A stretch of 64,000 bases of DNA. It comes from Glycomyces salinus (lineage in GTDB: Bacteria; Actinomycetota; Actinomycetes; Mycobacteriales; Micromonosporaceae). Numbering within the stretch: the stretch's first letter is position 1; every line of letters starts with the position of its first letter. The notes beneath the pieces were generated by a model. That model searched no databases and was not told the origin of the DNA. It saw only the letters and a program-made list of their open reading frames with translations. Of the stretch, positions 1-64,000 are shown one piece after another. The stretch lies in assembly GCF_016428645.1 (NCBI RefSeq), contig NZ_JAELXW010000034.1, forward strand, positions 1 to 64,000. The letters run 5' to 3'. A program made the translations under genes and the position numbers.

Positions 1-87
1 AAGACGAGGGCCCGGCCCTCTACCCGATGTGGAGACACCCCGCCCGGTAGCGGGGAGCCCACGGCCGCCCGATACCGGCGACCACGA

Positions 88-139
88 GAATCCCGGACGG
101 TCGGTGGCCCGCTATCGGGCCACCGACCGTCCGGGATTC
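88..139 (-). terminator. 24-bp perfect hairpin terminator of the SDR gene
   Basis: Bases 88-111 and 116-139 are exact reverse complements (24 bp) around a 4-base loop (CTAT). The hairpin starts 5 bases past the stop codon of the minus-strand SDR gene, so it most likely ends that transcript. There is no U-tract, which is common in actinomycetes. It is symmetric and could also stop transcription entering from the left edge. Confidence 0.8.
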
Positions 140-144
140 GGGCT

Positions 145-879
145 CTACCAGGGGACCACCACCCCTTCGAGGAAGTCGATCTCGCCGTCGCTCAGGAACG
201 CGCCGTTCGGGCCGTCGTCGCCGATCAATGCCGCGTCTATCGCCGATCGTGCGCCCTCGGCGGGAGTGCGGTGCCCCTGGTTGCCGTTCAGGTCGGTGGC
301 CGTGTAGCCCGGCGTGACCGCGTTGATCTTGATCGGAGTGTCCCGCAGTTCCTTGGCGTAGGAGACCGTCAGCAGGTTCAGCGCCGACTTCGAGGCGCCG
401 TAGGCGCCCGGCTGGATGTCTCCGAACGGGAAGCTCGGGTCCGTGATGGTGCCGAGCGAGCCCAGCTCGCTGGAGACGTTCACGATCCGGCCGGACTCGG
501 CCCGGTGGACCAGCGGCAGGAACGCGTTGGTCACCGAGATCACTCCGAAGAAGTTGACCTCGAAGACCTTCCTGGCGGTGGCCAGGGTCAGCTCGCTGGT
601 GTTCCAATTGCCGTCGGCCTTCGCGATCCCGGCGTTGTTGACCAGGATGTCCAGGCGGCCGTAGCGGTCCGCGACCTGTCTGGCGGCGTTGGCCACCGAG
701 TCGGGTTCGGTCACGTCGAGTTGGAGGAACCCGACCCCGATCTCGGCGGCGGCCTTCCGGCCGCGCTCCTCCGAGCGCGCCCCGGCCAGCACGGTTACCC
801 CGCGCTCGGCCAGACCCTTGGCGATTTCGAATCCGATGCCCTTGTTGGCGCCGGTGATGAGTGCGATCTTGTCTTCCAT
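145..879 (-). CDS. SDR family NAD(P)-dependent oxidoreductase
   Basis: A 244-residue classical short-chain dehydrogenase/reductase, cytosolic, substrate unknown. The N-terminal dinucleotide motif TGANKGIG is at residues 9-16, followed by NNAG and the catalytic YGASK. The length is typical of the family. The start is the ATG giving MEDKIAL; the frame stays open upstream but loses SDR similarity there. The gene is divergent from an XRE-type regulator starting at 982, an arrangement in which the regulator often controls the oxidoreductase. A 24-bp hairpin follows the stop. Confidence 0.9.
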   Translation of the reverse strand: MEDKIALITGANKGIGFEIAKGLAERGVTVLAGARSEERGRKAAAEIGVGFLQLDVTEPDSVANAARQVADRYGRLDILVNNAGIAKADGNWNTSELTLATARKVFEVNFFGVISVTNAFLPLVHRAESGRIVNVSSELGSLGTITDPSFPFGDIQPGAYGASKSALNLLTVSYAKELRDTPIKINAVTPGYTATDLNGNQGHRTPAEGARSAIDAALIGDDGPNGAFLSDGEIDFLEGVVVPW

Positions 880-930
880 GGCTCGAGCCTGCGTCCGATT
901 CGCGGGGGCGAAAAGAGGACGGCCTGTGGT

Positions 931-945
931 GGTACCGCCGGTACC
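931..945. promoter_or_regulatory. Candidate operator GGTACC-N3-GGTACC
   Basis: Two copies of GGTACC, itself palindromic, are separated by three bases in the 102-base gap between the divergent SDR and XRE genes, about 50 bases from either start codon. A dyad here is what a divergent regulator would bind. Binding is inferred, not shown. Confidence 0.4.
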
Positions 946-981
946 TGGATACACGCCGACGTTCGGAGGAGACTGGAGCGC

Positions 982-1815
982 ATGGACCGAAAGCAGCTCG
1001 CCGATTTCCTGAAGGTGCGCCGGGCCGCGCTCCAGCCCGCCGACGTCGGGCTCCCCGACGGGCAGCGCCGCCGCACTCCCGGGTTGCGCCGCCAAGAGGT
1101 CGCGCAGTTGGCCGGGATGTCGGTCGAGTACCTCATCCGCCTTGAGCAGGCCCGCGGCCCCAAGCCGTCGGGCCAGGTGCTCGGCGCGCTGGCCCGGGCC
1201 CTCATGCTCGACCGCGACCAGCGCTCGCACCTGTTCCACCTGGCGGGGCAGTCGCCGGAACCCTCGCCGCCGTCCCGCGAGGTACCGCGGACGGTGCGGA
1301 ACCTGCTGGAGAACCTGCATGATTTCCCGGCGTACGTGGTGAACGCGGCCTACGACATGCTGGCATGGAACCGAGTGTGCGCCGAGTTCATGGTGCGCCT
1401 GGAGGAAAGCGCGCCCTCCGAGCGCAACATCCTGCGAACGAGTTTCACCAGCCCCGGTGCCGCCGAGCATCTGTCCGATCCCGAGCATGCGGCTTTCCTG
1501 CGCGACTGCGTGGCGGATGTGCGTGCGAGCTTGGCTCGCAATCCCAACGACACCGAACTGCGGGCGCTGGTCGACGAACTGCTGCGGGCCAGCCCGGAGT
1601 TCGGGGCGATGTGGTCCGACCACGAGGTGCGGGTGCGGCGAGTGCGGACCAAGCGAGTGGTGCATCCGGTGATCGGCCCGGTCGAGCTGGACTGCCAGGT
1701 CCTGGACGTGCCCGGGACCGAACTGCGGCTGATCGCCTATGTCGCCGAACCGGGTTCGGCCACCGCGGCCGCGTTCGCGGAGCTCGCCGACCGCGCAGTC
1801 GGCGTTCGCAACTAG
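982..1815 (+). CDS. XRE family transcriptional regulator, MmyB-like
   Basis: A 277-residue DNA-binding regulator. The N-terminal 80 or so residues form a helix-turn-helix of the XRE type (RQEVAQLAGMSVEYLIRLEQ). The rest resembles the MmyB-like ligand-binding domain, with the usual VVNAAYDMLAWN segment and a C-terminal stretch ending in a TELRLIAYVAEPGS-like motif. GGAGGA lies 11 bases before the ATG and GGAG lies closer. Proteins of this family usually sit beside and control an oxidoreductase gene; here that is the divergent SDR gene. The ligand is unknown. Confidence 0.88.
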   Translation: MDRKQLADFLKVRRAALQPADVGLPDGQRRRTPGLRRQEVAQLAGMSVEYLIRLEQARGPKPSGQVLGALARALMLDRDQRSHLFHLAGQSPEPSPPSREVPRTVRNLLENLHDFPAYVVNAAYDMLAWNRVCAEFMVRLEESAPSERNILRTSFTSPGAAEHLSDPEHAAFLRDCVADVRASLARNPNDTELRALVDELLRASPEFGAMWSDHEVRVRRVRTKRVVHPVIGPVELDCQVLDVPGTELRLIAYVAEPGSATAAAFAELADRAVGVRN

Positions 1816-2000
1816 CACGCGATTGATATCACCAATGAAGTTCATCCGGTGGACTCCCCGGCGAGGCGATGCGCTCTTAGGCTTGACGTGGCGGCGCGCT
1901 CGGGGGCGCCGCGCGGCGACCGGATGGGCAGAGTGGCGGCCGGTGACAGCTTCTCATTCACCTCCCCGACCCTCCCGACGTCCTTCATCGGAGCCGCTCT

Positions 2001-3185
2001 ATGCGCATGCCTCTGTTCGCCCTGTCCGTCGGCGCGTTCGGAATCGGCACCACCGAATTCGTGGTCATGGGCACCCTCAGCGACATCGCCGACTCGACCG
2101 GCGTCTCGCTGGCCCAGGCCGGTCTGCTGGTGACCGCCTACGCCCTCGGCGTCGTCATCGGCGCGCCGCTGCTGACCGTCGCCACCACGAAGGTGGCCCG
2201 CAAACGCCTCCTGATCGCCCTCATGGCCTGCTTCGCCGCGGCCAACCTCGCCACCGCCGCCGCCCCCGACTTCGCGTCCCTGCTCGGGGCCCGCTTCGTC
2301 GCCGGGCTGCCGCACGGCGCGTTCTTCGGGGCCGCCGCCGTGGTCGGGGCGAGCCTCGTCCCCTACGACCGGCGAGCCCGAGCGATCTCGGCGATCATGT
2401 CCGGCCTGACCGTCGCCACCATCGTCGGCGTCCCGATCGGCACCGTGGTCGCCAGCCAGCTGAGCTGGCGGTGGATCTTCGTGGGCATCGCCGCCATCGG
2501 CGTGGCCGCGATGGTCGCGATCGCCGTGACCGTCCCCGACACCAAGGGCGCCATCGCCCAGACCCGCCCGATCGACGAGGTCCGGGCGCTGGGCAACCGC
2601 CGCGTGATCCTCACCCTGGTGACCGGCGCGATCGGCTTCGGCGGCATGTTCGCCTGCTACACCTACCTCGAACCGCTCCTGTCCGAGGTCACCGGCATGC
2701 CGGCGGTGGCCGTAGCGGTCACCCTCGCCGTGTTCGGCATCGGCCTGACCTGCGGAAACGTGGTCGGCGGCCAGGTCGCCGACCGGTTCCCGCTGCCGGG
2801 CCTGTTCGGGGCCCTCGTCGCGGTCGCCGCGGTGCTGGTCATGATGTTCTTCACCGTCGCGAACCCGGTCATGGCCGTCGGCGGCGTGTTCCTCATGGCC
2901 GCCTCGGCCTCGATCGTCTCGCCGATCCTCCAGCGGCTGCTGCTCGACGGCGCCGGCCGGGCCCCGTCGCTGGCCTCGGCGCTGCACCACTCGGCGTTCA
3001 ACCTCGCCAACGCCAACGGCGCGTGGCTGGGCGGGCTCGCCGTCGGCGCCGGCTTCGGCCTGACCTCGCCGATCCTGGTCGGCGTCGGCTTGTCGATCGC
3101 GGGCCTGGTCCTGGCGTTCGCGCTGGCCCGCGCCCACGCCGAGACCCCGGCCCGCACGATCCGCGAATGGGTCAAGGCCAGTTAG
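2001..3185 (+). CDS. MFS transporter, DHA1 drug-efflux type
   Basis: A 394-residue membrane protein with about 12 hydrophobic segments, the size of a DHA1 proton-driven exporter. The start MRMPLFALSVGAFGIGTTEF and the loop after TM2 with KVARKR match the AraJ/Cmx/chloramphenicol-resistance branch. It probably exports small hydrophobic compounds from the cytoplasm; the substrate cannot be read from sequence. GGAG lies 8 bases before the ATG. Its stop is 4 bases from the convergent oxidoreductase stop, with no hairpin between them. Confidence 0.87.
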   Translation: MRMPLFALSVGAFGIGTTEFVVMGTLSDIADSTGVSLAQAGLLVTAYALGVVIGAPLLTVATTKVARKRLLIALMACFAAANLATAAAPDFASLLGARFVAGLPHGAFFGAAAVVGASLVPYDRRARAISAIMSGLTVATIVGVPIGTVVASQLSWRWIFVGIAAIGVAAMVAIAVTVPDTKGAIAQTRPIDEVRALGNRRVILTLVTGAIGFGGMFACYTYLEPLLSEVTGMPAVAVAVTLAVFGIGLTCGNVVGGQVADRFPLPGLFGALVAVAAVLVMMFFTVANPVMAVGGVFLMAASASIVSPILQRLLLDGAGRAPSLASALHHSAFNLANANGAWLGGLAVGAGFGLTSPILVGVGLSIAGLVLAFALARAHAETPARTIREWVKAS

Positions 3186-3189
3186 GGGG

Positions 3190-4179
3190 TCACGCGGTCG
3201 GAATCAGGACGACCTTCCCGGCCGTGCCGCGCTCCTCCAGAGCGCGGTGGGCCCGGGCGGCCTCGGCCAGCGCGAACGGGTGGACCGCCGGGATCAGGTT
3301 CCCGGCGGACAGCTCGGCCAGCGAGCGCTCCTCGAGCGCGCGCAGGCCGCCCAGCCTCGCCACCAGTTTCGGCCCCAGCGCCGAGGTCACGGTCAGTCCC
3401 CGCTCGACGATGTCCTCAAGGGTCAGTTCGGTGGCGCCGCCGGAGGACCAGCCGAACACGACCATGCGGCCGCCGAAGCCGAGCCGCTCGAACGCGGCCC
3501 GGCCGACCGCGCCGCCGACCGAGTCGTACAGCAGCGTGGCCTCGCGACCGCCTAGGGCGGCGTCGAGGCGCTCGGTCCAGTCCTCGGAGCGGTAGTCGAC
3601 GGCCGCGTCCGCGCCGTTCGCGGCGACTTGCGCGGCCTTCGCCCCGCCTCCGGCCAGGCCGACCACGAAGGCCCCGGCCCGCTTGGCGGCCTGCACCAGG
3701 AGCGTCCCGATCCCGCCGGCGGCGGCCGGGACGATCACGACGTCGTCGGCCCCGGGCGGGCCCGCCTCCAGGACCATGAGCGTGGTCCGGCCGGTGCCGA
3801 TCATGGCCACGGCCTCTTCGAAGCCGACCGCGTCGGGCAGGGCGTGCACCGACTCGACCTCGCGGACGGCCTTCTCGGCGTAGCCGCCGGAGGCGAAGCC
3901 CAGGTGCGCGACCGCGCGGACGCCGATCCAGGACTCCTCGACGCCCTCGCCGACCGCGTCCACGACCCCGGCGACCTCGCGCCCGGGAATCATCGGCAGC
4001 TCCGGCAGAGCGTACGGCATCCCCTCGCGATGGCCGGACCGGAACTTCGTGTCCAGCAGGTGGACCCCTGCGGCGCGCACGGCGATGCGCACCGCGCCCG
4101 GCCCCGGCTCCGGATCGGGCACCTCCTCCAGGCGGAGCACTTCGGGTCCGCCGAACTCGTGGTGTCGGATGGCGCGCAT
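3190..4179 (-). CDS. Zinc-free quinone oxidoreductase (MDR family)
   Basis: A 329-residue NADP-dependent medium-chain reductase. The N-terminal GroES-like half begins MRAIRHHEFGGPEVLRLEEV, and the Rossmann motif AAAGGIGTLLVQAAKRAG follows in the centre. The cysteine ligands of zinc alcohol dehydrogenases are absent, which fits the quinone oxidoreductase/enoyl reductase branch. AGAGGA lies just before the ATG. It is convergent with the MFS gene and starts 73 bases after the AfsR-like gene ends, so it may share that transcript. The true substrate is unknown. Confidence 0.88.
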   Translation of the reverse strand: MRAIRHHEFGGPEVLRLEEVPDPEPGPGAVRIAVRAAGVHLLDTKFRSGHREGMPYALPELPMIPGREVAGVVDAVGEGVEESWIGVRAVAHLGFASGGYAEKAVREVESVHALPDAVGFEEAVAMIGTGRTTLMVLEAGPPGADDVVIVPAAAGGIGTLLVQAAKRAGAFVVGLAGGGAKAAQVAANGADAAVDYRSEDWTERLDAALGGREATLLYDSVGGAVGRAAFERLGFGGRMVVFGWSSGGATELTLEDIVERGLTVTSALGPKLVARLGGLRALEERSLAELSAGNLIPAVHPFALAEAARAHRALEERGTAGKVVLIPTA

Positions 4180-4252
4180 GTCGGTTCCTCTTTTCCAATG
4201 CCGGTCGTCGGCGCTCGCCGGGCCGTGGATCGGCCCGGCCGCAGGAATCAAG

Positions 4253-7200
4253 CTACGGCCGCGGTGACTGGCGCGGCATCGGTCGACCGACTGAAGACGA
4301 TGCGGGTTCCTCCCGCGGAGGGTCGAGGCCGAGACGCGAGTACAGCTCCTCGGCCTCGGCGCGGCAGCGCTCGGCGGCCCCGGTGTCCCCGCCGGCGACG
4401 TAGGCGGCGGCCAGCGCACGCAGGCTGCGGGCCTGCCGCAGCGGGTCGGGCATGGCCGCGAACACGTCGGCGGCCTGGCGCCCTTGCTTGACCGCCTGGG
4501 CCGCCTCGCCGGTGCGGGTGTAGAGCCTGCACATGACCTGGGCGCGGACGGCGAGGGTCTCGCTGGTCTGGTAGCGGTCGAAGCCTTCGACGCGGTCCAG
4601 GGCCTCGCGGGCCCGGTCGACGGCGCCGGTGGCGACGTGGAGCTCGGCCAGCTGGTAGGTGTAGACCAGCTGGTGGCGCCACGAGTTGGTCTCCTCGACC
4701 AGTTCGAGTCCGCGGGTCAGGGCCGCCTCGGCGCGACCGTACTCGTCGTCGGCGCGGTGGACGGCGGCCTGCCGGAAGTACAGGCGGGCGCGGTGGTACT
4801 TGGAGGGGTTGCCGCGGAGCATCCGGGCCAGGAGCCGGCACATCTCCTCGGCGTGGGTGACGCGGCCGGTGTCGATGTAGAGCTCCGACAGCGTCAGCAG
4901 CGGGTACACCGAGGTCGGCCCGCCCTTGGCGGCGGCGTCGATCTCCTTGGCGCGCAGCAGCAGCGTCTCGGCCTCGCCGAAGATGCCCATGCGGCGCAGC
5001 ACCGAGCCCAGACTGGTCAGCACCTCGACCTGGACGTAGGCCAGCCCGGACCGCTCGGCGGCGCGCACGGCCTCGCGCAGCAGCGAGACGGCCTCCCGGT
5101 AGCGGCCGAGCATGGTCAGCGTCGTGGCCAGGTCGCTTCGGGCGATGCCGGTGGCGTCGCCGCCCGCGGTGCGGCGCAGGAACTCCAACCGCTTGTACGA
5201 GTGCCGCATGGACGTGTCGAGGTCGCCTCCGGCGTAGGCGACGGCGTCGGCCAGGGCGTAGGCGCGGACGGCGTCCATCGGGTCGGGCGAGTCCCGGCCG
5301 GTCTCGATGCCGGCCTCGGCCACCTGGAGCAGCTGCGGGAGTTCGTAGACCTTCTCGGCCGGCGCGTCGCGGTATCCGGCGGCGGCGAAGTCCTTGAGCC
5401 GGGTCAGCAGCCGCGAGACGGTGGGGTGGCCGTTCCACTCCAGGAACGTCGCGACGATGTTGCGGTACTCGCCGACCGGCAGCGACCCGGGGTAGGCGGT
5501 GGCGTACCAGTCGACGACCTGTTCGCGCAGCCTTTGGAGCGCGGTCTCGTCGAAGGCGTCCTCGGCCTTGCGGCGGGCGTACTCGCCGACCAGGTCGTGG
5601 AAGCGGTAGCGGCCGGGCCGGTACTGCTCGATGCGGTGGGCGGCGGTCAGGCGGGCCAGGATGCTCTCGGCGGCCCCGGGCTCCCAGGTGGCCAGGGCCA
5701 CGGCCAGGTCCTTGCCGAAGTCGGCGCCCGGCAGCAGCGCGAGGTTGAGGTAGAGCAGCTCCTCCTCGGGCCGCATGGTCTGGAGGGACAGGTCGAAGGC
5801 GGCGGCGACGGTGGTGGTCGGGTCGCCCTCGACGGCGAGTCGGGAGAGCCGGTCGCGGTCGGACAGGGACGCGGCGGTCTCGGCCAGGGTCGCCTCGGGC
5901 CTGGAGGCCAGGTTGGTGCCGACGATCCGCAGCGCCAGCGGCAGTCCGGCGCACAGCTCGGCCAGCCGGTCGGCCGCCTCCGGTTCGGCCGCCAGGCGCT
6001 CGGGGCCGAGCATGCTCGACAGCAGGCGCAGCGATTCGGCCGCGGCCATGGAGCTGACGCCGATCTGGAGGACGTCGTGGACGGCGGCCAGGTCGGCCAG
6101 CCGGTTGCGGCTGGTGACGATCGCCGCGCACCCGTCGGTGGCCGGAAGCAGCGGCCTCACCTGGGCGGAGTCGCGGGCGTTGTCGATCAGCAGCAGCGTG
6201 CGCGTGTCGGCAAGGCGGCTGCGCAGGAGCGCGGCGGCCTCGTCGACGTCGGAGGGGATCGCCCCGGCCGGGACGCGCAGGGCCCGCAGGAACCCGGCGA
6301 GGGCGTCCAGGGGCGTCAGGGGCGGGGCCCAGTCGAAGCCTCGGAGGTTGACGTAGAGCTGCCCGTCGGGGAAGCGCTCGCGGCTGCGGTGGGACCAGCG
6401 CAGGGCCAGGGCGCTCTTGCCGGCCCCGCCCATGCCGGACAGGACCGCGGTCGAGGGCCCGGGCTCCAGGAGCCGGTCGAGGGTGGCCATTTCGGTGGTT
6501 CTGCCGGTGAAGTGGACGTTGTCGGCGGGGAGTTGGGCCGGGGGCGGCAGGGATTCGGCCGGCGGGGCCGGCGGCGGTGGCGGTTTTGGCGGGCCGAGGG
6601 AGGGGTCGTCGCGCAGGATCGCGGTGTGCAACTCCCGCAGCCGCTGCCCGGGGTCGATGCCGAGCTCCTCGCGCAGCCGGTTGCGGACGCCCTGGTAGAC
6701 CTCCAGGGCCTCGGGGACGCGGTCGGCGCGGTGGAGCGCGGTCATCAGCAGCTCGGCGGTGCGCTGCCGGTCGGGGTGTGCGGCGAGGATCCGCTGGAGG
6801 TCGGCGATGACCGGCTCGTCCGCGCCGAGGGTGAGGACGATCTCGGCCCGGTACTCGCAGGCGGCCTCGCGTTCCTCGTCCAAGCGGCGGGCCCCCGATT
6901 CGATGATCGCGCCGGTCATCCCGGCCAGGGCCGGGCCCCGCCACAGGTCCATCGCCTCGCGCAGGCTGGTCAGGGCCGCCTGGGGTTCGGAGGCGGCGAC
7001 CTGTTCGCGGGCCAGGCGCAGCAGCGACTGGAAGTGCAGCGCGTCGATCTGCTCGGGTCGGGCGGTGAGCCGGTAGCCCTCGCCGACCTTCTCGATCTCG
7101 GCGGTGTCGGCGTCGAACAGCAGCCCGCGGGCGGTCGAGACGGTGTTGAAGATCTGGCGGACGGCGGTCTCGGGCGGGGAGTCCTGCCACACCGCGTCGA

Positions 7201-7336
7201 TGAGCCGGTGCCGGGGCACCACGTGCTCGGCCTCGAGCAGCAGCACCGCCAGCAGGCGGGGCAGCACGCGGCCGGGAACGGCCACTGGCATGCCCTCGCG
7301 GGTCAGTCGGAGCGGTCCGAGGATGCCGAACTCCAT
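4253..7336 (-). CDS. AfsR/SARP-type regulator with NB-ARC and TPR domains
   Basis: A 1027-residue multidomain transcription factor. Residues 1-100 are an OmpR-like winged helix (MEFGILGPLRL start), about 100-245 the bacterial transcriptional activation domain, then a proline-rich linker. An NB-ARC NTPase follows, with P-loop GMGGAGKS (Lys about residue 307), LLLIDNARD as Walker B, and GLPLA. The C-terminal 350 residues look like TPR helices. The start has GGAGGT four bases upstream. AfsR-type proteins activate secondary metabolism after ATP binding and phosphorylation by Ser/Thr kinases. No biosynthetic cluster is visible nearby, so its target is unknown; the divergent D-glutamate cyclase family gene is the nearest candidate. 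Confidence 0.92.
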   Translation of the reverse strand: MEFGILGPLRLTREGMPVAVPGRVLPRLLAVLLLEAEHVVPRHRLIDAVWQDSPPETAVRQIFNTVSTARGLLFDADTAEIEKVGEGYRLTARPEQIDALHFQSLLRLAREQVAASEPQAALTSLREAMDLWRGPALAGMTGAIIESGARRLDEEREAACEYRAEIVLTLGADEPVIADLQRILAAHPDRQRTAELLMTALHRADRVPEALEVYQGVRNRLREELGIDPGQRLRELHTAILRDDPSLGPPKPPPPPAPPAESLPPPAQLPADNVHFTGRTTEMATLDRLLEPGPSTAVLSGMGGAGKSALALRWSHRSRERFPDGQLYVNLRGFDWAPPLTPLDALAGFLRALRVPAGAIPSDVDEAAALLRSRLADTRTLLLIDNARDSAQVRPLLPATDGCAAIVTSRNRLADLAAVHDVLQIGVSSMAAAESLRLLSSMLGPERLAAEPEAADRLAELCAGLPLALRIVGTNLASRPEATLAETAASLSDRDRLSRLAVEGDPTTTVAAAFDLSLQTMRPEEELLYLNLALLPGADFGKDLAVALATWEPGAAESILARLTAAHRIEQYRPGRYRFHDLVGEYARRKAEDAFDETALQRLREQVVDWYATAYPGSLPVGEYRNIVATFLEWNGHPTVSRLLTRLKDFAAAGYRDAPAEKVYELPQLLQVAEAGIETGRDSPDPMDAVRAYALADAVAYAGGDLDTSMRHSYKRLEFLRRTAGGDATGIARSDLATTLTMLGRYREAVSLLREAVRAAERSGLAYVQVEVLTSLGSVLRRMGIFGEAETLLLRAKEIDAAAKGGPTSVYPLLTLSELYIDTGRVTHAEEMCRLLARMLRGNPSKYHRARLYFRQAAVHRADDEYGRAEAALTRGLELVEETNSWRHQLVYTYQLAELHVATGAVDRAREALDRVEGFDRYQTSETLAVRAQVMCRLYTRTGEAAQAVKQGRQAADVFAAMPDPLRQARSLRALAAAYVAGGDTGAAERCRAEAEELYSRLGLDPPREEPASSSVGRPMPRQSPRP

Positions 7337-7553
7337 GGCGACCTCCGGGGCGGCGGGCGTACCGGCGCCGTGGTCGGGGCGTTTCGGGCGTAGGCACGCG
7401 GGTTGTGCGGGAGCGGACGTCCAGTCTATGTGCAATCGAAGATCAACGGCGAACTGCCGCTTCGGACCTCGACGACGGACTCGTGAAAAAGTCATGAACG
7501 CTTTGGAGTGACCGCCCTCATGCTCGTGGCATCGAGTCATCGAGGAGGAAGTC

Positions 7554-8414
7554 ATGATCTCCACACAGCGCCCCGACGCGGGGCTTCTTCCCGCCGATGC
7601 CCGAGCCAGGTTCCGTGAGGGTCTGGTCGCCTCGACCGGCGGCTGGGCTCCCGGGTTCGTGCAGACCGGGATGATCTCCGTGCCCCGCCGCCACGCGGTG
7701 GCCCTGCGCCGCTTCGCGGTCCGCAATCTGCGGGCGTGCCCGCTGCTCGACATCATCGGGCCGGGCCGGTTCACCACCTCGCTCGCCGAGGGCGCCGACC
7801 TCCGCCGCGACCTCCCCGCCTACCTGGTGTGGCGGAGCGGCACGGTGGTGGACTGGCGCCAGGACGTCTCGTCCCTGTGGGGCGAGGACCTGGTGACGTT
7901 CCTGGTCGGGGCCGCCTACACCTCCGACGGGCTGCTGCGGCGCAACGGCATCCCGATCCGGGCCCTGGAGCAGGGCAGGATCACGCCGCTGTACTACACC
8001 GGCATGCAGTGCATGAAGGCCGGCAGGTTCCGCTCGAGGCTGGTGGTGTCGATGCGTCCGATCCCGGCCCCGCTGGTGCCGCGCGCGGCGATGGTCACCT
8101 CGACCCTGCCCGATTCGCACGGCATGCCGATCTGGGCCGGGGCCCCGTCCCACCTGGGCATCTCCGATCTGACCCGCCCCGACTTCGGCGAGCCGGTCGA
8201 GTTCGGCCCCGAGGACGTCCCGGTGTTCTGGGCCTCGGCGGTGACGCTCCAGGAGGCGGTGGCGGCCGCGCGCATCCCGTTCGCGATCACCAACGCCCCC
8301 GGGCACCTGCTGGTGACCGACCGCAAGGCCCGCCAGGCCGCGGTCGGGGGCCGCTCGCGCATCCGCCGCCCCAAGCCCAAGGCCCCGGCCGACGATCTGG
8401 ACCGCTTTTACTAA
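7554..8414 (+). CDS. D-glutamate cyclase family protein (DUF1445, putative hydro-lyase)
   Basis: A 286-residue cytosolic protein of the YcsI/DUF1445 family. The hallmark stretch MRPIPAPLVPRA...TSTLPDSHGMPIWAG is present, followed by LTRPDFGEPVEFGPEDVPVFWA and ITNAPGHLLVTD. Relatives act as D-glutamate cyclase or putative hydro-lyases, often near 5-oxoprolinase-like genes, which are absent here. GAGGAGG precedes the ATG. The stop TAA overlaps the stop codon of the convergent HxlR gene (8411-8414). The substrate in this organism is not proven. Confidence 0.82.
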   Translation: MISTQRPDAGLLPADARARFREGLVASTGGWAPGFVQTGMISVPRRHAVALRRFAVRNLRACPLLDIIGPGRFTTSLAEGADLRRDLPAYLVWRSGTVVDWRQDVSSLWGEDLVTFLVGAAYTSDGLLRRNGIPIRALEQGRITPLYYTGMQCMKAGRFRSRLVVSMRPIPAPLVPRAAMVTSTLPDSHGMPIWAGAPSHLGISDLTRPDFGEPVEFGPEDVPVFWASAVTLQEAVAAARIPFAITNAPGHLLVTDRKARQAAVGGRSRIRRPKPKAPADDLDRFY

Positions 8415-9082
8415 ACCTCCTCCAGCCGGGAGGACGCGGCCGGTTCGGGGAGGCGGAACATGCCGAGGAACCGCTCGGCCATGGCCTGGTCGCCCTGGAC
8501 GGTGATGCGCCCGGCGTGCAGGGAGACGTCCAGGCTGCGCCCGCCGAGGGTCAGCCGCTTGAGCGTCTCGGCGTCGGTGCGGATCACCGCGTGCGGGTGC
8601 TCGGGCCTGCCGGGGGCGAGCAGGAGCTGGGAGTCGAGGAGCTCGGCCACGAACGGCCGGTCGCCGACCCACAGCTCGAAGGCCGCGTCGAAGCCCTGCG
8701 CGGCCGCGGGGATGAACAGGCCGCGCAGGGCCAGGATGAGCGCGTCGGTGCCGATCGGGGCGTCCAGCGGCATGTCGGCCGAGCGGGCGCCCCAGCGGAT
8801 GAGGCGGACGATGAGCGGCTCGAGTTCGCGGCCCCATTCGGTCAGCTCGTAGACCTTGGAGGCGGCCGGCGGCGGGAGGGTGCGCTTGGTGACCACGCCG
8901 TTGGCCTCCAGGTCGCGCAGCCGCTGCGAGATGACGTTGGCGCTGGCCCCTCCCAGGCCGCCGCGCAGGTCGGTGAAGCGTTTGGGGCCGAGCACGAGCT
9001 CGCGGACGATCAGGAGCGACCATCGCTCGCCGATGAGGTCGAGGGCGTGGGCCGCGGGACAGCCGTCGCCGTAGGTGCGCAA
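8411..9082 (-). CDS. HxlR family regulator with C-terminal SCP2-like domain
   Basis: A 223-residue regulator. Residues 1-95 are a HxlR winged helix, with the conserved Cys near the N-terminus (DGCPAAHALDLIGERWSLLIVREL) and SQRLRDLEANGVVTKR. The remainder is a sterol-carrier-like domain (FELWVGDRPFVAELLD...TVQGDQAMAERFL), a common tail in actinobacterial HxlR proteins. Such proteins respond to aldehydes or oxidants through the Cys; whether this one does is inference. Tandem CAAGATC repeats lie upstream at 9147-9161. Confidence 0.87.
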   Translation of the reverse strand: MRTYGDGCPAAHALDLIGERWSLLIVRELVLGPKRFTDLRGGLGGASANVISQRLRDLEANGVVTKRTLPPPAASKVYELTEWGRELEPLIVRLIRWGARSADMPLDAPIGTDALILALRGLFIPAAAQGFDAAFELWVGDRPFVAELLDSQLLLAPGRPEHPHAVIRTDAETLKRLTLGGRSLDVSLHAGRITVQGDQAMAERFLGMFRLPEPAASSRLEEV

Positions 9083-9146
9083 GGTTCCTCCAGGTCAGCG
9101 GGTCGGAGAGAAGCAGGTGTGGTTCTGCAATCGTAGTGTCTCGGAA

Positions 9147-9161
9147 CAAGATCACAAGATC
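9147..9161. promoter_or_regulatory. Tandem CAAGATC repeats upstream of hxlR-like gene
   Basis: CAAGATC occurs at 9147-9153 and 9155-9161, one base apart, about 65-80 bases upstream of the minus-strand HxlR start and about 110 bases before the carbonic anhydrase start. Direct repeats in such a divergent gap may bind the regulator. Confidence 0.25.
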
Positions 9162-9270
9162 CTGATCAAGGACTAACGCATAACGGTTCGGTAAAGACGG
9201 GTTTGTAAAACGTCGGTCTCACTGCGCGGGCCGACTTGCGGCGGCCGCGAGCTTTGGGCACTATTCAGGG

Positions 9271-9882
9271 GTGCCAGAATTGACCGCAGCTTCGCTCATC
9301 GAGAACCACCGGGCCTCCGCGACGCTGGTCGGCCTCCTGGAAGGCAACGGCCGATTCGTCGCCGGGGAGCCGCGCTTCAAGCGAGACATCACCGCCGCGC
9401 GCGAGGCCGCGCCGAACCAGCATCCCAGCGCCGCCGTGTTCACCTGCATCGACTCCCGGGTGACCGCCGAGAGCGTCTTCGACTGCGACTTCGGGCAGCT
9501 GCTCGTGGTCCGCACCGCCGGGCACGTGCCCGACCGGGCCGCGGTCGGCTCGCTCGAGTTCGCCGCCGCCGAACTGGGCATCAGCCTGGTCGTCGTCCTC
9601 GGCCACGAGCGGTGCGGGGCGATCGGCGCGGCCCTGAGCGCCGTCGAGTCCGACACCCACGACCCGCGCTCGGACTACCTGGTCGAGCAGCTGTGGCAGC
9701 CGGCCTCCCAGGCCCTGTCCGAGATCGAGTCCGAGCCGGACGCGGCCTCGCACGCCATGCGCCTCCAGGTGCGGCGAACGGTCGCCGACCTCGACCGCCG
9801 CTCGTCCCTGGAGGGCGTCCTGGTCGTCGGCGCGGTCTACGACCTTGACACGGGAGCCGTCTCGCTGGTCGAGCAGAACTGA
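9271..9882 (+). CDS. Beta-class carbonic anhydrase
   Basis: A 203-residue zinc enzyme interconverting CO2 and bicarbonate in the cytosol. The expected ligands are all present: Cys59 with the Asp61/Arg63 dyad in TCIDSRV, and His112 and Cys115 in GHERCGAIG. The start is GTG; length and motif spacing fit a complete enzyme. The next gene begins 14 bases downstream, so the two may be co-transcribed. Confidence 0.93.
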   Translation: MPELTAASLIENHRASATLVGLLEGNGRFVAGEPRFKRDITAAREAAPNQHPSAAVFTCIDSRVTAESVFDCDFGQLLVVRTAGHVPDRAAVGSLEFAAAELGISLVVVLGHERCGAIGAALSAVESDTHDPRSDYLVEQLWQPASQALSEIESEPDAASHAMRLQVRRTVADLDRRSSLEGVLVVGAVYDLDTGAVSLVEQN

Positions 9883-9895
9883 CACAATCGGCGGT

Positions 9896-10186
9896 ATGAG
9901 CGACCGACCATTGACCGAAGCAGAGATCGAACTGGCCCTGTCCGAGCTGTCGGGCTGGGCCCACGAAGGCGACCGGCTCACCCGGACCTGGACCTTCGAC
10001 GGCCATCTGGCGGCGCTGGCCGCCGTCGGCGCCGTCGGCTGGGTCCAGGAGCGGAAGAACCACCACGCCGACCTGACCATCCGATACAACCGGCTGACGG
10101 TGGCCACGACCACCCATTCGGCCGGCAATAAGGTGTCCGCAAAGGACACCGAGCTGGCGGGGGAGATCTCCGCCCTGCTCGACTGA
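9896..10186 (+). CDS. 4a-hydroxytetrahydrobiopterin dehydratase
   Basis: A 96-residue pterin-4a-carbinolamine dehydratase (PCD/DCoH). The signature paired histidines lie in KNHHADL, after the conserved WVQE helix, and the chain ends with AKDTELAGEIS as in homologues. It dehydrates 4a-hydroxytetrahydropterins made by aromatic amino acid hydroxylases, though none is seen nearby. The start is the ATG giving MSDRPLTEAEI, 14 bases after the carbonic anhydrase stop; the longer frame upstream overlaps that gene. Confidence 0.9.
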   Translation: MSDRPLTEAEIELALSELSGWAHEGDRLTRTWTFDGHLAALAAVGAVGWVQERKNHHADLTIRYNRLTVATTTHSAGNKVSAKDTELAGEISALLD

Positions 10187-10255
10187 CCCGATCCGGAGTG
10201 TGCATCCTCCCCGCGGAGCTGTCATCATGGATGGACAGCAGGTGGGGAGGGTGTC

Positions 10256-10603
10256 ATGGACCCCAATGCATCACGGGCCTCCAGGGCCGCCAAGCGGATC
10301 GCGCTCAACCGGCTGGTGGTGGCCAGGCGCCGCGGATTGATCGATCGACGTGAGTACCGGCTGCGTCGGCAGCTGGCTCGGCGTGCCGAGACCATGGAAG
10401 AGCTCTGGTTCCTCTTGGAGGACTTGAACGGAGTCGGCGGCGGCAGGGACCACTGGCGCTACGGGCGCTGGCTCGGCCCGGTCCGCGACGGGCACGAACT
10501 GGAGATCCAGCGGTTCGTCGGAGCGGTGTTCCTGGTGGGCTTCCTGGTGGTGGTCGCCGCCGTCGTCTACGCCGCGATCGTCACGGTCGACGCGTTCCGG
10601 TGA
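10256..10603 (+). CDS. Small DUF1707-like membrane protein
   Basis: A 115-residue protein. Residues 15-62 (LNRLVVARRRGLIDRREYRLRRQLARRAETMEEL region) have the pattern of DUF1707/SHOCT domains: a short basic helical hairpin with RGLIDRREY. One transmembrane helix follows near residues 85-110. GGGAGGGTG precedes the ATG. The last 23 bases overlap the 3' end of the convergent aminotransferase gene. The function is unknown; such proteins are usually small envelope accessories. Confidence 0.62.
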   Translation: MDPNASRASRAAKRIALNRLVVARRRGLIDRREYRLRRQLARRAETMEELWFLLEDLNGVGGGRDHWRYGRWLGPVRDGHELEIQRFVGAVFLVGFLVVVAAVVYAAIVTVDAFR

Positions 10604-11870
10604 GCGCCGACAGCTTGCCGCCCAAGGACTCCAAGGCGTCGGCGATCCACGGCGTGGCGACCGGGTCGTCGGACATGAGCGCGGCCAGGCGCTCGGACTC
10701 GGTCGAGCCGTAGACTCCCGGGACCGCCACGCGCAACCGCAGGCCGTCCTCGTCCCCACTGCGCTTCCGGTTCGGCTCGCAAGCGTCGCCGAACGCGGAA
10801 CCGGGCAGGACCCCGACGCCGAACTCGTCGAGCAGCACCGCGGCCAGGTCCTGGCTGGACTCGATGTTCCAGCGCTCGCGGAGGACCGGGGCGAGCGGCC
10901 CGAAGTCGGGCCAGACGTAGAAGCCGCCCTGCGGTTCGCCGACCTCGCAGCCGACGGAGCGGAAGATCCCGGCCACGGCCCGGGCCACCGAGCCGTGGAG
11001 GCGCCGCGAGGCGGTCAGGCGCTCGGTCAGCTCCTCGGGGTCCGACCAGGCGTAGGCGGCGGCGTGCTGCATCGGCATCGGCGTGGACGACCACAGTTCC
11101 GAGGCGATCCCGCGGACCCGCTCGCGCAGCTCGGCGCCTTCGCCGCCGTCGGGGAACCGCGCGGCTCCGATGCGCCAGCCGCCGAGGGCGTAGTTCTTGC
11201 TCAGGGCCGTGGTCGTGACGGTCCGCTCGGGAGCCCAGGCGGCGGGGGAGGGGAAGGCCCCGTCCTCGAAGACCAGGTCGCGGTAGATCTCGTCGGCCAG
11301 GATGACCAGGTCGAGCTCGCGTGCGGCCTCGCACAGGCCCTTGACGGCGGCCTCGGAGGCGAGGCGGCCGGTCGGGTTGTCCGGCAGCGTGGCGACGACG
11401 ATCCTCGGGTCGAGCCCGGCCCGGCGGGCGTCGGTGACCGTCCGGCGCAGCCGGTCGGCCTCGGGGACGCCGCCCTGACCGGACGGGGTGCTCACGCGCA
11501 GGGGCGTGCGTCCGATCAGTTCCGCCTGGGCCGCGTAGGACACCCAGGCCGGGCTGGGGACGACCGCGTCGCCGCCTACCGCGCGGAGGACGGCGAACAG
11601 CAGCGGTTTGGATCCGGGGCCGAGCAGCACCTGGTGTTCGGCTGTGGGCAGTTCGCGGCGGGTCCAGTATCCGGCGACGGCCTCGCGGGCCGGGCGGATG
11701 CCGGACACCGGGCCGTAGGAGGTCTTCGCGGCGGCCTGAGCCAGTCGCTGCGCGAGCCGCGGGTGCACCGGGATTCCGGCCTCCCCGAAGGCGAGCGCGA
11801 GCACCTCCTCTCCGGCGGCGCGGCGGGCGGCGATGGTCTCGCTGGCGGCGAGGGTGGCTGAGACGCTCAC
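10581..11870 (-). CDS. Class I/II PLP-dependent aminotransferase
   Basis: A 429-residue fold-type I aminotransferase. Recognisable parts are ATLPDNPTG (NPTG motif), LADEIYRDLVF, and the PLP lysine in TTALSKNYALGGWRIGAARF. It moves an amino group between an amino acid and a keto acid in the cytosol; the substrate is unclear. The start is a GTG with AAGGAG five bases upstream; an ATG 57 bases further upstream is less likely because it lies over the promoter. It is divergent from a LysR regulator, with a palindrome overlapping its -10 (11898-11914). Confidence 0.88.
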   Translation of the reverse strand: MSVSATLAASETIAARRAAGEEVLALAFGEAGIPVHPRLAQRLAQAAAKTSYGPVSGIRPAREAVAGYWTRRELPTAEHQVLLGPGSKPLLFAVLRAVGGDAVVPSPAWVSYAAQAELIGRTPLRVSTPSGQGGVPEADRLRRTVTDARRAGLDPRIVVATLPDNPTGRLASEAAVKGLCEAARELDLVILADEIYRDLVFEDGAFPSPAAWAPERTVTTTALSKNYALGGWRIGAARFPDGGEGAELRERVRGIASELWSSTPMPMQHAAAYAWSDPEELTERLTASRRLHGSVARAVAGIFRSVGCEVGEPQGGFYVWPDFGPLAPVLRERWNIESSQDLAAVLLDEFGVGVLPGSAFGDACEPNRKRSGDEDGLRLRVAVPGVYGSTESERLAALMSDDPVATPWIADALESLGGKLSALTGTRRP

Positions 11871-11897
11871 GGGTGCTCCTTCTCGGACGGTGTGTCT

Positions 11898-11932
11898 GGA
11901 ACCAGCCTGGTTCCGCCAGAGCATCAATGCAA
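11898..11932 (-). promoter_or_regulatory. Aminotransferase promoter with overlapping palindromic operator
   Basis: Read on the minus strand, TTGCAT (11927-11932), a 17-base spacer and CAGGCT (11904-11909) form a plausible promoter. A perfect 7-bp inverted repeat GGAACCA-GCC-TGGTTCC (11898-11914) covers the -10. The position suits control by the divergent LysR protein. Confidence 0.5.
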
Positions 11933-11955
11933 GTATTCCTAGCTTTCGCAGAGGG

Positions 11956-11961
11956 TAAGAT
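11956..11961 (+). promoter_or_regulatory. -10 hexamer TAAGAT of leaderless LysR gene
   Basis: TAAGAT ends six bases before the ATG at 11968, so transcription should begin at or beside the start codon. No Shine-Dalgarno sequence fits in the remaining six bases. Confidence 0.5.
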
Positions 11962-11967
11962 TTCCTT

Positions 11968-12885
11968 ATGCTTGATGTGCGCCGCCTGCGGCTGCTCTAC
12001 GAGTTCGCCGCCCAGGGATCGATAGCGGCCACTGCCGTCGCCACTGGGCAGACGGCCTCTGCCGTCTCCCAACAGCTTGCGGCGCTTGAGAACGAGACCG
12101 GTGTGGACCTGCTCGAGCGGACCGCCCGCTCGGCCCAGCTGACCGACGCCGGGCGTCGCCTGGTCGAGCACACCTCCCGCATCCTCGACGCCATCGAGGC
12201 CGCCGAGACCGACCTGATCGACCACGCCGACGAGCCGCGCGGCCGGGTCGTCGCCACCGCCTTCCCGACCGTGGCCGTGGCCCTGGCCGGGCCGCTCGTG
12301 CGACGCCTGCGCCGCTACCCGGAGCTGACGATGGTGCTGCGCCAGCAGCGCAGCGCCGCCGACTCCCTGGCCGAGGTCCGCGGCGGCAAGATCGACCTGG
12401 CCCTGGCCGACGACTGGACGGGCCTGCCGCGCACCGGTGCCGACGGGCCCCTGACCTACCACCACCTGGTCGCCGACCCGCTGGTGGTGGTCCTGCCCGC
12501 CCGCCACCGGCTGGCCGACCGGGACGAGGTCTCGGTCCACGACCTGGCCGACGAGCCCTGGATCGCCTCTCCGGAGGGCGAGCCGAGCCGCCTGGCCCTC
12601 GACCGGCTCTGGCGCACCGAGGGCGTCAGCGCGACCGTCAGCGAGTTCGGCGGCCTGGAGACCATCATGTCCCTGGTGGCCAAGGGATTCGGTGTCACCG
12701 TCGCGCCGCGGATGGCCACCGCCTCCCGCAGCGACCTCGCCGTGCGGACCCTGACCGAGAAGGCCCCCGGCAGGGACGTCTACGCCGTCCACCGCCCGGC
12801 CTCCACCGGCCGCCCGGCGGTCATGGCAGTCCTCCAGGCCCTCCACCAGGCGTCCCGGAAGCTCATGAGTTCCGCCGAGCGCGGA
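11968..12885 (+). CDS. LysR family transcriptional regulator (no stop codon in its frame)
   Basis: The first 306 codons encode a complete LysR protein: an N-terminal winged helix (LYEFAAQGSIAATAVATGQTASAVSQQLAAL region) and a periplasmic-binding-like effector domain ending about residue 300. No in-frame stop follows: the frame stays open to 14163 (731 codons), antisense to the YibE/F gene and in codon register with it. The end given here is where the domain ends, not a stop codon. Stops exist in the next frame at 12866 and 12887, so a one-base indel near the 3' end, in the genome or the assembly, would explain it. The gene likely controls the divergent aminotransferase. Confidence 0.75.
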
Positions 12886-14157
12886 TTAGCGCAGGTGGGA
12901 GGGAGGGAACGGCAAGTCCGTGTCGTCCCAGGTCCCGCCCTCGGCCTCCGGCGGCCTCGGCCGTGGGCGCTTGCTCTCCTTGGGCTTCTTCTCCTTGGCG
13001 GGCTTCGCCTCACGCCGGGCCAGGGTCGCCGCCAGCCAGGTCGTGATCGGGACCGCGGCTATCAGGCCGATGGTGCCGACGATCGAGCGGGCGATCTCAG
13101 TGGCGATCGTCTGGCTGGTCAGGATCTGTCCCAGCGGCCTGCCGGCGGCCACGATGAGCACCAGCAGCGGCAGCGAGGCGCCCGCGTAGGCCAGCACCAG
13201 CGTGTTGATCACGCTGGTCAGGTGGTCGCGGCCCACCCGCATGCCGGACTTGAACAGGTGGGACCGGCCCCATTTCGGGTTGGCCTTGGCGACCTCGTCG
13301 ACCGTCGCGGCCTGCGAGACGGTCACGTCGTCGATCACGCCGAGCGCGCCGATCAGGATCCCTGCCAGCAGCAGGCCAGACATGTCGATCGGGAACTGGT
13401 AGGCCAGCGAGGAGGTCTCCTCGTCGAGCACGCCGGACAGGAAGGCCAGGTCGACCGCGGCCCCGGCCAGCAGCCCGGTCAGCACCAGCGCCGCGAGCGT
13501 CCCGAGCACCGCCACGGTCGTGGTCCGGTTCCATCCGTGCGAGAGGTACAGCGAGACCAGCATGATCGCCGCCGCTCCCACGATCGCCACCAGCAGCGGC
13601 GAGGAGCCGTCCAGGATGGCCGGAACGATGAACAGCAGCAGCACCGCGAACGTGACCGCCAGGCTCAGCAGCGAGCGGACGCCCTTCCAGCGCCCGAAGG
13701 CGATCACGGCCAGGGCGAAGGCGATCATCAGCGCCCACAGCGCGTTCGAGCGCTCGTGGTCGATGATGTGGTAGTTCTGGCCGCTCACCGAGTCGGGCGT
13801 GTAGATGAGCACTACCTCCTGGCCGGCCTCGGGGTCGGCCGCGCCCGGTCCGGAGGGGATGTCGACGATGATCTCCGCGCCGGAGTCGGGGCCGCTGTCC
13901 AGGCTGACCACGACGTCCCCGCAGCGGGTGGCCTGGAGCTGCTCGGACAGCTCGGCCTGCGCCGGGTCGCATTCGGTCTCGCTGACGGCGATGACGCGGC
14001 CGGTGACCTCGGTGCCGTAGCCTTCGCCGTCGGCCTGCTGCAGGTCGTAGGGCCACATCAGCGCGAGCCCGATTATCGTGGCGATCGCGGCCGGGACGAG
14101 GATCCACAGGGCCGCGCGGGGTACTGCGTCGTTCGGTGCGAGTCGCTCTCGGTTCAC
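12886..14157 (-). CDS. YibE/F family multipass membrane protein
   Basis: A 423-residue inner-membrane protein. One N-terminal TM helix is followed by an extracytoplasmic beta-type domain (residues 40-130, VTGRVIAVSETEC... then YTPDS) and about seven more TM helices with the family signature GVIDDVTVSQAATVDEV. The C-terminal tail is basic and proline-rich. Relatives are permease-like proteins of unknown substrate. The start is GTG with TAAGCT ending seven bases upstream, so the mRNA is probably leaderless. Its antisense strand carries the runaway LysR frame. Confidence 0.85.
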   Translation of the reverse strand: MNRERLAPNDAVPRAALWILVPAAIATIIGLALMWPYDLQQADGEGYGTEVTGRVIAVSETECDPAQAELSEQLQATRCGDVVVSLDSGPDSGAEIIVDIPSGPGAADPEAGQEVVLIYTPDSVSGQNYHIIDHERSNALWALMIAFALAVIAFGRWKGVRSLLSLAVTFAVLLLFIVPAILDGSSPLLVAIVGAAAIMLVSLYLSHGWNRTTTVAVLGTLAALVLTGLLAGAAVDLAFLSGVLDEETSSLAYQFPIDMSGLLLAGILIGALGVIDDVTVSQAATVDEVAKANPKWGRSHLFKSGMRVGRDHLTSVINTLVLAYAGASLPLLVLIVAAGRPLGQILTSQTIATEIARSIVGTIGLIAAVPITTWLAATLARREAKPAKEKKPKESKRPRPRPPEAEGGTWDDTDLPFPPSHLR

Positions 14158-14277
14158 CCGTGAGAGCTTACGGGCCCGACCGGCTCCGTCCGTGACACCG
14201 ACCCGGCCGGAGTTTCGCTGGGCAGAATATCACCGCTTATGCCTATTTATGTCGCATTGCATGCTGTAGCGCTCTAG

Positions 14278-15063
14278 TCACTGAACGTCGACCGGGTCCA
14301 CCCAGCGGACCGCCGAGTAGTTCCGCCACAGTTGCAGCAGTGCCGGGTCGCCGCTCACCGTGAGGTCGTCGAAGGGAAGCCGGTTCCACAGGGCCAGGTA
14401 GAGCAGCTCCACGGGACCTTCGATCGTGCAGTGGGGCGACTCGACCTCGTTGAAGGTCACCAGTGGTCCCGTGTCGGTCGGATGGATGTACCAGTCGCCG
14501 TGGCCCGGCGGCAGATCGATCGCATGGACGTGCAGCACCGAGGGCCGCAGCGCCCGGACCCGGCTGGAGGGCCTCCCGTGGAATCCCAGCAGCAGCTCGT
14601 CGATCCCGTCGGCGGCGAAGTCGCGGTTGATGGGGGAGATCTCGTCGCCGCGGGCCTGCTCGGCGTCGACGCGGTGGATCGTGGTCTCGTGGGCCTGCCG
14701 CCGCGCCCAGAACCGCTTGGAGGAGTCGCTGGGGAAGACCTGCCAGCACTGGAGGTCGTCTGGGGCCGCCTCGAGCGTCTCGGCCAGGCGGTTGAGCCCC
14801 ACCCGCACCCAGTCGACCAGGAGTTCGTCGAGCGGCATCGGCCCCACGATCTGGTGGAACTCCCGCTGCCGCGGGTCCTGCCGCAGCGCTCCGCCCACGA
14901 TGGCGTGCGCCCAGCGATGGACGGTGCCCATGTGGGTCAGCAGGTCCTTGACGGTCCAACCGGGGCAAGTCGGCACAGCGGCGTTGAGTGCGAGTTCTCC
15001 TCCCGCGATGGCGATCCGCTCCCCCTCGGTACGCAAGACGTTGATTTGATCGCCGGTATTCAT
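14278..15063 (-). CDS. Maleylpyruvate isomerase (MDMPI)-fold, mycothiol-type protein
   Basis: A 261-residue protein of the mycothiol-dependent MDMPI/DinB superfamily. The N-terminal CPGWTVKDLLTHMGTVHRW segment has the first metal-ligand His, and ARRQAHETTIHRVDAE carries the Glu and second His of the HExxxH-like pair. The C-terminal third matches the MDMPI C domain. Family members use mycothiol, the actinobacterial thiol, in isomerase or thiol-transfer reactions; the actual reaction here is unknown. The start ATG has no clear ribosome-binding site. Confidence 0.82.
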   Translation of the reverse strand: MNTGDQINVLRTEGERIAIAGGELALNAAVPTCPGWTVKDLLTHMGTVHRWAHAIVGGALRQDPRQREFHQIVGPMPLDELLVDWVRVGLNRLAETLEAAPDDLQCWQVFPSDSSKRFWARRQAHETTIHRVDAEQARGDEISPINRDFAADGIDELLLGFHGRPSSRVRALRPSVLHVHAIDLPPGHGDWYIHPTDTGPLVTFNEVESPHCTIEGPVELLYLALWNRLPFDDLTVSGDPALLQLWRNYSAVRWVDPVDVQ

Positions 15064-15189
15064 CCACAGCAGTCTTTCACCTGTGTTGTGAATTACGCAA
15101 GTTTGGGACGTCAACCGATATGGAAGTGTTAGAACGGTAGACCAGTGTGGTAAGGGAGGTACCCGGCAAATCAGAAAGGCTCGCCCCAC

Positions 15190-15768
15190 ATGGCCGCCCC
15201 GCAACACCGACTCATCGTGATATCCGACGTAGCGGCCTGCCCCACGGGCCTTGTCGAACAGGTGCGGAGAGCCCTTGACGGCGGCCCCTTCGCTCTGATA
15301 CTGCGCGACAAAGAGCTCGAATGGGTCGAAAGGCGACGCCTCGCCGAGGAGCTCGGCCCGCTCCTCGCCTCCGGCGGCGGCACGCTCATCGTGGCCGACC
15401 CGCCGGAGCCGGTGCCGGCCGCGCACCTGTCGGCCCGCCGCCCGGTGCCCCGGCCGCGCCCGGAGCTGCTGGGACGCTCGGTCCACGCCGGAGAGCCGAT
15501 CGACCCGGACCTGGACTACGTCACCTACTCACCGGTGTGGACCACCGCCTCCAAACCCGGCTACGGACCGGCGGTCGGCCTGGGAGGCTTGGCCGACCGC
15601 GCGGCGTCGACACCGGTCGCGGTGTACGCCCTCGGCGGCGTGACCGGCCCCGACCGCGCCCTCGCCGCGCGGGAGGCGGGCGCGGCGGGAGTCGCGGTGC
15701 AGGGCGCGGTCATGCGCGCCGAGGACCCGGGGCGGGTCGTCGCCGCGATCCGGAGTGCGCTCGATTAG
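15190..15768 (+). CDS. TENI-fold thiamine phosphate synthase-like protein
   Basis: A 192-residue TIM-barrel protein of the ThiE/TenI family. Visible family motifs are [35 protein letters not shown] and YALGGVT. ThiE joins the thiazole and pyrimidine moieties of thiamine; TenI is a thiazole tautomerase. No other thiamine gene is nearby, and the chain is slightly short for ThiE, so TenI-like function is equally possible. The stop overlaps that of the convergent GH1 gene by four bases. Confidence 0.78.
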
Positions 15769-17111
15769 CGGTCGAGGCCGCCCGCGGCGATGACGTCCGC
15801 GTAGAACCGGGCGCTGGCCTTGGGGGTGCGCTTCTGGGTGGTGTAGTCCACGTGCACCAGGCCGAAGCGCTTGTCGTAGCCGAAGGCCCACTCGAAGTTG
15901 TCCATCAGGGACCAGGCGGTGTAGCCGCGCACGTCGACACCAGCCTCGATCGCGTCGTGGACCGCCGCGATGTGCGAGCGCAGGTAGTCGATCCGCTCGG
16001 TGTCCTCGACATTGCCCTCGGCGTCCGGGCCGGTCGGATAGGCCGCGCCGTTCTCGGTGACCATCAGCGGCACGTTGTAGTCCTTGTGGAGGCGCACTAG
16101 GAGGTCGGTCAGGCCGGTCGCTTCGACCGGCCACCCCATGTCGGTGACCGGCAGTTCCTCGGGCGTCCAGACTTCGACGTCGGTCACCCCGGGTGCCACC
16201 GGCGACTCCTCCGCGCCGGGGGCGTCTCGCACCCAGGTGGGGTTGTAGTAGTTGACGCCCAGCAGGTCCAGCGGCTGATTGATCTGCTCCAGGTCGCCGT
16301 CCTGGACGAAGGACCAGTCGGTGTGGCGCGCGGTGAGCCCCAGCAGGTCCTCGGGGTAGGCACCCTTGAACAGCGGTTCGAAGAAGATCCGATTGGCGAC
16401 CGCGTCGCCCTTGCGCACGGCCGCTTCGTCGCCGCGGAACTGGGTCGGATTGAGCACGATCGAGACCTGACCGGCCCCGGCCGAGCGCAGCGCCTGCACG
16501 GCCAGACCGTGGCCCAGCAGCAGGTGGTGGGCGGCGGTCAGGGCGGCGGTCGGGTCGGTCCGGCCCGGGGCGTGGTGGCCGTTGCCGTAGCCCAGGTACG
16601 CCGCGCACCACGGCTCGTTGAGGGTCCACCAGGTGTCGACCCGGTCGGCCAGGCGGGCGCCCACGATCGCGGCGTACTCGCCGAAGCGCTCGGCCGTCTC
16701 CCGCTCGGGCCAGCCTCCGGCGTCCTCCAGGGTCTGGGGCAGGTCCCAGTGGTAGAGGGTCGGCATCGGCTTGATGCCGGCGGCGGTGAGCCGGTCGACC
16801 AGCCGGTCGTAGAAGTCGAGGCCGGCCGGGTTGGCCGGGCCGGAGCCGTCGGGCTGGATGCGCGGCCACGCGATCGAGAAGCGGTAGGTCTGGACGCCCA
16901 GGGACTTCATCAGCTCGACGTCCTCGTCGAGGCGGTGGTAGTGGTCGCAGGCCACGCGGCCGGTCTGTCCGCGCCAGACCTTGCCGGGGGTCGCCGAGAA
17001 GGTGTCCCAGATCGACGGGCCGCGGCCGTCCTCGTCGGTGGCGCCTTCGACCTGATAGGAGGCGGTCGCCGTCCCCCAGAGGAATCCGTCGGGGAACTGA
17101 AGCTGTGGCAT
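15765..17111 (-). CDS. GH1 family beta-glucosidase
   Basis: A 448-residue cytosolic glycoside hydrolase family 1 enzyme, typical length. The acid/base Glu166 is in TLNEPW and the nucleophile Glu353 in VTENG. It starts [24 protein letters not shown] as family members do, with no signal peptide, so it cleaves imported beta-glucosides or cello-oligosaccharides. It is divergent from a sugar-binding protein and two permeases, implying that it processes what they import. CACTGATA repeats upstream may be operators. Confidence 0.93.
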
Positions 17112-17153
17112 GTGAGGGCACCTTTCCAGTCAGAAACCCCGCCGATGATACGC

Positions 17154-17192
17154 CACTGATACCGCTCCCATTCACCCGGTGTCCCACTGATA
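17154..17192. promoter_or_regulatory. Paired CACTGATA repeats in the GH1/ABC divergent gap
   Basis: CACTGATA occurs at 17154-17161 and 17185-17192. The 31-base offset is three helical turns, so both face the same side of the DNA. They lie 43-81 bases before the GH1 start codon. A sugar-responsive repressor site is a reasonable guess; no regulator gene is adjacent. Confidence 0.35.
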
Positions 17193-17232
17193 TCGAAAGA
17201 GCGACCTTGAGTAACGATTCGGTAATCTAGCC

Positions 17233-17262
17233 TTGACTCGTCATGTTAGCCAGAGCACTATT
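17233..17262 (+). promoter_or_regulatory. Candidate promoter of the sugar ABC operon
   Basis: TTGACT (17233-17238), an 18-base spacer and ACTATT (17257-17262) resemble a housekeeping promoter pointing at the binding-protein gene, leaving a leader of about 120 bases. The -10 match is imperfect. Confidence 0.35.
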
Positions 17263-17392
17263 CCAGTTGTCGTTCCCCGAAGGCGGGTGAGGCGGTCCGG
17301 ACCGACGGCGCCAGGCGCCGTTGCGAGGGGCGGTGGGAGGCAGTCGGACTCGCCGGGAACCAGATGCTCCATATAGGAAGAGGGATTCCCCG

Positions 17393-18727
17393 ATGAGCAA
17401 GACCCGACGATTGGCGTTCCTAGTGGCTGCCACCAGCGCCACCGCGCTTGTCGCCGCAGCCTGCGGCGCGCCCGAAGAAGACGACGATGCGCGCGGTGCC
17501 GTTCCTGACGACGCCACCGACTGCGCCAATTACGAAGAATACGGCGACCTCGAAGGCGAGACCGTCTCCATCTTCGGATCCATCCGCGACCAGGAAGCCG
17601 ACGAGATGACGGAGGCCTGGAGCTACTTCGAGGAATGCACCGGCGTCACCATCGAGTACGAGGGCTCCGGCGAGCTCGAGGCGGACATCAAGGTCCGCGT
17701 CGACGGCGGCAACGCCCCCGACATCGCACTGCTCCCGCAGCCCGGCCTGATGGCCAACTTCGCCGACAGCCTCGTGCCCGCCTCCGATGAGCTCACGGCC
17801 CTGGCCGAGGAGGGCTGGAGCGAGGACTGGCGCGGGTACGGGACCGTCGACGGCACTTTCTACGCGCCGCCGCACTCCTCGAACGCCAAGTCCTTCGTCT
17901 GGTACTCGCCCTCGTTCTTCGAGGACAACGGCTATGAGATCCCGACCACCTGGGACGAGATGATCGACCTCTCCGACCAGATCGCCGCCGACGGCACCAT
18001 GCCCTGGTGCGTCGGCTTCGAGTCCGGCGGCGCCACCGGCTGGCCCGGAACCGACTGGATCGAGGACATCGTGCTCCGTGAGGGCACCGACGTCTACGAC
18101 CAGTGGGTCGACCACGAGATCCCGTTCAACGACCCGCAGATCGTGAGCGCGTTCGAGAAGGCCGGCGAGATCCTCACCAACGAGGACTACATCTACGGCG
18201 GCACCGACACCATCAGCTCGACCCCGTTCCAGGAGGCCGGCTGGCCGATCCTCGAGGACGGATGCGCGATGCACCGCCAGGCGTCCTTCTACGGCGCCAT
18301 GTGGGAGGGCGGCATCGAGGTCGCCGAGGACGGGGACGTGTTCGCGTTCCGCTTCCCCGAGACCAACGAGGGTGACAACACCATGCTGGTCGCCGGCGAG
18401 TTCGTGGCCGCGTTCAACGACAACGAGGCCATCGAGGCCACCCGCCAGTTCCTGGCCTCGTCGCTCTACCACAACGCCCGCCTCCAGACCGGCCCGTGGA
18501 GCACCGCCAACCAGGGAGTCGACCCGGCCAGCGCCACCACGCCGATCAACGAGTTCGCCACCGAGATCCTGACCGACCCGGACGTCACCGTCCGATTCGA
18601 CGGCTCGGACCTCATGCCCGGCGAGGTCGGTGCCTCGTCGTTCTGGACCGGCATGATCCAGTGGGTCGACGGCGAGAAGTCCGCCCAGGAAGTCGCCGAC
18701 GACATCGAGAACAGCTGGCCGCAGTAG
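17393..18727 (+). CDS. ABC transporter sugar-binding lipoprotein (CUT1 family)
   Basis: A 444-residue extracytoplasmic solute-binding protein. The signal peptide ends with a lipobox-like AAAC (Cys24), so it is probably lipid-anchored. The mature part has the type-1 extracellular binding protein pattern (TVSIFGSIRDQEADEM, GGNAPDIALLPQPG) closest in feel to alpha-glucoside binders (AglE type). The ATG giving MSKTRRLAFL with AGGAAGAGGG upstream is preferred to an upstream in-frame start. It delivers sugar to the two permeases downstream; the GH1 neighbour suggests a glucoside substrate. Confidence 0.9.
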   Translation: MSKTRRLAFLVAATSATALVAAACGAPEEDDDARGAVPDDATDCANYEEYGDLEGETVSIFGSIRDQEADEMTEAWSYFEECTGVTIEYEGSGELEADIKVRVDGGNAPDIALLPQPGLMANFADSLVPASDELTALAEEGWSEDWRGYGTVDGTFYAPPHSSNAKSFVWYSPSFFEDNGYEIPTTWDEMIDLSDQIAADGTMPWCVGFESGGATGWPGTDWIEDIVLREGTDVYDQWVDHEIPFNDPQIVSAFEKAGEILTNEDYIYGGTDTISSTPFQEAGWPILEDGCAMHRQASFYGAMWEGGIEVAEDGDVFAFRFPETNEGDNTMLVAGEFVAAFNDNEAIEATRQFLASSLYHNARLQTGPWSTANQGVDPASATTPINEFATEILTDPDVTVRFDGSDLMPGEVGASSFWTGMIQWVDGEKSAQEVADDIENSWPQ

Positions 18728-18748
18728 TACGGCAGCGATCATGATGGA

Positions 18749-18779
18749 GCCGAGCGGGGCCCCCGTGGCCCCGCTCGGC
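18749..18779 (+). terminator. 13-bp hairpin between binding-protein and permease genes
   Basis: Bases 18749-18761 and 18767-18779 are perfect complements around a 5-base loop, in the 83-base gap after the binding-protein stop. There is no U-tract. Such intercistronic hairpins partly terminate or stabilise upstream mRNA and so raise the binding protein over the permeases. Confidence 0.65.
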
Positions 18780-18810
18780 CCGTTGCCCGAACCCTTGGAG
18801 CGCAACCGCA

Positions 18811-19785
18811 GTGGAAATCACCGATCTCACTGACCGCTTCGGACTGCTGCTGGTCGGCCTGGTGGCGTTCGCCGCCGTCCTGATGGCCCTCTACGGCATC
18901 GCCGAACTCGCGTCGCGACGCAACCGCAGCAAACTCGTCGCATTCATATTCCTGCTCCCGGCCGTCCTGTTCCTGGCGGTCGGTCTGGTCTACCCGGCCA
19001 TCCGCACCCTGTTCATGTCGTTCTACAACAAGGACGGCTCCGAATTCATCGGTCTCGACAACTACCATTGGGCGCTGACCGACCCCTCCGCCCTGCAGAC
19101 CCTGATCAACACCGCGCTCTGGATCATCGTCGTCCCGCTGGTCTCGACCGCGCTGGGCCTGCTCTACGCCGTCCTCATCGACGGCCGCCGCGGCGAGCGC
19201 ACCTACAAGGCCCTGGTGTTCCTGCCGATGGGCATCTCCTTCGTCGGCGCCTCGATCATCTGGCGCTTCGTCTACCAGTACAACGGCACCGGCGAACAGA
19301 TCGGCCTGCTCAACCAGCTCCTGGTGTGGGTCGGCATCGAGCCGGTCAACTGGCTCAACACCTTCCCGATCAACAACTTCCTGCTGATGGTGGTCCTGAT
19401 CTGGATCGAGGTCGGCTTCGCCACCGTGGTCCTGTCGGCCGCGCTCAAGGGCGTGCCCACCGAGATCATCGAGGCCGCCCGCATCGACGGCGCCAACTCC
19501 TCGCAGATCTTCTGGAACGTCACGGTCCCGTCGATCCGCTCGGCGATCATCGTGGTCGCGGTGACGGTCTTCATCGCCACGCTCAAGCTGTTCGACATCG
19601 TCCGGGCGATGACCCGCGGCGAGCACAAGACCGACGTGCTCGCCCACAACATGTGGGACCAGGCCCTGCGCCTCGGGAACGACGGACGCGGCGCGACCAT
19701 GGCCGTGCTCCTGTTCGCGCTCGTCATCCCGGTCGTCATCTACCAGGTGTACAACGTGCGCCGTCAACAACTGGAGGCCCGATGA
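18811..19785 (+). CDS. Carbohydrate ABC transporter permease (MalF-like)
   Basis: A 324-residue inner-membrane permease with about seven TM helices. The EAA loop that docks the ATPase is seen in EAARIDGANSSQIFWNVTVP. The start is GTG with GGAG about ten bases upstream. It pairs with the next gene, whose ATG overlaps this stop (ATGA). No ATPase gene is present in the window; a shared MsiK-type ATPase encoded elsewhere is the usual actinobacterial solution. Confidence 0.92.
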   Translation: MEITDLTDRFGLLLVGLVAFAAVLMALYGIAELASRRNRSKLVAFIFLLPAVLFLAVGLVYPAIRTLFMSFYNKDGSEFIGLDNYHWALTDPSALQTLINTALWIIVVPLVSTALGLLYAVLIDGRRGERTYKALVFLPMGISFVGASIIWRFVYQYNGTGEQIGLLNQLLVWVGIEPVNWLNTFPINNFLLMVVLIWIEVGFATVVLSAALKGVPTEIIEAARIDGANSSQIFWNVTVPSIRSAIIVVAVTVFIATLKLFDIVRAMTRGEHKTDVLAHNMWDQALRLGNDGRGATMAVLLFALVIPVVIYQVYNVRRQQLEAR

Positions 19786-20732
19786 GCGCCAAGACCTCCG
19801 CATCCGAAGCGCCCGCCAAGATCGGCGAGTCCCGCGGGGAGCGCATCCGCCGGATGCTGTCCAGCCGCACCGCCAGCCTCGTCGCCGTGCTGATCGCCGT
19901 CCTGTGGACGATCCCGACCTTCGGCCTGTTCGTCAACTCCTTCAGACCGACCGACGACATCCGCGCGACCGGCTGGTGGAAGATGTTCACCGAGCCCTCG
20001 TTCACCCTGGAGACCTACAACTACGTCCTGTACTCGACCTCCCAGGGCGGCGGGCTCGCCCGCAACCTGATCAACACCGTCGTGATCACCATCCCCGGAG
20101 TCGTCATCCCGGTGACGTTCGCGGTGATGGCGGCCTACGCGCTGTCGTGGATCGAATTCCGCGGCCGGAACCTGCTCTACATCTCGATCTTCGCGCTGCA
20201 GGTGGTCCCGCTGCAGATGGCGCTCATTCCGCTGCTGTCGTTCTTCAGCCGAGGGCTGTCGATCGGGGGAGTCACGATCATGCCCGCCTGGGAGCTGTCC
20301 GGGGTGCAGACGATCGTCCAGGTCTGGGTCGCGCATACGATCTTCGGCCTGCCCTTGGCGATCTTCCTGCTCCACAACTTCATGCGGGAGCTGCCCGGCG
20401 ACGTCATGGAGGCCGCCCGCATCGACGGTGCCAGCCACTCGCAGATCTTCCGCAAGGTGGCACTGCCGCTGGTCACGCCCGCGCTGGCCTCGATCGCGAT
20501 CTTCCAGTTCCTGTGGGTGTGGAACGACTTCCTGGTCGGACGCACCTTCGGCGGCGGCCTGGCCACCCAGCCGCTGACCGCGGTCCTCGGCGACCTCGCC
20601 GGGACCAGGGGCTTCGGCTGGACGAGGCTCCCCGCCGCGGCGTTCATCGCGATCATCGTCCCGCTGATCGTGTTCCTGCTGCTCCAGCGCTACTTCGTGC
20701 GCGGGCTGCTGGCGGGATCGGTCAAGGGCTGA
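19782..20732 (+). CDS. Carbohydrate ABC transporter permease (MalG-like)
   Basis: A 316-residue second permease subunit with six TM helices and the EAA motif EAARIDGASHSQIFRKVALP. The first 35 residues are a hydrophilic cytoplasmic extension. Translation is coupled to the previous permease through an ATGA overlap. Together with the binding protein it forms a CUT1 importer. A 9-bp hairpin follows the stop. Confidence 0.92.
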   Translation: MSAKTSASEAPAKIGESRGERIRRMLSSRTASLVAVLIAVLWTIPTFGLFVNSFRPTDDIRATGWWKMFTEPSFTLETYNYVLYSTSQGGGLARNLINTVVITIPGVVIPVTFAVMAAYALSWIEFRGRNLLYISIFALQVVPLQMALIPLLSFFSRGLSIGGVTIMPAWELSGVQTIVQVWVAHTIFGLPLAIFLLHNFMRELPGDVMEAARIDGASHSQIFRKVALPLVTPALASIAIFQFLWVWNDFLVGRTFGGGLATQPLTAVLGDLAGTRGFGWTRLPAAAFIAIIVPLIVFLLLQRYFVRGLLAGSVKG

Positions 20733-20735
20733 GAC

Positions 20736-20760
20736 CGGGGCGCGTTCACCTCGCGCCCCG
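20736..20760. terminator. Bidirectional hairpin between convergent permease and PLD genes
   Basis: Bases 20736-20744 pair perfectly with 20752-20760 around a 7-base loop, and the loop holds the stop codon of the minus-strand PLD gene. It starts four bases after the permease stop, so it can serve both genes. Confidence 0.6.
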
Positions 20761-21855
20761 CCACAACTTCATGAAGTAGTCCGCGTAGACGCCGACGACG
20801 GCCCCGCCTCCGGCCCGGAGCAGGTTGTCGTCGGCGTTCTTCAGGCTGTTGCCCGACAGGTTGTGGGTGCCGGTCCAGACCAGATTGCGGTTCGCGCCGT
20901 TGAACTCGGCCTGGACGAGCAGGAACTTGTTGCGGTGGTCGCCGTGCACCCGCACGCTCCCGGGCCCGGTGGCCCGCTCGATCCACCCCGGGTCGTTGGA
21001 GTCCTTGTCGAGGACCACCGTCCGCACCTGGCAGCCGAGCCGCTGGACGCGCCGCAGCTGCTCGCGCACCTCGGGGCGGTTCGGCTGGAAGTTCGCGTGC
21101 GCGACCCACACCCGGTCGCCGGCGTCGCAGCCGGTGATGTGCCGCAGCTGCGCGGCCACCGGGTCGGCCAGGCGCGGGAAGAGCCACACCCGCGTCCGGT
21201 GGTCGCCGGAGCCGGCCTTGTCCTTCTCGTTCCAGCCCTTCCAAGAGCCCTGGTAGAGCCGCTGCCAGTAGGACGAGTAGTAGTCGTACAGGCCGCGGTC
21301 GCCGCGGACGGCCAGCAGGTTGTGCCCCTGCGTCAGGTGGAACGGCGTGAAGCTGAAACTGGTGGTGATGACGGTGGGCCTGCCGTCGCGCTCGACCAGG
21401 AAGAACCGGTTGTGGTCGGGCCCCTTGCGCTCGCCGTGCGGGTTCGGCAGGCACGCGGCCCGGCACTGCTCGACGGCGATCCCCTCGCGCTTGAACAGGC
21501 GCTTGACCGGGTCGTTCAGGTCCGGATCGAAGCCGGCCGTCCCGAGCACGACCTTCACGTCGACCCCGCGCCGCTCGGCGCGCACCATCGCGTCGGCCAC
21601 CGGCCGCACCCCTCGGCGCAGGCTCCACTGGTAGACCGCCGCCCGGACCGTGTCGCCGCTGCGGGCCCGGTCGATCTCGGCGGCGATCTCGCGGACGATC
21701 GAGGCGTCCTTGCCGACGCCGCGCGGATCGGTCCGGCACACGGTGTAGCGGCCGACATCCACACAGCCGGTACCGGCGGCCTGTGTCGGGGCGGGCACCG
21801 TGGCGGCCAGCAGCGCGGCGGCCAGAACGGCGATGAAGAGCCGGAGCCGTGTCAT
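20746..21855 (-). CDS. Secreted phospholipase D-like protein with degenerate HKD motifs
   Basis: A 369-residue protein with a signal peptide (residues 1-26, cut near TQAAG) and a two-lobed phospholipase D fold. Intact PLD enzymes need two HxKxxxxD motifs. Here the first reads H148-N-R150 with E155, and the second has His307 one residue early (HRNK310) with Gln315, so both are altered although the surrounding strands (TTSFSFTP, WTGTHNLSGN) are conserved. It may bind or cleave an envelope or extracellular substrate, or be inactive. The frame continues upstream over other genes; the ATG before the signal peptide is the sensible start. Confidence 0.82.
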   Translation of the reverse strand: MTRLRLFIAVLAAALLAATVPAPTQAAGTGCVDVGRYTVCRTDPRGVGKDASIVREIAAEIDRARSGDTVRAAVYQWSLRRGVRPVADAMVRAERRGVDVKVVLGTAGFDPDLNDPVKRLFKREGIAVEQCRAACLPNPHGERKGPDHNRFFLVERDGRPTVITTSFSFTPFHLTQGHNLLAVRGDRGLYDYYSSYWQRLYQGSWKGWNEKDKAGSGDHRTRVWLFPRLADPVAAQLRHITGCDAGDRVWVAHANFQPNRPEVREQLRRVQRLGCQVRTVVLDKDSNDPGWIERATGPGSVRVHGDHRNKFLLVQAEFNGANRNLVWTGTHNLSGNSLKNADDNLLRAGGGAVVGVYADYFMKLWRGAR

Positions 21856-22089
21856 CGGATCACCCCGAAATGTGAGGAATATTGTCGACACAACATGACA
21901 CCGCTCACGGTCGTCCGAGTCCCGGAGACCGGTATTGGCTGCTCGAAGGGCCCACGGCCATGTAATTCCCCGAGGCGTGAAAGCGGCTCTCGTAGAGAAC
22001 GATTCTCGTAAAACGCAGTCAGATACCCGACGCTTCTCCAAGAATTCAGGGTGTAGGACTTCCCGCCCATCCGCACCCAGGAGGCCGTC

Positions 22090-22320
22090 ATGAGCGCCAG
22101 CCCCACCGGAGAACTGCCGGAGGAATTCCGCGACGCCCTCCCCGAGCAGGCCACCGATCAGCCCGAGTCGCCGGCGCTCTCGGACGAGCAGCCCGCCCCG
22201 ATCGAGACGGTCGGCAACGGCTGGCTCCTGCTCGGGATATTCGTGCTGGTAGCAGTGGGCGTCGTAATGCTGCTGATATTCGCCTCGGGAGGCAACGCCG
22301 ACTCCTCGATGATCCTTTAG
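22090..22320 (+). CDS. Small single-pass membrane protein
   Basis: A 76-residue protein of unknown function. The N-terminal 40 residues are acidic and proline-rich; one strong TM helix follows (about residues 44-66), ending in a short outside tail. The ribosome-binding site AGGAGG lies five bases before the ATG, which supports it as a real gene. It stands alone between the PLD and ribF genes. Confidence 0.65.
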   Translation: MSASPTGELPEEFRDALPEQATDQPESPALSDEQPAPIETVGNGWLLLGIFVLVAVGVVMLLIFASGGNADSSMIL

Positions 22321-22386
22321 CGGCCGCCGCCACCTCCACGCCGAGCCGCGGCCCTCACCGCCGCAGGCAGTGAGAGGATCGACCGC

Positions 22387-23313
22387 GTGGAAACCTGGAG
22401 AGGAATCGAGGCGACCCCCGACCGATGGCCGTCGTCGGTGGTCGCCATCGGCGTGTTCGACGGGGTGCACCGCGGTCACGCGGCCCTGATCCGCACCACC
22501 GTCAAGGCCGCCGCCGAGCGCGGCGTCCGGTCCGTGGCGGTCACCTTCGACCCGCATCCGACCGCCGTGGTCGCCCCGCACGCGGTGCCGCCCCGGCTCA
22601 CCGGCCTCGACCGGCGCGTCGAGCTGCTCGGGGCGCTCGGAGTCGACGGCGTGTGCGTCTTGCCGTTCACCAAGGAGCTCTCGCTCCAGAGCCCGGAGGC
22701 GTTCGTCGGCGGCGTGCTGGTCGACCGGCTCCACGCCGACGCGGTCGTCGTCGGCGAGAACTTCCGCTTCGGCCACAAGGCCGCCGGAGACGTCGGGAGA
22801 CTGGCCGAACTGGGCACCGAGCTCGGCTTCGACGTCCTGCCCCAGAGTCTGAGCGCCGACACTGATACCTACTCGTCGACCCGCGTCAGGAACGCCGTGG
22901 CGGAGGGCGAGGTCGCCGCGGCCGCCGAGATCCTCGGCCGCGAGTTCGGCGTCGAGGGCTCGGTCGTCCACGGCGCCGGGCGCGGGGCCGACATGGGCTT
23001 CCCGACCGCCAACATCGAGCCGATAGAGGGCATGGCGATCCCCGCCGACGGGATCTACACCGGCTGGCTCCACCTCGACTCGCGCCGCCACCCGGCCGCG
23101 ATCAGCATCGGCACCAACCCGACCTTCGGCGACAACGAGCGCAGCGTCGAGGCCTACCTGCTCGACTTCGACGGCGACCTCTACCGCGCCGCGGTCCGCC
23201 TCGACTTCGTCTCCCGCCTGCGCGGTCAGATCGCCTTCGACAACGTCGGCGACCTCGTCGAACAGATGGAGACCGACGTCGCACGGACCCGCGCCGACTT
23301 GGGCCTGGGCTGA
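22387..23313 (+). CDS. ribF: Bifunctional riboflavin kinase/FAD synthetase
   Basis: A 308-residue cytosolic enzyme making FMN and then FAD from riboflavin. The N-terminal adenylyltransferase domain has GVFDGVHRGH (residues 22-31) and the TYSSTRVRNAV motif. The C-terminal kinase domain has GRGADMGFPTANI and GTNPTFGDNERSVEAYLLDF. The start is GTG. It sits directly upstream of rpsO as in most actinomycetes, after the usual site of truB. Confidence 0.96.
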   Translation: METWRGIEATPDRWPSSVVAIGVFDGVHRGHAALIRTTVKAAAERGVRSVAVTFDPHPTAVVAPHAVPPRLTGLDRRVELLGALGVDGVCVLPFTKELSLQSPEAFVGGVLVDRLHADAVVVGENFRFGHKAAGDVGRLAELGTELGFDVLPQSLSADTDTYSSTRVRNAVAEGEVAAAAEILGREFGVEGSVVHGAGRGADMGFPTANIEPIEGMAIPADGIYTGWLHLDSRRHPAAISIGTNPTFGDNERSVEAYLLDFDGDLYRAAVRLDFVSRLRGQIAFDNVGDLVEQMETDVARTRADLGLG

Positions 23314-23328
23314 AGCCGCTGCTAGCCT
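23299..23328 (+). promoter_or_regulatory. Candidate rpsO promoter inside the ribF end
   Basis: TTGGGC (23299-23304), an 18-base spacer and TAGCCT (23323-23328) suggest a promoter starting transcription near 23335, about 65 bases before rpsO. It overlaps the last codons of ribF. Confidence 0.3.
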
Positions 23329-23400
23329 TGACCGGATTGTTCCGAACCGACCAGCCTGCACGACACCGCGGACTGGCCGCAGATTAGAAAGGTGTTCGCT

Positions 23401-23670
23401 ATGGCGCTTGACGCTGCCAAAAAGGCGGAGATCATCGAGGAGTACGCCACGCACGAGGGCGACTCCGGTTCTACCGAGGTCCAGGTGGCCCTCCTGACCG
23501 CCCGCATCTCCGAGCTGACCGCCCACGTCCAGGAGCACAAGCACGACCACCACTCGCGTCGTGGCCTCCTGCTGCTGGTCGGTAAGCGCCGCCGCCTGCT
23601 CAAGTACCTCCGCAATGAGGACATCAGCCGCTACCGCGCGCTCCTGGAGCGCCTCGGCATTCGCGGCTGA
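23401..23670 (+). CDS. rpsO: 30S ribosomal protein S15
   Basis: An 89-residue primary 16S rRNA-binding protein of the small subunit. The whole family pattern is present: [48 protein letters not shown]. The ATG giving MALDAAKK with AGAAAGGTG upstream is the start; an in-frame ATG three codons earlier lies over the ribosome-binding site. A strong hairpin follows. Confidence 0.98.
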
Positions 23671-23672
23671 CA

Positions 23673-23706
23673 CAGAAGGGGGAGCGGGCGACCGCTCCCC
23701 CTTCTG
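23673..23706 (+). terminator. rpsO terminator, 15-bp perfect hairpin
   Basis: Bases 23673-23687 and 23692-23706 are exact complements around a GCGA loop, beginning two bases after the rpsO stop. It separates rpsO from the pnp leader. The U-tract is minimal (CTTG). Confidence 0.85.
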
Positions 23707-23766
23707 CTTGGGGCCGGATTTGTGCCGCCCGCCGTGTCGGCGACGCCGAGTAACGTAGGGTGGGCT

Positions 23767-23918
23767 CAGAGCACCGGCTCTGAAAAGAGTGCCTCGCCTG
23801 ATGAGGCACGGCGCGACTCGCCGAAGTCCGCCGGTCCTCGGTAGTGGCATCCGGACCGCTCCGCGAATGCGACGGGGCGACAATCCGTGTGCTTCGATCG
23901 AAGACCGGCCCCTGCCGG
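23767..23918 (+). ncRNA. Structured pnp 5' leader, candidate Actino-pnp RNA motif
   Basis: The leader of pnp carries several short perfect hairpins: CAGAGC/GCTCTG (23767-23782), GTGCCTC/GAGGCAC (23789-23809), a 12-base palindrome (23892-23903) and CCGGC/GCCGG (23905-23918). A conserved actinobacterial RNA, Actino-pnp, is known upstream of PNPase genes and is thought to mediate feedback control. Assignment to that family rests on position and hairpin content; I could not align it to the covariance model. Confidence 0.55.
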
Positions 23919-23959
23919 CGCGCCGCGCTCCGAACTACAAATGAGGAGTAAGACGCTCA

Positions 23960-26374
23960 ATGTCCGAGAACGAACGGACGCCCGAGGCATTCAACCTCGG
24001 AGAACACCACGCCAAGGCCGTCATCGACAACGGTGACTTCGGCAAGCGTGAGATCATCTTCAGCACCGGTCGCCTCGCCAAACTGGCGCAGGGTTCGGCC
24101 GTCGTCCAGATGGACGACACCGTGGTCCTGTCGACCACCGCCGCGTCGAAGTCCCCGAGGGACCACCTCGAGTTCTTCCCGCTGACGGTCGACATCGAGG
24201 AGCGGATGTACGCCGCCGGGCGCATCCCCGGCTCGTTCTTCCGCCGCGAGGGCCGCCCCTCCGAGAACGCGATCCTGACCTGCCGCCTGATCGACCGCGG
24301 CCTGCGCCCCTCCTTCGTGAGCGGCCTGCGCAACGAGGTCCAGGTCATCGGCACCATCCTCGCGGTCGACGAGAGCGACGAGTACGACGTGGTCGCCATG
24401 AACGGCGCCTCCATGTCCACCCAGCTCTCCGGCCTGCCCTTCTCCGGCCCGCTCGGCTCCACCCGCGCCGTCCTCATCGACGGCCAGTGGGTCTGCTTCC
24501 CGACTCTGGAGCAGATCGAGAAGGCCACCTTCGACATGATCGTGACCGGCCGCGTCCTCGAGTCCGGCGACGTCGCGATCATGATGGTCGAGGCCGAGGC
24601 CACCGAGAACACCGTCAGCCTCATCGACGGCGGGGCGACCAAGCCCACCGAGGAGGTCGTCGCCAGCGGCCTGGAGGCGGTCAAGCCGGTCATCGCCGAG
24701 CTCGTCCGCGCCCAGTCCGAGCTGGCCGCGGTCGCGGCCAAGCCGGCCGCCGAGTTCCCGCGCTTCCTCGACTACCAGGACGACGCCTACGCCGCCGTGG
24801 AGTCGGCGGTGGCCGACGAGCTCGAGCAGGCGCTCACCATCGCCGACAAGCAGGAGCGGGGCACCGAGCTCGACCGGGTCAAGACGGTCATGCTCGAGAA
24901 GGTCGGCGCCGACTTCGAGGGCCGCGAGGGCGAGCTTTCCGCGGCGCTGCGGTCGCTCACCAAGAAACTGGTCCGCAAGCGCGTCATCGCCGAGGGCGTC
25001 CGCATCGACGGCCGCAGCCCGGTCGACATCAGGCCGCTGGCCGCCGAGGCCGGCATCCTGCCGCGCGTCCACGGCTCGGCCCTCTTCGAGCGCGGCGAGA
25101 CCCAGATCATGGGCGTGACCACGCTGAACATGCTGCGCATGGAGCAGGCCATCGACACCCTCTCGCCGGTGACGAAGAAGCGCTACATGCACAACTACAA
25201 CTTCCCGCCGTACTCGACCGGTGAGACCGGCCGCGTCGGCTCCCCGAAGCGCCGCGAGATCGGCCACGGCGCGCTCGCCGAGCGCGCCCTGATCCCGGTC
25301 CTGCCCTCCCGCGAGGAGTTCCCCTACGCGATCCGGCAGGTCTCCGAGGCGCTCGGCTCGAACGGCTCGACCTCGATGGGCTCGGTCTGCGCGTCCACGA
25401 TGAGCCTGATGAAGGCCGGCGTGCCGATCAAGGCCCCCGTCGCGGGCATCGCGATGGGCCTGATCAGCGAGGAGACCGACGGCGAGACCAAGTACGTCAC
25501 GCTGACCGACATCCTCGGCGCCGAAGACGCCTACGGCGACATGGACTTCAAGGTCGCCGGCACCCGCGAGTTCGTGACGGCCCTCCAGCTCGACACCAAG
25601 CTCGACGGGCTGCCCTCGGACGTGCTGGCGCAGGCGCTCGGGCAGGCCAACGACGCCCGCCACGCGATCCTCGACGTCATGGCCGAGGCCATCGCCGAGG
25701 TCGGCGAGCTGTCCGGCACCGCGCCGCGGATCACCACGCTGAAGATCCCGGTCGACAAGATCGGCGCGATCATCGGCCCCAAGGGCCAGATGATCAACCA
25801 GATCACCGAGGACACCGGCGCCGACATCACCGTCGAGGACGACGGTACGATCTATGTGGCCGCCGAGAAGGGCGAGCAGGCCGAGGCCGCGGTCGAGACG
25901 ATCAACGCCATCGCCAACCCGACCCTGCCGAACGTGGGCGACCGCTTCCTGGGGACCGTGGTCAAGACGACCGACTTCGGCGCGTTCATCTCGCTGGTGC
26001 CCGGCCGCGACGGCCTGCTGCACATCTCGAAGGTCGGCGACGGCAAGCGCGTCGACCGCGTCGAGGACGTGCTGGGCGTCGGCGACAAGCTCGAGGTCGA
26101 GATCGGCGACATCGACAACCGGGGCAAGATCTATCTCGACAAGGTCTACCCGGAGGGCGAGGAGCCCGAGGGCTACAAGAAGGGCCGTCCCGAGCGCAAG
26201 GAGAGCGACCGCGGACGCGGTGGCCCCCGCGGCGGGGACCGCGGTGACCGCGGCCCGCGCCGGGAGCGCCGTTCCGACGACGACCGGCCGCGCCGCTCCG
26301 ACGACGAGCGGGGCGGCGGCGAGCGCCGTCGCCGCCGGACCCGCCGCACGGAATCCGGAGGCTCCGAGGAGTAG
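23960..26374 (+). CDS. pnp: Polyribonucleotide nucleotidyltransferase (PNPase)
   Basis: An 804-residue phosphorolytic 3'-5' exoribonuclease and RNA polymerase acting in mRNA decay. It has two RNase PH domains, the second with the [12 protein letters not shown] region, then a KH domain with GPKG at 606-609 and an S1 domain from about 660 ([21 protein letters not shown]). An Arg/Gly/Asp-rich tail of about 55 residues extends past S1, common in actinobacterial PNPase and RNA-binding. GAGGAG lies about ten bases before the ATG. The M16 peptidase starts right at its stop. Confidence 0.97.
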
Positions 26375-27673
26375 ATGAGTCGCCCCCAGACTCGAACGCT
26401 CGTAGATGACCCGCTGGGCGGCACCGTCGAACAGACGGTGCTGCCCAGCGGGCTTCGTGTCCTGACCGAATCGGTCCCGGCCCTGCGCTCGGCCTCGGTC
26501 GGCGCCTGGGTCGGGGTCGGCTCGCGCGACGAGGCCCCCGAGATCGCCGGCGCCTCCCACTTCCTGGAGCACCTGCTGTTCAAGGGGACCGCCAAGCGCA
26601 CCGCCGCCGAGATCTCGGAGTCCATCGAGGCGGTCGGCGGCGACGCGAACGCCTACACCGCCCGCGACCACACCTGCTTCTACGAGCGGGTCCTCGCCGA
26701 GGACCTGCCGCTGGCGGTCGACGTGCTCGGCGACTCGGTCTCGGCCTCGCTGCTGGACCCGGCCGACGTCGAGACCGAGCGCGACGTGATCCTCGAGGAG
26801 ATCGCCGCGGCCGCCGACGAGCCGTCCGAAGTGGTCTACGAGCACTTCAACCGGACCCTGTTCGGCGACGGGGCGCTGGGCCGGGACATCGCCGGGTCGG
26901 CCGAGACGGTGCGCGCGATGACCGCCGACCAGATCCGCGGTTTCTACCGGCGCCATTACCTGCCGGAGAACCTGGTGGTGTGCGCGGCCGGCGGGATCGG
27001 GCACGCCGAGTTCGTCAAGCTCGTCCGGGAGGCGTTCGCGCCGCTGGAGGGCGGTCCGTCCGTCCCGCCGCAGCGCCCGGCCGACGGGGCGGTGCCCGAG
27101 CGGCCCGGGCGGCTGGCGGTGGTGCGCGACGACACCGAGCAGGCCCACCTGGTCGTCGGCTGCCGGACCTTCGAGCGCCGCGACGAGCGGATGTGGGCCC
27201 TGAGCATCCTCAGCAACGTGCTCGGCGGCGGCATGTCCTCGCGCCTGTTCCAGTCGATCCGCGAGGAGCGCGGCCTGGCGTACACGGTGTCCTCATCGGA
27301 CTCTTATTTCGCCGACACCGGCTCGTTCAGCGTCTACGCCGGATGCCGTCCCGAGAAGGCCGCGCAGGTCCGCGAGCTGATCGTCGAGGAGCTGGAGCGG
27401 GTCGTCCGCTCCGGGGTCACGGTCGAGGAGCTGAGCCGCGGCAAGAAGATGTACGAGGTCGGGGTGCTGCTGGGCCTGGAGGACTCCCACACCCGCATGA
27501 ACTGGCTGGGCCGGGAGCGGCTGCTGTACGGCGAGGTCACCAGCCTGGAGCGGGATCTGGCCCGCAACGAGGCGGTCACGGCCGACCAGGTGCGCGCCGT
27601 GGCGGCCGATATCCTGTCGCAGCCGATGACCACCGCGGCCGTGGGGCCGTTCGACCAGAAGGAATTCGCATGA
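26375..27673 (+). CDS. M16 family zinc metallopeptidase
   Basis: A 432-residue insulinase-type peptidase of the processing-peptidase branch. The inverted zinc motif HFLEH spans residues 62-66 and the third ligand lies in the ILEEIAAAADEP segment. The C-terminal domain has the usual RGLAYTVSSSDSYF part. It begins immediately after the pnp stop, and its own stop overlaps the dapB start (ATGA), so the three form one operon. Substrate peptides are unknown. Confidence 0.93.
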   Translation: MSRPQTRTLVDDPLGGTVEQTVLPSGLRVLTESVPALRSASVGAWVGVGSRDEAPEIAGASHFLEHLLFKGTAKRTAAEISESIEAVGGDANAYTARDHTCFYERVLAEDLPLAVDVLGDSVSASLLDPADVETERDVILEEIAAAADEPSEVVYEHFNRTLFGDGALGRDIAGSAETVRAMTADQIRGFYRRHYLPENLVVCAAGGIGHAEFVKLVREAFAPLEGGPSVPPQRPADGAVPERPGRLAVVRDDTEQAHLVVGCRTFERRDERMWALSILSNVLGGGMSSRLFQSIREERGLAYTVSSSDSYFADTGSFSVYAGCRPEKAAQVRELIVEELERVVRSGVTVEELSRGKKMYEVGVLLGLEDSHTRMNWLGRERLLYGEVTSLERDLARNEAVTADQVRAVAADILSQPMTTAAVGPFDQKEFA

Positions 27674-28404
27674 TCAAAGTGGGTGTGCTGGGGGCCGGGG
27701 GCCGGATGGGCCGGTCCGTGTGCGAGGCGGTCGACGCCGCCGACGACATGGAGCTGGTGGCCACGGTCGACCAGGACCAGTCCCTCGAAGGGCTCACCGA
27801 CGCCCAGGTGGTCGTCGACTTCACCCTCCCGGGCGCGGTCATGGACAACCTCGCCTGGTGCGTCGACCGCGGCCTGCACACCGTCGTCGGCGTCTCCGGC
27901 TTCGACGCCGCCCGGCTCGACCGGGTCCGCGAGCTGCTCGGCGACGATCCCGAGGTCGGCTCGATCATCGCGCCGAACTTCTCGATCGGCGCGGTCCTGG
28001 AGATGCAGTTCGCCGCCAGGGCCGCCAAGTACTTCCCGTCGGCCGAGATCATCGAGACCCACCACCCGCGCAAGGTCGACGCGCCCTCGGGCACGGCCCT
28101 GCACACCGCCCGCCTGATCGCCGCGGCCCGCGAGGAGGCCGACCTGGGCCCGATGCCGGACGCCACCGCCGAGGACGCCACCGGCGCGCGCGGCGGCGAG
28201 GTCGACGGCGTCCACATCCACGCGATCCGCTCGGCCGGCTACGTCGCCAGCCAGGAGACCCGCTTCGGCGGCCCGGGGGAGCGGTTCGTCATCAGCCACG
28301 ACTCGCTCGACCGGGTCTCGTTCATGCCCGGCGTCCTGCTGGCCGTCCGCGCGGTCCAGGACCGCCCGGGCCTGACCGTCGGCATCGACGACCTCCTGGA
28401 CTGA
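27670..28404 (+). CDS. dapB: 4-hydroxy-tetrahydrodipicolinate reductase
   Basis: A 244-residue NAD(P)H-dependent enzyme of diaminopimelate/lysine synthesis, supplying peptidoglycan precursors. GAGGRMGR at residues 8-15 is the nucleotide motif, and ETHHPRKVDAPSGTA holds the catalytic His and Lys. Coupled to the M16 peptidase by an ATGA overlap. It acts on the product of dapA, which lies 4.5 kb downstream. Confidence 0.97.
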   Translation: MIKVGVLGAGGRMGRSVCEAVDAADDMELVATVDQDQSLEGLTDAQVVVDFTLPGAVMDNLAWCVDRGLHTVVGVSGFDAARLDRVRELLGDDPEVGSIIAPNFSIGAVLEMQFAARAAKYFPSAEIIETHHPRKVDAPSGTALHTARLIAAAREEADLGPMPDATAEDATGARGGEVDGVHIHAIRSAGYVASQETRFGGPGERFVISHDSLDRVSFMPGVLLAVRAVQDRPGLTVGIDDLLD

Positions 28405-28411
28405 GCCGAGC

Positions 28412-29188
28412 TCACTCCACCGGCGTCTCGGTGGCCTGTTCCTCTTCGTCGGCGGCTGGCGACTCCGAGGCGTCCTCGCCGCCGTCGGTGGCCCCCTCGG
28501 TCGGCTCCTCGGTGGTTGTCTCCTCCGTCGGGGCCTCTTCGGTGGGCTCGTCGGCCGAGGTCTCCTCGGTCGGCTCCTCGCCGGTGGCCTCTTCGTCCGG
28601 GGTCTCGGTCCCGCTCTCGTCGCCCGTGTTTTCGGGGCTCTGGCCGGTGTCGTCCTGGTCGTCGCTGATGTAGACGGTGCTGGGCGGCGGTTCCTTGAAG
28701 ATGTACTGGGTCGGGTTGCCGGCGGTGATGGTGCCGAACAGGAACAGCGCGCCCATGGTCAGGGCGAAGACCGAGACGCTGGAGACGAGGATCGCCAGCA
28801 GGGTCCGCTTGCGCGAGTGCGCTCCGCCCGAGTCGGCCTCGGCCGCCCGGTCGGCCTCATCGGCCGGTTCGATCCGGACCGTCTCGGCCTCCAGGTCGAC
28901 CGTGGCGCCGGTCTGGATCCGGGTCTCGGCGGCGCGGGAGAGGACCGTGATCTGCTGCTTGACCGTCTCACTGGTGCGCCGCATGGTCCGCAGGATCAGG
29001 ACCGCGCCGATGGAGGTGCAGATGCTGAGGACGGCCGTGCCCAGGAGCGTGCCCCACATGTCGAGGACCTTCACCAGCAGCGCGCCGAGGGTCGTGGCGC
29101 CGCTCGCCGCCAGCACCTGGCCGAGGCTCAAATCGAGCTCGGGGTCTTTCTTATTGTGTCCCTTGGAATTCGAGCGGTGCTGGGTCAC
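28412..29188 (-). CDS. Membrane protein with acidic Thr/Glu-rich tail
   Basis: A 258-residue protein not assigned to a family. Hydrophobic segments lie near residues 22-39, 45-66 and 129-152, with a charged cytoplasmic-type stretch between. After residue 175 the chain is almost wholly Asp, Glu, Thr, Pro and Gly, with repeats of the EEPTEE type up to the end. Such tails usually span the cell wall. It is convergent with dapB, with only seven bases between stops. Confidence 0.7.
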   Translation of the reverse strand: MTQHRSNSKGHNKKDPELDLSLGQVLAASGATTLGALLVKVLDMWGTLLGTAVLSICTSIGAVLILRTMRRTSETVKQQITVLSRAAETRIQTGATVDLEAETVRIEPADEADRAAEADSGGAHSRKRTLLAILVSSVSVFALTMGALFLFGTITAGNPTQYIFKEPPPSTVYISDDQDDTGQSPENTGDESGTETPDEEATGEEPTEETSADEPTEEAPTEETTTEEPTEGATDGGEDASESPAADEEEQATETPVE

Positions 29189-29281
29189 CAGCCCTCCCCT
29201 TGCGGCGTTATCGAACCGTGATTGGAAACCGGCTCCCCAGCATACGGTTCGTATCGCCGCCGACCACGGATTGTGCCGGAG

Positions 29282-29962
29282 CTAACGGGAGTACCGGCGC
29301 ATCCGGCTCCACTGCCACAGCCACAGCAGCGCCAGCACGACCGCCAGCGCCGCGATCCCCGCGCCGGCGAAGGCCCAGCCGTCGTACTCCCGGGCCTCGG
29401 CGTGGAGCCGGTAGTCCTCCCCGGGGCTCATCCGCCACGTCACCGTGCGGCCCTCCAGCTCCCCGTTGTGGTCGGTCACCCGGGCCGGGAAGTTCACGCG
29501 CATCAGGATCTCGGCCTCCTCGATGCGCTCGGGGAACACCAGCCCCGCGTCGTCGTACCGCAGGTCCCAGCGGCCCTGGAGCACGTAGCGGCGGTCCTCG
29601 TAGGTCAGCCGCATGAAACCCCAGTCCTGGTCGCCGAATTCGGCGAACTCGCTCAGGGGCCGGCCGGTGAAGGTCGCGGTCCTGCCGACGTAGCCGTCCT
29701 CGCGGTACGCCTCGCGCTGCCCGCCGGGCACGCCGTCCATCAGCGCGTCGAGGAAGGCGTCCAGTTCGGCGCGGCTCACCGCGTCCTCGCCGGTGGCGAC
29801 CTCGTCGAGGAAGTCCTGGCTCCAGGCGGCGGTGAACGACCCGCCCACCGTCTCGTCGGGACGGATCTCCAGTTCGAGGTCCATCCGCATGCAACCGGTG
29901 GCGGCGATCAGGAGGAAGAGGGCGCCGCAGGCGGCGGCCAGGCGCTTCGCGAGACCGAACAT
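29282..29962 (-). CDS. LppM-family lipoprotein
   Basis: A 226-residue predicted lipoprotein. The signal peptide ends in the lipobox AATGC (Cys24). The mature part begins MDLELEIRPDETVGGSFTAAWS, as in the LppM domain, and a TM helix near residues 197-219 precedes a basic end, so the protein may be tethered twice. In mycobacteria LppM is surface-exposed; the role here is unknown. TAGGCT ends six bases before the ATG, so the transcript is probably leaderless. Confidence 0.75.
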   Translation of the reverse strand: MFGLAKRLAAACGALFLLIAATGCMRMDLELEIRPDETVGGSFTAAWSQDFLDEVATGEDAVSRAELDAFLDALMDGVPGGQREAYREDGYVGRTATFTGRPLSEFAEFGDQDWGFMRLTYEDRRYVLQGRWDLRYDDAGLVFPERIEEAEILMRVNFPARVTDHNGELEGRTVTWRMSPGEDYRLHAEAREYDGWAFAGAGIAALAVVLALLWLWQWSRMRRYSR

Positions 29963-29968
29963 GCCCAG

Positions 29969-30052
29969 AGCCTAAGCCCGAGGCGGGCGCGAACCGGCGC
30001 TTTCGGCCGGAAACGGCCTGGACCGCTCCCGCGGGCCCGGCCGGGTTAGGCT
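29969..30052. promoter_or_regulatory. Divergent pair of leaderless promoters
   Basis: TAGGCT is found on the minus strand at 29969-29974, six bases before the LppM-like ATG, and on the plus strand at 30047-30052, six bases before the GTG of the DUF2752 gene. Both genes would have no 5' UTR. Confidence 0.6.
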
Positions 30053-30058
30053 GAGTTG

Positions 30059-30553
30059 GTGTGCGCAGTAGAGGAAGCGACGCCCGAGGCGGGCGCACTG
30101 GCCCGCCGTCGGGGCTGGGCCTCGCGCCTGGCCGCGGGCCTGCTGGCCCGTCAGTGGCTGGCCCCGGTGGCGCTGCTGAGCTGCTTCGCGCTGGCGGCCG
30201 GGGGAGTGGCGGCGACGAATCCGACCGACGACACCGGCCCGACCACGTGCCTGTTCAAGATGACCACGGGCTTCGACTGCCCGGGGTGCGGCGGCACGAG
30301 GGCCTTCTTCTATCTGCTGAACGGGAACCTGCCGGAGGCGGCGCGCCACCACCTGATGGCGGTGTTCGCCGCGCCGTTCCTGGTGTGGATGTACCTGGCC
30401 TGGGCCCTGCCGAGAGTGGCGCCGAGAGTGAGGTGGCGGCTGCCCGGCCTCCGACTCACCCCCGGCGTCCTGTCCGGCTTCCTCATCGCCTGGGCCGCCT
30501 TCTGGGTGGTCCGCAACCTCCCATGGGAACCGTTCACGCTGCTTTACGTGTAA
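30059..30553 (+). CDS. DUF2752 membrane protein
   Basis: A 164-residue membrane protein of family DUF2752. The defining motif FDCPGCGGTRAF follows a first TM helix, with two more TM helices after it. The function is unknown; relatives are small membrane proteins next to varied envelope genes. The GTG at 30059 is chosen because TAGGCT ends six bases before it. A TTG one codon earlier is possible. The last ten bases overlap the convergent DUF4097 gene. Confidence 0.8.
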   Translation: MCAVEEATPEAGALARRRGWASRLAAGLLARQWLAPVALLSCFALAAGGVAATNPTDDTGPTTCLFKMTTGFDCPGCGGTRAFFYLLNGNLPEAARHHLMAVFAAPFLVWMYLAWALPRVAPRVRWRLPGLRLTPGVLSGFLIAWAAFWVVRNLPWEPFTLLYV

Positions 30554-31362
30554 GCCAGCGCCTTGTGCAGGTAGATGTCGCCCGAGAGCGAGCGGGCGCG
30601 GATCTCGAGGCTGGTGGCGTCCTCCGACGGGGCCGGCGAGGTGTCGCCGGGGGCCAGCTCCGAGGTGACCGTCCCGGCCTTGGCGTCCAGGTCCATCCAC
30701 ACGTCGGTGCCCGCGACCACGCCGAGGCTGATGCGGCCCGAGACGGTCGAGACCCGGCAGCTGCCGGACCTGAGCGCGCCCATCTCGATCCCGCCGGAGA
30801 CGGTGTTGACCCGCACCGATCCGTCGGCCCGCTCGACGCCGATGGCGCCGGAGACGGTCTTGGCCGAGAACTCCCCTCCTACGTGCTCGGCCTTGACCTC
30901 GCCGGAGGCGGTGTTGGCCCGCAGCTCGTCGGTGCACTCGATGACGCTGACCGCGCCCGAGACGGTGTTGGCGCGGACGGTGCTCGCATGCTCGACGGTG
31001 ACCGAGCCGGCCACGGTCTTGGTGGCGACCGGGCCGAGCTTGCCGTGGAAGCTGACCGGGGCCGCGGCCGAGTTGACCGAGACCTCCGAGCCCAGCGGCA
31101 CCTTGACCGAGACGTGGACGCCCAGGTTCCGCCTGAAGAACCAGTTCGACTGCTTCTCCGGGGCCACGACGCGCAGGTGCCCGCTCTCGAAGTCGACGCG
31201 GGCCAGGTCGGCCGCGTCGCCATCGCCCTCGGAGCGCTGCGCGGGCTTGATCTCGACCAGGATCAGGTCGGAGTCGTGTGCGGTGACGGTGGCCGAGCCG
31301 TCGAACAGCGTGATCGAGGCGGTGATCGGGCCGTCGTGGGTGAATTCGGTGTACTCGTTCAT
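30544..31362 (-). CDS. DUF4097 beta-helix repeat protein
   Basis: A 272-residue protein made largely of a short repeat: a Val-Ser-Gly turn followed by a beta strand (NTVSGAVSVIE, KTVSGAIGVER, NTVSGGIEMGA), as in DUF4097 right-handed beta structures. There is no signal peptide, so it is probably cytoplasmic. It begins 12 bases after the upstream RHH gene, so both are one operon. GGGG lies before the ATG. Its biochemical role is unknown. Confidence 0.82.
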   Translation of the reverse strand: MNEYTEFTHDGPITASITLFDGSATVTAHDSDLILVEIKPAQRSEGDGDAADLARVDFESGHLRVVAPEKQSNWFFRRNLGVHVSVKVPLGSEVSVNSAAAPVSFHGKLGPVATKTVAGSVTVEHASTVRANTVSGAVSVIECTDELRANTASGEVKAEHVGGEFSAKTVSGAIGVERADGSVRVNTVSGGIEMGALRSGSCRVSTVSGRISLGVVAGTDVWMDLDAKAGTVTSELAPGDTSPAPSEDATSLEIRARSLSGDIYLHKALAYT

Positions 31363-31374
31363 CGGTGTGTCCCC

Positions 31375-31866
31375 TCAGGCCCGGGCGTAGCCGGTGATGC
31401 GCTGGCTGTATTTCGCGCCGCTGGTCTGGCCGCTGGTGCGCGAGGCGTGCACGGCGGTGTTGATGGCCCGCACCAGCCAGGCGTTGACCGAGGCGCCGTC
31501 GGAGGTGGCGGCCTTCTCGACGTCCTCCTTCAGCGTCTCGGGCAGGCGCAGGGTGATGCGAGCGACGTCGTCGTCGGTCGGCGGGGCCGGCGGCGGAACG
31601 GTCTCGGTGGCCTCGACGTCGGTGACGCGCAGGTCCACTTCCTTGCCGCGCACGCGCAGGTCCACCGAGGCCGAGGAGCCGGCCTGGTCCAGTCCGGCGG
31701 TGATCTCGGCGGCGGCCTCGGAGAGGGCCTCCATGAGCGCGAGCCTGGCTCCGGCGTCGAGCGCCTCTGACAGCAGTTCAGCGGTCCGCGCGGCGTCCTC
31801 GCCGGCCGGTGCGGCGGCGGCGGTGAGGCTCCGGCGGAGCGATTCGATATACGGCGTCAAGTCCAT
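31375..31866 (-). CDS. Ribbon-helix-helix (HicB-like) regulator
   Basis: A 163-residue protein. Residues 1-95 are an Ala-rich helical region plus a beta segment (VDLRVRGKEVDLRVTDVE). Residues 100-145 (RITLRLPETLKEDVEKAATSDGASVNAWLVRAI region) are a ribbon-helix-helix DNA-binding domain as in HicB/Arc. It is the first gene of an operon with DUF4097. Its promoter contains a perfect palindrome in the spacer, so it probably represses itself. It is not paired with a HicA toxin here. Confidence 0.75.
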   Translation of the reverse strand: MDLTPYIESLRRSLTAAAAPAGEDAARTAELLSEALDAGARLALMEALSEAAAEITAGLDQAGSSASVDLRVRGKEVDLRVTDVEATETVPPPAPPTDDDVARITLRLPETLKEDVEKAATSDGASVNAWLVRAINTAVHASRTSGQTSGAKYSQRITGYARA

Positions 31867-31872
31867 GACACC

Positions 31873-31901
31873 ATAGTGACATCAAAACTGATGTCTGTCA
31901 A
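31873..31901 (-). promoter_or_regulatory. RHH operon promoter with operator in the spacer
   Basis: On the minus strand TTGACA (31896-31901) and CACTAT (31873-31878) are separated by exactly 17 bases. A perfect 7-bp inverted repeat GACATCA-GTTT-TGATGTC (31878-31895) fills that spacer. CACTAT ends six bases before the ATG, so the transcript should be leaderless. A protein on the palindrome would block RNA polymerase. Confidence 0.65.
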
Positions 31902-32016
31902 CCGGCGTTATGGAACCGCCGCCGGTAATACCACCGCAAAAACCGTAAAACACCCCGGCTCGCGGGGTCGGGCGCGGTAGAGCCCACACCCCGCGTCCGA
32001 GTACCCTGGCGAGAGC

Positions 32017-32022
32017 TATAAC
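32017..32022 (+). promoter_or_regulatory. Candidate thyX -10 element
   Basis: TATAAC lies 37 bases before the thyX ATG in a 193-base gap. No convincing -35 is seen. Confidence 0.3.
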
Positions 32023-32059
32023 TACCAGTGACCGCACCGCACACGAGGGGGACCCGGGC

Positions 32060-32812
32060 ATGCCCGAAATCGTACCGATGGACGTCCGACTCATCGCTTG
32101 GACGCACTTCGAGCCCCCCGCCGACGTTCCCTGGGACACCGACGCCGAAGGCGGCCAGGCCCTCGCCGAATTCGCCGGCCGCGCCTGCTACCAGTCCTGG
32201 AAGAAGCCCAATCCCAAGACCGCCACCAACGCCGGCTACCTCGACCACATCCTCCAGGTCGGCCACCTCTCGGTCCTCGAGCACGGCAGCGTCTCCTTCT
32301 ACCTCTGCGGCATCTCCCGATCGCTGACCCACGAACTCATCAGGCACCGCCACTTCTCCTACTCCCAGCTGAGCCAGCGCTACGTCCCCGAGCGCGACGC
32401 GAAGATGGTCGAGCCCGAGGTCATCTCCTCCGACCCCGAACTCCACGAGCGCTTCCTGGCCGCGGCCGAGGCCTCCCAGACGGCCTACAACGACCTCCTC
32501 GAAGGACTCCAGAAGAAGTTCGCCGACGTCGCCAACCCCACCCTGCGCCGAAAGCAGGCGCGCCAGGCGGCGCGATCAGTCCTGCCCAACGCCACCGAGA
32601 CCCGCATCGTCGTCACCGGCAACTACCGCGCCTGGCGCCACTTCATCGCCATGCGCGCCTCCGAGCACGCCGATGTCGAGATCCGCGCGTTGGCCGTCGA
32701 ATGCCTGCGGCAGCTCAAAGAGAAGGCCGCGAACGTCTTCGCCGACTTCGAGATCGCCGTCCTCGACGACGGCACCGAGGTCGCCCACAGCCCCTACGTC
32801 ACCGAGGGCTAG
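32060..32812 (+). CDS. thyX: FAD-dependent thymidylate synthase
   Basis: A 250-residue flavoenzyme making dTMP from dUMP with methylene-tetrahydrofolate and NADPH. The ThyX signature [13 protein letters not shown] is at residues 95-107, preceded by [12 protein letters not shown]. ThyX is unrelated to ThyA and typical of many actinomycetes. The ATG giving MPEIVPMDV is used; Met7 is an alternative. dapA follows 116 bases downstream, as in other actinobacteria. Confidence 0.97.
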
Positions 32813-32928
32813 CGGCACGAAGACCCGTGAAAGCCGCCACCACTGGCGGCGAGACTTGAGACAGTGAATCAGAATGTAGCGGCCGGGCACCCGTCACCGG
32901 CCGCCCAGATCAGCATTGGTGAAAGCAC

Positions 32929-33825
32929 ATGCGCAACGTGACGCGCCCTTTCGGGCGCACCCTGGCGGCGATGATCACGCCCTTCACGCCCTCGGGCGAA
33001 CTCGACGTCCAGGGAGCCGCCGAGCTCGCCCGGTACCTCGTCGACGAGCAGGGACTCGACGGCCTGGTCCTCAACGGCACCACAGGTGAGTCGCCGACCA
33101 CCACCGACGCCGAGAAGACGCAGTTGATCGAGGCCGTCGCCGAAGCGGTCGGCGACCGCGCCCACATCATCGCCGGCGCCTCCACATACGACACCCGCCA
33201 CTCGGTCCACCTGGCCCAGGACGCCGAGAAGGCCGGGGCCCAGGGCCTGCTGCTGGTCACCCCCTACTACTCGCGGCCGCCCCAGGAAGGCATCGAGGCC
33301 CACTTCACCTCGATCGCCGACGCGACCGACCTGCCCTGCATGCTCTACGACATCCCGCCGCGCTCGTGCGTGCCGATCACCGACGCCTCTTACCAGCGCC
33401 TGGCCGAGCACCCGCGGATCATCGCCGTCAAGGACGCCACCGCCGACCTCTCCTCGGCACAGCGGGTCCGTGTCTTCACCGGCCTGAGCTTCTACTGCGG
33501 GGTCGACGCGCTGAACCTGGCCGCGTACGCCACCGGCCAGATCGGTGTCGTCTCGGTCATCGCCCACCTGGTCGGCAAGCACATCAACGCCATGTTCGAC
33601 GCCTACGACGACGGCGACGTCGAACGCGCCATGGCCATCAACGACGCCGTCCTGCCGGCCCTGCGCGCCCTCCAGGGCCCGGCCCAGGGCGTCATCGCCG
33701 TCAAGGCCGCGCTCGCCCAGAAGGGCCTGCCCGGCGGCGAGCCGCGCCTGCCGCTGACGCCCGCGGACACCGTCATCAACGACTTCATCGCCGAGAACCT
33801 GGCGATTGTGGGGGAGGCCCGATGA
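32929..33825 (+). CDS. dapA: 4-hydroxy-tetrahydrodipicolinate synthase
   Basis: A 298-residue class I aldolase condensing pyruvate with aspartate semialdehyde, the first committed step of diaminopimelate/lysine synthesis. The GTTGESPT motif binds the pyruvate carboxylate, the YYSRPP tyrosine relays protons, and Lys168 in IIAVKDAT forms the Schiff base. Its stop overlaps the rnj start codon (ATGA), coupling the two. Confidence 0.97.
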   Translation: MRNVTRPFGRTLAAMITPFTPSGELDVQGAAELARYLVDEQGLDGLVLNGTTGESPTTTDAEKTQLIEAVAEAVGDRAHIIAGASTYDTRHSVHLAQDAEKAGAQGLLLVTPYYSRPPQEGIEAHFTSIADATDLPCMLYDIPPRSCVPITDASYQRLAEHPRIIAVKDATADLSSAQRVRVFTGLSFYCGVDALNLAAYATGQIGVVSVIAHLVGKHINAMFDAYDDGDVERAMAINDAVLPALRALQGPAQGVIAVKAALAQKGLPGGEPRLPLTPADTVINDFIAENLAIVGEAR

Positions 33826-35513
33826 GTCTGACCAGACCCGGCGACCTAGGCGAGCCCGGACCGCTTCCGAACGGCGGCCTGCGCGTCACCCCGCTCGGCG
33901 GCCTGGGGGCCATCGGCCGCAACATGACGCTGTTCGAATACGAGGGGCGCCTGCTGATCGTCGACTGCGGCGTGCTCTTCCCCGACGTCGAGCAGCCCGG
34001 CGTCGACCTGATCCTGCCCGACTTCACGCCCATCCTCGACCGCCTCGACGACATCGAGGCCATCGTCATCACCCACGGGCACGAGGACCACATCGGCGGC
34101 ATCCCGTTCCTGCTCGAGCACAAGAACGACATCCCGCTGGTCGGCTCCAAGTTCTCGGTCGCGCTGGTCGAGGCCAAACTGCGCGAGCGGCGCATCAAGC
34201 CGGTCAGCAGGATCGTCGCCGAGGGCGATTCGGTCGAACTGGGGCCGTTCGGGCTCGAGTTCCTGGCGGTCAACCACTCCATCCCGGACGCGCTGGCCGT
34301 GGCCGTCCGGACCGGCGCCGGACTGGTCCTGCACACCGGCGACTTCAAGATGGACCAGCTGCCGCTGGACGGGCGCATCACCGACCTGGCCGGATTCGCG
34401 CGCATGGGCGACCAGGGCGTCGACCTGCTCCTGTCCGACTCGACCAACGCCGAGGTGCCCGGCTTCGTCACCTCCGAGCGCGAGATCGGCGGGGTGCTGG
34501 AGAACCTGTTCGAGGACGTCCGCGGCCGCATCATCGTCGCGAGCTTCGCCAGCCACGTCCACCGCGTCCAGCAGGTCCTCGACGCCGCGGCCATGCACGG
34601 CCGCAAGGTCGCCTTCGTGGGCCGCTCGATGGTGCGCAACATGGCCATCGCCCGCGACCTGAGCCTGCTCCAGATCCCCGAGGGGCTGCTGGTGAGCATG
34701 GACGAGGCCGTGCGGCTGCCCAACGACGAGATCGTCTATATGTCGACCGGCTCCCAGGGCGAGCCGATGAGCGCGCTGGGCCGCATGGCCTCGGGCGACC
34801 ACCGGCACATCACCGTCGAGCCCGACGACACGATCATCCTGGCCTCCTCGCTGGTGCCCGGCAACGAGACCGCCGTCTACGGCGTGATCAACCGGCTGGC
34901 GCGCACCGGCGCGACGGTCATCCACAAGGACGTGGCGAAGGTCCACGTCTCCGGCCACGCCCCGGCCGGGGAGCTGCTGTACGTGCTCAACTGCGTCAAG
35001 CCGTCCAACATGATCCCGGTGCACGGCGAGGCGCGGCACCTCCAGGCGCACGCGCGGCTGGCGATCGAGTCGGGCGTCCCGGCCGACCAGGTGATCGTGG
35101 TCGAGAACGGCGACGTGGTCGACCTGGTCGACGGCCGGGCCTCGCTGATCGGGCACGTCCCGAACAACCTGATCTACGTCGACGGGCTGTCGGTCGGCGA
35201 CGTCGGCGAGCCGGTCCTGAACGAGCGCCGGATGCTCGGCGACGGCGGCTTCATCGCCGCGACGGTCGTCATCGACTCCGAGAACGGCAAGGTCGTTGGC
35301 GGCCCGACCGTCTCGGCCCGCGGCTTCTCGGAGGACCCGAAGGCGTTCGAGGGCGTCCTGCCGCTGATCGACGAGGCGATGGAACGGGCCGCCGCCGACG
35401 GCGTCACCGAGGCCCACCAGCTCCAGCAGATCCTGCGCCGGACGGTGGGCAAGTGGGTCAACGACACCTACCGCCGCCGCCCGATGATCGTCCCCCACGT
35501 GCTGGAAGTGTGA
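33822..35513 (+). CDS. rnj: Ribonuclease J
   Basis: A 563-residue metallo-beta-lactamase/beta-CASP nuclease with endo- and 5'-3' exonuclease activity in mRNA and rRNA processing. The zinc motif HGHEDH is at residues 85-90; further beta-CASP motifs (DLLLSDSTNAE, ASFASHVHRVQQ, PVHGEARHL) are intact. Translation is coupled to dapA by overlap, the common actinobacterial arrangement. A strong hairpin follows. Confidence 0.96.
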   Translation: MSLTRPGDLGEPGPLPNGGLRVTPLGGLGAIGRNMTLFEYEGRLLIVDCGVLFPDVEQPGVDLILPDFTPILDRLDDIEAIVITHGHEDHIGGIPFLLEHKNDIPLVGSKFSVALVEAKLRERRIKPVSRIVAEGDSVELGPFGLEFLAVNHSIPDALAVAVRTGAGLVLHTGDFKMDQLPLDGRITDLAGFARMGDQGVDLLLSDSTNAEVPGFVTSEREIGGVLENLFEDVRGRIIVASFASHVHRVQQVLDAAAMHGRKVAFVGRSMVRNMAIARDLSLLQIPEGLLVSMDEAVRLPNDEIVYMSTGSQGEPMSALGRMASGDHRHITVEPDDTIILASSLVPGNETAVYGVINRLARTGATVIHKDVAKVHVSGHAPAGELLYVLNCVKPSNMIPVHGEARHLQAHARLAIESGVPADQVIVVENGDVVDLVDGRASLIGHVPNNLIYVDGLSVGDVGEPVLNERRMLGDGGFIAATVVIDSENGKVVGGPTVSARGFSEDPKAFEGVLPLIDEAMERAAADGVTEAHQLQQILRRTVGKWVNDTYRRRPMIVPHVLEV

Positions 35514-35535
35514 GAGCTCACCAGCTTTCGGGGCT

Positions 35536-35570
35536 CCTGCGCGGGCGTGGCGCAGCCACGCCCGCGCAGG
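35536..35570 (+). terminator. rnj terminator, 16-bp perfect hairpin
   Basis: Bases 35536-35551 and 35555-35570 are perfect complements. It directly abuts the TATACT -10 of the next operon, so the hairpin occupies the place of the vapB -35 region. Confidence 0.8.
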
Positions 35571-35576
35571 TATACT
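35571..35576 (+). promoter_or_regulatory. vapB -10 hexamer TATACT, leaderless
   Basis: TATACT ends seven bases before the vapB ATG at 35584, so the mRNA should begin at the start codon. It touches the rnj terminator hairpin. Confidence 0.55.
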
Positions 35577-35583
35577 TTACGGT

Positions 35584-35796
35584 ATGACCATGACGACGAT
35601 CAAAGTACCGAAAGTGCTGAGAGACCGCCTGCATCAGATGGCCTCTCAAGACGGGCTCACGCTCGCCCAGGAGATCGAGCGCCTCATGGAACGAGCCGTC
35701 CCGCGACCGAAGCCCTCCATGGGAATCGCCAGGAGCGACAAGCCGCTGACCGCCGAAGAGATCGACGCTGAACTCGCCGCGGGACTCGGTGAATGA
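35584..35796 (+). CDS. vapB: VapB-type antitoxin
   Basis: A 70-residue antitoxin. Residues 3-40 (TTIKVPKVLRDRLHQMASQDGLT region) form a ribbon-helix-helix dimerisation and DNA-binding domain, and the C-terminal tail would wrap the toxin. Its stop overlaps the vapC start (ATGA), the normal order of antitoxin then toxin. It should repress its own promoter together with VapC. A second ATG two codons in is a possible start. Confidence 0.85.
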   Translation: MTMTTIKVPKVLRDRLHQMASQDGLTLAQEIERLMERAVPRPKPSMGIARSDKPLTAEEIDAELAAGLGE

Positions 35797-36224
35797 GGGC
35801 CACCATCGTCGACACGAGCGCGATCCTGGCGCTGTTCGACAGCGGCTATGAAGAGCACGGTTCGCTGGCTCGAGCAGTGAACGAAGACGACCGGCCACTC
35901 ATCGTCTCCCCGTTCGTGGTGAACGAGGCGGACTACATGCTCCAGCGAAAATACGGAAACGACATCGCGATGCGGCTGCATTCCGATGTCGTCCACGGAG
36001 CCTTCGAGCTCGCGCAATGGAGCTCCATCGAGCACGCTTCGGCGCTCGAGATCATGCGATCATTTCTGGACGATGACTACATCGGCATCGCCGATGCTTC
36101 GAATGTCGTTCTGGCGGACCGATATCGGACCACGGACATTATGACGCTCGATCAGCGGCGTTTCCGGAAGCTGCAACCGATCTGGGGAGCCGACTATTTC
36201 ACGCTCATCCCGTACGACGCCTGA
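35793..36224 (+). CDS. vapC: VapC-type PIN-domain ribonuclease toxin
   Basis: A 143-residue PIN-domain endoribonuclease. The acidic metal-binding residues are all present: Asp7 (VDTSA), Glu45 (VNEAD), Asp101 (ADAS) and Asp120 (LDQRRF). VapC proteins cleave tRNAs or rRNA and arrest growth when the labile antitoxin is lost. Coupled to vapB by a 4-base overlap. A 12-bp hairpin follows the stop. Confidence 0.9.
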   Translation: MRATIVDTSAILALFDSGYEEHGSLARAVNEDDRPLIVSPFVVNEADYMLQRKYGNDIAMRLHSDVVHGAFELAQWSSIEHASALEIMRSFLDDDYIGIADASNVVLADRYRTTDIMTLDQRRFRKLQPIWGADYFTLIPYDA

Positions 36225-36247
36225 CGGTGTTCGGATCGGACCTGACT

Positions 36248-36275
36248 CCGGCCCGGCCGAAAGCGGCCGGGCCGG
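36248..36275. terminator. Bidirectional 12-bp hairpin
   Basis: Bases 36248-36259 and 36264-36275 pair perfectly around AAAG, between the convergent vapC and the proline-rich membrane protein gene. It can end both transcripts. Confidence 0.7.
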
Positions 36276-36287
36276 GCGTGCCGTTCT

Positions 36288-36992
36288 CTATCCGGGGGTG
36301 ACGGTCACCGTCGGGGCCGGGCCCTGGCCCGGTCCGGGGGCCGGGTGTTGCGGGGGCGGGCTCTGGTAGGCCGCCCGGTTCATCTTGACGTGCATGAAGA
36401 ACGTGCTGGCCGCCAGCAGCGCGACCGCGAAGATCATCAGGTATATGCCGCTCTCGGCGGTCACCTCGGTGTCGCTGATGCCTTCGTCGATGCTGTCGTA
36501 CTGGGACAGCATCTCCCGGACCGCGCTGACCGGGTGGTAGGCGAAGGCCGCGGCGAACGTCGCGACGCCCACCGCGGTCATGCGGGCCGGCCAGCGCAGC
36601 GCCTGGCTCCCGGCGGCGCTCAGACCCACCGCCGCCAGCAGCACCACGACCAGCACCACCGTCTCGGCTCCGAGCGCGGCTCCGTTGTTGTCCAGGGAGG
36701 TAAGGCTGTAGAAGGTGTACGAGTCGGTCTCGTCGGATTGGATCGAGATGCGAGGGATCAGCACCGACACGCACATCAGGATCAGCCCGATCAGGGCCAT
36801 CGCCAGTCCCAGCGGCGACGGGCCCTCCCAGGCGCGGCGCGGCGGAGCCATCGGCGGCGGCACGGGCGGCATCTGCCCGGTCGGGATGGGGCCGGTGAAC
36901 TGCTGTCCGGCCGGCGGCGGGGCCATGTCTGGCTGCTGTGAGGGCTGATACTGCTGGGGCTGGGAGGGCTCTGGGGCTGGCATTGAAGTCAC
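36288..36992 (-). CDS. Proline-rich four-helix membrane protein
   Basis: A 234-residue protein of unknown function. The first 50 residues are rich in Pro and Gln and likely cytoplasmic; four TM helices follow, with a loop before TM2 containing SIQSDETDSYTFYSL. The C-terminus is again Pro-rich. The GTG at 36992 is preferred over an ATG three codons later because TAAGAT (37000-37005) ends seven bases before it, implying a leaderless mRNA. Proline-rich N-terminal tails of this kind are common in actinobacterial membrane proteins. Confidence 0.68.
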   Translation of the reverse strand: MTSMPAPEPSQPQQYQPSQQPDMAPPPAGQQFTGPIPTGQMPPVPPPMAPPRRAWEGPSPLGLAMALIGLILMCVSVLIPRISIQSDETDSYTFYSLTSLDNNGAALGAETVVLVVVLLAAVGLSAAGSQALRWPARMTAVGVATFAAAFAYHPVSAVREMLSQYDSIDEGISDTEVTAESGIYLMIFAVALLAASTFFMHVKMNRAAYQSPPPQHPAPGPGQGPAPTVTVTPG

Positions 36993-37036
36993 CGTCCAGA
37001 TCTTACTGGCCCCCGGCCAGGGGCGCGACGCTCGAT

Positions 37037-37738
37037 TCAGGACCGCGGACGGATCGGCAGCGGGTTCGGCGGTTCGACGCGCAGCTCGTTGATCACCATG
37101 TCCGACGGGGCGTCCAGCACGCTCGCGATGGTCGCGGCGATCGAGTCCGGGCTGGTGGCGCGCCGCGGGTCGTAGTCGGAGTCGTGTCTCTCGCGCACGT
37201 GGCGCTGCATGTCGGTGTCGAAGTGCGAGGGGAAGACGGACGTCACCCGAACCCCGGCGGCCTTCTCCTCGGCGCGCAGCGAGTCGGCCAGTGCCCGCAG
37301 CCCGTGCTTGCTCGCCGCGTACGAGCTCCACTTGGGCCCGGCGACCAGCCCGGCCCCGGAGTTGACGAACACCACGTGGCCGCGCGCGTTCCGCAGCGCC
37401 GGGAGCAGCAGCCGCGTCAGCTCGGCCGGGGCGACCAGGTTCACCGTCAGCGAGTCCTGCCACCGCTCGAGCTCGGTCCCGCCGACCGTGGCGATGTGGG
37501 CGATCCCGGCATTGTGGACCAGGGCGTCCAGCAGATCGATCCCGGCCGCCTCGGCCGCCGCCGCGAGGCTCTCGGGCCGGGAGAGGTCGGCGATGAGTGC
37601 CTTCGCGTACGGGAGGCCCTTCAGGGCGTCCTCGTCGCGGGCGTGGGCGATCACCCTGTCGCCGCGCGCGGAGAGCAGCTCTGCCAGGGTTCGCCCGAGG
37701 CCGCGTCCCGCGCCGGTCACCAGAATCGTTCTCGACAT
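37037..37738 (-). CDS. SDR family oxidoreductase
   Basis: A 233-residue short-chain dehydrogenase/reductase with TGAGRGLG (residues 8-15), HNAG and the catalytic YAASK. Substrate unknown. TAGGCT (37746-37751, minus strand) ends seven bases before the ATG, so the mRNA is probably leaderless. It is divergent from ftsK. Confidence 0.9.
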   Translation of the reverse strand: MSRTILVTGAGRGLGRTLAELLSARGDRVIAHARDEDALKGLPYAKALIADLSRPESLAAAAEAAGIDLLDALVHNAGIAHIATVGGTELERWQDSLTVNLVAPAELTRLLLPALRNARGHVVFVNSGAGLVAGPKWSSYAASKHGLRALADSLRAEEKAAGVRVTSVFPSHFDTDMQRHVRERHDSDYDPRRATSPDSIAATIASVLDAPSDMVINELRVEPPNPLPIRPRS

Positions 37739-37745
37739 GCGCTAG

Positions 37746-37804
37746 AGCCTAGCTCGACCGATCGGCATCGGTGCCGGTGTCGATGCACGCGGCAGCGGTA
37801 ACGT
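37746..37804. promoter_or_regulatory. Divergent leaderless promoters of SDR and ftsK
   Basis: TAGGCT on the minus strand (37746-37751) and TAACGT on the plus strand (37799-37804) each end seven bases before the start codon of the SDR gene and ftsK respectively. Confidence 0.5.
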
Positions 37805-37811
37805 ATGGGGA

Positions 37812-40373
37812 ATGATGGCGAAGACTTCCGGGAAGGCGCGCAAGGCGGCGGCCAAGCGGTCCTCGTCGGCCAAGCGGAAGCCCACCGCTAAGAAGTCGGC
37901 GAAGAGAGCGGTCAAGAAGACGGCCAAGCGGGCGCCAGCTCAGCGAGGCAAGAGCACGACGGCCAAGGCCGCCGCGAAGAAGCGCCGTGCCGACGCCATC
38001 CCGGGCCCGATCGAGGCCGGCGGGATGGCGCTGCGCGGTCTGTGGGTCGGCACCGCCCGCGCGACCGGATGGGTGGCCCGCTCGGTCGGCAAGGAGGCCG
38101 CCACCGCCCGCGGGATCGACCCGGCCCACCGCCGCGACGGCCTGGGGCTGCTCTTGATCGCGGCGGCCATCGTGCTGGCGATGGCCGTGTGGTTCGACGT
38201 GGCCGGTCCCATCGGCGAGCATCTCGCCTTCGGTCTGGACTGGGGCCTCGGCCTGGCCACCCGCGTGCTGCCGGTGCTGCTGGTCCTGTGGGGACTGCGC
38301 GTGATGCGCCACAAGCCGCCCGAGGAGGCCCACGGCCGCTCCCTGGTCGGCTGGACGGCGATCTGGCTCGCCAGCCTCGGTCTGCTGCACATCATCTCCG
38401 GCCTGCCGGTCGATCTGGACGACCGCATGGCCGGGGGCGGCCAGATCGGTTGGATCATCGGCGGCGGCCTGGCCCTGGGCGTTTCGGCCTACGCGGCCTT
38501 CCCGCTGCTGGTCCTGCTGCTGCTGTTCGGCGTGCTGGTCGCCACCGCCACTCCGGTCAACCAGATCCCGGCCCGGCTCGTCCGGCTCTGGGAACTGGCC
38601 ACCGGCAAGGTCGAATCCTACGAGGACACCGAGGACGCCGAAGGGGAGCGGCCGATGACGCGCCGCCAGAGCCGGGCGGCCAAGAAACTCCAGGAAGAGG
38701 AGGCCCGCAACGTCCACCGCGCCACCACGGTCCTGCCGCGGCTGGCGCCCGAGGAGGTCCCCGAGCTCAACGCCGAGCCCGCCGCGGACCGGGAGACCAC
38801 CGCGATCCCCGAGCCGGTCAGGGAGCCGCCCAAGCACACCCCGCCACCGAAGAAGGTCGAGCAGCCGACCCTCTCCGAAGGCTCGGCCGCCATGGACGGC
38901 GACTACGTGCGCCCGCCGCTGAAACTGCTCCCGAGCGGCCCGGCCGCCAAGAAGCGCTCGAAGGCCAACGAGACGGTCATCGCCGCCCTCCAGGAGGTCT
39001 TCGAGCAGTTCAACGTGGACGCCGCGGTCACCGGGTTCACCCGCGGCCCGACCGTCACCCGCTACGAGATCGAGCTGGGACCGGCCGTCAAGGTCGAGCG
39101 GATCATCCAGCTGTCCAAGAACATCGCCTACGCGGTCAAGAGCCCCGACATCCGCATCATCAACCCGATCCCGGGCAAGAGCGCGGTCGGCGTCGAGATC
39201 CCCAACACCGATCGCGAGGACGTGGCCCTGGGCGACGTGCTGCGCAGCGACCTGGCCGCCTCCGACGACCACCCGATGATCGTGGGTCTGGGCAAGGACG
39301 TCGAGGGCGGCTACATCCTCACCAATCTGACGAAGACTCCTCACATGCTGATCGCCGGCGCCACCGGCTCGGGCAAATCCAGCTGCATCAACACCCTCCT
39401 GGGGTCGCTGCTGATGCGCTCGACCCCCGAGCAGGTCCGGCTCCTCCTGATCGACCCCAAGCGGGTCGAGCTGACCCAGTACGAGGGCATCCCGCACCTG
39501 GTCCACCCGATCGTGACCAACCCGAAGAAGGCCTCGGACGCGCTCCAGTGGGTGGTCAAGGAGATGGACATGCGGTACGAGGACCTCGCCAAGGCCGGGG
39601 TCCGCAACATCGACGACTTCAACCGCAAGGTCCGCTCCGGCGAGCTCAAGGCCGAGCCGGACGCCGAGCGCGAGCTGCGGCCCCACCCGTACCTGCTGGT
39701 GATCGTCGACGAGCTGGCCGACCTGATGATGGTCGCCGCCCGCGACGTCGAGGAGTCGGTCGTGCGCATCACCCAGCTGGCCCGGGCCGCCGGGATCCAC
39801 CTGGTGCTGGCGACGCAGCGGCCCTCGGTCGACGTGGTGACCGGGCTGATCAAGGCCAACGTGCCCTCGCGGCTGGCGTTCTCGACCTCGTCGCTGGCCG
39901 ATTCGCGGGTCATCCTCGACCAGCCGGGGGCCGAGAAGCTGGTCGGGCGCGGCGACGGCCTGTTCCTGCCGATGGGCGCCTCCAAGCCCGAGCGCATCCA
40001 GGGGGCCTGGGTCGGCGACGACGAGATCGAGAAGATCGTCGCGCACGCCAAGGACCAGATGGAGCCGCACTACATCGAGGAGGTCACCGCGCCCCCGGGG
40101 GAGAAGCGGGACATCGACCCCGACATCGGCGACGACCTGGAGGTGCTGTGCCAGGCGGTCGAGCAGGTCGTGACCACCCAGTTCGGCTCTACCTCGATGC
40201 TCCAGCGCAAGCTCCGGGTCGGCTTCGCCAAGGCCGGGCGCCTGATGGACCTGATGGAGACGCGCGGCGTCGTCGGGCCGTCCGAGGGCACCAAGGCCCG
40301 CGACGTGCTGGTCAAGCCCGAGGAGCTCGACGGCGTGATCGCCTCCATTCGCGGCGAGCCGGCCGGCCCCTAG
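37812..40373 (+). CDS. ftsK: DNA translocase FtsK
   Basis: An 853-residue septal DNA pump that clears chromosome ends during division. Residues 1-60 are very rich in Lys and Ala, followed by about four TM helices (110-250), a charged linker, the RecA-like motor with Walker A GATGSGKS at 516-523 and [10 protein letters not shown] as Walker B, and a C-terminal gamma winged helix ([16 protein letters not shown]) that reads orientation sequences. The Lys/Ala-rich start is typical of actinobacteria. The stop is eight bases from the convergent lipoprotein stop. Confidence 0.97.
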
Positions 40374-40381
40374 GACGGCCT

Positions 40382-41479
40382 CTAAGTGAAGTCGACCGAG
40401 ATGTCGTGGTTCTCGTCGCCGCTGATGTTCATGTCGACGCCGTGCTCGGTCCACTCGATCACACCGTCCGGATGGAACGAGAGGTCGAACTCCAGGGCAT
40501 CGGCCGGGACGTCGTATACCAGGGTGAAGTAGCGGCCGATGTCGCCGCCCTCCCACTCCTCGTCGGTGTGGTCGACGCTGGAGGGGGCCAGCTCGCCGTC
40601 GGGGCCCTCGACCTTGAGGACCTCTTCGGCGTCGATGTCCCAGATCAGGTCCAGTTCGGCCGATTCGCGCCACCACACGAACTCGATGGTCAGCCGGGCC
40701 CGGTCGTTCTCGGCCAGCCAGCCCTCGGTCTCGTTGTAGACCGACCGGTCGACCACGAACGAGGTCGAGTAGCCCCACCGGTCGAGGCTGTACTCGTAGC
40801 CGCCTTCGGACTTGGAGGCGCTGACCTCGTTCTCCACCCAGTCGGTGGTGATGGTCTGCCGCGAGCCGTGGTAGAGCGCTTCGATCAGTCCCTCGCGGGT
40901 GCGTTCACGCAGGTCGATCGATTGGACGCGCTCGGAGTCGTCGACGGTCAGCGAGATCGGGGCGTCCTTCTCGACGACGGTGAAGTAGGCCGCGCCGGGG
41001 GCCGGGGCCTCGCCGTCGAAGCTCCATTCGCGTTCGCCGACGCTCAGCGTGGCCGTCAGCTCGGTGTCGCCGTCCACCTGGAGCGGGGCCTCCACCTCCG
41101 GTTCGGGCGCGAACTGGATGAGCGCGAACTCGTACCCGGCCGGGGGCGGGTACAGCGCCTCGTCGTCGCCGAACAGGAGCCGGGTCTGGTAGCCGTCGGG
41201 GAACTCCTCGAAGGTCGCGACGCAGTCGACCTGCAGCGCGAAGTGCGGCCCGATGAGGGTGCCCTCCTCGGCGGGGAGGCGGTAATCGTCTCCGTCGGGG
41301 CACACCGATTCGGTCGCCTCGGTGTTGTCGAAACTGTATCCGGCGCTGGTGTTGAGGGTCCCGGACGGGACGTCGCCGCAGGCCGAGACGGCGAGCGCTC
41401 CGGCGGCGGCGAGGGCGAGCAGGGGGGCGCGTCTGCGGCCGGCATGGGCCTGGGCACTGGCGTTGCCGATGGGGGACAT
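40382..41479 (-). CDS. Putative lipoprotein, unknown family
   Basis: A 365-residue secreted lipoprotein: basic N-region, hydrophobic core and lipobox AVSAC (Cys34). The mature part is acidic, rich in Trp and Tyr, and reads like beta-sheet domains; I recognise no family. TAGGCT (41486-41491, minus) ends six bases before the ATG, so it is probably leaderless. It lies between ftsK and rimO, divergent from rimO. Confidence 0.72.
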
Positions 41480-41485
41480 AGGACC

Positions 41486-41491
41486 AGCCTA
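41486..41491 (-). promoter_or_regulatory. -10 hexamer TAGGCT of the lipoprotein gene
   Basis: TAGGCT on the minus strand ends six bases before the ATG at 41479. Confidence 0.5.
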
Positions 41492-41629
41492 TGGCATGGC
41501 CGCAAGGCTGGGGCCGCATCGTACAGGAGGACGAGCTTCGCCGCGCATATCGCCACGCGGAGGGGTGTAAAAATGTGGCCCCGGCCGCCGCGCGGCGACG
41601 GACGGGGCGCCGGTGGGTACGCTTTTGTG

Positions 41630-43078
41630 GTGTCAACAGCTCAACCGCCCGCAAAGACCGTAGCGGTCCTCACACTCGGCTGCGCCCGGAACGAGACCGA
41701 CTCCGAGGAGCTGGCCGCGCGGCTGGCGGCCGGCGGGTGGAGCGTGACCGGCGACGGCGAGAACGCCGACGTGGTCATGGTCAACACCTGCGGCTTCATC
41801 GAGCAGGCCAAGGCCGAGTCCATTGACGTGCTCCTCGACGCCTCCCAGACCGGCGCGAAGGTCGTGGCCACCGGCTGCATGGCCGAGCGCTACGGCACCG
41901 AGCTGGCCGAGAGCCTGCCCGAGGCCGACGCCGTGCTCGGCTTCGACCACTACCCGGACATGGCCGCCCGCCTCGACGACATCCTGGCCGGGAAGCACCT
42001 GGACTCGCACCGGCCCGGCGACCGCCGCAAACTCCTGCCGCTGTCCCCGGTCGACCGGCAGGCCGCGGCCACGGTCGTTCCCGGCCACACTCGGGCGGAG
42101 CAGGCCGAGGCCGCCGCCGACTTCGCCGGGGCCCCCGCCCACCTGTCGGTGGTGCGCAAGCGCCTGTCGACCGGCCCGGTCGCGAACCTGAAGATCGCCT
42201 CCGGGTGCGACCGCCGTTGCTCGTTCTGCGCCATCCCGTCCTTCCGGGGCTCGTTCGTCTCCCGCACCCCCGAGGAGATCGTCGCCGAGGCCGCGTGGCT
42301 GGCCGGGGACGGGGTCAAGGAGCTCAACCTGGTCTCGGAGAACACCACCTCCTACGGCAAGGACCTGTCGGACCCGGACGCGCTCGAGCGCGTCCTTGAG
42401 GGCCTGGCCGGGATCGACGGCATCGAGTGGATCCGCCTGTCCTACCTCCAGCCGGCCGAGCTGCGGCCGGGCCTGATCGAGGCCATGTCCCGCATCGACA
42501 AGGTCGTGCCCTACTTCGACCTGTCCTTCCAGCACGCCTCGGCGAAGGTGCTGCGCCGCATGCGCCGGTTCGGGTCGACCGAGAACTTCCTGGCCCTGCT
42601 CGAGCAGATCCGCTCCCGCGCTCCCGAGGCCGGTGCCCGCACCAACGTCATCGTCGGCTTCCCGGGCGAGACCGAGGACGACTTCGAGGAGCTGATCCGG
42701 TTCCTGTCCGAGGCCCGGCTCGACGCCACCGGCGTGTTCGCCTACTCCGACGAGGACGGCACCGAGGCGGTCGGCCTCGACGGCCACCTCGACCAGGACG
42801 TGGTCGACGAGCGGGTCACACGCGTGTCGATGCTGGTCGACGAGCTGGTCAGCCAGCGGGCCGCCGACCGGGTGGGCCAGACCGTGACCGTCCTGGTCGA
42901 ATCGGTGGCGGATGACGGCGTGGACGGGCGCGCGGCCCACCAGGCCCCGGAGGTCGACGGCTCGGTCGCGCTGGTCGGCGAGGTCGACCACCTGCGCGTC
43001 GGCGACTTCGTGACCGCGAAGGTGGTCGACTCGAACGGGGTCGACCTGGTAGCCGAGGTCCTGGAGGAGCCCCGGTGA
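41630..43078 (+). CDS. rimO: Ribosomal protein S12 methylthiotransferase
   Basis: A 482-residue radical-SAM enzyme adding a methylthio group to an Asp of ribosomal protein S12. The N-terminal domain carries three cluster cysteines ([25 protein letters not shown]); the radical-SAM cluster is C193-x3-C197-x2-C200 in [13 protein letters not shown]; a TRAM domain ends the chain. Of two adjacent GTG codons the second (41630) is chosen, since TACGCT ends six bases before it. The frame stays open far upstream, but only this part is a gene. The stop overlaps the pgsA GTG. Confidence 0.94.
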
Positions 43079-43656
43079 GGTCCGAGTCCCGGCCGGTGTC
43101 GCCGTGGAACATCGCCAATGTGGTGACCGTGGCCCGGATCTTCCTGGTCCCGGTCTTCGCGGTGTTCGTGGTCCTCTCCGGCATGGAGGACTCGGCGTGG
43201 CGGATGCTGGCCGCGGCACTGTTCGTGTTCATTTCGGCGACCGACTTCGTCGACGGCTGGCTGGCGCGCTCGCGGGGCCTGGTCACCGAGTTCGGCAAGC
43301 TCGCCGACCCGATCGCCGACAAGGCGCTGATCGGGACCGCGTTGGTCCTGCTGAGCTTCTACGACGCCCTCCTGTGGTGGGTGACGGCGCTGATCCTGTT
43401 GCGCGAGTTGGGGATCACCGCGCTGCGCGTGGCCGTGCTCAAGCACGCGGTCATCGCGGCCGGGCGCGGCGGCAAGCTCAAGACGGTGCTGCAGATCGCG
43501 GCCGTGGCCTGGTACCTGTGGCCGTGGCCCGAGCCGCTGGACGCGGTGGGTCCGTGGCTGATGGGGGCTGCGCTGCTCCTCACTGTCGGAACGGGAATCG
43601 ATTACCTCTGGAAAGCCTTTAAATTGAGGAGGGGTGACGCGGGCCGGACGCGCTAG
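43075..43656 (+). CDS. pgsA: CDP-diacylglycerol-glycerol-3-phosphate 3-phosphatidyltransferase
   Basis: A 193-residue integral membrane enzyme of phosphatidylglycerol synthesis. The CDP-alcohol phosphotransferase motif runs from Asp57 to Asp82 (D57-x2-D60-G-x2-A-R, then G74, D78, D82) and is complete. Several TM helices surround it. GTG start overlapping the rimO stop (GTGA), so translation is coupled. A cinA gene usually lies next in related genomes but is missing here. Confidence 0.93.
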
Positions 43657-43659
43657 GCT
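43633..43659 (+). promoter_or_regulatory. Candidate clgR promoter overlapping the pgsA stop
   Basis: GTGACG (43633-43638), a 15-base gap and TAGGCT (43654-43659) lie at the pgsA end; the TAG of TAGGCT is the pgsA stop codon. Transcription would begin near 43666, giving a leader of about 47 bases with GGAGGAG. Confidence 0.4.
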
Positions 43660-43712
43660 TGCAGAACCCACTTAGGCTCGATGAGAGCGAACGCGGCGTG
43701 GAGGAGAGTTCG

Positions 43713-44144
43713 ATGGTCTTGTTGCGGGAACTGCTGGGGGAGACCCTGCGACGACGCCGCCGCGCCCAGAAGCGCACGCTGCGGGATGTGTCCAAGCAGG
43801 CCAACGTGAGTCTGGGATACCTTTCGGAGATCGAGCGGGGGCACAAGGAGCCGTCGAGCGAGCTGCTGGCGAGCGTCTGCGGGGCGCTGCGAGTGCGGCT
43901 GTCCGAGGTTCTGGCCGAGGTCTCGCTGGAGGTCGCCGCGCATGAGCGGGGCGCCGACGGGCCGAGCCGTCAGGTCGCGGTCCTGCCGCTGCCGCGGGAT
44001 GCCGAGTCCGGCAAGGACACCCCCGATGAGCAGGCCCGACGTCGTCGCCCCGTGCCGCCCGGCGCGCCCGCTTCCATCGCGCAGGTCCGGTCTCGGCATC
44101 GTTGTGGCGAGGTGACCGATTCGGTCCTCCGCACGGCTGCCTGA
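43713..44144 (+). CDS. clgR: ClgR-type XRE transcriptional regulator
   Basis: A 143-residue activator. The helix-turn-helix is nearly the family consensus ([35 protein letters not shown] region). ClgR activates clp protease genes and, in mycobacteria, the psp envelope-stress genes. The ATG giving MVLLREL with GGAGGAG upstream is used; an in-frame TTG 54 bases earlier lies in the promoter. Its position between pgsA and pspA matches the mycobacterial clgR-pspA-pspM order. Confidence 0.88.
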
Positions 44145-44260
44145 GGGCGACCGATGATGTAGTTTTGGCTCATGAACCGGTCACCCTGGCGCGCATTCGT
44201 GGCGGGGATGTCCGACACTATAGGGAAGTCGGCGTTTACATCACCGGAAGGACCCCGATA

Positions 44261-45133
44261 ATGGCCAATCCGTTCGTCAAGGGCTGGAAGTACATGATGG
44301 CGCTGTTCGGTGCCAAGATCGACGAGCACGCCGACCCCAAGATCCAGATCCAACAGGCGATCGAGGAAGCGCAGAAGCAGCACCAGGTGCTGGTGGGGCA
44401 GGCGGCCTCGGTCATTGGGAATCAGCGTCAGCTCGAGATGAAGCTCAACCGGTCCATGGCCGAAGTGGAGCGTCTCCAGGCGCAGGCGCGGCAGGCATTG
44501 GTGTTGGCGGACAAGGCGCGTGCCGAGGGCGACGAGGCGAAGGCCCAGCAGTTCGAGCAGACGGCCGAGGTCCTGGCCAGCCAGCTGGTCTCCACCGAGC
44601 AGTCCCTCGAGGACATGAAGACCATGCACGACCAGGCGCTCAATGCCGCCGACCAGGCCAAGAAGGCCGTGGAGAACAACCAGATGATGCTCCAGCAGAA
44701 GCTGCAGGAGCGCACGAAGCTGCTCGGCCAGTTGGAGCAGGCCAAGATGCAGGAGACCATCGCCTCGTCCCTGGAGTCGATGTCGCAGACGGCCGCGCCC
44801 GACAACGTGCCGAACTTCGGGGAGATCCGCGACAAGATCGAGGGCCGCTACGCCAACGCGATGGGCCGCGCCGACCTGGCCAGCAACTCCGTCGAGGGGC
44901 GCCTGCTGGAGGTCAACCGGGCCAGCCGCGACATGGCCGGGGCCTCCCGCCTGGATCAGATCCGGTCCTCCCTGGAGGGCGACAAGCTCTCCGGTTCCTC
45001 CGGCCAGTCCTCCTCGACCGCCACTCCGGCGGTGGAGTCGTCCAAGGAGACGGTCACCGACGCCCGCCTGGCCGACATCCGCGCCAGCATGGAAGAGGGC
45101 GGCACGGCCGAGGCCGACTCGACCAAGGGCTGA
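44261..45133 (+). CDS. pspA: Phage shock protein A (PspA/IM30)
   Basis: A 290-residue membrane-repair protein. The N-terminal amphipathic helix ([21 protein letters not shown]) binds stressed membranes and residues 25-220 are almost all coiled coil. The Ser/Thr-rich C-terminal part is an actinobacterial extension. A TATAGG at 44219-44224 may be its own -10, and GGAAGG precedes the ATG. The next gene, PspM-like, starts 18 bases downstream. Confidence 0.93.
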
Positions 45134-45151
45134 CCCCGGAAGGAAACCCCA

Positions 45152-45949
45152 GTGGACGCCAAGGCCCGCAAGCGCGCCAGACGGCGCCTGCGAGGTCGGC
45201 TGTCCTCGGCCAGGTTCTGGACCGCCGTCTCCGGCGCCTCGGTCGCCGGGTCGGCCTTCTTCGTGCCGTTCGACGGCCTGACCGGTTCCGACGGGGTCTG
45301 GGTCGTCGTCGCCGGATTCTCCACCGCTCTGGCGGTGCTGCGCTGGCTCGACTACCGGCGGCTGTCGCGCCTGATGCCCGCCGAGCGGGACTCGCTCGAA
45401 CTGCACGGCGCGGCCGTCCTCGGCGACGAGGTCCGCGGCTTCTTCGGCGAGGCCGCCGGGGCCCTGCGGCGCGAGCGCATCCGCAAGCAGTTCCGCCGCA
45501 GCGCCGCCTGGGGTCCCTACCAGCGTCTCGAGCGCGCCAGCGTGACCGCCGAGCAGATGGCGGACCGTCTCGGCGACCATCCCGACGCCGCCGAGGTCCT
45601 CGCGCGCGCGTCCACGGCCGGGCCGGAGCTGTACCGCCTCGCCTTGACCGTCCGGGACGTCGAGCAGGCGATGAAGATCACCGGCGGGCCCCGGCGGGAC
45701 GCGCTCGGGGCCGAGCGCGACCGCCTGGTCGAGCGCCTCGTCGCCGGGGTGGACGCCTACGAGGACATGGTCTCTGCCGCCGGGGAGTGCCTGGCCGGGT
45801 CGGTCGGGCTGCGGGAGGCGCTGGCCGCGAACGGCCACGACCGGACCTTGGAGACCCTCACCGACGCCGCCGAGCGGCTGCGCGCGGCCGGGGCCGCGGC
45901 CAGCGAGATCCGAGGCAAGGTCGAACTCCCCGAACGTGAAATATCCTAA
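45152..45949 (+). CDS. pspM: PspM-like envelope-stress membrane protein
   Basis: A 265-residue protein: a basic N-terminus, two TM helices around residues 22-65, and a long alpha-helical cytoplasmic part rich in Ala, Arg and Glu. Its size, topology and place after clgR-pspA match mycobacterial PspM (Rv2743c type), which docks PspA at the membrane. The assignment leans on context. GTG start with AAGGAAA upstream. Confidence 0.75.
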   Translation: MDAKARKRARRRLRGRLSSARFWTAVSGASVAGSAFFVPFDGLTGSDGVWVVVAGFSTALAVLRWLDYRRLSRLMPAERDSLELHGAAVLGDEVRGFFGEAAGALRRERIRKQFRRSAAWGPYQRLERASVTAEQMADRLGDHPDAAEVLARASTAGPELYRLALTVRDVEQAMKITGGPRRDALGAERDRLVERLVAGVDAYEDMVSAAGECLAGSVGLREALAANGHDRTLETLTDAAERLRAAGAAASEIRGKVELPEREIS

Positions 45950-45966
45950 TTTGGTCTAATTCGGGA

Positions 45967-46653
45967 ATGATCAAGCAGTGTTCCCGAGTCGCGCTGATAG
46001 CGTCTGGTCTCATGCTCGCCGCGGCGGTTCCCGCCCATGCCGCCGAGCTTCCGGGCGAGCCCGTGACCGTGCAGCTCAAGGGCGCGCCCGAACTGGCGCT
46101 CGCCTGGGGCGGTGACGGCGCGGTCATCGCCTCCGATGGCGACCTGTGGTCGTTCCGCCCGGTCGAGGCCATGGTCGACGCCGGTGAGGTCCTCATCGTG
46201 CACGAGGACGGCGGCGAGTGCCTGACCCCGTCCGAGTCCGGCCCGCCGGAGGCGGCCCCGCTCGAACTGGTCGACTGCGCCGACGCCGAGACGTGGGCGG
46301 CCGTGTTCGACGACATCGCCTCCAACCAGGACTGGAGGTTCACCGATCCCGAAGGGCGGTTCCTCGGTCTCGCGCCGGGCGTCGAGCCGGTCGACGGGGC
46401 GCCTGTCGTCGCCGAGGCCGTGCTGGGCACCAGCAGCGTCCACGACCAGGAGTGGCTGTTCGAGTCGGCCCCGGAGGAGACCCCGCCGCCCCAGAAGGAG
46501 TCCCCCGAGTCGCCCTCGGAGGTCGCGCAGCCGAAGCTTCCGACGACCGGCGCCGGAGTCGCCGTCGGCGCCGCCGGCGCGGTGGCCGCGATCGGTGCGG
46601 GGGTCGGCGTGCTCATGTGGCTGCGCCGCCGCAGCCTGCGCGTCAACTGGTGA
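45967..46653 (+). CDS. LPxTG-anchored surface protein
   Basis: A 228-residue secreted protein. The signal peptide ends near residue 25 (AHAAE). The domain that follows has paired Trp/Asp repeats (LWSFRPVEAM, QDWRFTDPEGRFLGLAPG, QEWLFESAP) reminiscent of ricin-type carbohydrate-binding folds. The end has LPTTG at 191-195, a hydrophobic helix and a basic tail, a sortase sorting signal. The sortase is not in this window. It begins 18 bases after the pspM-like stop. Confidence 0.8.
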   Translation: MIKQCSRVALIASGLMLAAAVPAHAAELPGEPVTVQLKGAPELALAWGGDGAVIASDGDLWSFRPVEAMVDAGEVLIVHEDGGECLTPSESGPPEAAPLELVDCADAETWAAVFDDIASNQDWRFTDPEGRFLGLAPGVEPVDGAPVVAEAVLGTSSVHDQEWLFESAPEETPPPQKESPESPSEVAQPKLPTTGAGVAVGAAGAVAAIGAGVGVLMWLRRRSLRVNW

Positions 46654-46705
46654 CACACCGTTTCCCATATGTCGGGAAATGCTGGTTCGCCCGGGTGGTC
46701 GGTGG

Positions 46706-46711
46706 CATACT
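46706..46711 (+). promoter_or_regulatory. -10 hexamer of the cimA leader
   Basis: CATACT ends seven bases before the GTG of the leader peptide at 46719, so transcription should start at that codon. A weak -35 (CTGGTT, 46682-46687) lies 18 bases upstream. Confidence 0.5.
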
Positions 46712-46718
46712 TCCAGTC

Positions 46719-46772
46719 GTGACCTTCCAGCTCATTATTAGCTGCGGGCGCTCGGTGGAGCATCGACTCTAG
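46719..46772 (+). CDS. Putative cimA leader peptide with Leu-Ile-Ile
   Basis: A 17-residue frame (GTG start, TAG stop) reading VTFQLIISCGRSVEHRL in genomic code, the first residue being Met if used as start. Consecutive Leu-Ile-Ile codons are CTC, ATT, ATT; ATT is a rare Ile codon in this DNA, which would heighten sensitivity. It lies in a leader with two hairpins, the second an intrinsic terminator, upstream of an isoleucine-pathway gene. This is the layout of ribosome-mediated attenuation. Confidence 0.6.
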   Translation: MTFQLIISCGRSVEHRL

Positions 46773-46790
46773 ATGCCGTCACCGAGCGCC
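46747..46790 (+). promoter_or_regulatory. Leader hairpin covering the peptide stop codon
   Basis: An 11-bp perfect stem (46747-46757 with 46780-46790) encloses an inner 5-bp stem (46760-46764 with 46772-46776). The TAG stop of the leader peptide lies at the inner loop, so a ribosome on the leader would open it. Confidence 0.6.
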
Positions 46791-46819
46791 AGACCTCCTG
46801 CATGGCAGGGGGTCTTTTT
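46791..46819 (+). terminator. Attenuator terminator upstream of cimA
   Basis: Bases 46791-46801 pair with 46805-46815 (11 bp with one G-U) around a 3-base loop, followed by TTTTT, a textbook intrinsic terminator. It starts right after the first leader hairpin and ends about 75 bases before the cimA start. It is the only terminator in the window with a clear U-tract. Confidence 0.75.
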
Positions 46820-46894
46820 CGTTGGAGCAGAACCACCGTTCAGGCGGTCCCCGCGAACGCACAACAGCAGTCCCGAAACCAACTGGAGCACAAC

Positions 46895-48505
46895 GTGACG
46901 CATACACACACCGGCGGAGAGTTCCACGTCTTCGACACCACGCTCCGCGACGGCGCGCAGATGGAGGGCCTCCGCTACTCGGTGGCCGACAAGCTCGCCG
47001 TGGCCGAGCTGCTCGACGAGCTCGGTGTCGACTACATCGAGGGCGGCTGGCCCGGGGCGATCCCGTCGGACACCGAGTTCTTCGCCAGAGCCGCCGAGGA
47101 GCTGAACTTCAAGCACGCCAAGCTCGTCGCGTTCGGGATGACGCGCCGGGCCGGGGCCACGGCCGAGACCGACCCCGGCTACCGGGCGCTCCTCGACTCT
47201 CGGGCCCCGGTGCTGTGCCTGGTCGCCAAGTCCGACATGCGCCATGTCGAGCAGGCCCTGCGCACCACCCCCGAAGAGAACCTCGAGATGATCACCGACT
47301 CGGTGCGCACCGGCCGCGAACACGGCCGCGAAGTGTTCATCGACTGCGAGCACTTCTTCGACGGCTTCCGCCACGACCCCGAATACGCGACCCTGGTGGT
47401 GCGCACCGCGCTCGAAGCCGGCGCCGAAGCGGTCGTCCTGTGCGACACCAACGGCGGACGCATCCCCTCCGACATCACCGAGGCCGTCACCGACCTGCGC
47501 CGCCGCCTCGAAGCCGACCTGCCTCCCGAGCGGGTCCGCCTCGGCATGCACGCCCAGAACGACACCGGCTGCGCCGTCGCCAACACCATCGCCGCCGTCC
47601 AGGCCGGGGTCATGCACGTCCAAGGCACCGCCAACGGCTACGGCGAGCGCCCCGGCAACGCCAACCTGTTCAGCGTCGTGGCCATCCTCGAGACCCAGCT
47701 CGGCATGAAGGTCCTGCCCGACGGCGGCCTGGAGAACCTCACCCGCATCTCGCACGCCGTCGCCGAGATCGCGAACATGGCCCCCGACGAGCACGCCCCC
47801 TACACCGGGCACGCCGCCTTCGCCCACAAGGCCGGACTCCACGCCTCCGCGATCAAGGCCGACCCGGCCCTGTACAACCACATCGAGCCCACCGCGGTCG
47901 GCAACGACATGCGCATCCTGGTCACCGAGATGGCCGGGCGCGCGTCGGTCGAACTCAAGAGCCGCGAACTGGGCGTCGACCTCTCCGAGGACCGGGACGC
48001 CCAGGACCGGATCACCGCCCGCGTGAAGGAACTGGAGTCCAAGGGCTGGTCCTTCGAAGCCGCCGACGCCTCCTTCGAACTGCTGGTCCGCGACGAGGTC
48101 GAGGGCGGCCTGCCGCGGCCGTTCACCCTCGACACCTACCGCGTCATCGTCGACCACGACCCGGACGGCGAGACCGTCGCCGAGGCCACGGTGCGGCTCG
48201 ACGTCGACGGTGATCGCGTCATCGCCACAGCCGAGGGCAACGGCCCGGTCAACGCGCTCGACGCCGCGCTCCGCAAGGCCCTGTCCGAACGCCACCCGCG
48301 CCTGGCCGAGCTGACCCTCTCGGACTTCAAGGTCCGCATCCTGGCCGGGTCCACCGGGACCGACGCGGTCACCCGCGTCCTGATCTCCATGAGCGACGGC
48401 CGCCACGAGTGGACGACCGTCGGAGTCGCGCCGAACATCATCGAGGCCTCCTGGAACGCCCTGTGCGACGGGCTGGCGTACGGCCTCAACCGCCGCCGGG
48501 CATGA
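46895..48505 (+). CDS. cimA: Citramalate synthase
   Basis: A 536-residue enzyme of the isopropylmalate synthase family. The TIM barrel starts with FDTTLRDGAQMEG (Arg18/Asp19), includes LGMHAQNDTGCAVAN and the GTANGYGERPGNANL motif, then AFAHKAGLHASA. The C-terminal regulatory domain has the allosteric LeuA fold (YRVIVDHDPDG... then TGTDAVTRVLI). It condenses pyruvate and acetyl-CoA to citramalate, giving 2-ketobutyrate for isoleucine without threonine. The GTG at 46895 has GGAG eight bases upstream. The leader shows attenuation elements. Confidence 0.92.
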   Translation: MTHTHTGGEFHVFDTTLRDGAQMEGLRYSVADKLAVAELLDELGVDYIEGGWPGAIPSDTEFFARAAEELNFKHAKLVAFGMTRRAGATAETDPGYRALLDSRAPVLCLVAKSDMRHVEQALRTTPEENLEMITDSVRTGREHGREVFIDCEHFFDGFRHDPEYATLVVRTALEAGAEAVVLCDTNGGRIPSDITEAVTDLRRRLEADLPPERVRLGMHAQNDTGCAVANTIAAVQAGVMHVQGTANGYGERPGNANLFSVVAILETQLGMKVLPDGGLENLTRISHAVAEIANMAPDEHAPYTGHAAFAHKAGLHASAIKADPALYNHIEPTAVGNDMRILVTEMAGRASVELKSRELGVDLSEDRDAQDRITARVKELESKGWSFEAADASFELLVRDEVEGGLPRPFTLDTYRVIVDHDPDGETVAEATVRLDVDGDRVIATAEGNGPVNALDAALRKALSERHPRLAELTLSDFKVRILAGSTGTDAVTRVLISMSDGRHEWTTVGVAPNIIEASWNALCDGLAYGLNRRRA

Positions 48506-48509
48506 GCGA

Positions 48510-48537
48510 GGGCCCGGTACGGATCGGTACCGGGTCC
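48510..48537 (+). terminator. cimA terminator hairpin
   Basis: Bases 48510-48520 pair with 48527-48537 (one G-U) around a 6-base loop, four bases after the cimA stop and just before the convergent gene's stop. Confidence 0.65.
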
Positions 48538-48550
48538 TGAACCTCGTCCG

Positions 48551-49693
48551 TCAGTCGAAGACGGCCAGCCGCTTCTGCTCCATCTCCCCGTCGCCGAAGG
48601 TGGTGAACGACCCGCCCGCGGCCAGGTTCGAGCCGCGCGGATGGGTCTTGAGGTCCCACACCCCGATCACGCCGTTCGCGCCCGGGTTCCACCGCAGCAG
48701 GTTCCCGTCCGTGTCGACCGCCAGCAGCTTGCCGCGGTCGGCCAGTACCCCGTCGACGCATTCGCCAGTCGGGCCCGACCTGTTGGTGGTGCACGCCCGG
48801 TCGAAGTGGCCCCCGGCGATGACCGTCCCGTTCCAGACGGCCACGGCCTGCATGCCGCCGTCCACCCCCTGGTACCAGAGGGTGTCGCCGTCCTGGTCGA
48901 AGGCGCGGACCTCGCCGCCGCGGCCGTCCAGCGCCGCGTACACCTGGTCGCCGTAGAGGGTGATCTGCCTGGTGAGCACGAAGATCCGCGGATCGAAGTC
49001 CCGGTCGAGGTCGCCGTCGCCGGCCTCGAACGCCGCGAGCTTGCCGTACCGCTTCTCGTTCTCGGCGTAGCTGAAGGAGCCGGAGACGTAGAGCCGGCCG
49101 TGCCCGTACTCGATGTCGCGCACCGATCCCTCCTGGAGGCTCGGAGTGAACGACTCGACCACCGCGCCGGTGTCGGCGGTGACCGCGGCCAGGTACCTTC
49201 TCTCGGTCTGGCCGACCTTGGCGAACCGCCCGCCCAGGTACACCCGGTCGCCGAGCGGCTCTATGGCGAACACCGTCGCCGACGGGCCGGGCCTCCATGT
49301 CGTGTCGAGCCGGCCGCTGTCGAGCCGGAAGCGGGCCACGCGCGGCGTGTAAGTGTCGTCGATGTAGCGGAAGTTCCCGGCCACGTACAGGTAGCCGCCG
49401 TGGGCGACCACGTCGTAGACCTTCCCGTCGAGCTCCGGCGCGAACGGCAGCAGCCGGCCGCTGACCGAGTCGATCGCGGCCAGGTAGTATCGCCGGTCGA
49501 ACTCGCCGTCGACATCGCGGGCGCGGGTGAACATGCCGCCGACGTACAGCACGTCGCCGTCGTAGGCGACCTTGCGCACATCGTCATTGAAGGAGGCGGT
49601 GGACCGGGGAAGGTCTTCGTCGATCGCGCTCGCGGGGACCTGTGCGACCAGGACCACCAGTAGCAGTGTGAGGATTGTGAGTGCACGGCGCAT
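48551..49693 (-). CDS. Secreted beta-propeller-like repeat protein
   Basis: A 380-residue protein with a signal peptide (residues 1-23, ASAID). The mature part consists of about seven repeats of the type DVLYVGGMFTRA...YLAAIDSVSGRLLPFAP, as in DUF5122/delta-60 and PQQ-like beta-propellers, so it is likely extracellular and adhesive or binding. The ATG before the signal peptide is used; an in-frame ATG at 49774 would add a 27-residue basic extension. A minus-strand TAGTAC (49785-49790) could be the promoter. Confidence 0.78.
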   Translation of the reverse strand: MRRALTILTLLLVVLVAQVPASAIDEDLPRSTASFNDDVRKVAYDGDVLYVGGMFTRARDVDGEFDRRYYLAAIDSVSGRLLPFAPELDGKVYDVVAHGGYLYVAGNFRYIDDTYTPRVARFRLDSGRLDTTWRPGPSATVFAIEPLGDRVYLGGRFAKVGQTERRYLAAVTADTGAVVESFTPSLQEGSVRDIEYGHGRLYVSGSFSYAENEKRYGKLAAFEAGDGDLDRDFDPRIFVLTRQITLYGDQVYAALDGRGGEVRAFDQDGDTLWYQGVDGGMQAVAVWNGTVIAGGHFDRACTTNRSGPTGECVDGVLADRGKLLAVDTDGNLLRWNPGANGVIGVWDLKTHPRGSNLAAGGSFTTFGDGEMEQKRLAVFD

Positions 49694-49799
49694 TGCGGCA
49701 GTCTCGCACGATCGGGGCCCGACTGGCCGTTTCGACACGGCGCGTCGCCGTCGCGGGCGTGAAACCTCCGCCATCGCCCGGCCGTACTAGAGTTGAACC

Positions 49800-50147
49800 G
49801 TGACTTCCTACAAGACCGAACGTGCCCGTGCCGCGGCCCGCGCCGCCGACTCGGCGGTGTACTCGCGACGCCGTTTCGGCTCCGGGTTCCTCCTCGGCCT
49901 GGTGATTCATCTCATCTTCGCCTTCGCGCTGGGGTTCGTCCTGGTCGACAACGTGGGGTCGACGCTGGGCGCGCGCCTCGGTTCCACCGCCATCTCCTGC
50001 CTGATCGCGACCCCGGTGGTGTTCGCGCTGGGCTTCGCGATCGGTCTCTCCGGGAAGCTGCGCCGCCTCGGCATGGGCGTGGTGCTCGGCGCCCTGCTCG
50101 GCACCGTCCTGATCGTGGTCCCCTTCCTCCTGCTCAATGTAATCTGA
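49800..50147 (+). CDS. Small membrane protein, unknown function
   Basis: A 115-residue protein with a basic N-terminus (about 25 residues) and three TM helices (about 30-50, 63-83, 92-113). No family recognised. GTG start; TAGAGT (49788-49793) ends six bases before it, so the mRNA is probably leaderless. Forty-three bases separate it from the next gene. Confidence 0.65.
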   Translation: MTSYKTERARAAARAADSAVYSRRRFGSGFLLGLVIHLIFAFALGFVLVDNVGSTLGARLGSTAISCLIATPVVFALGFAIGLSGKLRRLGMGVVLGALLGTVLIVVPFLLLNVI

Positions 50148-50190
50148 GGCCGACAGCTTCGAACCACGGATCCTCAGAGAGGGGCGCAGT

Positions 50191-50967
50191 GTGCGCATCG
50201 CACGGATAGCCCACGCCACCGGCATGTCATTCGCGGTACTGGAAGGGGAGGGCCCCGGCGCGACGGCCGCCGAGATCGAGGGCCACCCCTTCGCGCAGAT
50301 CAAGATGACCGGCCAGCGTTGGGCGCTGGAGGACGTGCGGCTGCTCGCGCCGATCCTGCCCTCCAAGGTCGTGTGCGTGGGCCGCAACTACGCCGAGCAC
50401 GCCGCCGAGCTCGGCAACGAGGTCCCCGACGAGCCGCTGATCTTCATCAAGCCGTCCACGTCGATCATCGGCCCCGGAGAGGCCGTCCGCATCCCGGCGG
50501 TCTCGGACCAGGTCGAGCACGAGGCGGAACTGGCCGTCGTCGTCGGCCTGCCCGGCGCCCGCGGCATCGACAAAGACACCGCCGCGGCCTCGATCTTCGG
50601 CTACACCTGCGCCAACGACGTCACCGCCCGCGACCTCCAGCGCAAGGACGTCCAGTTCACGCGCGCCAAGGGCTTCGACTCCTTCTGCCCGCTCGGGCCC
50701 TGGATCGAGACCGACTTCGACCCCGGGGACGCCGAGATCCGCTGCGAGGTCGGCGGCGAGGTCCGCCAACTGGGCTCCACCAAGGACATGGTCTTCGACC
50801 CGGCCACCCTGATCTCCTACATCTCCCAGGTCATGACGCTCCTGCCCGGCGACGTGGTCCTGACCGGCACCCCGGCGGGCGTCGGGCCGCTGCAGAGCGG
50901 CGAAACCGTATCCGTCTCCGTCGCCGGCATCGGCGAACTGTCCAACAAGGTGATCGACAGTGAGTAG
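50191..50967 (+). CDS. Fumarylacetoacetate hydrolase family protein
   Basis: A 258-residue metal-dependent hydrolase of the FAH family. VCVGRNYAEHAAELG, the metal ligands in VEHEAELAVVVG, NDVTARDLQRKDVQFTRAKGFDSFCPLGPW and LTGTPAGVGPL are all present. Relatives act as acylpyruvate hydrolases or oxaloacetate decarboxylases; the substrate is open. GTG start with AGAGGGG upstream. It overlaps gltX by eight bases; this pair is conserved in mycobacteria. Confidence 0.9.
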   Translation: MRIARIAHATGMSFAVLEGEGPGATAAEIEGHPFAQIKMTGQRWALEDVRLLAPILPSKVVCVGRNYAEHAAELGNEVPDEPLIFIKPSTSIIGPGEAVRIPAVSDQVEHEAELAVVVGLPGARGIDKDTAAASIFGYTCANDVTARDLQRKDVQFTRAKGFDSFCPLGPWIETDFDPGDAEIRCEVGGEVRQLGSTKDMVFDPATLISYISQVMTLLPGDVVLTGTPAGVGPLQSGETVSVSVAGIGELSNKVIDSE

Positions 50968-52426
50968 CGTCCGCACCCGCTTCTGCCCCAGCCCGACCGG
51001 CCTGCCGCACGTCGGCCTGGTCCGCACCTGCCTGTTCTCGTGGGGCTACGCCCGCGCCAAGGGCGGCCGGTTCGTCTTCCGCATCGAGGACACCGACGCC
51101 GTCCGCGACTCCGAGGAGTCTTACCACCAGCTCATCGAGGCCCTCTCGTGGCTCGGCATGGGCTGGGACGAGGGCCCCGACATCGGCGGCCCCCACGCGC
51201 CATACCGGCAGTCCGAGCGCGGCGACGTCTACGCCGACGTCATCGAGCGCCTGGTCGAAGGCGGCTTCGCCTACGAGGCGTTCAGCACCAATGAAGAGGT
51301 CGAGGCCCGACACCGCGCGGCCGGCCGCGACCCCAAGCTCGGCTACGACAACTTCGACCGGGACCTGACCGAGGAGCAGAAGGCCGCCTTCCGCGCCGAG
51401 GGCCGCAAGCCGGTCTACCGGATGCGTATGCCCGATGAGGACATCGTCTTCGTCGACGCCGTCCGCGGCGAGGTGCGCACCCCGGCCGGGACCGTGCCCG
51501 ACTACGTCGTCGCCCGGGCCGACGGCTCCCCGCTCTACACGCTGACCAACCCGGTCGACGACGCGCTCATGAAGATCAACATGGTCGTCCGCGGCGAGGA
51601 CCTGCTGTCCTCGACCCCGCGCCAGATCGTCATGTGGCGGGCCCTGATCGAGCTCGGCCTGGCCGACGAGGTGCCCGAGTACGCCCACCTGCCGCTCATC
51701 GTCGACGAGCGCGGCAAGAAGATGTCCAAGCGCGACCCGCGCTCGGACCTGCTCAAGTACAAGCGCGAGGGCTACCTGCCCGAGGGCGTGCTCAACTACG
51801 TCGCCACGCTCGGCTGGTCCATCTCGGGCGACCGCGACGTGTTCACCGTCGCCGAGTTCCTCGAGAAATTCGACCTCCACGACGTCAAGTCGAACCCGGC
51901 GCGCTTCGACGAGAAGAAGTTCGACGCGATCTGCGCCGACCACTTCCGCGCCGTCGACCCGGGCGAGCTGACCGAGATGCTCGTCCCGTGGCTCCAGAAG
52001 GCGGCGCTGCTGCCCGACGAGCCGACCGAGGAGCAGCGGCACGTGCTGGCCGTGGCCGTCCCGCTGGTGCAGGAGCGCTGCACGACCCTGGGGCAGGCGG
52101 TCGAGATGCTGCGGTTCCTGTTCTGCGGCAAGGAGGTTCCAATCGACGAGGCGAGCGTCAAGAAGACCTTCAAGGGCGACGCCGCCGAGGTCCTGGACGC
52201 CTCGATCGCCGCGCTCGAGGACATCGAGTGGACCACTGAGGCCATCGAGGGGGCCCTCAAGGAGGCCCTGGTCGAGGGCATGGGCCTCAAGCCGCGCAAG
52301 GCGTTCGGCCCGGTGCGCGTCGCGATCAGCGGCAAGACCGTCTCGCCGCCGCTGTACGAGTCGATGGAGCTGCTGGGCAAGGACGTGAGCCTGACGCGGC
52401 TGCGCTCGGCCCGCGCCTCCCTCTGA
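50960..52426 (+). CDS. gltX: Glutamate-tRNA ligase
   Basis: A 488-residue class I aminoacyl-tRNA synthetase that charges tRNA-Glu. The HIGH-type motif reads PHVG at residues 16-19 as in other actinobacteria, and KMSKR is at 254-258. The anticodon-binding helical domain follows. GTG start overlapping the FAH-family gene end. In genomes lacking GlnRS it also misacylates tRNA-Gln for GatCAB. A very strong hairpin follows. Confidence 0.97.
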   Translation: MSSVRTRFCPSPTGLPHVGLVRTCLFSWGYARAKGGRFVFRIEDTDAVRDSEESYHQLIEALSWLGMGWDEGPDIGGPHAPYRQSERGDVYADVIERLVEGGFAYEAFSTNEEVEARHRAAGRDPKLGYDNFDRDLTEEQKAAFRAEGRKPVYRMRMPDEDIVFVDAVRGEVRTPAGTVPDYVVARADGSPLYTLTNPVDDALMKINMVVRGEDLLSSTPRQIVMWRALIELGLADEVPEYAHLPLIVDERGKKMSKRDPRSDLLKYKREGYLPEGVLNYVATLGWSISGDRDVFTVAEFLEKFDLHDVKSNPARFDEKKFDAICADHFRAVDPGELTEMLVPWLQKAALLPDEPTEEQRHVLAVAVPLVQERCTTLGQAVEMLRFLFCGKEVPIDEASVKKTFKGDAAEVLDASIAALEDIEWTTEAIEGALKEALVEGMGLKPRKAFGPVRVAISGKTVSPPLYESMELLGKDVSLTRLRSARASL

Positions 52427-52433
52427 GAACGAC

Positions 52434-52474
52434 CGCACGGGACCGGCTCCGCTCTGCGGAGCCGGTCCCGTGCG
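52434..52474 (+). terminator. gltX terminator, 19-bp perfect hairpin
   Basis: Bases 52434-52452 and 52456-52474 are exact complements around a 3-base loop, beginning seven bases after the gltX stop. Confidence 0.88.
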
Positions 52475-52491
52475 TATCCGGCGCTGGCCAC

Positions 52492-52515
52492 TACTGTGCA
52501 TTGAATGGTACTGTG
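52492..52515 (+). promoter_or_regulatory. PadR promoter with TACTGTG direct repeats
   Basis: TACTGTG occurs at 52492-52498 and 52509-52515, 17 bases apart. The second copy contains TACTGT, a -10 ending six bases before the GTG at 52521. The regulator could bind both copies and silence its own leaderless promoter. Confidence 0.45.
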
Positions 52516-52520
52516 TAAGA

Positions 52521-52853
52521 GTGGATAGATCGCAACTGCTCAAGGGCCTGCTCGACATCATCGTCCTGCGGGTCTTGGAGACCGGTGACGCCTACGGCTA
52601 TGAGATCCTGCGGCGCCTGCGCGGCTCCGGGTTCGACGAGCTCGGCGACGCCTCGGTGTACGGGACGCTCAGGCGCCTCTACCGGTCGGGGCACCTGTCC
52701 ACCTACGTCCAGCCCAGCGAGTCGGGCCCGAACCGCAAGTACTACGCGCTGACCGAGACCGGGCGCAAGCACTTGAGCGGGATGCGCGAGGCATGGGAGG
52801 ACGTGAGCGCCAAGATGCAGGCACTGTTCGATTCGCCGAAGGGGCAACCATGA
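52521..52853 (+). CDS. PadR family transcriptional regulator
   Basis: A 110-residue PadR-type regulator. The winged helix contains LLKGLLDIIVLRVLETGDAYGYEI and the wing YGTLRRLYRSGHL; a single C-terminal dimerisation helix makes it the short subfamily. The GTG giving VDRSQLLKG is the start, supported by the -10 six bases upstream. Its stop overlaps the ATG of the next gene (ATGA). PadR genes are often followed by a membrane partner, as here. Confidence 0.9.
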   Translation: MDRSQLLKGLLDIIVLRVLETGDAYGYEILRRLRGSGFDELGDASVYGTLRRLYRSGHLSTYVQPSESGPNRKYYALTETGRKHLSGMREAWEDVSAKMQALFDSPKGQP

Positions 52854-53941
52854 CCGACACTCCTCAAGGGGCCGCCGATGTCGCAGAGTACCGTCTCGCG
52901 GTCGAGAGGCACCTGGCCGACCTGCCCGAGCCGATCCGTGAGGACCTCCTCAACGGTCTAGAGGATCACCTGACCGAGGTCGCCGCCGATCGCGAACCCG
53001 GCACCACGCTCGAGGATCTGCTCGGTAGGCCCGAGGCGTACGCCCGTGAACTCCGCGAGACCGCAGAGATCGAGTCCGAGGGCCGCCGCGATGGGTTCTG
53101 GCGGTCCGTCCAGGCCGGCTTGGAGCCGTCGGTGACGTGGATCCGAGCGAAGACCGAACAGTACACCGCCAGCGCCGGTGTCGGGGAGGCCGGAGAGTTC
53201 CGCAGGAAGCTGAAACCTGGCTGGTGGGTGCTGCGCGGCCTCGCCGCGGCGGCTCTGGTCTACTACTTGATCGCCGGTGGGGCGGTACTGGTCACCCTCC
53301 CGGTCCTGAGTGAGGGCATCGTCCAACTCCTGGTCTTCGCCGTCATGGCGCTGCCATTCGTGTGGCTCTCGCTTCGGCTCGGCGCGATGTCGGAACAGTG
53401 GGGAATCGGCCGTCGCCGGCTGGTGGCGCTCGGCGGAGTCGTTCTCGTTTGGCTGGGCCTGCTGCCGTACGCTACCTTGCCGAGCCTCTACGGTCCGGAC
53501 TACGGCCAGTCTTTCGTCGCCGACTTCGAGGACCCGAACGAGGGCGTCACGAACATCTATCCCTATACCGAAGACGGTGAGCCGTTGGCCGGTGTCTACC
53601 TGTTCGACCAGGACGGGAACCCGCTGTGGATCGGCGACCCCGACGCCTGCGACAGGCTGCACGAGGATCCTTTCGGGGCCGAAGGGTATTCCGATGAGGC
53701 GGTACCGACGCCGGACCCGTTGGAGGAGGGGTCCTACGACGAGGCTGAGTACGGGTATCTCTATCCACTGTGTGACTCGGACCCGTGGCCGACCGATGAA
53801 GCGAGCGGGTTGCCGGTTCCGGAGGATTCCGGGGCCAGCGGGCCCACGGGCGAGCAGGCCACCGAGCCCGTCGATCCCGGCGGGGAGCAGTCCACCGCTC
53901 CGGCCGAGGACTCGACCCCCTCGCCTGAACCCACCGAGTAG
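52850..53941 (+). CDS. PadR-linked HAAS-type membrane protein
   Basis: A 363-residue protein. Residues 10-80 (EYRLAVERHLADLPEPIREDLLNGLEDHLTEV region) match the HAAS-type helical domain that accompanies PadR regulators. Three TM helices follow (about 125-210), then an extracytoplasmic Asp/Glu/Pro-rich region of about 140 residues ending in Ser/Pro/Glu-rich sequence. Coupled to padR by overlap. It may sense the envelope and inform the regulator; this is inferred from context. Confidence 0.72.
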   Translation: MTDTPQGAADVAEYRLAVERHLADLPEPIREDLLNGLEDHLTEVAADREPGTTLEDLLGRPEAYARELRETAEIESEGRRDGFWRSVQAGLEPSVTWIRAKTEQYTASAGVGEAGEFRRKLKPGWWVLRGLAAAALVYYLIAGGAVLVTLPVLSEGIVQLLVFAVMALPFVWLSLRLGAMSEQWGIGRRRLVALGGVVLVWLGLLPYATLPSLYGPDYGQSFVADFEDPNEGVTNIYPYTEDGEPLAGVYLFDQDGNPLWIGDPDACDRLHEDPFGAEGYSDEAVPTPDPLEEGSYDEAEYGYLYPLCDSDPWPTDEASGLPVPEDSGASGPTGEQATEPVDPGGEQSTAPAEDSTPSPEPTE

Positions 53942-54004
53942 GGTCGCGCACCCAACGTCACGGCCTGCGATGCCGGTCGGGCCCGGATTCCCCGGTATGT
54001 GAGA

Positions 54005-54032
54005 TTGACCCCTGTAGACCTAGATTTAGAAA
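54005..54032 (+). promoter_or_regulatory. Promoter of the lysozyme-like gene
   Basis: TTGACC (54005-54010), a 16-base spacer and TAGAAA (54027-54032) form a plausible housekeeping promoter, leaving a leader of about 138 bases before the GTG at 54178. Confidence 0.5.
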
Positions 54033-54080
54033 GGTCTGACTGGTCCGGGGGCCCGGCTCGGCCGAACGGGGGAGCTCTTC

Positions 54081-54164
54081 CCGGGGCGCGCCCCGGCGTC
54101 GGTCGCGAACAGCTCGATAGGACTGGTATCGGTCAATAGTGGCAATTGGGGCAACCGATACCGG
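54081..54164 (+). promoter_or_regulatory. Structured leader with two hairpins
   Basis: Bases 54081-54096 form a perfect 16-base palindrome. Bases 54125-54133 (GGTATCGGT) pair perfectly with 54154-54162, extendable by two pairs, around a 20-base loop. The second stem ends beside the GGGTGAG that serves as ribosome-binding site. It does not match the c-di-AMP riboswitch consensus. Confidence 0.4.
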
Positions 54165-54177
54165 GTGAGAATGTGCC

Positions 54178-54954
54178 GTGTTCGGTCAACTACTCACGGG
54201 TAGGTCACCGTTATACAACGGCCTTAGCCTGGCGCGAGTGCTTACCAAGCTGACCCACGCTAAGCACGCGGCCCCCGGCGTCATCCGGCGCTACGGCCGC
54301 GTCATCCGCAACCGCACCTTCGCCTCGATCGGCGCGGTCGTGGTTGCGACCTCGACGGCGACCACCGCCGGGGCCGCGATCACCCAGACCGACGACCGCA
54401 GCCAGGAGGAGGTGCTGGCCTCCGAAATTGTCGCGGAGGCTTCTGAGGCCGACTACCAGTGGCAGGACGTCCCGGAGATGGAGAGCATCCTGCCGGTCAA
54501 GGAGACCGGCGATGAGGAGGCCGCGCGCTCCGGCGCCGCCGAGGTCCCCGAGGTCGAGGAAGAGGAGGAGGAACCGGCAGAAGAGCCCGAGTCCGACTCC
54601 GGCTCCGGCTCGGACTCCGGCTCGATGGACATCGCCGCCGACTGCTCGTCGTACTCCGGCAACAAGGCCATCGGCTGCACGATGACCCTCGACGCCGGCT
54701 GGGGCCTGGGGGAGTTCTCCTGCCTGGAGTCCCTGTGGGACCGCGAGTCGGGTTGGAACGAGACGGCCTACAACTCCGGTTCGGGCGCCTACGGCATCCC
54801 CCAGTCCCTCCCGGGCGACAAGATGGCCTCCCACGGAAGCGACTGGGAGACCAACCCGGCCACCCAGATCGCCTGGGGACTCGACTACATCCAGGGCCGC
54901 TACGGCAGCCCGTGCGGGGCCTGGAACCACTCCGAATCCAACGGTTGGTATTAG
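54178..54954 (+). CDS. Lysozyme-like cell-wall protein
   Basis: A 258-residue exported protein. A long basic N-region precedes a hydrophobic segment at 47-67, then a linker rich in Glu, Ser and Gly (residues 110-150). The last 100 residues are a transglycosylase-like domain with LESLWDRESGWNETA (Glu as likely catalytic acid) and SGAYGIPQ, as in resuscitation/aggregation-promoting factors. It probably cuts peptidoglycan. GTG start. Its long structured leader suggests post-transcriptional control. Confidence 0.8.
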   Translation: MFGQLLTGRSPLYNGLSLARVLTKLTHAKHAAPGVIRRYGRVIRNRTFASIGAVVVATSTATTAGAAITQTDDRSQEEVLASEIVAEASEADYQWQDVPEMESILPVKETGDEEAARSGAAEVPEVEEEEEEPAEEPESDSGSGSDSGSMDIAADCSSYSGNKAIGCTMTLDAGWGLGEFSCLESLWDRESGWNETAYNSGSGAYGIPQSLPGDKMASHGSDWETNPATQIAWGLDYIQGRYGSPCGAWNHSESNGWY

Positions 54955-54963
54955 AACCTGACC

Positions 54964-54986
54964 GTATTCAGACCCCAACTGAATAC
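54964..54986 (+). repeat. 8-bp inverted repeat GTATTCAG/CTGAATAC
   Basis: GTATTCAG (54964-54971) and CTGAATAC (54979-54986) pair perfectly around a 7-base loop, ten bases after the lysozyme-like gene stop and running into a tandem repeat. Confidence 0.55.
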
Positions 54987-55006
54987 TGGATACTGGATAC
55001 TGGATA
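54983..55006 (+). repeat. Tandem heptamer ATACTGG, 3.4 copies
   Basis: ATACTGG repeats at 54983, 54990 and 54997, followed by ATA. It is A/T-richer than its surroundings and lies between an inverted repeat and a terminator hairpin. Confidence 0.8.
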
Positions 55007-55007
55007 G

Positions 55008-55039
55008 CGAAGGGGCGGCGCCGAGGCGCCGCCCCTTCG
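55008..55039 (+). terminator. 14-bp hairpin after the lysozyme-like gene
   Basis: Bases 55008-55021 and 55026-55039 are perfect complements around CGAG. Confidence 0.78.
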
Positions 55040-55150
55040 TCATGGTTGTGGCCTGTGAGGCCCGTCGCCTTTCGGGCGATCGCGTGTCCGGCGGGGGATC
55101 ACGGTCGTTGACGTATCGGAACCAGCGATCCGACTTCCCCCGGAGGCGTC

Positions 55151-56053
55151 ATGGCGGACGATTGGCATGAGAACATCGTCAACCTGATCCAAGACCAACC
55201 GAGATTCGCGGCCGAGCTTCTCAGAGCCGCCGATGGCGAAGACTACGGAGACATAGCCGTGTCGAATGCCGAACGGAGCGCCAACGCCCTCGGGTCGAAG
55301 GCGACCACCGAGCGCAGGGCCGACGCGGTCTCGGCATTGACCCTGGAGTTCAGCGAGGTGGACCGGCTGCTGGTCATCACCGAGGTCCAGGGCAAGTGGA
55401 GCGAGGAGAAGAACCGGCGGCTGCTCGGGTATGTCTCGCGGGCCTTCGAGGACAATCCCGACAGCGAGGTCGAGCTGTTGATGATCTGCCGGACCGATGC
55501 TCTCGCCCGGAAGTTCAAGCAGGGAATCCGGGTCAACCGTCGCTGGCAGCTCGCTCCGCTGACGCTCAGCCCGGGGGACCTTCTTCCGTACCGTGATCCG
55601 GACGATCCCGGAGCGACACCCGAGTCCGCGGTCCTGCGGGTGCTGCTCAACCCGAGTCCTGACGATCCCGAGTCGGTGATCAGAACCGTAGACGACTTGC
55701 TCGGTACTATTGAACCCGAGGTCGCAATCGACTACATAAATATGATCGCGGATTGCCTAGACGAGAACGCACGAGTGATCCTGGAGAGCCTCATGAGGAC
55801 CAAGCCGAGACCATACCGCTACCACAGCGAGTGGACAGATCAGCTTCGCCGTGAGGGCCGCCAAGAGGGCCGCCAAGAGGGCCGACTCCAAGAGGCCCGG
55901 GAGGCGCTCGTCGATGTGTGCATTGCGCGGTCGATCGTCCTCGGGGAAGCCGAACGGGCGCTCATCGAGCAGTGCGGTGACCTCGACAGACTCCGTGAGT
56001 GGCGCAGCCGCGCACGCAGCGCGAAGCACCTGGCGGACATCTTCGCCGTTTAG
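55151..56053 (+). CDS. Rpn-like PD-(D/E)XK nuclease family protein
   Basis: A 300-residue protein. RADAVSALTLEF, then LLVITEVQGKWSEEK, give the Asp...Glu-x-Gln core of the Rpn/transposase-associated PD-(D/E)XK group. The end has the charged REGRQEGRQEGRLQEAREA heptad-like stretch typical of these proteins. Rpn relatives are nucleases promoting recombination, and many are cargo of mobile DNA. CCGGAGG lies five bases before the ATG. No other mobile-element gene is nearby. Confidence 0.65.
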   Translation: MADDWHENIVNLIQDQPRFAAELLRAADGEDYGDIAVSNAERSANALGSKATTERRADAVSALTLEFSEVDRLLVITEVQGKWSEEKNRRLLGYVSRAFEDNPDSEVELLMICRTDALARKFKQGIRVNRRWQLAPLTLSPGDLLPYRDPDDPGATPESAVLRVLLNPSPDDPESVIRTVDDLLGTIEPEVAIDYINMIADCLDENARVILESLMRTKPRPYRYHSEWTDQLRREGRQEGRQEGRLQEAREALVDVCIARSIVLGEAERALIEQCGDLDRLREWRSRARSAKHLADIFAV

Positions 56054-56075
56054 CTCGGCTCGGACCGGTGCCGAG

Positions 56076-56642
56076 TCAGGCGTCGATGACCTCGATGCCC
56101 GCGGTTCGCAGTTCGTCCACGGCGGCCTCGTCGCCGCCGGGATGGGCGTGGACGAAGGCCGACGCGCCCAGGTCCAGTCGCGCACGGTAGCCGAGGCGGC
56201 GGGCATCGCGGGCGGTCGCCGCCACGCACACGTCGGCGGCCAGGCCCACCGCGGTCACCTCCCCGACCCCGGCCTCGGCGAGGAGGCCGGCCAGGTCGCT
56301 GAGGCCGCCCGCACCGGGCTGCCCCCGGTCGGGCGAGGACGGCAGCAGGACGAACCCTGAGAAGCCGCCGCCGCGCCCCGGACCCTTGGACACGACCGTG
56401 CCGCGCACGTCCAGGTCGGGATGCAGCTCGGTCTGGCCGTCCGGGTCGCCGTCGGGCAGTTCGACCGGCCCGAAGTCCCGGGTGTAGAAGACCGGCGAGC
56501 CGGCCTCGACGGCCTCGGCCACGCGCCGGTTGACCGCCTTGACCACCTCGTCGGCACCCGCGACGGCCAGGAGGCCGTCCGGATCGATGAAGGCCCGCTG
56601 CATGTCGACGACGATGAGAGCGCTGGAGCCGGGGGAAACCAT
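56076..56642 (-). CDS. Isochorismatase-family hydrolase (nicotinamidase-like)
   Basis: A 188-residue cysteine hydrolase. The triad is Asp13 (IVVDMQRAFI), a Lys in VVSKGPGRGGGFSGF, and Cys in LAADVCVAATARDA. The metal-ligand region (DFGPVELPDGDPDGQTELHPDL) resembles nicotinamidase, so it may return nicotinamide to NAD synthesis. GGAG five bases before the ATG. It is convergent with the Rpn-like gene. Confidence 0.88.
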   Translation of the reverse strand: MVSPGSSALIVVDMQRAFIDPDGLLAVAGADEVVKAVNRRVAEAVEAGSPVFYTRDFGPVELPDGDPDGQTELHPDLDVRGTVVSKGPGRGGGFSGFVLLPSSPDRGQPGAGGLSDLAGLLAEAGVGEVTAVGLAADVCVAATARDARRLGYRARLDLGASAFVHAHPGGDEAAVDELRTAGIEVIDA

Positions 56643-56713
56643 GGCTTCTCCAATCCTGTTGCGGGCAACGGCATCCCCGATCATTCCCGAACAGGCCCCG
56701 GCCCGCAAGCACC

Positions 56714-57619
56714 TCAGTAGGCCGCGGAGCGGATCCCTCGCAGCAGCAGGCGGGTGTCGCCGAGCATGCGTTTGAGGCGGCGCTCCAGACCGGCGATCGG
56801 GGTGAGGTTCTGCGGGGCGCGGGCGTCCTTGTGCGCGGCCGAGCCCAGCGGCGGCAGCGCCTGCGCTGTAGCGTCGGCCAGCAGCACGGCCTCGTCCTCG
56901 GTCAGGCTGTCGGAGGCCTCCAGGCGCGCCACCCCGGCCCAGCCGCGCGAGCGGGTGCCCGGCAGCCGCAGATACCACGAATAGCGCGGCCAGCCCGCCA
57001 TCAGGTGGAACACCGGGGTGCGCTGGCCCGGCTTCAGCCGCTCGATCACCGCGTTGAGGTCGCCCCGCAGGTAGGAGCGGTGGTGGCTCTTGATGTAGCC
57101 CACCGAGTTCGGCAGCTCCTTGTGTCCGCGCAGCGGACCGTCCAGGACCGCCAGCTCGGCCTCCGCCGCGACCTGGGCGGCGACCTTCGCTTCGAGCCTG
57201 GCCATCTCCATCTGGCTCGCGGCCACCAGATCGGCGGGATCGGCAGCCTCGACCCTGTGGAACGGGTAGCGGCCGAAATCGGCCTCGGGGTCGACCGTCG
57301 CGAACAGGCCCCGCTCGACCGCCGCCTCGGTGACCGCCGAGGCCGGGCGGTCCAGATCGCAGAGCACGGCCCCGGCCGCCCACGAGACGCACAGCCCCGG
57401 CCAGCGCCCGGACTCGTCGAGCAGTTCGACCCGGGCGTCGATGCGCCGCACGCCGTCGATCAGCAGCAGCCGCGTCGGGCCCGAGGCGGGCGCGTCGATC
57501 GGGGCCCACTGCTCGGCCGAGAGCTCGACGTCCGTCCTGACCTCCGCCACGCTCGACCGGGAGGGGGACTCGGAGTTGTCGGCGAAGGACGGATCCCAGG
57601 CGTCGACGGTGATCTGCAT
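56714..57619 (-). CDS. nurA: NurA-like DNA repair nuclease
   Basis: A 301-residue protein with the NurA pattern: the first acidic residue in LLLIDGVRRIDARV (Asp55), the second in VLDGPLRG (Asp160), then GYIKSHHRSYL, TPVFHLMAG and YSWYLRLPG. The C-terminal part has ALPPLGSAAHKDARAPQNL. NurA is a 5'-3' nuclease that works with the HerA motor to resect DNA ends; HerA lies 4.5 kb upstream on the same strand. TAGGCT (57627-57632, minus) ends seven bases before the ATG. Confidence 0.78.
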   Translation of the reverse strand: MQITVDAWDPSFADNSESPSRSSVAEVRTDVELSAEQWAPIDAPASGPTRLLLIDGVRRIDARVELLDESGRWPGLCVSWAAGAVLCDLDRPASAVTEAAVERGLFATVDPEADFGRYPFHRVEAADPADLVAASQMEMARLEAKVAAQVAAEAELAVLDGPLRGHKELPNSVGYIKSHHRSYLRGDLNAVIERLKPGQRTPVFHLMAGWPRYSWYLRLPGTRSRGWAGVARLEASDSLTEDEAVLLADATAQALPPLGSAAHKDARAPQNLTPIAGLERRLKRMLGDTRLLLRGIRSAAY

Positions 57620-57626
57620 GGGATTC

Positions 57627-57632
57627 AGCCTA
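57627..57632 (-). promoter_or_regulatory. -10 hexamer TAGGCT of nurA
   Basis: TAGGCT on the minus strand ends seven bases before the nurA ATG at 57619, pointing to a leaderless transcript. Confidence 0.5.
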
Positions 57633-57714
57633 TCCGTCGTTCGCCTGACTTTCGAGACGCTCGACGCGGACGCATAGGATCGCCCCGGACGAACCATGCG
57701 TCGAAGGGACCGGT

Positions 57715-58455
57715 ATGAGTGACGATCGGGTGCGGTACCTCCCAGTGACGGTGGAGGGCCGGACGGCGTGCTACCTGTACGTCTCGTCGGGTTCGGATCG
57801 GCTCGGCACCCTCGACGCCTCAGGGCAGTTGGACCCCGAGTTCGTCAGGGACGCCGCACGGCACTGGCAGAGGATGGCGGTCGCCTACAGAGACCGCGGG
57901 CTCGGACCGGAACAGGCGTTGGAACACGCACGTCGGGAACCCGAGACCGAACTGGGCGGGCGCGTACCCCAGGGCGCCGTCATCGCCGAGGCCGAGGACT
58001 TCAGTCGGCTGTTCTCGATCGCGCAGCCCGACCACGATCCGAACAGTCCGTACCGGCAGGCGGTATGGGACACGATGCACGTCCAACGGCCCCACTTCAC
58101 CCCGCTCGTTTCGGTGCCCATGTGGGAGATCTATGCTCCGAACTCCCAGGACACGGTCCGCTGCCTTCCGGTGCGGGTGGGTGACAAGGTCGCCGGATTC
58201 GTCTGGGCGGCCCTCCACGAAGAGGCCGCCGGGTTCGTGCGGCGTGTCAGCGCGCATCCTGAGTGCGACATCGCCGAGGGCTGGTGGCTGCGGGAGATCC
58301 GCCGGCTCCACATGCACGGCTACAGTGCGCTGGAAGCCCTGCGTGCGCGGGTGGGACTGCCGGAGCATCCCAAGGGCGGGCGCATCGAAGCCGGTGAACC
58401 CGAGTCGCAGGTCGAGGGGAGCCAGGGCGTCCGCGATCTGGCACAGGCCGAATAG
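57715..58455 (+). CDS. Unknown protein with two tandem homologous halves
   Basis: A 246-residue soluble protein I cannot assign. Its halves resemble each other: VRYLPVTVEGRTACYLYV (near residue 6) matches VRCLPVRVGDKVAGFVWA (near 148), and each is followed by a helix pair with HWQRMAVAYRDRGLGPEQALEHAR versus WLREIRRLHMHGYSALEALRAR. This suggests internal duplication of a domain of about 75 residues, joined by a 60-residue linker. It faces the opposite way to nurA and sbcC but lies between them. A TAGGAT (57675-57680) could be its -10. Confidence 0.68.
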   Translation: MSDDRVRYLPVTVEGRTACYLYVSSGSDRLGTLDASGQLDPEFVRDAARHWQRMAVAYRDRGLGPEQALEHARREPETELGGRVPQGAVIAEAEDFSRLFSIAQPDHDPNSPYRQAVWDTMHVQRPHFTPLVSVPMWEIYAPNSQDTVRCLPVRVGDKVAGFVWAALHEEAAGFVRRVSAHPECDIAEGWWLREIRRLHMHGYSALEALRARVGLPEHPKGGRIEAGEPESQVEGSQGVRDLAQAE

Positions 58456-58482
58456 CGCCCCTGAGCTCGGACCCGGCGGCGG

Positions 58483-60915
58483 TCAGCTCAAGGTCTTCTC
58501 GACCCGGGAGCTCTTGGCGTCCTTGGTGATCCGGAACCGCACCGGCACCCGCTCGGCCAGGTCCGCCACGTGGGTGACCAGGCCGACCGTCCGGTGGCTC
58601 GAGATCGTCAGCGCCTCCAGCGTGGTCGCCACGGCGTCGAGGGTCTCGGGGTCGAGCGTCCCGAAGCCCTCGTCGAGGATGATCGACTCCAGGCACGCCC
58701 CGTCCCTGGACAGGCTCGCCAACTGGTCGCTCAGCGCCAGCGCCAGCGACAGGGAGGCCGCGAAGGTCTCCCCGCCCGACAGGCTCCGGGCCGGGCGCGC
58801 CATGTCGGCGTCGTGGTGGTCGACCACCCAGAAGTCCTGGTCGCGGTAGATCAGGTCGTACTGGCCCCCGGTGATCCGGTTGAGCATCACCGTCGCCCCG
58901 GTCACCAGCTCGTCCAGCGCCTCGCTCAGCAGCCACTCCATGAACCGCCGCGCCTCCAGGTGCTTGGCCAGCTCCTTGGCGACCTCGGCCTCGTGCGCGA
59001 AGCGGCGCGACTCGGCCTCCAGGTCCACCCGGCGGCTCCGGGACTCGTGCAGGCGCGCCGACCGGGCCCGCGCCGACTCGACCGCCGCGGCGTGCGCGGC
59101 CACGTAGTCGCCGCCGGATCCGGTCGCGGGAGCGGCCACCTCGAGCTCGGCCATCGCCGCCAGCAGCTCGGCGCGCAGGGTCGCCGCCCGACCGTCGAGC
59201 CCGTCCAGCTCGGTCCGGGCCGCCTCCCGCTCGCTCCCGGCCTTGGCCAGGGCCCCGGCCGCCCACTCGACCAGGTGGGTCCAACTGGCGGCCAGGTCGT
59301 CGCCGCCCGGCGGCGGAGCCAGCGACGCGACCTGGTCGCGGGCGTGGTTGAACTCCCGCCACCCCCGCTGCTGGCGCTCCTCGGCCGCCGCCTTGCGCTT
59401 CTCGGCCTCCCGCAGCGCCCGCCGCGCGGCCTTGAGCGCGGTGGAGGTGCCGTTGAGCAACTGCTTGGCCTCGGCCGCCGAGGAGCGCTTGGCGCGCAGC
59501 GCCTCCGGTTCGGCGACGCCCTCCAGCTTCTTGGTCAGGCGCCGCTTCGTCAGGTCCAGGTCGGTCAGGCGCTCCTCGTAGGACTCCAGCTTCGCCTGGA
59601 GCGCGGCCACGCTCGCCTGGGCTTCCTTGTACTCGGCGGTCGCCTGCGAGGACGCCTGCTGGGCCTCCTGCAAGGCCGCCGAGACGTCCCGGTCCGGCAG
59701 GTCGTCGACCGGCCGGTCGCACACCGGGCAGTCGTCGCCCTCCTCGAGGTCGGCCCGCAGCGTCTCGGCCAGTTCGGCCATCCGGATCTTGTGGAGGGCC
59801 GCGTGCCGGATCTCGACCTCCTCGGCCGCCGCACCCTCCAGCTCCTTGGCCTCCTCGTACTGGTGCTTGAGCTCCTCGGTCAGTTCCCTGCCGGTCTTCA
59901 GGCTCGCCTCGGTCTCGGTCAGCTCGGCCCAGGCCGCCAGTTGCCGCTCGATGAGCCCGGAGTCGAGGCCGTCGAGCTCGGCGCGGAGCCGCTCGTCCTC
60001 GGCCTCGGTGGACTCGACCTCCCGGGCCTTCTCGGCGACCTTGGCGGCGGCCTCGGCCACCTGGGCGGCGACGTCGTCGACCCCGTCGGGCCGCTTGATG
60101 TAGGTCAGGGACGCCAGGTGCGCCTCGGCCTCGGCCAGGCGGCGGCGCGCGGCCTCGACGGCCGCGTCGAGCCCGTCGAGCGCCCCGGCCTTGTCCCGCA
60201 CCGGCTCGGTCAGCTTCTCGAGCTTCTCGACCCGCTCGGCCGCGTCGCCCAGCTCCTGGTCGGTGACCGGTTCGACCTTCGCCAGCTGCGCCTCCAGAGT
60301 CTGCTGGGCGGTGGCCGCGGTGTCCCGGCGGGAACCGGCCAGTTGCTGGACGCGCCGGTAGACGCTGTGCCCCAGCAGGTTCTCCAGGATCTTGCGCCGG
60401 TCGGCCGCCGAGGCGTGCAGGAACTCGGCGAACTCGCCCTGCGGCAGCAGCACGCACTTGGTGAACTGCTCGAACGGCAGCCCGATGACCCGCTCGGCCG
60501 CGGCGCTGACCTCGCTGGGGCTGCCCGCCAGCGGCTTGCCCAGGCCCTCCAGCAGCTCGGTGTCGTCGGCGGGGTCGACCCCGGCCGGCAGCTGCTCGAG
60601 CGCGGCCGTGGAGGTCTTGACCTTGCCGTTCTTGTCGCGGCGCAGGATCCGCGTGGCCACGTAGTGGGTTCCGGCGGCGGCGAAGACCAGCCGCACCCGG
60701 CCCTCGACGGCCGAGGGCGCGAGCGCGTTCTGGGTGGAGTTGATGCGCCAGCGCGGCGTGCGCCCGTAGAGCGCGAAGCACATCGCGTCCAGCACAGTGG
60801 ACTTGCCCGCGCCGGTCGGGCCGGTCAGCGCGAAGAAGTCGACGTCGGTGAAGTCGAGCGTGGAGGCCTCGGCGTAGGAGCCGTAGCCCTGCATGTCGAG
60901 CCGGATGGGTCGCAT
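58483..60915 (-). CDS. sbcC: Exonuclease subunit SbcC
   Basis: An 810-residue SMC-like ATPase (Rad50 counterpart). Walker A GPTGAGKS is at residues 32-39; long coiled coils flank the zinc hook CPVC (Cys396, Cys399); the ABC signature SLSGGE and Walker B ILDEGFGTLD lie near the end. With SbcD it cuts hairpins and protein-blocked DNA ends. Its ATG overlaps the sbcD stop (ATGA). Shorter coils than E. coli SbcC are usual in actinobacteria. Confidence 0.96.
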   Translation of the reverse strand: MRPIRLDMQGYGSYAEASTLDFTDVDFFALTGPTGAGKSTVLDAMCFALYGRTPRWRINSTQNALAPSAVEGRVRLVFAAAGTHYVATRILRRDKNGKVKTSTAALEQLPAGVDPADDTELLEGLGKPLAGSPSEVSAAAERVIGLPFEQFTKCVLLPQGEFAEFLHASAADRRKILENLLGHSVYRRVQQLAGSRRDTAATAQQTLEAQLAKVEPVTDQELGDAAERVEKLEKLTEPVRDKAGALDGLDAAVEAARRRLAEAEAHLASLTYIKRPDGVDDVAAQVAEAAAKVAEKAREVESTEAEDERLRAELDGLDSGLIERQLAAWAELTETEASLKTGRELTEELKHQYEEAKELEGAAAEEVEIRHAALHKIRMAELAETLRADLEEGDDCPVCDRPVDDLPDRDVSAALQEAQQASSQATAEYKEAQASVAALQAKLESYEERLTDLDLTKRRLTKKLEGVAEPEALRAKRSSAAEAKQLLNGTSTALKAARRALREAEKRKAAAEERQQRGWREFNHARDQVASLAPPPGGDDLAASWTHLVEWAAGALAKAGSEREAARTELDGLDGRAATLRAELLAAMAELEVAAPATGSGGDYVAAHAAAVESARARSARLHESRSRRVDLEAESRRFAHEAEVAKELAKHLEARRFMEWLLSEALDELVTGATVMLNRITGGQYDLIYRDQDFWVVDHHDADMARPARSLSGGETFAASLSLALALSDQLASLSRDGACLESIILDEGFGTLDPETLDAVATTLEALTISSHRTVGLVTHVADLAERVPVRFRITKDAKSSRVEKTLS

Positions 60916-62078
60916 CAGGCCTCCTCGGCAACGGTCTGGGTGTCCTCGTACAGCTCGGCGAAGAGCCGGGCCACGGCCGGGTCGTCGTAGCCGTTCTCGG
61001 TCAGGTAGGCGCCGAACAGCTCCCCGGGGCTGCGACCGGCGCGCCGCTGCCTGGGTTTGCGCTCCTCGGCGCGCAGGATCGGGTCGATGTGGATCTGGAC
61101 GGCCCGCTCGAACAGGTCGGCGACCTCGCCGCGCAACCCGGCCCGGGCCGGTTCGGTCACGAATACCCGCAGCCAGGCCCGCTGGTCCACTTCGGTCTTC
61201 CGCAGTTCTTCGAGGGTGCCGCGCACTGTTTTGAGCGGCACGGCCTCGGTCAGCGGAATCGTGCGGGTCAGGGCCGGGGTGTCGGCGGTGACCTCGACGA
61301 TCGTGACGCTCGGGGTGTGGTCCTCCTCGCCGAAGTCGACCGCGATCGGCCCCCCGGAGTACCTGATGGTGCAGGGCCCCTCGATCTTCTGGGCCTTGTG
61401 CAGGTGCCCCAGGGCGACGTAGTTGGTCGAGGCGGGGAAGATCGCGGCGGGCACGGCGTAGTCGGCCACGGTGTGGACCTCGCGCTCGCCGCCGCCGACC
61501 TTCCCGCCGACCACGGTCAGGTGCCCGCAGAACAGGTTGACCTCCTCGGCGGTGAAACCGTGCGTGAGCGCGGCGACCAGACGCCTGAGGTGGTCGGCGT
61601 AGGTCGCCTCGGCTCCGGCCGCCCCCAATTCGAACAGCTCGGCCGCGCGCACCGCGTGCCGCTGGGCGATGAACGGCAGGGCCGCGACCTTCCAGCGCTC
61701 GCCTGAGGCGGTGGTGCCGGTGACGATGTGGTCGGTGGCCTTGCCGAGGCTGCCGCGCAGGTGGATCCCGGCGGCGTGGGCCCAGTCGCGGAGCGCGTCG
61801 AGGGCCCTGCCGTTGTCGTGGTTCCCGGCGATGACGACGACCTCGGCGCCGGTCCCGTGCAGGGCCGACAGGGCCCCGGTGAGCAGCTTCTGCGCCTCGC
61901 TGGAGGGCGAGGCGGTGTCGAACAGGTCTCCGGCCACGATCACGAGGTCGACCGCCTCGGTCTTCGCGATCTCCACGATCTGCCGGAAGACCGCGCGCTG
62001 CTCATCGAGGCGCGAGCGGCCCTTCATGGTGACCCCGACGTGCCAGTCCGAAGTGTGCAGAATCCGCAAGGCGTTCAT
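60915..62078 (-). CDS. sbcD: Exonuclease subunit SbcD
   Basis: A 387-residue Mn-dependent nuclease (Mre11 counterpart). Phosphoesterase motifs are intact: DWHVG (11-15), GDLFD (50-54), GNHD (85-88), and the later GHLHK. The C-terminal capping region contacts SbcC. It is upstream of and coupled to sbcC, and follows herA by 35 bases, so the three are likely one transcript. Confidence 0.96.
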   Translation of the reverse strand: MNALRILHTSDWHVGVTMKGRSRLDEQRAVFRQIVEIAKTEAVDLVIVAGDLFDTASPSSEAQKLLTGALSALHGTGAEVVVIAGNHDNGRALDALRDWAHAAGIHLRGSLGKATDHIVTGTTASGERWKVAALPFIAQRHAVRAAELFELGAAGAEATYADHLRRLVAALTHGFTAEEVNLFCGHLTVVGGKVGGGEREVHTVADYAVPAAIFPASTNYVALGHLHKAQKIEGPCTIRYSGGPIAVDFGEEDHTPSVTIVEVTADTPALTRTIPLTEAVPLKTVRGTLEELRKTEVDQRAWLRVFVTEPARAGLRGEVADLFERAVQIHIDPILRAEERKPRQRRAGRSPGELFGAYLTENGYDDPAVARLFAELYEDTQTVAEEA

Positions 62079-62113
62079 CTCCCTCGGGGCGAACCTGGTC
62101 GCCCTGGATAGGT

Positions 62114-63815
<1,702 letters not shown>

Positions 63816-63823
<8 letters not shown>

Positions 63824-64000
63824 CGCTCGATCCTCGCAGATACCGCAGGATCAGATTGCCCCCGGCTTCGAGGACGTGTCGCAGTTCGAGCGGCCGGGCC
63901 CCCGGCGAACCGTGGCCCGCGGCGATGCGCCCCGGACCGGCCCCGACCAGCAGCGGCGAGACCGTCAGATCCAGCTCGTCGACCAGGTCGGCGGCGATCA
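63816..64000 (-). CDS. RibD-C/dihydrofolate reductase-like protein (3' part)
   Basis: The last 60 codons of a minus-strand gene whose start is beyond the window. The visible end reads ADLVDELDLTVSPLLVGAG and then LELRHVLEAGGNLILRYLRG, the C-terminal pattern of the RibD-C/DHFR-like pyrimidine reductase family. The stop TGA (63816-63818) overlaps the herA start region, so it is probably the first known gene of the herA-sbcDC transcript. Reaction unknown. Confidence 0.75.

Follow-up and report, generated by a model that had tools for sequence, protein, structure and literature searches.

Based on the analysis of a 64,000 nt stretch of DNA from Glycomyces salinus (the window), we conclude that the citramalate synthase gene cimA is likely controlled by an isoleucine-sensing, ribosome-mediated transcription attenuator. 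Taken jointly, the start site, the stalling of the ribosome, termination and antitermination themselves are inferred with a high degree of confidence. How a waiting ribosome would act on the terminator is a more tentative matter; the anatomy of the element suggests, as a possibility, that it occludes the terminator by means of a collapsed distance.

All parts of the element are located on the forward strand. CATACT (46706–46711), the −10 element of a presumed leaderless promoter, lies 7 nt ahead of the GTG of a leader-peptide ORF (46719–46772), which reads through 17 codons to a TAG and encodes MTFQLIISCGRSVEHRL. A Leu codon (CTC, 46731–46733) directly precedes the two putative regulatory Ile codons, ATT ATT (46734–46739), of which the second (46737–46739) is the conserved one. 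The predicted hairpin 1 (46747–46790), for which covariation was found in relatives, has an outer stem of 11 bp plus one G-U (46747–46758 with 46779–46790) and an inner stem of 5 bp (46760–46764 with 46772–46776), and carries the leader stop TAG (46770–46772) in its upper part. With zero gap it is followed by an intrinsic terminator with a U-run (46791–46819), which has a stem of 11 bp (46791–46801/46805–46815), a loop of 3 nt, the 11 nt long 5′ arm AGACCTCCTGC and a T-run at 46815–46819; 21 nt separate the stop codon from it. A ribosome-binding site (GGAG, 46885–46888) precedes the GTG start (46895) of cimA, the gene presumably controlled (46895–48505), and CimA matches TIGR00977 with 609.6 bits (cut-off 450, E-value of 3.8e-183). 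This anatomy confirms an initial annotation of the region, which had placed CATACT seven bases before a 17-codon frame, an 11+5-bp hairpin over the leader stop, and an 11-bp hairpin with TTTTT ahead of cimA: coordinates and counts were verified in the sequence, the outer stem gained its G-U pair, and the second hairpin and the gene were recovered by folding, terminator scan and the TIGR00977 match.

The region 46700–46900 folds at −83.4 kcal/mol (z = −4.06), and none of 200 dinucleotide shuffles was equally stable. Two overlapping terminator-like sites were detected by the terminator scan in 46500–47000, compared to 0.2 expected. The terminator pattern was found once in this genome, and a covariance model of the element gave a single real match in the Glycomyces genome (46.9 bits; the next hit reaches 17.4 bits, E-value of 0.42). 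No Rfam family (Rfam 15, including T-box) was found at its gathering score in 40000–54000 of the window, and five loci with the element gave sub-threshold hits only, of 28.1 bits (gathering 50) and 25.8 bits (gathering 43).

Several further observations were made around the element. In the predicted fold of the window, the leader codons at 46727–46746 fold into a small hairpin whose loop contains the Ile codons. An in-frame ATG at 46802, within the terminator loop, opens a 567-aa cimA ORF and, taken as a wrong cimA start in automatic annotation, could mask the leader. A second ORF, starting from an ATG after or overlapping the leader stop, was dropped, as neither its frame nor its end is constant across the 22 loci of the genus; in the window it would cross the terminator and stop at a TGA that overlaps the start of cimA, and its ATGC also belongs to the inner stem. 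Upstream of cimA, a PspM-like phage-shock gene (45152–45949; NF047839, 161.8 bits) is followed by an ORF at 45967–46653 that has no NCBIfam match.

A simple sigma-70 consensus scan scored no promoter, at CATACT included; the promoter call relies on where the CATACT hexamer is placed and on its being identical throughout the 22 loci of the genus. There, TGGCATACT is found at the same place in every case, this promoter and most of the leader are nearly identical, and TGGAGCAC precedes the cimA start in most loci. The leader stop occupies one of two positions and may be TAG, TAA or TGA with the frame kept, as would be expected for a translated ORF.

Conservation beyond the genus was examined in 56 upstream regions (L001–L056), selected from cimA matches alone in 61 genomes; five genomes with weak or split cimA matches (G041, G043, G049, G056, G058) were left out of this set. 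The element was recognized, by eye and by script, ahead of cimA in 51 of the 56 regions, including all 22 of the genus. The other five (L039, L047, L051, L053, L054) lack it and gave no covariance-model match even with all filters off. Outside the genus the peptides differ (MTSYVLIIGT, MTHHVLIICD, MKHTTSQLIIC, MTGFCITS, and others), each with Ile immediately ahead of hairpin 1. In 25 relatives from other genera, the two hairpins (19 pairs) are 95.5% paired, with both-sided base changes in 7 of the 19 pairs, a result reached by none of 500 shuffles; structures slid along the alignment drop to at most 58% paired. Of the 8 pairs counted in hairpin 1, 4 show both-sided changes, at 92.4% of cells paired; for the terminator the figures are 3 of 11 and 97.8%. 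A lack of conservation of the peptide codons or the U-tract hairpin in relatives had been set beforehand as what would refute the initial reading as leader-peptide attenuation; both the Ile codon and the hairpin are kept, which supports this reading.

With the covariance model R1, 186 of 296 genomes of the class match at E ≤ 0.001, in 90 of 115 genera, a number that counts genomes with a model match and not cimA genes with an element, as some matches precede other genes. cimA itself is found in 236 of the 296 genomes (TIGR00977, E 1e-100). Model match and cimA coincide in 179 genomes, seven have a match without TIGR00977 at 1e-100 (G063, G069, G092, G110, G176, G252, G301), and 57 have cimA without a match at E 0.001; thus, the element is not needed for cimA everywhere. 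Among the matches listed with both places, the element lies 32–232 nt (median 73) upstream of cimA on the same strand in 96 of 97 genomes, and, again among the matches listed, 20 f8 genomes without cimA (E 1e-100) are also without the element. For genomes outside the matches listed, 20 cimA loci were inspected, of which five have the element and 15 do not; three of these 15 belong to model-positive genomes (G096, G114, G144), so the model match must sit elsewhere in them. Among the best 80 named loci, the element is present in 45 of 45 loci from Glycomyces, Stackebrandtia, Micromonospora, Streptomyces, Kitasatospora, Microlunatus and others (L177–L221), and in none of 35 from Acidimicrobiia, Actinomyces culturomici, two further actinobacterial MAGs, Chloroflexi, Bacillota and others (L222–L256).

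Some loci deviate from this picture. For L277:612-1397 (−) and L056 (genome G034, same family), a genome with no full cimA retains the Ile element ahead of a 261-aa ORF. In CimA this ORF has a match to the C-terminal portion alone (337–521 of TIGR00977), and it resembles an orphan regulatory domain controlled by isoleucine. L266 and L268 lack the element, and their cimA appears leaderless. In other element-free loci, the gene ahead of cimA is one we take to be ilvE (L262–L265, L272) or leuB (L039, L047), so operon structure may have replaced attenuator control there. Five cimA loci of family f32 (L257–L261) have no detectable element; by eye, three of them (L257–L259) have a GC-rich upstream stretch in common, which may be another kind of leader.

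For counts on single elements, 146 loci were annotated and reduced to 132. Four were dropped as duplicates before counting (L058, L067, L169, L170), five as the script found no terminator (L047, L051, L053, L071, L144), and five as failed or without an element (L039, L054, L120, L152, L159); model matches do exist in the dropped L071, L120, L144, L152 and L159. Four loci were anchored by hand (L041, L042, L128, L147). All 132 elements have a leader ORF whose stop codon lies at hairpin 1 or within it, with start codons picked by script. Hairpin 1 and the terminator adjoin without a gap in 119 elements, and are 1 nt apart in 11 and 2 nt apart in two. One element, L163, has the codons Leu-Val-Val and was excluded from the counts on 131 elements; as the model that yielded 80 of these 131 already contained the zero gap and the Ile codons, the unbiased set is that of the 51 cimA-derived loci found without the model, in which the gap is 0 in 49 and 1 in two.

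An Ile codon starts 8–15 nt before hairpin 1 in 131 of the 132 elements, L163 being the exception, and the last Ile codon is found 6–14 nt before it. Within the genus, several relatives have Met or Val in place of the first Ile, and the second Ile is kept in all. ATT makes up 165 of the 260 Ile codons located 6–15 nt before hairpin 1 in the 131 elements; in the window, ATT is used for none of the 20 Ile codons of cimA and for one of 54 in five other genes. The product of cimA feeds isoleucine synthesis. At other model matches, 20 further loci were analyzed and their downstream genes identified, four proteins by NCBIfam names and the others by conserved motifs: ilvB in 12, leuS in three, leuA in two and cimA in two, the match in L105 having no leader ORF and no such gene downstream and looking like chance. 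At the same distance from hairpin 1, the ilvB-linked leaders have LVL (6), VVV (3), VVL, LVI or RVV, those of leuS have RLL or LLL, and those of leuA LLLI or LLLT. That the codon tracks the downstream gene is the strongest evidence for the peptide as sensor, and, judged by its codons, the amino acid sensed by the cimA element is isoleucine.

The initial annotation had left the signal as isoleucine or leucine. Leucine, or any branched-chain amino acid, would agree with the CTC or CTG directly ahead of the Ile codons in the window and in many relatives, but within 6–15 nt of hairpin 1 Ile is present in all 131 cimA-type elements, Leu in only 27 and Val in 12. The isoleucine part of that claim stands, therefore, and a leucine or general branched-chain signal is very improbable. 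Even less credible is that the structure does not regulate cimA at all and is instead a small RNA, or else the terminator of another unit together with a gene for a small protein. Such a reading would suit the strength of the terminator and the completeness of the peptide ORF; however, between families the peptide is unconserved outside its Ile codons, whereas codon position, zero gap and the neighboring cimA are kept.

The other two alternatives concern how hairpin 1 would act. It could be an antiterminator as in a classical or C. glutamicum-type switch, either taking bases of the terminator or pairing its loop with the 3′ arm. For C. glutamicum ilvBNC, the available part of one study reports mutational support for an antiterminator that adjoins the terminator and has a boundary trinucleotide in common with it (PMC11857589), and a second (PMC10272879) proposes for ilvB-II that the P1 loop pairs with the right shoulder of the terminator. 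Further, the loops of several elements are C-rich, so that pairing with the G-rich arm would be possible. For both arms of the terminator, the energy of pairing with upstream RNA was set against dinucleotide shuffles. In E. coli controls (500 shuffles), z for the 5′ arm was −4.60 for thrL (p 0.00), −1.71 for trpL (p 0.08), −1.68 for leuL (p 0.08), −2.17 for hisL (p 0.02) and −2.48 for ilvL (p 0.02), the values of trpL and leuL indicating moderate power for a single sequence. No pairing antiterminator was detected against the 5′ arm in the 131 elements (mean z +0.29, none below −2), and neither the 3′ arm with upstream RNA (mean z +0.16, 4/131 below −2) nor the loop of hairpin 1 with the 3′ arm (mean z +0.10, 3/131 below −2) showed such pairing; among 16 ilvB, leuS and leuA relatives, no 5′-arm z fell below −1.4. 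As to an overlap at the boundary, hairpin 1 extends into the terminator arm by 1 bp in two elements and not at all in 129; the bases flanking it are mostly A-A (55/131) or G-A (49/131). A 3-bp helix across a small internal loop is possible in 3 of 131, compared to 17.1% (sd 3.1%) in 200 shuffles; this is rarer than in shuffles, but the rows are related and counter-selection is not claimed. Such a switch is accordingly unlikely, and a mechanistic step other than the classical one is needed. The initial annotation had conceded as its weak point that no antiterminator clearly competes with the terminator stem; this was a genuine property common to the elements and not an oversight. Equally doubtful is that hairpin 1 alone, without ribosome contact, disturbs the terminator in the RNA exit channel, or is a pause hairpin that times the ribosome. 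The zero gap would suit this reading, as would the 11 nt from hairpin 1 to the end of the terminator 5′ arm in the window. A distance of 11 nt is the spacing of the his and trp pause hairpins. However, if hairpin 1 alone sufficed, untranslated RNAs would read through and blunt the off-state, and a strict pause spacing would not predict terminator arm lengths that differ between families, as is observed.

Direct occlusion by the ribosome is instead suggested by the distances. With its gap, hairpin 1 is 22–79 nt long in the 131 elements (71–79 nt in five long forms and 63 nt in a sixth), and the linear distance from the Ile codon to the terminator accordingly spans 34–89 nt (sd 10.2). With hairpin 1 folded, and with the Ile codon closest to 11 nt taken for the computation, the distance collapses to 8–14 nt (sd 1.0). 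In all 131 the stop codon is at least 20 nt from the terminator; relative to the start of hairpin 1, its position ranges from 5 nt upstream to 23 nt downstream (before the hairpin, within 5 nt, in 73 elements and inside in 58). According to the proposed mechanism, transcription would probably start at the leader GTG itself, 7 nt after the −10 element, so that the first ribosome would load at the 5′ end of the RNA. With sufficient Ile-tRNA, it would reach the stop codon, open hairpin 1 and leave; the terminator would then fold, giving an RNA of about 100 nt that ends near 46819. When isoleucine is short, the ribosome would wait on the Ile codon with its front edge just touching the base of hairpin 1, which would fold. 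In E. coli, the A site is 11–12 nt from the front edge of the ribosome, a value that may differ here. As no nucleotide separates the end of hairpin 1 from the terminator, the stalled ribosome would be brought to an effective 8–14 nt from the terminator and block its closing, and RNA polymerase would continue into cimA.

Terminator repression by nearby ribosomes has been quantified in E. coli: in the accessible part of Li et al. (PMC4824070), a stop codon a few bp away leads to near-full repression, termination is near maximal beyond about 30 bp, and 10–15 nt of free RNA from the A site are estimated to be needed. Occlusion is favored over the other readings because the folded distance falls within this range, the linear distance lies outside it and the distance from the stop codon is longer. 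In the window, stop codon and terminator are 21 nt apart; at 17–18 bp, Li et al. measured termination at 0.12 in one of two series but at 0.8 in the second, and the off-state may therefore be leaky.

Regarding known systems, the cimA elements have the general marks of an attenuator, namely codons for the pathway product in the peptide and an intrinsic terminator between peptide and gene. The ilvB leaders (S. lividans ilvL, C. glutamicum ilvBNC/ilvB-II motif, M. tuberculosis ilvB1) likewise combine a short peptide with branched-chain codons, hairpins and a terminator, but precede another gene and use other codons; the ilvB-linked relatives found here have the same zero-gap architecture. Published models for ilvB of C. 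glutamicum and M. tuberculosis include a pairing antiterminator or a common boundary trinucleotide, neither of which was detected in the cimA elements: these have the adjacency known from C. glutamicum ilvBNC but not boundary bases that pair either way. In M. tuberculosis ilvB1, replacing the regulatory codons of the leader abolishes induction, as stated in the available part of the study (PMC13236596). The leuS and leuA leaders of Streptomyces (S. lividans leuL1, leuL2) also have a leader peptide, and leuS a terminator, with Leu codons in contrast to Ile in the cimA elements; our three leuS and two leuA relatives have a zero gap as well. The leuS attenuators are described as classical ones with antiterminators in the part of Seliverstov 2005 (PMC1262725) at hand, and the S. 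lividans leuA leader as being without a typical terminator in the corresponding part of PMC8079986. The classical thr, trp, leu, his and ilv attenuators of E. coli resemble the cimA element in having end-product codons in the leader peptide and a terminator before the first gene; however, the 5′ arm of their terminator is complementary to upstream RNA, which is not the case in the cimA elements. E. coli pyrBI senses UTP through RNA polymerase pausing. There, as related in the accessible part of PMC4824070, a ribosome near the terminator blocks it directly, without an antiterminator, which is like the step proposed here. In contrast to pyrBI, the cue at cimA would be Ile-tRNA and a hairpin would set the distance of the ribosome, placing it at 8–14 nt when folded, compared with a pyrBI-type range of about 10–15 nt and with 34–89 nt unfolded. 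It is therefore conceivable, though we hold this view with reserve, that a class of actinomycete attenuators (cimA, ilvB, leuS, leuA) works without an antiterminator, a hairpin that adjoins both the waiting ribosome and the terminator shortening the distance between them, by which the starved ribosome itself would prevent the terminator from forming.

Among the papers listed from the open-licence literature searched, none was seen to describe a cimA attenuator. In the parts of two surveys that were accessible, Seliverstov 2005 (PMC1262725) gives trp, ilvB, leuS, leuA, cys and ileS elements in Actinobacteria and none for cimA, and cimA is likewise absent from the eight leader peptides of the S. 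lividans study (PMC8079986). Attenuation of this kind is known, and it is the cimA member and the apparent lack of a pairing antiterminator that are new to the literature searched. In many members of the class, among them Streptomyces and Micromonospora, the element would place entry into the citramalate route under an additional, isoleucine-specific control. Attenuator components are missing before several actinobacterial amino-acid genes, according to the same part of Seliverstov 2005 (PMC1262725), and the cimA element offers a clean test of this old puzzle. If a hairpin indeed switches a terminator through the distance of the ribosome, a simple rule of spacing would allow the prediction of attenuators that have no competing fold.
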